This document shows, piece after piece, positions 1 to 18,418 of a DNA stretch of 18,418 nucleotides. How positions within the stretch are numbered: the stretch's first letter is position 1; the number at the start of each line of letters is the position of its first letter. This DNA comes from Candidatus Altarchaeales archaeon (lineage in GTDB: Archaea; Altiarchaeota; Altiarchaeia; IMC4; SCGC-AAA252-I15): the NCBI GenBank assembly GCA_016867655.1, contig VGJA01000003.1, positions 1 to 18,418 of the forward strand. The letters run 5' to 3'. A program made the translations under genes and the position numbers. The notes below the pieces were generated by a model that made no database searches, was not told the origin of the DNA, and saw only the letters and a program-made list of their open reading frames with translations.

Positions 1-104
1 ATCCTAGCCGATGCTTTTGAGGCAGACGTCAAGTCCAATTGAGAGCGCGCTAGAACCTTCCCCAAGCCTTCTTTCCCTACAGGATACTTGAAAACCTTCA
101 TCAT
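1..104 (-). CDS. N-terminus of a gene cut by the window edge, possibly histidinol dehydrogenase
   Basis: An open frame begins at tandem ATG codons (minus 104-102 and 101-99) and stays open to the left edge, about 34 residues starting MMKVFKYPVGKEGLGK. The segment LARSQLDL followed by a serine/alanine-rich stretch resembles the N-terminal region of HisD, where an arginine-rich helix precedes the V..I...V...GD motif; that motif would lie outside the window, so the family call is weak. An oligo-T/TATA-like stretch (minus strand, 134-126) sits about 26 bp upstream of the start and overlaps the tail of the preceding membrane-protein gene, which fits a leaderless transcript. The opposite strand also has a short open frame ending at 42, but with no start it has less support. 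Confidence 0.45.
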   Translation of the reverse strand, partial: MMKVFKYPVGKEGLGKVLARSQLDLTSASKASAR

Positions 105-137
105 TTAAGTAATATCTCATTCAGGCATAAAAAACCC

Positions 138-917
138 TCACACCTCTTTAATCTTCAAGTAGAAGTAGGGGTTCACCACATAAATGTAGGTGTACAGTAT
201 GGCTTGCAGCAGGCGTATTGCAATAAAGCCTGCTAGTGCTAGAAGGGCAATAAAGCCGGTTGACTCAAACACAAAGCCAGCGAGCATTGTGATCAATGCA
301 AGCACCATGAGCGCGATATTGACTTTGAGGAGCTCGTTTTTGTGCTTCAATCCAAGGGTTATGCTCTCAGACACGCTTGCAACCATTCCTTTCCTTTCCA
401 ATATTGCGATGGGCATCACAAAGAAGAACAGTATTGAAACAACGAGGATTAACGCCACTGTGATTGGCGCCGTAATCCAGGCCAGAGACGGCATTGCGGA
501 ATACATTATGGAAAGCTGTATGAAAACCGCAGCAGCCATTAATGTGAAAAGCAGCATCAGCAGCATGAAACCAAAGAAGATGATTGTCTTCCAGGATTTC
601 AGCGCCTCCAGAAGCGACTTAAACAAGTTTATCGGCTTTTTGTTGTTATAGTCTGAAACTATGCTTGGATACATTGCATAAGAAACCAAGTCGATGAAAT
701 AGAGGGCAATCATGAAGCCGAACAATAGGAACACTTCATTCATCAGCGAGACGTCAACTTTTGCTGGGTCTGCAATCTGGGAAGCTCTCAAAGCAAGGCT
801 TGCAGCCCAGATGGCGTAAAAGCTGTAGAGTGCAGTTGTGACCAACTTTGGAGCAAAAACCTTAGGCTCCTTCTTAATTAGAATCAACGATTCTTTCAGC
901 ACGGAAATAGCGTTCAT
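138..917 (-). CDS. Multipass membrane protein of unknown function
   Basis: A 259-residue protein with about six hydrophobic segments (around residues 25-45, 62-82, 110-137, 148-172, 200-222 and 225-250). A short amphipathic N-terminus (SVLKESLILIKKEPKVF) is followed by a helix. The pattern of an N-terminal 'KEP' segment and paired long helices resembles archaeal membrane proteins of the DUF7847/GlpM-like kind, but I cannot name a family with confidence and no catalytic motif is visible. Its ATG overlaps the fibrillarin stop (ATGA, 914-917), so it is translationally coupled as the last gene of the herA-ligase-fibrillarin operon. An oligo-T run just after the stop could end transcription. Confidence 0.8.
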   Translation of the reverse strand: MNAISVLKESLILIKKEPKVFAPKLVTTALYSFYAIWAASLALRASQIADPAKVDVSLMNEVFLLFGFMIALYFIDLVSYAMYPSIVSDYNNKKPINLFKSLLEALKSWKTIIFFGFMLLMLLFTLMAAAVFIQLSIMYSAMPSLAWITAPITVALILVVSILFFFVMPIAILERKGMVASVSESITLGLKHKNELLKVNIALMVLALITMLAGFVFESTGFIALLALAGFIAIRLLQAILYTYIYVVNPYFYLKIKEV

Positions 918-1561
918 TTTCTTGCTTTAACGCTGACCATCATGTGGTCTTTGTCATAGGGCTTCAAGTCCACAGTCTCCAGCACGTTGTACTTTCCCCT
1001 GAGCTTGCCCAACTCCTCTTTGAAAACCACCTTAGGGTCTTTGACGCTACTTATGCTCCTCGCCTTTATCGCCAGCATTGCATCTTTGGCCTGATAATAA
1101 TCCAAGTTCCTCAAAAGTATTTCAGCCTGGTTTTTCTGCGCAACGTCCTGGTATATCACATCAACGCTGCCAACCAACGGAGCGTAAGACTGCGGATGTT
1201 TTGCATCTCCAAGAATGGGAATCATGTTCTTTTTCACAGCGCACAAAGGCAGCAGCTCGCGCATCATTCTCTGGCTTACTTCAACGCAGTAGACAAAGCC
1301 TTTGGTCATGTCTGCGACATGGCTTGCAGTGGTTCCAGTAGAAGCCCCCAAATACAACACATTCGAATCCTGTCTGATTGGCATGTTTCTAAGACCTTTC
1401 AGTATTGCAGCAGCCAGTTTGCTTCTGAAGGGGTCCCACATGCGGTATTCCCTGTTGTTTTGTTTCACTAGCTTTTCGCCATAAACCCTAAGACCCTTTG
1501 CAGAGTTTTCAGTGCACAACTGGCCGTCCAAATTGTAGACTCCCAGAAAAACTTGTTTCAT
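914..1561 (-). CDS. flpA: Fibrillarin-like rRNA/tRNA 2'-O-methyltransferase
   Basis: A 215-residue archaeal fibrillarin, the SAM-dependent enzyme of the box C/D sRNP (with L7Ae and Nop5) that puts 2'-O-methyl groups where a guide sRNA directs. The Rossmann methylase core is intact: N-terminal MKQVFLGVYNLDG strand region, REYRMWDPFRSKLAAAI motif (residues 38-53), motif I YLGASTGTTASHV (70-82), acidic ribose-binding residue in YCVEVS (E94), GDA motif (D119), IYQDVAQKNQ (137-146, D139) and KARSI (K166). Length is slightly short of the usual 220-235. The usual partner gene nop5 is not adjacent. A TATA-like TTTAAATTA (1581-1589) is centred about 24 bp upstream of the ATG, so the gene may also have its own leaderless promoter within the operon. 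A guide RNA for this enzyme appears to lie at 11213-11311. Confidence 0.96.
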   Translation of the reverse strand: MKQVFLGVYNLDGQLCTENSAKGLRVYGEKLVKQNNREYRMWDPFRSKLAAAILKGLRNMPIRQDSNVLYLGASTGTTASHVADMTKGFVYCVEVSQRMMRELLPLCAVKKNMIPILGDAKHPQSYAPLVGSVDVIYQDVAQKNQAEILLRNLDYYQAKDAMLAIKARSISSVKDPKVVFKEELGKLRGKYNVLETVDLKPYDKDHMMVSVKARK

Positions 1562-1580
1562 CTTTAGGTATTTGGATTGT

Positions 1581-1590
1581 TTTAAATTAA
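1581..1590 (-). promoter_or_regulatory. TATA-like box for fibrillarin
   Basis: The A/T-only palindromic segment TTTAAATTAA is centred 24 bp upstream of the fibrillarin ATG, the archaeal TATA distance for a leaderless mRNA. Assigned from position and composition only. Confidence 0.45.
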
Positions 1591-1629
1591 GGTGTTGTTA
1601 CTCTTCGGTTTTGGGTATTCAGTCAATTC

Positions 1630-1660
1630 TGGAAACCATGAAAACCGCGGAAACCGAAAG
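1630..1660. repeat. GGAAACC short repeat, copy 1
   Basis: Contains TGGAAACCATGAAAACCG (1630-1647), identical over 18 nt to 14474-14491, followed by a further CGGAAACCGAAAG. It lies just downstream of the stop of the A24-like gene. The other full copy also lies just downstream of a minus-strand gene's stop codon. Confidence 0.7.
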
Positions 1661-1687
1661 TCCAACAGTTAGGCGCTACAGGGAAGA

Positions 1688-2182
1688 CTAAATCAGGCCA
1701 GCTCTCGAAATCAGCAGTATTAGTGTTGTCGCAGTCAGTATCACTGGCAGGAAGGGCATGCTTATGCCGTCTCCAAATCTTCCTAAAATCGGCTTGAGGA
1801 GTATTCTGAGAAAAACCAGTAGGACGTAGTATGCGAGAATGTAGATTGGGTTCATCAAGGCCATTGCAGCGCAGGCTGCGGTCAAATCCATTTCCGAGAG
1901 TGAAAGTATTATTCCAAAAAACCTCCAGGAGAATACTGCAAAGACTATTATCATCGACCATTTTACAGCAAAGACTGCCAGCGGAATGCCTGACAGCCGA
2001 TAAAAGTCGTAGCCCAGAAAAACGAGTGTGAACAAAACCCAGACTTCAGCGAATTCTTTCTGCGCCGCCATCCTCTTCAAGTCGCTCAAAGACGCAACAG
2101 TGAAAGAGCCCAGCAAAAACAAAAAGCCGTAAAACTGGGGCTGGTCGACATTTGCCATAGAAAACAGTTGCGTGAAATCCAT
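1688..2182 (-). CDS. Divergent A24 prepilin-peptidase-like membrane protein
   Basis: A 164-residue protein with about five membrane helices. The layout matches the archaeal type IV prepilin/preflagellin peptidase fold (A24, FlaK/PibD): a first helix ends in ASLSDLKRMAAQKEF (catalytic-type D34, as in the family's D-x-+-x motif), a second conserved aspartate is D99 in SEMDLTAACAAMALM, and a C-terminal PFLPVIL segment (143-149) is typical. The family's GxGD motif here reads SEMD, with both glycines lost but the aspartate kept, so it may be inactive or have changed specificity. Its ATG sits just inside the ligase stop region (stop 2184-2186), so it is coupled to the ligase. No pilin or flagellin genes are in the window. 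Confidence 0.75.
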   Translation of the reverse strand: MDFTQLFSMANVDQPQFYGFLFLLGSFTVASLSDLKRMAAQKEFAEVWVLFTLVFLGYDFYRLSGIPLAVFAVKWSMIIVFAVFSWRFFGIILSLSEMDLTAACAAMALMNPIYILAYYVLLVFLRILLKPILGRFGDGISMPFLPVILTATTLILLISRAGLI

Positions 2183-2183
2183 G

Positions 2184-3842
2184 CTACTTCCTCATCAACT
2201 CTTCAATCCTCTCCATAGTGTCTGTGTCCAAAGGGCCTTTGTCGTTTCTAATCCTCACCAGCCTTGGAAACCTCAATGCATAGCCAGAACTATAAGTCGG
2301 GCTGTGCTGAATCTCCTCATAGGCGACTTCAACCACCACCTTCGGCTTTATCTTCACTTCCTGGCCTTTTTCCTCAACAACCAGCGGCTTCAAAAGCTCG
2401 GTCATCTCCTGGAACTGTTCGTCAGTCAACCCAGTTCCAAGCCTCCCAATCTCCAAGAACTCTCCCCTAGCCGGGTCGTAAACCGACAGCAGCAGCGACG
2501 CAAGCCAATGGGCTCTCTTGCCTTCACCCCAAATTGCTCCTATTATAATCAAATCCAAAGACTCCATAACAGGCTTCAGTTTATACATATAGCCGACTCT
2601 CGAACCCGGCTGGTAGGGCGCATCCAAGTTTTTTATCATCACGCCCTCATGGCCGAGAGAAATAGCATGCTCATAAAATTCGTCAGCCTGCTCTGCGTTG
2701 TCTGTGACCATCTGTTCAGACAGCCTGAAAGACTCGGTTGCTGAAACAGCCTCCTCCAAAAGCTTTCTCCGCTCCCTGAACGGCGTCTCCAGCTTGCTTT
2801 CACCGTTGATGTAAATCAAGTCAAACAAATTAACTTCAACAGGAATCTTTTTGACCATCTGGCTTATGTCATACTTCCTCTTTATCCTCCTGGACAAATC
2901 CTGGAACGGCCTTGGCTTTCTGTCCTCAAAACTCTTTATGGCAACAACCTCGCCTTCTATTATCGCGCTCTCTGCGTTGATGTTCTCCATACTTGACTTC
3001 ACTATCTCAGGAAACTGTTTAGTCACATTTTCAAGCCTTCTCGTATAAAGCTCAATCTGCTTTCTGTCTTTGTGTATCTGTATTCTAGCACCATCATACT
3101 TTACCTCAAAGGCAGCCGGGCTGAATTCAGCTAAAGTCTCCTCTAGGCCTTCAGCCTTCTGCGCTAGCATCACCTTCACAGGCCTCATTGGGACTAAACT
3201 CACTTCCTTCAGTTTCTCATTCCCCCCAGTATTTGCTGTCTTCGCAACCTCCCCCAAGTCTGAAGTAAGCTGATAAGCCCTTTCAACCAAATCCACGTCA
3301 ACATTAAAGGCCTTTGCAATGGCATCCCTTATTATACCATCACCGACTCCAAGCCTCAGTTCACCCAAAACCAACCTCACCAAATACCTCGACTCCAACG
3401 GGCCTGCATTCGACAACAGCTCCTGTACGTAGCTCAACCTCTTCTCCTGCGCGCCCTTGCCTTCCAAAACAGCTGCCTTGGACAAGTTGTCATAGACTTT
3501 TTCCAAAGTAAGCGTTTCCTGAAACAAAGTTGTCTGTGTTTTCTTCACCAAAATCTGCTCGGCAACCAAGCCTGCGTCGCCCTTGTCCCTTATCAGCTTT
3601 TCAATCTCCTCATCTTCAACCCCGGAAACATCAGACAAAGCCTTTATCATAAGTTTGCCTGCAATTCCCAACTCTACGCCCTGCCATATTGGAAACACCT
3701 CCCCCCCTATGAAATAGCACGCAATCGAAAGTGTTTCCCTAGGAATCTTTGAAAGAAAACCAGCTATGATGTCAGTCATCTCAATCCTGCCGCTTTTACT
3801 GTCCAGCAGACTGCACAATTCTGCAAAATCCTTGAATTCCAT
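2184..3842 (-). CDS. lig: ATP-dependent DNA ligase
   Basis: A 552-residue archaeal replicative/repair DNA ligase that seals nicks using ATP. Domain order is standard: helical DNA-binding domain (about 1-210, with LGELRLGVGDGIIRDAIAKA at 159-178), adenylation domain with the nucleotidyl lysine K248 in KYDGARIQIH and EGEVVAI (motif III), then HEGVMIKNLDAPYQPGSR and YKLKP (motifs IV-V), and a C-terminal OB fold ending in RFPRLVRIRNDKGP. Full length (family about 550-600). The ATG at 3842 lies 15 nt after the HerA stop, with purine-rich GAGAAGAG upstream, so the two genes are co-transcribed. Confidence 0.97.
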   Translation of the reverse strand: MEFKDFAELCSLLDSKSGRIEMTDIIAGFLSKIPRETLSIACYFIGGEVFPIWQGVELGIAGKLMIKALSDVSGVEDEEIEKLIRDKGDAGLVAEQILVKKTQTTLFQETLTLEKVYDNLSKAAVLEGKGAQEKRLSYVQELLSNAGPLESRYLVRLVLGELRLGVGDGIIRDAIAKAFNVDVDLVERAYQLTSDLGEVAKTANTGGNEKLKEVSLVPMRPVKVMLAQKAEGLEETLAEFSPAAFEVKYDGARIQIHKDRKQIELYTRRLENVTKQFPEIVKSSMENINAESAIIEGEVVAIKSFEDRKPRPFQDLSRRIKRKYDISQMVKKIPVEVNLFDLIYINGESKLETPFRERRKLLEEAVSATESFRLSEQMVTDNAEQADEFYEHAISLGHEGVMIKNLDAPYQPGSRVGYMYKLKPVMESLDLIIIGAIWGEGKRAHWLASLLLSVYDPARGEFLEIGRLGTGLTDEQFQEMTELLKPLVVEEKGQEVKIKPKVVVEVAYEEIQHSPTYSSGYALRFPRLVRIRNDKGPLDTDTMERIEELMRK

Positions 3843-3857
3843 GATGTTTCTCTTCTC

Positions 3858-5402
3858 CTACTTCTCGTCTTCCCCCCTCGGCTTTATGAAAAATTCTACT
3901 ATTTTGTCCAGCCAGCTTTTTTTCTTCGGCTTTGGTTTGTGAGCCTTTTTTGGCCTCCTCCTCTCCAGTTCTATCACCTCCTCTTCCTCCTCTGCCGGCT
4001 TTGAAGCTCTCCCATGCTTGGTCTCCCTAATCCTCACGGCTACAGTAATCGGCTGCTCAACGCACTCGCCAACAACAAGAGCGTGGCCTACCGGAAGCTG
4101 CTTTATCTCGTTTTCCATGTGCAGTGTGAAGCCTTCTATCGAACGCCCTATAGCGCGCAAGTCGTTTGGATTCGTCACCTTCAAAATAATCTGCGTGTTG
4201 CACTGGCTCAAAACGTTTTTGTCGACTCTAGCGGGCCGCTGGCTTACAACACACAGCTGGAACCCGAACTTCCTGCCCTCAGAAGCCACAGTCCTCAATA
4301 TGTCAGAAGACATCGCGTCTCCAAAGCCCCTCTCAGGGCAAAAGTTGTGCGACTCCTCTATGAGGAAGAAGAACTCAGGAATCTTGCCAAGCCTCCTAGC
4401 ATCAAACAATTCTTTAACAAGCTTTGAAACAACCAACTCCTGTATGTGCGGTTCAGTCCCCAAAAGACTTATTATGGAAGCATTGCCCTTTTTCACAATA
4501 TCCTCCGGCGGCACTGGAATGCCGTCAAAAATCTTGCTTTCCTTCAAAACCTCCAACCCACTTATGACCTTCCACTTCAAGTTCGTGGGTTCCTGCTCTA
4601 TGCGCATCATCAAATCGTCAAGAGTGTAAGTCCCGTTGACGCTGTCTTCCTCCAAATCCCTTATCGCAGTGAATATAACACTCTTCTGCTTGTCGCTCAA
4701 ACCCAAAGGCAGTATCTTCGACAACTCTATCGTCTCGAAAACCGGCTTCAAGGTGAGCTTCTTCGCGTTCGGATTCACGTCAGTGTTTATTGCATACTCC
4801 ATAATCTTGTCTCTGTAGGAAGCCGCCTTAACGTTGAACTTCAGCATCAAGTCGTATTCGTCATTCTCAATCTTCAGCGAGGAGTATTCTCCATGGGGGT
4901 CGACTATCACAACCGGAATCTCAGTCTTCAGTAAATCTTCAAGCAAAACCGCGACAGTATAACTCTTTCCGGCGCCTGTCTTTGCAAGCACGCTCATGTG
5001 CTTCCCAATGGTCTTCTTGGTGTCCAAATAGACCGGAATGTTGTGGCCTTCAAGAAAGCCAAGATAGATGCTGCCCTCGCCTTTGGTCTTCAAGCCCAAG
5101 ATGGAGGTAATCAGCTCAACGTCAGCCTGATAGACCTTTTCATTCGGCTTGAATGGCGTCTTCGGAATCAAAACATTGTCATCCTGCTTAAAGCCGATGG
5201 TCCTCGCCTGCGCCATCAGCCTTTCTTCGTCAAACTCGTTCAAATAACGCTTCATTGACTCTATCCTGGCGAGAACCCAGCCATAGACGTCATGCTTTAT
5301 CTTCACATAACTGCCGCGTTCCACAGCCTGGTCGCTAATTAGCACATCAAAAGTAGTTGGCCTAACCTCCCCGGAAATAGAACCCACCTGCTTCAAAGCC
5401 AT
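3858..5402 (-). CDS. herA: HerA-family DNA-translocating ATPase
   Basis: A 514-residue hexameric ATPase of the FtsK/HerA superfamily, in archaea linked to DNA end resection with NurA/Mre11-Rad50. An N-terminal HAS-barrel (about 1-100) is followed by Walker A LAKTGAGKS (139-147, K146), VVIVDPHGEYSSL (164-176), a Walker B-type FFFLIEESHNFCPE and the sensor/arginine region VSQRPARVDKNVLSQCNT. The C-terminus is a basic lysine/proline-rich tail (RRRPKKAHKPKPKKK) that may contact DNA. I start at ATG 5402 (MALKQVGS), not at an in-frame ATG 33 nt further upstream, because the TATA-like box at 5425-5432 lies about 27 bp before 5402 and would overlap the longer form. No nurA, mre11 or rad50 is adjacent; a DNA ligase follows, suggesting a repair or replication operon. 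Confidence 0.93.
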   Translation of the reverse strand: MALKQVGSISGEVRPTTFDVLISDQAVERGSYVKIKHDVYGWVLARIESMKRYLNEFDEERLMAQARTIGFKQDDNVLIPKTPFKPNEKVYQADVELITSILGLKTKGEGSIYLGFLEGHNIPVYLDTKKTIGKHMSVLAKTGAGKSYTVAVLLEDLLKTEIPVVIVDPHGEYSSLKIENDEYDLMLKFNVKAASYRDKIMEYAINTDVNPNAKKLTLKPVFETIELSKILPLGLSDKQKSVIFTAIRDLEEDSVNGTYTLDDLMMRIEQEPTNLKWKVISGLEVLKESKIFDGIPVPPEDIVKKGNASIISLLGTEPHIQELVVSKLVKELFDARRLGKIPEFFFLIEESHNFCPERGFGDAMSSDILRTVASEGRKFGFQLCVVSQRPARVDKNVLSQCNTQIILKVTNPNDLRAIGRSIEGFTLHMENEIKQLPVGHALVVGECVEQPITVAVRIRETKHGRASKPAEEEEEVIELERRRPKKAHKPKPKKKSWLDKIVEFFIKPRGEDEK

Positions 5403-5406
5403 AACT

Positions 5407-5418
5407 AAAATATTAAAA
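5407..5418 (+). promoter_or_regulatory. TATA-like box of the trmJ-type gene
   Basis: AAAATATTAAAA is centred about 28 bp upstream of ATG 5441, again the leaderless archaeal distance. It sits between the divergent box (5425-5432) and the HerA start, so the two promoters are interleaved and could exclude one another. Confidence 0.55.
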
Positions 5419-5424
5419 AGGTGA

Positions 5425-5432
5425 GTATTTAA
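5425..5432 (-). promoter_or_regulatory. TATA-like box of the HerA-ligase-fibrillarin operon
   Basis: On the minus strand TTAAATAC is centred about 27 bp from ATG 5402, giving a leaderless transcript. It lies inside the 38-bp gap shared with the divergent TrmJ gene. Confidence 0.55.
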
Positions 5433-5440
5433 CACCCAGA

Positions 5441-6178
5441 ATGACTTTAGACAACTTCAGCGTTGTTTTGGTTGAGCCGAAGTATGACGGCAACATAGGC
5501 TCTGTAGCCAGGATTATGAAGAACTTCGGCTTCAGCAGGCTGGTTTTGGTCAACCCTCCTAAGCTGGGCAAAGAAGCTAGGGCGATGGCAATGCACGGCC
5601 GGGACATAATGGAAAACGCTGTGAAACTGAAGTCCTTCAAACAGCTGGAAGGCCGGTTTGACTTCCTGGTTGCGACTTCTTCTGTGACCGCCACGGACAA
5701 AAACTATTTGAGGACGCCAATTCTTCCAGAACACTTGTCTAGGACTCTTGAAGTCAAAGGCAACATTGCCTTGATTTTCGGCAGGGAGGACATTGGTTTG
5801 AGCAACGAAGAGATTGAATCATGCGATTTGCTTTTGAACATTCCCTCTAACCCAGAATACCCTACATTGAACCTGTCGCACAGCGTCGGCATTCTGCTCT
5901 ACGAATTGAGCAAAGGCATATGGACCGGCAGGCTGAAGAAGAAAAAGAAATTCCAGGAACTCAGCGGTGTTGAGAAAAAAGTCTTGCTGGAAAAATTCAA
6001 TGCACTGGTTGATTTGGCGCAGAAAAAGGATTTTGACAGAAGGCTTGCAAAAAAAACCTTCAGGCAAATAATATCAAGAGCTTTCATCTCCAGCGGCGAA
6101 GCCTCCACAATGATTGGAATCATGAGAAAGGCCGGAGATGCAATACGCAGGAACAAAGATAAAGCCAGCAAACAATAA
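5441..6178 (+). CDS. trmJ: TrmJ-type SPOUT RNA 2'-O-methyltransferase
   Basis: A 245-residue SpoU/TrmJ-family methylase; archaeal and bacterial TrmJ 2'-O-methylates position 32 of tRNAs. The SPOUT trefoil-knot motifs are clear: motif 1 VEPKYDGNIGSVARIMKNFG (residues 10-29), ALIFGREDIGLSNEEIESCD (motif 2) and LNIPSNPEYPTLNLSHSVGI (motif 3), followed by the C-terminal helical extension (about 160-245) seen in TrmJ. It starts at the ATG after a 38-bp divergent promoter and is probably leaderless. Exact tRNA substrate is inferred from the family. It adds to several RNA-methylation genes in this window. Confidence 0.92.
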   Translation: MTLDNFSVVLVEPKYDGNIGSVARIMKNFGFSRLVLVNPPKLGKEARAMAMHGRDIMENAVKLKSFKQLEGRFDFLVATSSVTATDKNYLRTPILPEHLSRTLEVKGNIALIFGREDIGLSNEEIESCDLLLNIPSNPEYPTLNLSHSVGILLYELSKGIWTGRLKKKKKFQELSGVEKKVLLEKFNALVDLAQKKDFDRRLAKKTFRQIISRAFISSGEASTMIGIMRKAGDAIRRNKDKASKQ

Positions 6179-6198
6179 CTAATCCACAAGTGATTCAA

Positions 6199-6783
6199 AT
6201 GCACTCTCTAATATTATACCTCCTCTATGGCATCTTCTTGGGGCCAGCTTTCGCACTGGCCTACGGCTTGAGGGAATTCACCCCTGAAGTCTGCTTTATC
6301 TCGCTTACTGTGACTTACATAGTGTCCGTGGCTTTGATTCAAATACTTCTTTCCAAACTCGGTTTGGAATCTAGGTTCAAAAACAAGGTTTTTTCTAAAG
6401 TAAGCGAGATGGTCCAAGCCCGCGGGAAAAAGCTTGCAGTGAAAATGGACGACCTTGCATACAAGTTCAAGAAAAAGTTTGGGGACTTTGGGTTCTACCT
6501 GGCTTTGACATCTTTCACCTTCGTCTTCGGCGTCTACTGGGCTGGCTTGGTGGCCTACCTGCTTAGACTAGATTTGTGGAGGGCCGTTTATGCAATAGCC
6601 ACCGGAACCCTGCTGTCAGTCGGCTTTTGGATGTATGTTGTCACAAAAGGCAACTTGAATCCAGAGGCGGTGACCTTGTTTTTCCTTGTTGTGACTGTGG
6701 TTTCCATAATCTACGGCTCCCTAAGAGAGAGGTATGCTATAGCCGAGATTGCTGAAAAAGACAGCCAGCGGCTTTTTAAGTAG
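6199..6783 (+). CDS. Small membrane protein, COG2426-like (putative small multidrug export family)
   Basis: A 194-residue protein with about five hydrophobic stretches. The central block KKFGDFGFYLALTSFTFVFG followed by YWAGLVAYLLRLDLWRAVYA and IATGTLLSVGFW follows the layout of COG2426 'small multidrug export' proteins, which have (K)YG..A..LF....P..G...GAL.A..L...-..A...I..G. The charged loop between (about 55-95) is lysine-rich and cytoplasmic by the positive-inside rule. Transport has never been firmly shown for the family. I use ATG 6199; a GTG 9 nt upstream (6190) is an alternative. It lies 20 nt after the TrmJ stop, so the two are probably co-transcribed. Confidence 0.7.
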   Translation: MHSLILYLLYGIFLGPAFALAYGLREFTPEVCFISLTVTYIVSVALIQILLSKLGLESRFKNKVFSKVSEMVQARGKKLAVKMDDLAYKFKKKFGDFGFYLALTSFTFVFGVYWAGLVAYLLRLDLWRAVYAIATGTLLSVGFWMYVVTKGNLNPEAVTLFFLVVTVVSIIYGSLRERYAIAEIAEKDSQRLFK

Positions 6784-6946
6784 GCTCCTGCAAAAGCGTG
6801 TCTGGCGTGAGGGGTGCAGTGAAGCCAAGCCCGTGCTATATGTGGGTTATCGTGTTTTTATGGATGCTTGTAGCTTATTCCAAGCCAACCGCTTTTTTGC
6901 AGATTTAAGGAACATTAGACATATCTTTATCCAAAGGGTATCGGCT

Positions 6947-8188
6947 ATGGATGACAAGCTTTTGGAAAAGCTGGCAGATGAATATGGGACTCCATTGTAT
7001 GTGTATGACGGAGAGTTGATTCAGAACAGGTTCCACAGGTTCCAGAGTGCCTTCAGTGAGCTGGACGCTAAGGTTTGCTATGCTTATAAGGCCAACAGCA
7101 GCCTTGCAATATGCGCTTTGCTGCGTGAGCTGGGCGCCGGCGCTGACTGCGTTTCCATTGGAGAAGTCCTAACAGCTTTGAAGGTTGGAGTTAATCCTAG
7201 AGACGTAATCTACACTTCCAACAGCAAGACTGATGAGGAGTTGTCTGTTGCTTTGGCTGCTGGAGTTAACATAACTCACGACAACTTGGACGAGCTTGAG
7301 GTTATGGCGGGCATTGCAAGAAAAAAGAAAAAGCAGGCTAGGGTTTCATTCAGGGTTAACCCGGACATTAATCCAAGAACGCATCCTAAAATCTCAACCG
7401 GCTTGAAGGAAAGCAAGTTCGGGCTTCATTTCGAAAAAGATTTGGCCTTCAATGCCTACAAGAAGGCTTGCAAGATGGATTACATCAGGGTTGCGGGCTT
7501 GCACTGCCACATCGGCTCTCAGATTTTGGATGCAGGACCTTTTGTGGAGGCTGCAAAAAAGATGATGGCTTTTGCATTCAGGCTTAAAAAGGAGTTAGGC
7601 ACTACACTGGATTACATCGACTTTGGAGGAGGCCTGGGCATTCCATACAAGAAAGACAAAAAGCTTGAACCTAAAGAACTTGCAAAAGCCATAGTGCCCG
7701 AAATAAAGAAGGGTTTAAGAAATTTGGGCTATCAGCCAGCAATCGTCTTCGAGCCAGGGCGCTATATCGTCGGGGAGGCTGGAGTATTGCTGACCAGAGT
7801 CAATTCAGTGAAAAAAACTCCCTACAAAAAATTCGTTAATGTGGACGCCGGGTTCAACACTCTATTGAGACCGGCAATGTATGAAGCATACCATGAAGTA
7901 AAAGTCGTCGGCAAGAAAGACCAGCAAGAAACATACGACATTGCAGGAAACATATGCGAAAGCGGAGACATACTTGCCAAAAACAGAAAACTGCCCAAAA
8001 TAAGGAAAGGAGACTTGATTGCAATCATGCATGCGGGAGCCTATGGGATGTCAATGGCTTCGACATACAACAGCAGACCGCTTCCTGCAGAAGTCCTGAT
8101 GAGAGGAAAAAAAACAGACCTAATCCGAGAACGCGGCATACAGGAAGACCTACACTGGAAACAAAAAATACCCGAAGACCTGGCTTAA
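6947..8188 (+). CDS. lysA: Diaminopimelate decarboxylase
   Basis: A 413-residue PLP enzyme of fold type III that converts meso-diaminopimelate to L-lysine and CO2, the last step of the DAP pathway. Visible motifs: YAYKANSS with Schiff-base K48, GAGADCVSIGE, GLHCHIGSQI (alanine-racemase-type barrel), FGGGLGIPY, FEPGRYIVGEAG, GNICESGDILAKNR with the dimer-interface catalytic Cys, and HAGAYGMSMASTYNSRP. Length is usual for the family. The frame is open back to a TTG at 6749 that overlaps the preceding gene, but that extension has no family similarity, so ATG 6947 is the start. The 163-nt gap before it probably carries its promoter (A/T-rich ATATCTTTAT, 6921-6930). No other lysine genes are in the window. 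Confidence 0.95.
   Translation: MDDKLLEKLADEYGTPLYVYDGELIQNRFHRFQSAFSELDAKVCYAYKANSSLAICALLRELGAGADCVSIGEVLTALKVGVNPRDVIYTSNSKTDEELSVALAAGVNITHDNLDELEVMAGIARKKKKQARVSFRVNPDINPRTHPKISTGLKESKFGLHFEKDLAFNAYKKACKMDYIRVAGLHCHIGSQILDAGPFVEAAKKMMAFAFRLKKELGTTLDYIDFGGGLGIPYKKDKKLEPKELAKAIVPEIKKGLRNLGYQPAIVFEPGRYIVGEAGVLLTRVNSVKKTPYKKFVNVDAGFNTLLRPAMYEAYHEVKVVGKKDQQETYDIAGNICESGDILAKNRKLPKIRKGDLIAIMHAGAYGMSMASTYNSRPLPAEVLMRGKKTDLIRERGIQEDLHWKQKIPEDLA
8174..8188 (+). repeat. Direct repeat flanking the toxin-antitoxin pair, left copy (lysA 3' end)
   Basis: GAAGACCTGGCTTAA encodes the last four residues and stop of lysA. It recurs at 8815-8829 with one mismatch, so the toxin-antitoxin genes lie between the two copies. 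Confidence 0.6.
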
Positions 8189-8194
8189 TCTTAT

Positions 8195-8449
8195 TCAGTA
8201 TGCTTTATCGTGGTGTTTCACATAGTGGACTGTCAACACATCCCCCTCTACTTCAAATATTACGACAAATGGGTCAAGGTGCGCTCTTCTACACCCCCTT
8301 AGAACATTCCCAAGCGGCTTGTAGTGCTCTGGATTCTGCCTGATTTCCTTCAGCTTCCTGGCAAGCCTCTCAAAAAGCACCTTGTCTTTTTTCTTCAGCT
8401 TAGAAAGCTGCTTTTCGAAGAATGGCGTGAACCTGAGCTTGTAGTCCAT
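8195..8449 (-). CDS. relE: RelE/ParE-superfamily toxin
   Basis: An 84-residue protein of the RelE/ParE toxin fold, whose members usually cut mRNA on the ribosome or poison gyrase. It has the RelE pattern: MDYKLRFTPFFEKQLSKLKK (strand plus helical hairpin), FERLARKLKEIRQNPEHYKPL, GCRRAHLDPFVVIFEV (strands with basic residues) and the C-terminal VHYVKHHDKAY, where family members carry H..Y active-site residues. I start at ATG 8449, one nucleotide after the antitoxin stop; a frame extension to 8473 overlapping the antitoxin is less likely. Order antitoxin then toxin is the normal arrangement, giving tight coupling. Substrate not predictable. Confidence 0.88.
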   Translation of the reverse strand: MDYKLRFTPFFEKQLSKLKKKDKVLFERLARKLKEIRQNPEHYKPLGNVLRGCRRAHLDPFVVIFEVEGDVLTVHYVKHHDKAY

Positions 8450-8450
8450 C

Positions 8451-8738
8451 TCACAGCTTCCGGAAGTATTCATCCAATTCCTTGTCGGACTTGAATATTC
8501 GGCCCCTGCCGGCCTTAGCCTCTTTCATGCTCTGTTTGACTCCGGCAACCAAATTTATGTCGCCGTAAATCATCTTTTCGTCTAAGTCAGCAACCACAGG
8601 CCGCAGCCCCTTGAACTCCTCCCTGATGCCGCTTCTCACCAAATCGCTGAAGTTCGAAAACAAGCCTCTCCTAACCAAACCCATTGCCTCATCATACAAA
8701 CTTTCCGGCAGGGAAATTGTAACCTTCCTAAAGTCCAT
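8451..8738 (-). CDS. Ribbon-helix-helix antitoxin
   Basis: A 95-residue CopG/ParD-like antitoxin. The N-terminal ribbon-helix-helix is MDFRKVTISLPESLYDEAMG then LVRRGLFSNFSDLVRSGIRE (about residues 1-42), a DNA-binding dimer. The acidic/basic C-terminal tail (about 55-95) should wrap and neutralise the RelE toxin. Start choice: ATG 8738 has a clear Shine-Dalgarno GAGGTGG (8750-8744) six nucleotides away; the GTG three codons upstream lies inside that SD. A TATA box (8774-8783) sits upstream. RHH antitoxins commonly repress their own promoter. Confidence 0.9.
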   Translation of the reverse strand: MDFRKVTISLPESLYDEAMGLVRRGLFSNFSDLVRSGIREEFKGLRPVVADLDEKMIYGDINLVAGVKQSMKEAKAGRGRIFKSDKELDEYFRKL

Positions 8739-8743
8739 AAATA

Positions 8744-8783
8744 CCACCTCAATACTACTTAAGGGAGTACCAGAATATAAATA
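8744..8783 (-). promoter_or_regulatory. Toxin-antitoxin promoter and ribosome-binding site
   Basis: On the minus strand TATTTATATT (8783-8774) is a strong TATA box predicting a start near 8752. The short leader then contains GAGGTGG (8750-8744) before ATG 8738. This is one of the few genes here with a clear SD leader; others appear leaderless. Confidence 0.6.
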
Positions 8784-8814
8784 AAAAACAAGACTCTAAG
8801 AACAAAGTGTACTG

Positions 8815-8829
8815 GAAGACATGGCTTAA
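8815..8829 (+). repeat. Direct repeat flanking the toxin-antitoxin pair, right copy
   Basis: GAAGACATGGCTTAA matches the 3' end of lysA (8174-8188) at 14 of 15 positions, and is preceded by ACTGG, which also occurs a little upstream in lysA. Confidence 0.6.
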
Positions 8830-8908
8830 CGCTTCTTCTCCCCTTTGTGTTTCTAGCTCTTTTCAAACACAGCCGCCCAGAAAGAATATTCAACCTACAA
8901 ATACAGTT

Positions 8909-9646
8909 CTACCAGTCGTTTGTGGTTAAAAACCGTTCATCCATCCTCTGCATCTTTCTCAGGTTTCGCATTCTGCCCACATAAACTCCCTGTAGTCTGT
9001 TTATTGGCGCGTTTTCTATCGGTGTGTCCACGCCGTTGACATTGATGCTTGACACATACATCCTATGTAGTTCATCCACAAGCTGGCTTATTGGAGGCAT
9101 CCTTATGTCAATCCTATTTCCATCCAAACATTTTTCGCCGCCGTTAACCCAGTTTCTTTCCTTCTGTATGAACTCCGCAAACGATTCATCTGACATGCGA
9201 AATTGGCTTCGAGGGTTTGGGGGATGCATGAACATGTTGAACACCATGCCAACTTCAAGCAACGCCTCCATCCTCCCTAAGGGAAGTTCTGAATAAGTTT
9301 TTATGCACTCCTCCATACACTCCAATGTTGATTTAAACCCTCTATACGTCCTCTGGTCTCTGTCGCGCCTCCTAGAGTAAGCCAGCGTGTCCAAGGCGAC
9401 TGCGAAAGCCCTGTCATCATCTTTCACATATTCCAGTATCTTAACAACACGCTGCTGGTAACCTGGCTTTTCCTTCAATGCTTCCATAAGAATGCTATAC
9501 CTCTTTTCCCTGCCAAGTTTCTGTATCTTCTCCACAACCTCCTCATTGGGCTTCATAAACAAATTCCCCTGCAAGTCAGGAATCTTATACACCTCAAAGA
9601 GAGGTCTCCCAGCACGCCTGCGTTCCATCAAAAAGAAAATACGCAT
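8909..9646 (-). CDS. Unrecognised soluble, helix-rich protein
   Basis: A 245-residue protein I do not recognise. It has no signal peptide or membrane segment, is rich in charged residues and predicted helices (for example NEEVVEKIQKLGREKRYSIL, TLECMEECIKTYSELPLGRM and ISQLVDELHRMY), and ends in a basic/aromatic tail (RMRNLRKMQRMDERFLTTND). The central segment (about 55-125) could be helical-repeat-like. An alternative start at the seventh codon (ATG 9628) has a TATA-like TTTTATTC about 28 bp upstream, suggesting a separate leaderless promoter inside the end of the upstream gene. It is 14 nt after the PUA-protein stop, so co-transcription with the RNA-modification genes is also possible. Base composition matches its neighbours. 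Confidence 0.75.
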   Translation of the reverse strand: MRIFFLMERRRAGRPLFEVYKIPDLQGNLFMKPNEEVVEKIQKLGREKRYSILMEALKEKPGYQQRVVKILEYVKDDDRAFAVALDTLAYSRRRDRDQRTYRGFKSTLECMEECIKTYSELPLGRMEALLEVGMVFNMFMHPPNPRSQFRMSDESFAEFIQKERNWVNGGEKCLDGNRIDIRMPPISQLVDELHRMYVSSINVNGVDTPIENAPINRLQGVYVGRMRNLRKMQRMDERFLTTNDW

Positions 9647-9660
9647 TACTAGAATAAAAC

Positions 9661-10101
9661 CTAAATCAATCTGGATTTAGAAGTTAAGCTGGCTATTTCA
9701 CCCTCCTTGGCCACACCGACACAGACAAGGTCCTTGTGCCTCAGTATAACCACTCCTGCATGCCTGCCGGAGTTTTCTATCTCATTCCCTTTCATCAATT
9801 CCTCAACTTCTTGCCTGTTAGCCTGCAAAATGTTCTTGCCAGCTTTCTGCATCAAAAACGCGCCGTCCAAAGAAGGCTGGAATGTATCTCCAATTATCGT
9901 GCCAAAATGCAGGCCAGCCCACTCTATCGGAATACGGTTCTCAGTTTCCGGTTTCCAGTTCCCAGTGAACAAAAAAATCTTCTTGCCCTCCTTCTCGCCT
10001 TTCGCAAAATACTTCATTTTCTTGTCTAAACTAAACCCAAACTGTCTTTCAACCAAGCCTGCAAGCTCCTCCAATTCCCTATGGTCCAACTCCCTCCTCA
10101 T
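9661..10101 (-). CDS. Stand-alone RsmF C-terminal-like PUA protein (COG3270)
   Basis: A 146-residue protein that looks like the RNA-binding C-terminal domain of RsmF-type m5C methyltransferases encoded alone. In family order: N-terminal LDHRELEELAGLVERQFGFS, WAGLHFGTI (about 80-88, the GLrigri region), FQPSLDGAFLM (KPT/PS..A), ILQANRQEVEELMKGNEIE (v.L...e...l..Ge.i) and the PUA strands AGVVILRHKDLVCVGVAKEG ending SLTSKSRLI. It directly follows an NSUN methyltransferase that lacks this domain, so the two probably act together on rRNA or tRNA. I start at ATG 10101; a GTG start at 10146 would add 15 residues. A short GGAAAC-type repeat lies in frame at about 9935-9970 (residues GNWKPETENR). Confidence 0.78.
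   Translation of the reverse strand: MRRELDHRELEELAGLVERQFGFSLDKKMKYFAKGEKEGKKIFLFTGNWKPETENRIPIEWAGLHFGTIIGDTFQPSLDGAFLMQKAGKNILQANRQEVEELMKGNEIENSGRHAGVVILRHKDLVCVGVAKEGEIASLTSKSRLI
9935..9970. repeat. GGAAAC-type repeat inside the PUA-protein gene
   Basis: Read on the minus strand it contains AACTGGAAACCGGAAACTGA and then GAACCG, the same word set as the intergenic repeats at 1630-1660 and 14455-14514. Here it is in frame and codes for GNWKPETENR. Confidence 0.45.
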
Positions 10102-10189
10102 CTTGATTCTTACTTCTATTCTTACACTTGATTCTTTTGAGCGCACCCGTCATGAATTGCGTTCCTAAGTCTTATTTTTGAGTTGTATT

Positions 10190-11098
10190 CTACTTATTCT
10201 TGAAGGGTGCGCATTTTCTAATCTTCGCTATGAAATAACCTCCTGTGTTGTTGTAGTGTGGTAAAATCCTCAGGCAGTCAAAAGTCTTGTCTGTCAAACC
10301 TTTCTTGGACTGCAAGCCAGACAATTTTATTCTTTCAAGCCTGGCATTCTTGCATGAATCCAAAATGTGTTCAACCACTTGTTCATTCTCCTCAATTGAC
10401 GTGGTGCAGGTGGAATAAACCAAGACTCCCTCCTCCTTCAGGCAGTTGTATGCCGCAACAGCAAGCCTCTTCTGCAAGGCGCTCAGCCTGATGACCTTGC
10501 CCTTACTCCAGTCTCTAATCACATCTCTGCTAGACATCGCCCTCCCGACGTCGCTGCACGGAACGTCCAACAAAATTTTGTCAAACTTCACTCCAAACTG
10601 GTCAAACTTCACGCCATCCTGCCTTGTGATTACAGCATTGGAAACCCCACACCTCTGTATGTTGTAAACCAGCGCCCTAATCCTCCTATAGTCCTGCTCG
10701 TTTGCAAGCAAACAGCCTTCATTCTGCATCAAAGCAGCCAAGTGGGTTGTCTTGCTTCCTGGCGCGGCGCACAAGTCCAACACCTCTTCCCCTGGCTTAG
10801 GGTCTAGTGCAAGCGAGACTGCCATTGAGACGGCATCCTGAATATAGTAAAAACCAAGCTGGTGTTCCACCAAACTTGAGGGCTCCAAGTCAACCCAAAG
10901 TCCCTCCGGACACCACGGAATTCTAGCATACTCAATCCTGTTTTCATACAAAACCTTCTCAACCCTCTCCACACCGGCCTTAAGGGTGTTCACCCGAATT
11001 GCAGATTTAGGCTTAAACCTCAAGCTGTCGACAAACTCCTCAAACTCCCTACCCAAAAGCTTTTGATGGTAAAACTCGAATTCTCTGTTGTAAATCAT
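10190..11098 (-). CDS. NOL1/NOP2/Sun-family RNA m5C methyltransferase
   Basis: A 302-residue SAM-dependent RNA cytosine-C5 methyltransferase. Motifs: SAIRVNTLK (32-40, N1/RRM-like region), QDAVSMAVSLALDPKPGEEV, motif I LDLCAAPGSKTTHLAALM (107-124), NEQDYRRIRALVYNIQRCG (SAM ribose acid), motif IV LLDVPCSDVG with C181, and motif VI VYSTCTTSIEENE with catalytic C231. It ends soon after the catalytic core and has no PUA domain; that function is likely supplied by the next gene. ATG 11098 has GAGGT just upstream. A complex hairpin lies in the 5' region (11129-11212) and a candidate C/D guide RNA beyond it. Target, rRNA or tRNA, cannot be decided here. A 12-nt microduplication (10580-10591, 10601-10612) gives the local repeat GVKFDQFGVKFD. 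Confidence 0.93.
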   Translation of the reverse strand: MIYNREFEFYHQKLLGREFEEFVDSLRFKPKSAIRVNTLKAGVERVEKVLYENRIEYARIPWCPEGLWVDLEPSSLVEHQLGFYYIQDAVSMAVSLALDPKPGEEVLDLCAAPGSKTTHLAALMQNEGCLLANEQDYRRIRALVYNIQRCGVSNAVITRQDGVKFDQFGVKFDKILLDVPCSDVGRAMSSRDVIRDWSKGKVIRLSALQKRLAVAAYNCLKEEGVLVYSTCTTSIEENEQVVEHILDSCKNARLERIKLSGLQSKKGLTDKTFDCLRILPHYNNTGGYFIAKIRKCAPFKNK

Positions 11099-11128
11099 CC
11101 TACCTCAAGTAAATCTTACCTTCCTAAG

Positions 11129-11212
11129 TTTTCTTTCTTTTTCGCAGGCGTTTTTCTTTCTTTTCTGCCCAGCTTTGCTGGCATCCCCGAAGGGGGAAAA
11201 AAGAAAGAAAAA
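11129..11212 (-). other. Structured leader of the NSUN gene (three-way junction)
   Basis: TTTTTCTTTCTTTT (plus 11151-11164) pairs perfectly over 14 bp with 11199-11212 and encloses two hairpins: GCC(C)AGC/GCTGGC and CCCC/GGGG. Read on the minus strand the latter is capped by a C(UUCG)G tetraloop, a mark of RNA on that strand. A second T-rich stretch (11129-11142) can pair equally well with the same A-rich arm, so two exclusive folds exist. On the minus strand the T-rich arm follows the sRNA's D box and could also be its terminator. Confidence 0.55.
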
Positions 11213-11311
11213 GGCCTCAGGACTCATAAGTCTCGTCATCTACCGCCCTTGCGGGTATGTCCTTTTCAGGACACTTTGCAGGTATCAGCGGTTGTTCGCG
11301 TCATCACTTGG
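11213..11311 (-). ncRNA. Box C/D guide sRNA with two guides (predicted targets 23S U2552 and tRNA-Met C34)
   Basis: Minus strand, in order: C box GUGAUGA (11307-11301), 12-nt guide (11300-11289), D' box CUGA (11288-11285), 45-nt spacer, C' box AUGACGA (11239-11233, one off RUGAUGA), 12-nt guide GACUUAUGAGUC (11232-11221), D box CUGA (11220-11217), then GGCC and a T-run. Guide 1 is complementary to CGGUUGUUCGC, nearly the universal 23S A-loop GGYUGUUCGCC, and its N+5 position falls on U2552. Guide 2 pairs nine bases with GACUCAUAA, the anticodon loop of archaeal elongator tRNA-Met, with N+5 on wobble C34. Both are known 2'-O-methyl sites. The spacer holds a 6-bp hairpin capped by a GAAA tetraloop (11258-11273) and a second hairpin (11242-11256). 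A TATA box (11333-11340) is 26-29 bp upstream of the C box. Only a short CC/GG terminal stem can be drawn. Confidence 0.8.
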
Positions 11312-11314
11312 TTA
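11285..11314 (-). repeat. 30-bp direct repeat, copy 1 (C box, guide, D' box)
   Basis: Identical to 11440-11469 except at 11300/11455, offset 155 bp. The conserved stretch covers exactly the promoter-proximal AACCAA, C box, U2552 guide and CUGA, which suggests that the repeat is kept for RNA function. Confidence 0.9.
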
Positions 11315-11332
11315 ATTCTAGAATTAGTAAAG

Positions 11333-11340
11333 TAAATATG
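11333..11340 (-). promoter_or_regulatory. TATA-like box for the C/D sRNA
   Basis: Minus-strand CATATTTA centred about 29 bp before the C box, predicting a transcript start 3-4 nt upstream of GUGAUGA, as expected for a C/D sRNA gene. The second copy has a TATA at the same distance. Confidence 0.55.
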
Positions 11341-11346
11341 TTCTCC

Positions 11347-11401
11347 CCCTGGTTTTTTCCTTGAAGCAGGAAAAGACTGATTGTTTTCGTTTTCCCCAGG
11401 G
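11347..11401. other. Hairpin pair between the two sRNA copies
   Basis: CCCTGG (11347-11352) pairs with CCAGGG (11396-11401). Inside it TTTTCCT (11355-11361) pairs with AGGAAAA (11368-11374). I see no C/D boxes or coding frame here; it separates the second copy's terminator from the first copy's promoter. Confidence 0.45.
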
Positions 11402-11434
11402 TTTTTTATTGACCTCCGTTAGGTCAATAAAAAA
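11402..11434 (-). terminator. Perfect 14-bp hairpin with T6 after the second sRNA copy
   Basis: TTTTTTATTGACCT, a 5-nt loop and AGGTCAATAAAAAA form a perfect 14-bp stem. On the minus strand a T6 run (11434-11429) begins 5 nt after the copy-2 D box, a plausible archaeal oligo-T terminator for the short RNA. Confidence 0.55.
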
Positions 11435-11466
11435 GGCTGTCAGCGGTTGTTCGCATCATCACTTGG
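11435..11466 (-). ncRNA. Second, half-length C/D guide RNA copy (same U2552 guide)
   Basis: Minus strand: ACCAA, C box GUGAUGA (11462-11456), 12-nt guide (11455-11444) identical to guide 1 except the base next to the C box, D-type box CUGA (11443-11440), CAGCC and T6. Its own TATA (11488-11496) lies about 30 bp upstream of the C box. No C' box, second guide or terminal D box is found, so it is either a decayed copy or a one-guide RNA. It appears to equal the longer copy with everything between D' and the post-D 'CC-T-run' removed. Confidence 0.6.
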
Positions 11467-11487
11467 TTAGTGGATTAGGTTTGCAGG

Positions 11488-11496
11488 GTTTTTAAG
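11488..11496. promoter_or_regulatory. TATA-like box shared by sRNA copy 2 and the zincin-like gene
   Basis: GTTTTTAAG reads as a TATA-like box in both directions. On the minus strand it predicts a start about 4 nt before the copy-2 C box. On the plus strand it predicts a start near 11518, giving a short leader with the SD at 11519-11526 before ATG 11537. Confidence 0.5.
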
Positions 11497-11536
11497 CATG
11501 GTTTGCTCATTGTATTGTAGGAGGTGTGTTTTTTTT

Positions 11537-13051
11537 ATGCCTGTTGTTACGGAAAAATCTAGGGTTGTTGGTTCTGGCGGGCGTGAGGGAAGTGTTGAGT
11601 TTTCTCTTCAGAAGCAGGTGTTGGATTCCATTGGAGTTTATGCAGCGGTTGAGGCTGGAAGGCACGTGACCCATGGTATGAAGCTTGGGAATCCGTTTAT
11701 GGTTGCTGGGAACTGGAGTGATGTTGAGACAACTCTTGGGGGGATGAGCCCTTCGGCTGTTAACATCATTCGGGGTGCTGCTGCAGCTTTTGATGTTTTG
11801 AAGAGAGATAGGGGGGATGCAGCTACAACTCTGACCGGGAAATGCAGGAAAGCGCTTGCGTTGAAGCCCACTCCAGGTGAAGCAGTTGAGGTTGATGTGA
11901 CACATGAGTCCAATAGCCTAATGGGTTTAGATGAAGTCGCCAACTTGAAGTATCTTGGGCAGATGGTGACCCTTGAAGCATCAAGAAGTGGGAGGGCGGT
12001 AACGCCCCTCTTCCAGTCTGCTCAAACTTGGAGGCAGGTGCAGGATGAGTTGATGGCGATTCCGACAAACGGGCCTGCAGGAGGGCTGGCTTTGATTGAA
12101 GGGTTTTCAGCCACCATGGGCGAGTTAAATCCGGGCTACAAGCCGGTTGGAAGCCGCATAGCGTCCATAGCTGGAGGCATAATGAAGGCAAGAAAAGAAG
12201 CTGAGTTGGGGCAGCAGGGAGAAAAAACTGGCATGCAGGTTGCTTTACCGCCTGCTCGTACATTTGTCGACGAGAGGACTGTGCCCGATAGGATTGCTGT
12301 AGACGGGAGGGGCGCTGTATACGATAGATTCAATCAAGAATACGTCCAAGCTCCAAGGCTTTTGCAGTTTAACCGCGAGTGCGAGAGCAGGGGCATAGCT
12401 TTGGGCGTGAGCATAGAAATCGGACAGGCTGAAAAGTTTGCACCGGTTTTGTCTTCGGTTTTGGACATCTTTCCTCCAAAGCTGGCGGGAGCTTCTGTTG
12501 AACAGCTGTCTCTTGGTGGTCGTCCGCCTGTTGGCTTTGACAGAGTTGGCGGGTTTGACGGTGAAACAAAGCTTTCTGTCGTATCAGACTACAATTTTCA
12601 AACAGGGGGTAATCCAATAGACTCCAGAAAGAAAATGGAAGTTGCTTTTGCTTTCTTGCACGAGTTTGGGGAGGGCGTGTGGCACCATCTGTCTCAAAGT
12701 ACCAACCCTGCAATCCAGAAGTCTGTCAGAGCTCTTGAAGCGGGAGAGAGTGTGTTAGGCGCGAACACAGGCGCAATGTGCCGCCGTCCTGAAGAGGAGG
12801 GGATGTTTAGCGGCGCAGGTCCTATTAGCATGGGCGGTGCCTGCCATTTTTTCATTGAAAACATGAAATACTACCTCTTTTACCCCCAAGAACTTGCAGC
12901 GCATGTTGAAAAACTAAGGCGCCAGGGTTCGCCGCTCGCCCCGCTATATGATGAGACAATCGGTCTGTTTCAGAAGGCCATAGGAAGCAATCAGGATCCG
13001 GCGTTCCGCAAGAAAGTTGAGAGAGCTCAGCAGGAGATACAAATAGTCTAA
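11537..13051 (+). CDS. Unrecognised 504-residue protein with a zincin-like C-terminal domain
   Basis: I know no family for the whole protein. The C-terminal half resembles a zinc metallopeptidase of the lethal-factor kind: a strand VGGFDGETKLSVVSDY, then helix AFAFLHEFGEGVWHHL (H375, E376, E379, H383, H384) and later HFFIENMKYYLFYPQELAAH (H437, E441), where zincins carry a third ligand in 'E(F/Y)FAE.F..YL..P..L'. The usual HExxH reads HEFGE, so the second zinc histidine is a glutamate; H383/H384 might substitute. The N-terminal 230 residues are helical and alanine/glycine-rich without known motifs. No signal peptide or membrane helix is visible, so it is probably cytoplasmic. I start at ATG 11537 because SD AGGAGGTG (11519-11526) precedes it; an in-frame ATG at 11498 abuts the TATA-like box. 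It converges on the phosphomutase gene, their stops overlapping. Confidence 0.8.
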   Translation: MPVVTEKSRVVGSGGREGSVEFSLQKQVLDSIGVYAAVEAGRHVTHGMKLGNPFMVAGNWSDVETTLGGMSPSAVNIIRGAAAAFDVLKRDRGDAATTLTGKCRKALALKPTPGEAVEVDVTHESNSLMGLDEVANLKYLGQMVTLEASRSGRAVTPLFQSAQTWRQVQDELMAIPTNGPAGGLALIEGFSATMGELNPGYKPVGSRIASIAGGIMKARKEAELGQQGEKTGMQVALPPARTFVDERTVPDRIAVDGRGAVYDRFNQEYVQAPRLLQFNRECESRGIALGVSIEIGQAEKFAPVLSSVLDIFPPKLAGASVEQLSLGGRPPVGFDRVGGFDGETKLSVVSDYNFQTGGNPIDSRKKMEVAFAFLHEFGEGVWHHLSQSTNPAIQKSVRALEAGESVLGANTGAMCRRPEEEGMFSGAGPISMGGACHFFIENMKYYLFYPQELAAHVEKLRRQGSPLAPLYDETIGLFQKAIGSNQDPAFRKKVERAQQEIQIV

Positions 13052-14373
13052 AGGTGTTTTTTCAGTTCTGTTTCTATTGTTTTCCTTATTTTGTCCAGCC
13101 CTTTTTTTGTTTTGCTTTCCATCCTTAGGATTAATGCCGGCTGGGTGTTGCTTGCTCTGATTAGGCCCCATCCGTCTTTGAATTGTATTCTTGCGCCGTC
13201 TATGGTTATTACTTTAAGTTTTTTTTGCTGTAGTTGTTTTGTGACTTTTTCCACCACTTGGAATTTTTTTTCGTCTGGGCATTCTACTCTTATTTCGGGT
13301 GTTGAGTGGTATTTGGGCATGTTGTCCATCAGGTCTGACATTTTTCTGCTGTTTTTTGAAAGCAATTCAGCCATCCGCGCTGTGGCGTATATTGCGTCGT
13401 CGTAGCCGTAGTTGTCTGCGAAGTAGAAGTGTCCTGACATTTCGCCTGCAAGCACTGCATTTTCCTCCTTGATTTTCTGCTTTATATAGCTGTGGCCGGT
13501 GCGATACATGATGGGAACGCCTCCGTTCTTTTTTATTTCCTCTTCCAATGCGCGGCTGCATTTGACCTCATAGATGACTTTGGCCTTTTTTTCTTTTTTC
13601 AGTATTTCTCTGGCAAACAGTATCAAAGCCTGGTCTCCCCTGACAATCCTGCCTTGGTTGTCTATGAAGCCTGCTCGGTCTGCATCTCCGTCAAAGCCCA
13701 CTCCAAAGTCTGCTTTCCATTTTTTGACTTCCTTAATCAAGTCTGCAAGATTTTTGTCTACTGTCGGGTCGGGGTGGTGGTTGGGGAAGTTTCCATCCAG
13801 CCTGCTGTATAGTTCTATAACTTCACAGCCCAATTCTCTCAACAGTTTTGGGGCAAGCATGCCTCCCATGCCGTTGCCCGAGTCCAAGACAACCTTCAGT
13901 TTTCTCCCGAGGCTGACATGCTTTAAAACAAAATTTATGTAATCCTGGCTTACATCCTTTTTTCCAAGCCTGCCCGAGCCCTTCCTGAATTTTTTATTGT
14001 CAATGATGTTTTTCAGCTCCAGGATTTCTTCCCCGTGCAATGTCATGTAATCTCTGATGAATTTGAATCCGTTGTATTCAGGCGGATTGTGGGATGCAGT
14101 CACCATTATCCCGTTTCCGTATCTGAAGAAATTGGCTGCAAAGTAGACTAACGGAGTTGGGACAACGCCGATGTCAACCACGTCTACGCCTGTGGAAAGC
14201 AGGCCTGCAATAAGTTTGCATGCAAGCTTTTCGCCGCTCAAGCGCATGTCCCTACCAACTACTACCGTCCCGCTGGCAGTAGAGCCGAAAGCACGGCCAA
14301 TGTCATAAGCAAGCTGGTCTGTAAAATCCTTGCCGTAGACTCCCCTAATGTCATAAGCCCGGAATATTGTCAT
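13048..14373 (-). CDS. manB: Phosphomannomutase/phosphoglucomutase
   Basis: A 441-residue alpha-D-phosphohexomutase interconverting hexose-6- and hexose-1-phosphate (mannose or glucose; the sugar cannot be fixed from sequence). All four active-site parts are intact: FRAYDIRGVYG at the N-terminus, phosphoserine loop VTASHNPPEYNG (S94), metal loop FDGDADR (227-233), sugar-binding GEMSGHFYF (310-318) and phosphate-binding RASNTQPALILR near the C-terminus. It lies downstream of the nucleotidyltransferase on the same strand (144-nt gap containing a tandem repeat), so the mutase product probably feeds that enzyme. Its stop codon shares bases with the stop of the convergent gene. Confidence 0.94.
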   Translation of the reverse strand: MTIFRAYDIRGVYGKDFTDQLAYDIGRAFGSTASGTVVVGRDMRLSGEKLACKLIAGLLSTGVDVVDIGVVPTPLVYFAANFFRYGNGIMVTASHNPPEYNGFKFIRDYMTLHGEEILELKNIIDNKKFRKGSGRLGKKDVSQDYINFVLKHVSLGRKLKVVLDSGNGMGGMLAPKLLRELGCEVIELYSRLDGNFPNHHPDPTVDKNLADLIKEVKKWKADFGVGFDGDADRAGFIDNQGRIVRGDQALILFAREILKKEKKAKVIYEVKCSRALEEEIKKNGGVPIMYRTGHSYIKQKIKEENAVLAGEMSGHFYFADNYGYDDAIYATARMAELLSKNSRKMSDLMDNMPKYHSTPEIRVECPDEKKFQVVEKVTKQLQQKKLKVITIDGARIQFKDGWGLIRASNTQPALILRMESKTKKGLDKIRKTIETELKKHL

Positions 14374-14454
14374 CTTTATGGTAACTATTTATCCTTCCAG
14401 TAAAAATTCATTTTCTCGCTAGCGACCTTGCTGCGGCGGAACCGTGCCATTCGG

Positions 14455-14514
14455 GAGACTGGAAACTGAAGATTGGAAACCATGAAAACCGAAGACTGGA
14501 AACCGCGAAAACCG
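14455..14514. repeat. Tandem 23-bp GGAAACC repeats
   Basis: Two adjacent 23-bp units (14469-14491 and 14492-14514) match at 20 of 23 positions (AAGAYTGGAAACCRYGAAAACCG), preceded by a partial unit GAGACTGGAAACTG. The array ends just before the stop of the nucleotidyltransferase gene. Copies of the same words occur at 1630-1660 and inside a gene at 9935-9970. Confidence 0.75.
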
Positions 14515-14517
14515 ATA

Positions 14518-15357
14518 TTACTCTACTCCTTTCCAGTTTTTTATTGCTTTTTCGTAGGCTTCTGGGGTTCCTGTGTCGTACCATTGGCCGTCGAAGTGGT
14601 AGCCGTAGAGTCTGCCTTTTTTCGCCAATTTTGGGAATACGTCTTTTTCCATCATGGCTTTGCCTTTTGGGATGTATTTTAGTATTTCTGGCTCTAGGAC
14701 GTAGACTCCTGCGTTGATTAGGTTGGAGGCTTCTTTTCCTGGCGGGGGTTTTTCGACGAATTCTAGTATGTTGTCTCCTCTTAGTTTTGCCACTCCGAAT
14801 CTGGATGGGTCTGGAACTGCAGTCAAAGCAATGGTTGCTAGTCCCTTGTTTTCCTCGTGGAATGACACAAAGTCGTTTAAATCTATGTTTGCCAAGACAT
14901 CGCCGTTGAACATGAGGAAGGTGTCGTCCAACTTGTCTCTGATAAGGTTTAATGGTCCTGCAGTGCCCAACTCTTTTTCTTCTTCTATGTAGGTTATGTT
15001 GACTCCAAAACGGGAGCCGTTGCCGAAGTATTCTTTTATTTTGTCGCCCATGTATCCTATGGAAAAGATGATTTCCTTTACTTCGTATTTCCTCAACAGC
15101 TCAACTTGGTGTTGTATCAATGGTCTGCCTTGCACTGGAATCATGGGCTTCGGGATTTCATAGGTGAACGGCCTCATTCTCGTGCCCTTGCCGCCTGCAA
15201 GCAAAATAGCGTGCTTTATGCTTCTGGAACTCAAGGCCCTGCTCAGCAGGACTTCTATGGCGTGCGAACGATTTCTAACCCTTATGTTGTCGACCATGCG
15301 GTCGACTTTCTTCAGCATGTCGTCCCTGATGGTTATGGTAAGCCTTTCCCTGCTCAT
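14518..15357 (-). CDS. Ribbon-helix-helix / sugar-phosphate nucleotidyltransferase fusion
   Basis: A 279-residue two-domain protein. Residues 1-43 (RERLTITIRDDMLKKVDRMV and then NRSHAIEVLLSRAL) form a CopG-type ribbon-helix-helix DNA-binding fold. Residues 48-279 are an NTP-transferase: AILLAGGKGTRMRPFTYEIP (signature with KPM at 70-72), LIQHQVELL, ELGTAGPLNL, FNGDVLANID (metal-binding D), FVEKPPPG and NLINAGVYVLEPEIL. Such enzymes make GDP-mannose, dTDP- or UDP-glucose or GDP-heptose; the nucleotide and sugar are not decidable. The fusion suggests a DNA-binding, possibly self-regulating enzyme; RHH alone could also serve only for dimerisation. It is probably leaderless from a TATA (15381-15388) shared with the divergent transporter pair. 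Confidence 0.92.
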   Translation of the reverse strand: MSRERLTITIRDDMLKKVDRMVDNIRVRNRSHAIEVLLSRALSSRSIKHAILLAGGKGTRMRPFTYEIPKPMIPVQGRPLIQHQVELLRKYEVKEIIFSIGYMGDKIKEYFGNGSRFGVNITYIEEEKELGTAGPLNLIRDKLDDTFLMFNGDVLANIDLNDFVSFHEENKGLATIALTAVPDPSRFGVAKLRGDNILEFVEKPPPGKEASNLINAGVYVLEPEILKYIPKGKAMMEKDVFPKLAKKGRLYGYHFDGQWYDTGTPEAYEKAIKNWKGVE

Positions 15358-15380
15358 TTTAACGTTTATGAGGATGTAGG

Positions 15381-15388
15381 ATAATATA
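15381..15388. promoter_or_regulatory. Shared TATA-like box of the divergent glycan genes
   Basis: ATAATATA is centred about 27 bp from the minus-strand ATG 15357 and about 24 bp from the plus-strand ATG 15409, so one element could serve both leaderless genes. It also argues against an upstream plus-strand ATG at 15388. Confidence 0.5.
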
Positions 15389-15408
15389 TGAAAAAGGGTT
15401 TAATAAAA

Positions 15409-15792
15409 ATGGTCGGAAGGAAGTGGGCTGTGATTCTGGTACTGTTGAGCACTTTTATAACCTCCGGAGGCCAGATTTTCCTGAAAACCGGGGCGTCCAG
15501 GCTGGACTGGAATATTGTAAGCCAGCTTGCGAACACACCTCTTTTAGCTGGATTTTTTTTGTATGCAATAGGCTCTGTAATGCTCATAATGGCTTTGAAA
15601 TACAACGAATTGTCGCTGCTTTATCCAATATACTCCCTGAACTTCGTGTGGGTTAGCATAATGTCTCCATACTTTTTTGAGTCAGACTCGATGAATGCAG
15701 TCAAATGGCTTGGAGTCTTGGTGATAATCCTTGGAGTCAGCTGCGTTGGCATAGGAAGCGCCAAGGCCTTGAAAAAAGAGGTGGATGGATGA
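15409..15792 (+). CDS. SMR-like four-helix membrane protein, first subunit
   Basis: A 127-residue protein with four membrane helices in the small-multidrug-resistance/EamA half-size fold: WAVILVLLSTFITSGGQIFL followed by KTGA, a second helix around AGFFLYAIGSVMLIMALK, LLYPIYSLNFVWVSIMSPYF (the Y-P/W motif of the third helix) and LGVLVIILGVSCVGIGSAK. The glutamate that couples drug/proton exchange in EmrE-type SMR helix 1 is absent (TFITSGG), which fits the ArnE/ArnF type of lipid-sugar flippase better than a multidrug exporter. Start: ATG 15409, because an earlier ATG (15388) overlaps the TATA. Its stop overlaps the next ATG (ATGA), so a heterodimer is likely. Confidence 0.8.
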   Translation: MVGRKWAVILVLLSTFITSGGQIFLKTGASRLDWNIVSQLANTPLLAGFFLYAIGSVMLIMALKYNELSLLYPIYSLNFVWVSIMSPYFFESDSMNAVKWLGVLVIILGVSCVGIGSAKALKKEVDG

Positions 15793-16145
15793 AAACAGAA
15801 CTTTGGGCTGTGGCATTGATTTTGGTTGCAACAGTGATTGGAGCATTCGGCTCAATCTACCTGAAGAGGGGTGCAGAGGAACTGGAGTTCAGCCTCAAAA
15901 AGCTGGTCAAAAACTTTAAGTTGATTTACGGCCTACTGTTGTATGCTCTTTCATCAGTATTCTTCATAGTCGGCTTGAAGGGAGGCGAGCTGTCGATACT
16001 CTACCCCCTGGTGGCATTAAGCTATGTGTGGATTAGCATATTGTCTGTGAAAATGCTTAGGGAGCAGATGGGCTTCTGGAAGTGGGCTGGCGTACTGTTG
16101 ATTGTCTTTGGCGTGGGGTTGATTGGCATTGGAAGCGCATTGTGA
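15789..16145 (+). CDS. SMR-like four-helix membrane protein, second subunit
   Basis: A 118-residue paralogue of the preceding protein with the same four helices: WAVALILVATVIGAFGSIYL plus KRGAEEL, YGLLLYALSSVFFIVGLKGG, ILYPLVALSYVWISILSVKM and WAGVLLIVFGVGLIGIGSAL. Its helix 1 also lacks the SMR glutamate. The ATG overlaps the previous stop by 4 nt, giving equal and coupled synthesis, as for ArnE/ArnF pairs that flip undecaprenyl- or polyprenyl-linked sugars. Lying among sugar-nucleotide genes, it most likely moves a glycolipid intermediate across the membrane. A metabolite or small cation exporter cannot be excluded. Confidence 0.82.
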   Translation: MKTELWAVALILVATVIGAFGSIYLKRGAEELEFSLKKLVKNFKLIYGLLLYALSSVFFIVGLKGGELSILYPLVALSYVWISILSVKMLREQMGFWKWAGVLLIVFGVGLIGIGSAL

Positions 16146-16183
16146 TTTTTAGCCATCTTAGTTCAAATATTAAAACCTAGAGG

Positions 16184-17302
16184 ATGGGCAAAAAGGTTTT
16201 GGTTACTGGCGGCGCAGGCTTCATTGGCTCTCATTTGGTTGACAAACTGATAGCGGAAGGGCATGAGGTCAGGATTTTGGACAACCTTGATTGTCAAGTA
16301 CATTTGGGCAGGAAGCCGGACTATTTGAACAAAAAGGCCGATTTTATTCTTGGTGATGTTCGCAATATAAAGGACATTGAGCGGGCTTTTGAGGATGTTG
16401 AAATAGTCTTCCACCAAGCGGCAGCAGTAGGCGTTGCGCAGTCCATGTACAAGATACACCACTATGTCGACGTCAACACGGTTGGAACTGCTAAAATCCT
16501 TGAGTTTCTCGTTAATAAGGAGCATTCGGTAAAGAAGTTTGTTGTTGCAAGCTCTATGAGCGTTTATGGCGAAGGTGCCTACAAATGCGGAAAGCATGGG
16601 GTTGTCTACCCCCAGTTAAGAACTCAAGAGCAGCTGAAGAAACACGACTGGGAGGTGAAGTGCCCGCAGTGCGGTAAAAACCTTGTTCCAATCCCGACTA
16701 CTGAGGAAAAGCCTCTTCAGCCTACTTCCATTTATGCGATAACCAAGCGCGACCAGGAGGAGATGTGCCTTGCAGTAGGGCAGGCTTACGACATTCCGAC
16801 TGTCGCTTTGAGATACTTTAATGTTTATGGCCCAAGGCAGGCTTTGAGCAACCCCTACACCGGTGTGGCTGCAATCTTTTCGTCCAGAATTAAGAACAAC
16901 AACCCGCCCTTGATTTTTGAGGACGGCCTGCAGGCAAGAGACTTTGTCTATGTCACAGACGTGGTTGAGGCAAACCTGCTGGCCATGCGAGAAAAGAAAG
17001 CCAACTACGAGTCTTTCAACGTCAGCGGCGGAAGCAGGATAACCATACTGCAGGTTGCTGAAACTCTTGCGAAGTTGTTCAAAAAGAAAATCAAGCCGAA
17101 GATTGTGAACAAATACCGCGCAGGCGACATAAGATACTGTTTTGGAAGCATAGACAAGATAAAGAAGATGGGTTACAGGCCTAAGGTTTCTTTCGAAGAG
17201 GGGATGAAAAACCTTGTTGAATGGGGTATAATCCAAGAAGCCAGAGATTTGAGCGAAAAGGCAACGCAGGAGCTGGTTGAAAGAAACTTGGTTGAAAAAT
17301 AG
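16184..17302 (+). CDS. NAD-dependent sugar-nucleotide epimerase with zinc-knuckle insertion
   Basis: A 372-residue extended short-chain dehydrogenase acting on a nucleotide sugar. NAD-binding VLVTGGAGFIGSHLVDKLI near the N-terminus, HQAAAVGVAQSM, VVASSMSVYGEG, catalytic Y184xxxK188 (SIYAITKRDQEE), LRYFNVYGPRQ and EDGLQARDFVYVTDVV are all present. Between residues 135 and 163 lies an insertion with C135, H138, C160 and C163 (CGKH ... CPQCGK), a likely structural zinc site. This combination is typical of the dTDP-L-rhamnose 4-epimerase/GalE-like branch that carries the same C..H...C..C insertion; the true substrate is unknown. It starts 38 nt after the transporter pair, with GAGG beside the ATG, so it probably belongs to the same transcript. 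Confidence 0.92.
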   Translation: MGKKVLVTGGAGFIGSHLVDKLIAEGHEVRILDNLDCQVHLGRKPDYLNKKADFILGDVRNIKDIERAFEDVEIVFHQAAAVGVAQSMYKIHHYVDVNTVGTAKILEFLVNKEHSVKKFVVASSMSVYGEGAYKCGKHGVVYPQLRTQEQLKKHDWEVKCPQCGKNLVPIPTTEEKPLQPTSIYAITKRDQEEMCLAVGQAYDIPTVALRYFNVYGPRQALSNPYTGVAAIFSSRIKNNNPPLIFEDGLQARDFVYVTDVVEANLLAMREKKANYESFNVSGGSRITILQVAETLAKLFKKKIKPKIVNKYRAGDIRYCFGSIDKIKKMGYRPKVSFEEGMKNLVEWGIIQEARDLSEKATQELVERNLVEK

Positions 17303-17399
17303 TCTACTGCAAGACCTTAGAATACGCCTGCTGGTTTGCAAGTTCTTCCCTCCAGGTGATTATCTAAAGTGCTCCAAAATCAATAAGACTGATTTACCT

Positions 17400-17408
17400 A
17401 TTTTAAAG
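17400..17408 (+). promoter_or_regulatory. TATA-like box of the transaldolase
   Basis: ATTTTAAAG is centred about 27 bp upstream of ATG 17431, predicting a leaderless mRNA for the transaldolase-gmhB pair. Confidence 0.5.
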
Positions 17409-17430
17409 CCTAAATGCCAGTATTAAAACA

Positions 17431-18084
17431 ATGAAATTCTTCCTGGACACTGCAAACATTGAGGAAATAAAGAAAGCTGTCAGTTGGGGTCTTGTGGACG
17501 GCGTCACAACCAACCCTACTTTGATGGCCAAGGAAGGCAGGGACTTTAAGGCAATGGTGCAGGAGATATCCGCCATTGTTGAAGGTCCGATAAGCGTTGA
17601 AGCAATAGGTCCCGAGTCTGAAAAGCTTGTGAGCGAGGCAAGGGAATACAGCAGGCTTTCCAAGAACATTGTAATCAAGATTCCGATGACTAAGGACGGA
17701 ATCAAGGCTGTAAGGATTCTAAGCAAAGAAGGCGTTAAGACGAACGTGACTCTTGTTTTCTCCCCCAACCAGGCTTTGATTGCAGCCAAGGCGGGCGCAA
17801 CTTATGTGAGCCCTTTCATAGGAAGATTGGACGACATAGGCCAGGACGGAATGCAAGTCGTCAGAGATATCATCGCAATCTTCAGAAACTACGGCTTCAA
17901 GACCCAGGTGATTGTTGCAAGCATCAGGCATCCGATGCACGTTGTGGAAGCCGGTAAAACTGGCGCCGACATAGCGACCATTCCCTTCAACGTTTTGGAG
18001 AAAATGTTCTCTCACGCCCTGACTGACGCTGGAATAAAAAAGTTCAACGAAGACTGGATTAAAGTCCAAAAGCACGGCAAGTAA
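17431..18084 (+). CDS. tal: Transaldolase (small TalC/MipB family)
   Basis: A 217-residue class I aldolase of the small transaldolase/fructose-6-phosphate aldolase family. [11 protein letters not shown] at the N-terminus, [10 protein letters not shown], Schiff-base K83 in [42 protein letters not shown] and [11 protein letters not shown] are present. Two positions argue for true transaldolase rather than FSA: SPF (Phe, as in TalB; FSA has Tyr in APY) and E57 in VEAIG (Glu, where FSA has Gln). It would make or use sedoheptulose-7-phosphate. It is 7 nt upstream of a GmhB-type phosphatase, which points to heptose synthesis. Confidence 0.93.
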
Positions 18085-18091
18085 CCTAAGG

Positions 18092-18418
18092 ATGAACAAA
18101 GCAGTTTTTCTTGATAGAGACGGCGTGCTGATTTTAGACACTTCTTATCCAGGCGACCCGGAAAAAATAGTCTTCCTATCGAAGATTGGCGAAGCGGTTA
18201 AAAAGCTTAACAAAAAAGAATACAAAGTGATTGTTGTGTCAAACCAGTCGGGGGTTGCAAGAGGCTATTTTCCGGAAGAAAACGTGGGGAAAATACATGA
18301 GAGGATAAAAAAGAAGGTTGCAGCGGCTGGCGGGGTAATAGATGCGTTCTACTACTGCCCTCACCACCCTGACGACAACTGCGGGTGCAGGAAGCCTAAG
18401 ATTGGGATGCTTTTGCAG
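18092..18418 (+). CDS. gmhB: D-glycero-D-manno-heptose 1,7-bisphosphate phosphatase, 3' end outside window
   Basis: The first 109 residues of a HAD-IIIA histidinol/heptose-bisphosphate phosphatase; the gene continues past the right edge. Visible: nucleophile motif FLDRDGVLILDTSY (DxD), VVSNQSGVARGYF (motif II with the GmhB NQSGVARG signature) and the zinc-binding loop YYCPHHPDDNCGCRKPKIGM (C..H...C.C). GmhB removes the 7-phosphate (alpha form) or prepares beta-heptose-1-phosphate for activation. It starts 7 nt after the transaldolase stop, with AAGG before ATG. The related HisB phosphatase cannot be fully excluded. Confidence 0.9.
   Translation, partial: MNKAVFLDRDGVLILDTSYPGDPEKIVFLSKIGEAVKKLNKKEYKVIVVSNQSGVARGYFPEENVGKIHERIKKKVAAAGGVIDAFYYCPHHPDDNCGCRKPKIGMLLQ

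Follow-up and report, generated by a model that had tools for sequence, protein, structure and literature searches.

A hairpin-expanded box C/D sRNA with probable guides for 23S U2552 and pre-tRNA-Met C34 in an uncultured archaeon

The locus and the layout of the RNA

The window, meaning the whole 18,418-nt stretch that was analysed (contig VGJA01000003.1 of assembly GCA_016867655.1, from a Candidatus Altarchaeales archaeon), contains a box C/D sRNA between a gene for an RsmB/F-type RNA methyltransferase (10190-11098, minus strand) and a 517-aa ORF (11498-13051, plus strand). The ORF has no Pfam match, includes a HEFGE...HH-like stretch and has no relative in loci L029-L073 besides the window's own. 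It separates the sRNA from a PGM/PMM-type gene (13048-14373). When flanks of about 1.5 kb are compared, a relative of the PGM/PMM gene adjoins the corresponding Met guide RNA, described below, in 9 of the other 21 loci. Seven of these nine genes share the strand of the RNA and immediately precede it, at 36-477 nt as counted from the end of the match; the other two follow it on the opposite strand. Between the PGM/PMM gene and the sRNA of the window lie the 517-aa ORF and a half copy of the sRNA.

Fibrillarin, the methyltransferase of C/D RNPs, is encoded about 9.7 kb away on the same contig (914-1561, minus strand; PF01269, 269.7 bits against a cut-off of 27), and this is the only fibrillarin match found in the assembly. 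The window also includes a SpoU-family methyltransferase gene (5441-6178) and, on the minus strand at 8195-8747, two small ORFs of 92 and 98 aa that overlap and by eye resemble a RelE-type/ribbon-helix-helix pair. ARAGORN detects no tRNA gene in the window, where all Rfam matches also stay below their cut-offs. The best Rfam match over the sRNA is sR41, on the half from box C' to box D (19.8 bits, E 0.74, cut-off 54). A match to MIR6426 was rejected because it is sub-threshold and corresponds to the palindromic 3' hairpin.

The sRNA occupies 91 nt of the minus strand, from 11307 to 11217. Box C, GUGAUGA (11301-11307), matches RUGAUGA and is followed by the 12-nt D' guide CGCGAACAACCG (11289-11300) and box D', CUGA (11285-11288). 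After a 45-nt spacer (11240-11284), box C' (11233-11239) reads AUGACGA, one step from RUGAUGA; RTGACGA variants of this box are also present in G002, G003, G005, G006, G007 and G027. The 12-nt D guide GACUUAUGAGUC (11221-11232), with its conserved core CUUAUGAG, precedes box D, CUGA (11217-11220), and a U-rich stretch. Boxes C, D', C' and D are therefore in the right order for an archaeal box C/D guide sRNA. The boxes, guides and trailing T-run that the first-pass annotation had read are all in place on the minus strand; it mentioned neither the spacer hairpin nor the half copy, nor a separate canonical U2552 sRNA elsewhere in the genome.

The external terminal stem that would join the C and D boxes is weak in this RNA, where by eye only CC/GG pairing is possible. 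Among relatives, such stems (also judged by eye) are clear in family f7 and weak or absent in family f1. Immediately 3' of box D is a U-rich/A-rich, terminator-like hairpin (11146-11216, minus strand), an inverted repeat with 25-nt arms that are 88% complementary. Folding of the region beats that of shuffled sequences (z -3.6), a result that, to judge by the drawn structure, comes in large part from the long 3' hairpin.

The half copy (11440-11469, minus strand) consists of TAACCAA, box C, the U2552 guide and CUGA, is identical to 11285-11314 at 29 of 30 positions, and lacks both box C' and the second guide. Its flanks are unrelated to those of the full copy, and no terminal stem is seen by eye; it may be functional or a relic. 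It is likewise followed immediately by a terminator-like U-rich/A-rich hairpin (11397-11439, minus strand; 19-nt arms, 89% complementary). Each copy is preceded by a TATA-like word within an A+T-rich stretch of the minus strand: CATATTTAC (11332-11340), 24 nt from box C of the full copy, and CTTAAAAAC (11488-11496), 25 nt from that of the half copy. A 32-row A+T profile, in which the full copy is entered twice and only 8 of the U2552 loci are represented, has one A+T-rich stretch about 34-27 nt ahead of box C and another about 16-6 nt ahead. The position of the former fits that of a putative TATA box. Degenerate second tandem copies of the tRNA-Met guide occur in two other genomes, G018 (L059/L073) and G021 (L057/L072), 108 and 157 nt from the first, so the Met guide RNA has undergone partial tandem duplication more than once.

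Hairpins of a similar kind are scattered through the tRNA genes of the same genome (L008-L010, L075-L083). Thirteen of the 16 tRNA genes read by ARAGORN have introns, of 27-146 nt, and 10 of these 13 introns contain U-rich/A-rich palindromes like those 3' of the sRNA. Similar palindromes also lie 3' of two tRNA genes. They might be terminators, processing signals or mobile hairpins.

The D'-C' spacer

The spacer contains internal hairpins, and its ends pair as a UACC/GGUA stem that leaves one unpaired nucleotide (G) before box C', which is the geometry of a kink-turn. The position of this stem is kept, with several types of base pair, in most relatives compared. Over 22 loci, the kink-turn offset of one nucleotide yields 65 pairs; 2000 shuffles average 14.6 and never exceed 31, and offsets of 0, 2 and 3 yield 8, 5 and 21 pairs. 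The 22-locus comparison leaves aside the G008 locus (L070), which by eye is a coding repeat, and the extra copies L072, L073 and L074. G010 and G020 were added by hand to the pair count only, and are not part of the tests on 23S rRNA or of the flank comparison; G025, with its 4-nt spacer, was left out of that 23-locus count. The first pair of the stem is standard in 20 of the 23 loci (10 GC, 4 AT, 3 TA, 2 CG and 1 GT), and the second in 19. Covariation supports a closed kink-turn stem at C'/D'.

Seven of the 24 loci depart from this, with a stem that is weak, absent or impossible at that offset. It is weak or missing in G026-G028, is reduced to one pair in G009 and to one pair followed by a mismatch in G024, starts with a mismatch in G001, and is impossible in G025, which has an ordinary 4-nt spacer. 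At 45 nt, the spacer in the window is the longest of the 22 loci; the other 21 range from 4 to 37 nt. For the C34 guides covered in an earlier survey, the D'-C' spacer is 4-10 nt, or 19-21 nt in Halobacteria (PMC2584109). A short spacer describes most archaeal box C/D sRNAs and does not define the class, and the long spacer is the main departure of the window RNA from the features by which such RNAs are recognised.

Targets of the two guides

The 23S rRNA of the same genome was located with the archaeal LSU model, and its A-loop reads GGUUGUUCGCCC (in a longer reading, GGGGUUGUUCGCCC). The D' guide forms 10 contiguous Watson-Crick pairs, 10 of 10, over GGUUGUUCGC, which places U2552 opposite the fifth nucleotide before box D'. 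The numbering is that of E. coli, which we assign from the A-loop context. This alignment upholds the register on U2552 that had been proposed from the window alone. The attached caveat, that position 2551 might be C, falls away, since this 23S rRNA has U at 2551, as the guide expects. Among 100 shuffled versions of the guide, two attain a 10-nt run at some point of the 6.2-kb 23S locus; by itself the run is thus only a moderate surprise, and the weight lies on conservation and register.

The D' guide module (at most one mismatch) is present in 18 of 81 genomes, comprising 15 of the 29 in the phylum and 3 of the 52 outside it; the reversed pattern has no match. Of its 17 places inside the phylum, 14 adjoin a C2558-type guide; the exceptions are the window RNA and its half copy, together with a locus in G024, a genome of another family. 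With up to three mismatches, the genome of the window has three places: the window RNA, the half copy 155 nt upstream, and positions 2024-2046 of contig C124. The last (L003) belongs to a canonical dual-guide sRNA with a short spacer, whose second guide is in register on C2558 with a run of 8 nt. Five further members of the family (G001, G003, G004, G006 and G007; L035-L039) have the U2552 and C2558 guides in swapped order. Because the C124 sRNA already covers U2552, the D' guide of the window RNA may be redundant. No FtsJ/RlmE-type protein scores above the cut-off in the assembly (sole match 19.7 bits, cut-off 24.1), an absence that counts in favour of the guide reading, but weakly, because the assembly is only 79% complete.

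The first guide slot differs widely among relatives. The 22 first guides were compared with the 23S locus of the window genome alone, so the orphan status of those that lack a match is provisional. Runs of at least 9 nt are found for four of them. The guides of the window genome (G000) and G024 both fall on U2552 with runs of 10, lengths reached by 2 and 1 of 100 shuffles, respectively. Those of G012 (run of 11; 0 of 100 shuffles) and G016 (run of 9; 7 of 100) share a single site in helix 69, presumably near C1920. The remaining 18 guides have runs of 8 nt or less, a length reached by at least 10 of 100 shuffles in each case. In G001, of the same genus as the window genome, the Met guide RNA has a different first guide and no U2552 guide. 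The combination of U2552 and Met C34 guides recurs only in G024. A scan of GTDB 220 (one genome per species, which may leave out records of the window's own genome) for the combined layout with a spacer of about 22-52 nt returned one place, L046, which matches the G024 locus at every position of a 2000-nt comparison. These patterns are most simply read as an old Met guide RNA with a first slot free for new guides. A U2552 guide would then have come to occupy that slot in the window lineage and also, whether independently or from an ancient state, in G024. To judge by the relatives, which mostly lack a 23S target in this slot, the U2552 guide was probably placed into an existing Met guide.

The D guide is more widely kept. 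Its module, TGANGANNCTTATGAGNNCTGA (at most one mismatch), matches in 25 of the 29 genomes of the phylum, and the reversed control has one match in all. The match in G008 (L070) was set aside as a probable false one because it looks like a coding repeat, which leaves 24 of 29. The two modules' conservation and their reversed controls (0 and 1) bear out the earlier judgement that chance is an unlikely source of both guides; the 10-nt run on 23S rRNA carries less of that argument. The boxes, whose conservation in close relatives had been set as a test, are conserved there, and so is the D guide. The D' guide is not, and differs in G001.

Genes for tRNAs with a CAU anticodon were sought by a D-arm pattern, which has matches in 19 of the 29 genomes, and they form two classes. 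The first, with a GGGCCCG-type acceptor, includes genes with introns and genes without, and we take it to be tRNA-Ile2-like. In the second, the acceptor is of the GCCG type and an intron follows position 37; we take this class to be elongator tRNA-Met. ARAGORN names nearly all members of both classes Met from the CAU anticodon. The fit of the guide to the GCCG-acceptor class supports its naming as elongator Met.

In all nine genomes in which both the guide and this gene are known, the guide forms 10-11 contiguous Watson-Crick pairs with the intron-containing precursor and 8 with the spliced tRNA (splice point placed by ARAGORN). The shorter run ends there because in 9 of 9 the guide has a mismatch to position 39 of the spliced tRNA; the same guide base pairs with the second base of the intron in every precursor. 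The guides of these relatives pair with the unspliced junction CUCAUA/AG and then track the next base of the intron, which is U in four genomes, C in four and G in one. Guide and target thus change together between families while the register on C34 is kept. The nine genomes represent three families, so this covariation amounts to few independent events. Pairing over 10-12-nt guides with the target base opposite the fifth nucleotide is accordingly found at U2552 of the genome's own 23S rRNA and at C34 of pre-tRNA-Met in nine relatives.

Because the precursor pairs better than the spliced tRNA, methylation should precede splicing, as in reports for other archaea. Joardar et al. (2011) reportedly described C34 methylation of the sR-tMet type ahead of splicing. 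According to PMC2584109, part of the intron of pre-tRNA-Met in other archaea pairs with the sRNA, so that Cm34 must form before splicing. The first-pass annotation had assigned the D guide to C34 of elongator tRNA-Met from nine pairs with GACUCAUAA. The register survives comparison with relatives, but the precursor is the better partner, and GACUCAUAA also occurs in the tRNA-Ile2-like CAU tRNAs.

The tRNA-Met gene of the window genome was not found in the 79%-complete assembly by four routes. The pattern ACTCATAA has 19 places, of which one is the window's own guide and the other 18 are not in tRNAs as judged by eye and by ARAGORN with introns allowed. The tRNA family model has 15 matches in this genome, none read as Met. 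A pattern running from the D-arm to the anticodon has no place in it, and a looser version has two, neither a tRNA. The contiguous CTCATAAG of a mature tRNA-Met has one match in the 29 genomes, within a stretch that is not tRNA-like, and this near-absence pointed to an intron. Nor did the assembly yield a tRNA-Ile2-like CAU gene, which makes an assembly gap the likely cause of the missing tRNA-Met. The window guide predicts that this tRNA-Met has an intron starting AGUC after CUCAUA.

Interpretation and relation to known systems

That this uncultured archaeon encodes a genuine small guide RNA here is very probable; the RNA is of a known kind but with an unusual, hairpin-expanded joining of two jobs. 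The explanation that we regard as likely is a box C/D sRNA of the sR-tMet/sR49 type whose D guide acts on C34 of pre-tRNA-Met before splicing and whose D' guide acts on U2552 of 23S rRNA, with a closed kink-turn at C'/D'. The sRNA would assemble with L7Ae, Nop5 and fibrillarin into a predicted RNP. Its D guide would pair across the exon-intron junction of elongator pre-tRNA-Met, the intron of this genome's own tRNA-Met being a presumed one, and direct 2'-O-methylation of C34; its D' guide would direct 2'-O-methylation of U2552 in the A-loop. Boxes C' and D' would fold as a closed kink-turn in which a long structured stem replaces the usual short k-loop.

Perhaps only the tRNA-Met half works, the D' stretch being a U2552 guide copy that is redundant or in decay, with U2552 itself served by the canonical C124 sRNA, which has the same U2552 guide next to a C2558 guide and a normal short spacer. 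This would agree with the lack of a 23S run above 8 nt for 18 of the other 21 first guides and with the Met RNA of G001, which is without a U2552 guide. Yet in the full copy all 10 pairing bases, box D' and the register are intact, and the half copy retains the same guide. Moreover, G024, of another family, has the same pairing of U2552 and Met C34 guides, and the module pattern finds no other U2552 guide there. We hold it unlikely that only the tRNA-Met half works. A more speculative proposal, which also seems to us unlikely, is that the joining of the two guides is no accident but selected, having arisen twice or being ancient and kept in two families, and that the half copy is a stand-alone mini guide gene. 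Maturation of the A-site loop of the ribosome and that of the methionine decoder would then be coupled through one RNP, and 11440-11469 would be a mini C/D RNA with one kink-turn, served by a TATA-like box and a terminator of its own.

It is very improbable that the D guide serves tRNA-Ile2(CAU) or spliced tRNA-Met in place of the intron-containing precursor. Intronless CAU tRNAs with the GGGCCCG acceptor (L090, L091, L093, L094 and L096) do carry GACUCAUAA, and hence nine pairs with the window guide. However, the guide base that pairs with the second intron base and mismatches spliced position 39 in 9 of 9, together with a next base that follows the intron through U, C and G, argues for the precursor, and C34 of tRNA-Ile(CAU) is agmatidine in archaea according to PMC7668247. 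We give almost no credence to the idea that the locus is a palindromic repeat or mobile hairpin element with box-like words arisen by chance. The D guide is near-palindromic, U/A-rich inverted repeats crowd the region and similar palindromes recur in tRNA introns, and the fold score owes much to the long 3' hairpin. Against this, each guide module is conserved across genomes while its reversed pattern is hit once or not at all, the guide core is constant whereas spacer and flanks vary, and the stem is favoured at the offset specific to kink-turns.

The likely reading, a working dual guide, would extend pre-splicing, RNA-guided methylation of the Met wobble base to an uncultured archaeal phylum (24 of 29 genomes). 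The pairing of guide with intron offers a testable reason for retention of the tRNA-Met intron in these archaea. The relatives also provide a natural set of C'/D' kink-turns, whose closing stems range from about 2 to 7 pairs, on which the effect of spacer architecture on the two methylation sites could be tested.

The window RNA resembles sR-tMet of haloarchaea and sR49 of Pyrococcus in being a box C/D sRNA whose gene lies apart from that of the tRNA and whose guide is in register on C34. Pairing of those RNAs includes intron bases of pre-tRNA-Met (PMC2584109), and the same holds for 9 of 9 relatives of the window RNA. In contrast, the window RNA has a 45-nt spacer closed by a kink-turn where PMC2584109 gives 4-10 nt (19-21 nt in Halobacteria), its partner guide has an rRNA target, and a tandem half copy is present. 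Searches of an open-access library did not turn up these combinations (a long closed kink-turn spacer, an rRNA partner guide and a half copy). Assignment to sR-tMet/sR49 denotes a functional type, and the likeness in target may be convergence.

The U2552 guide has its own parallels. The sR25 RNA of Pyrococcus abyssi is predicted in PMC2584109 to guide the U2552 equivalent, and it is likened to the window RNA by target only; unlike in sR25, the U2552 guide of the window shares its RNA with a tRNA guide. The canonical U2552/C2558 sRNA of the same genome (C124:2024) shares the core guide GCGAACAACC and the U2552 register, but combines a short spacer and a terminal stem with a second guide, for an rRNA site six bases away, and lacks a tRNA guide.

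The C/D sRNA of the tRNA-Trp intron (sR50 type) also guides a wobble base of a pre-tRNA, but lies within the intron of its target, whereas the window RNA is a separate gene. The tRNA-Trp intron of this genome (L082, minus strand, about 1493-1711) contains a C/D-like stretch with CCGA, a hairpin UACUC-GCAA-GAGUA, a single G and AUGACGA, by eye a layout of D', closed hairpin and C' like that of the window RNA. Also by eye, its D' guide has the C34 register on tRNA-Trp with a short run of pairs. In Pyrobaculum, the second guide of tRNA-guiding sRNAs is without a target, according to a survey as summarised in PMC7994747. Compared with those untargeted second guides, the window RNA would be a Met guide whose second guide has a target in rRNA.
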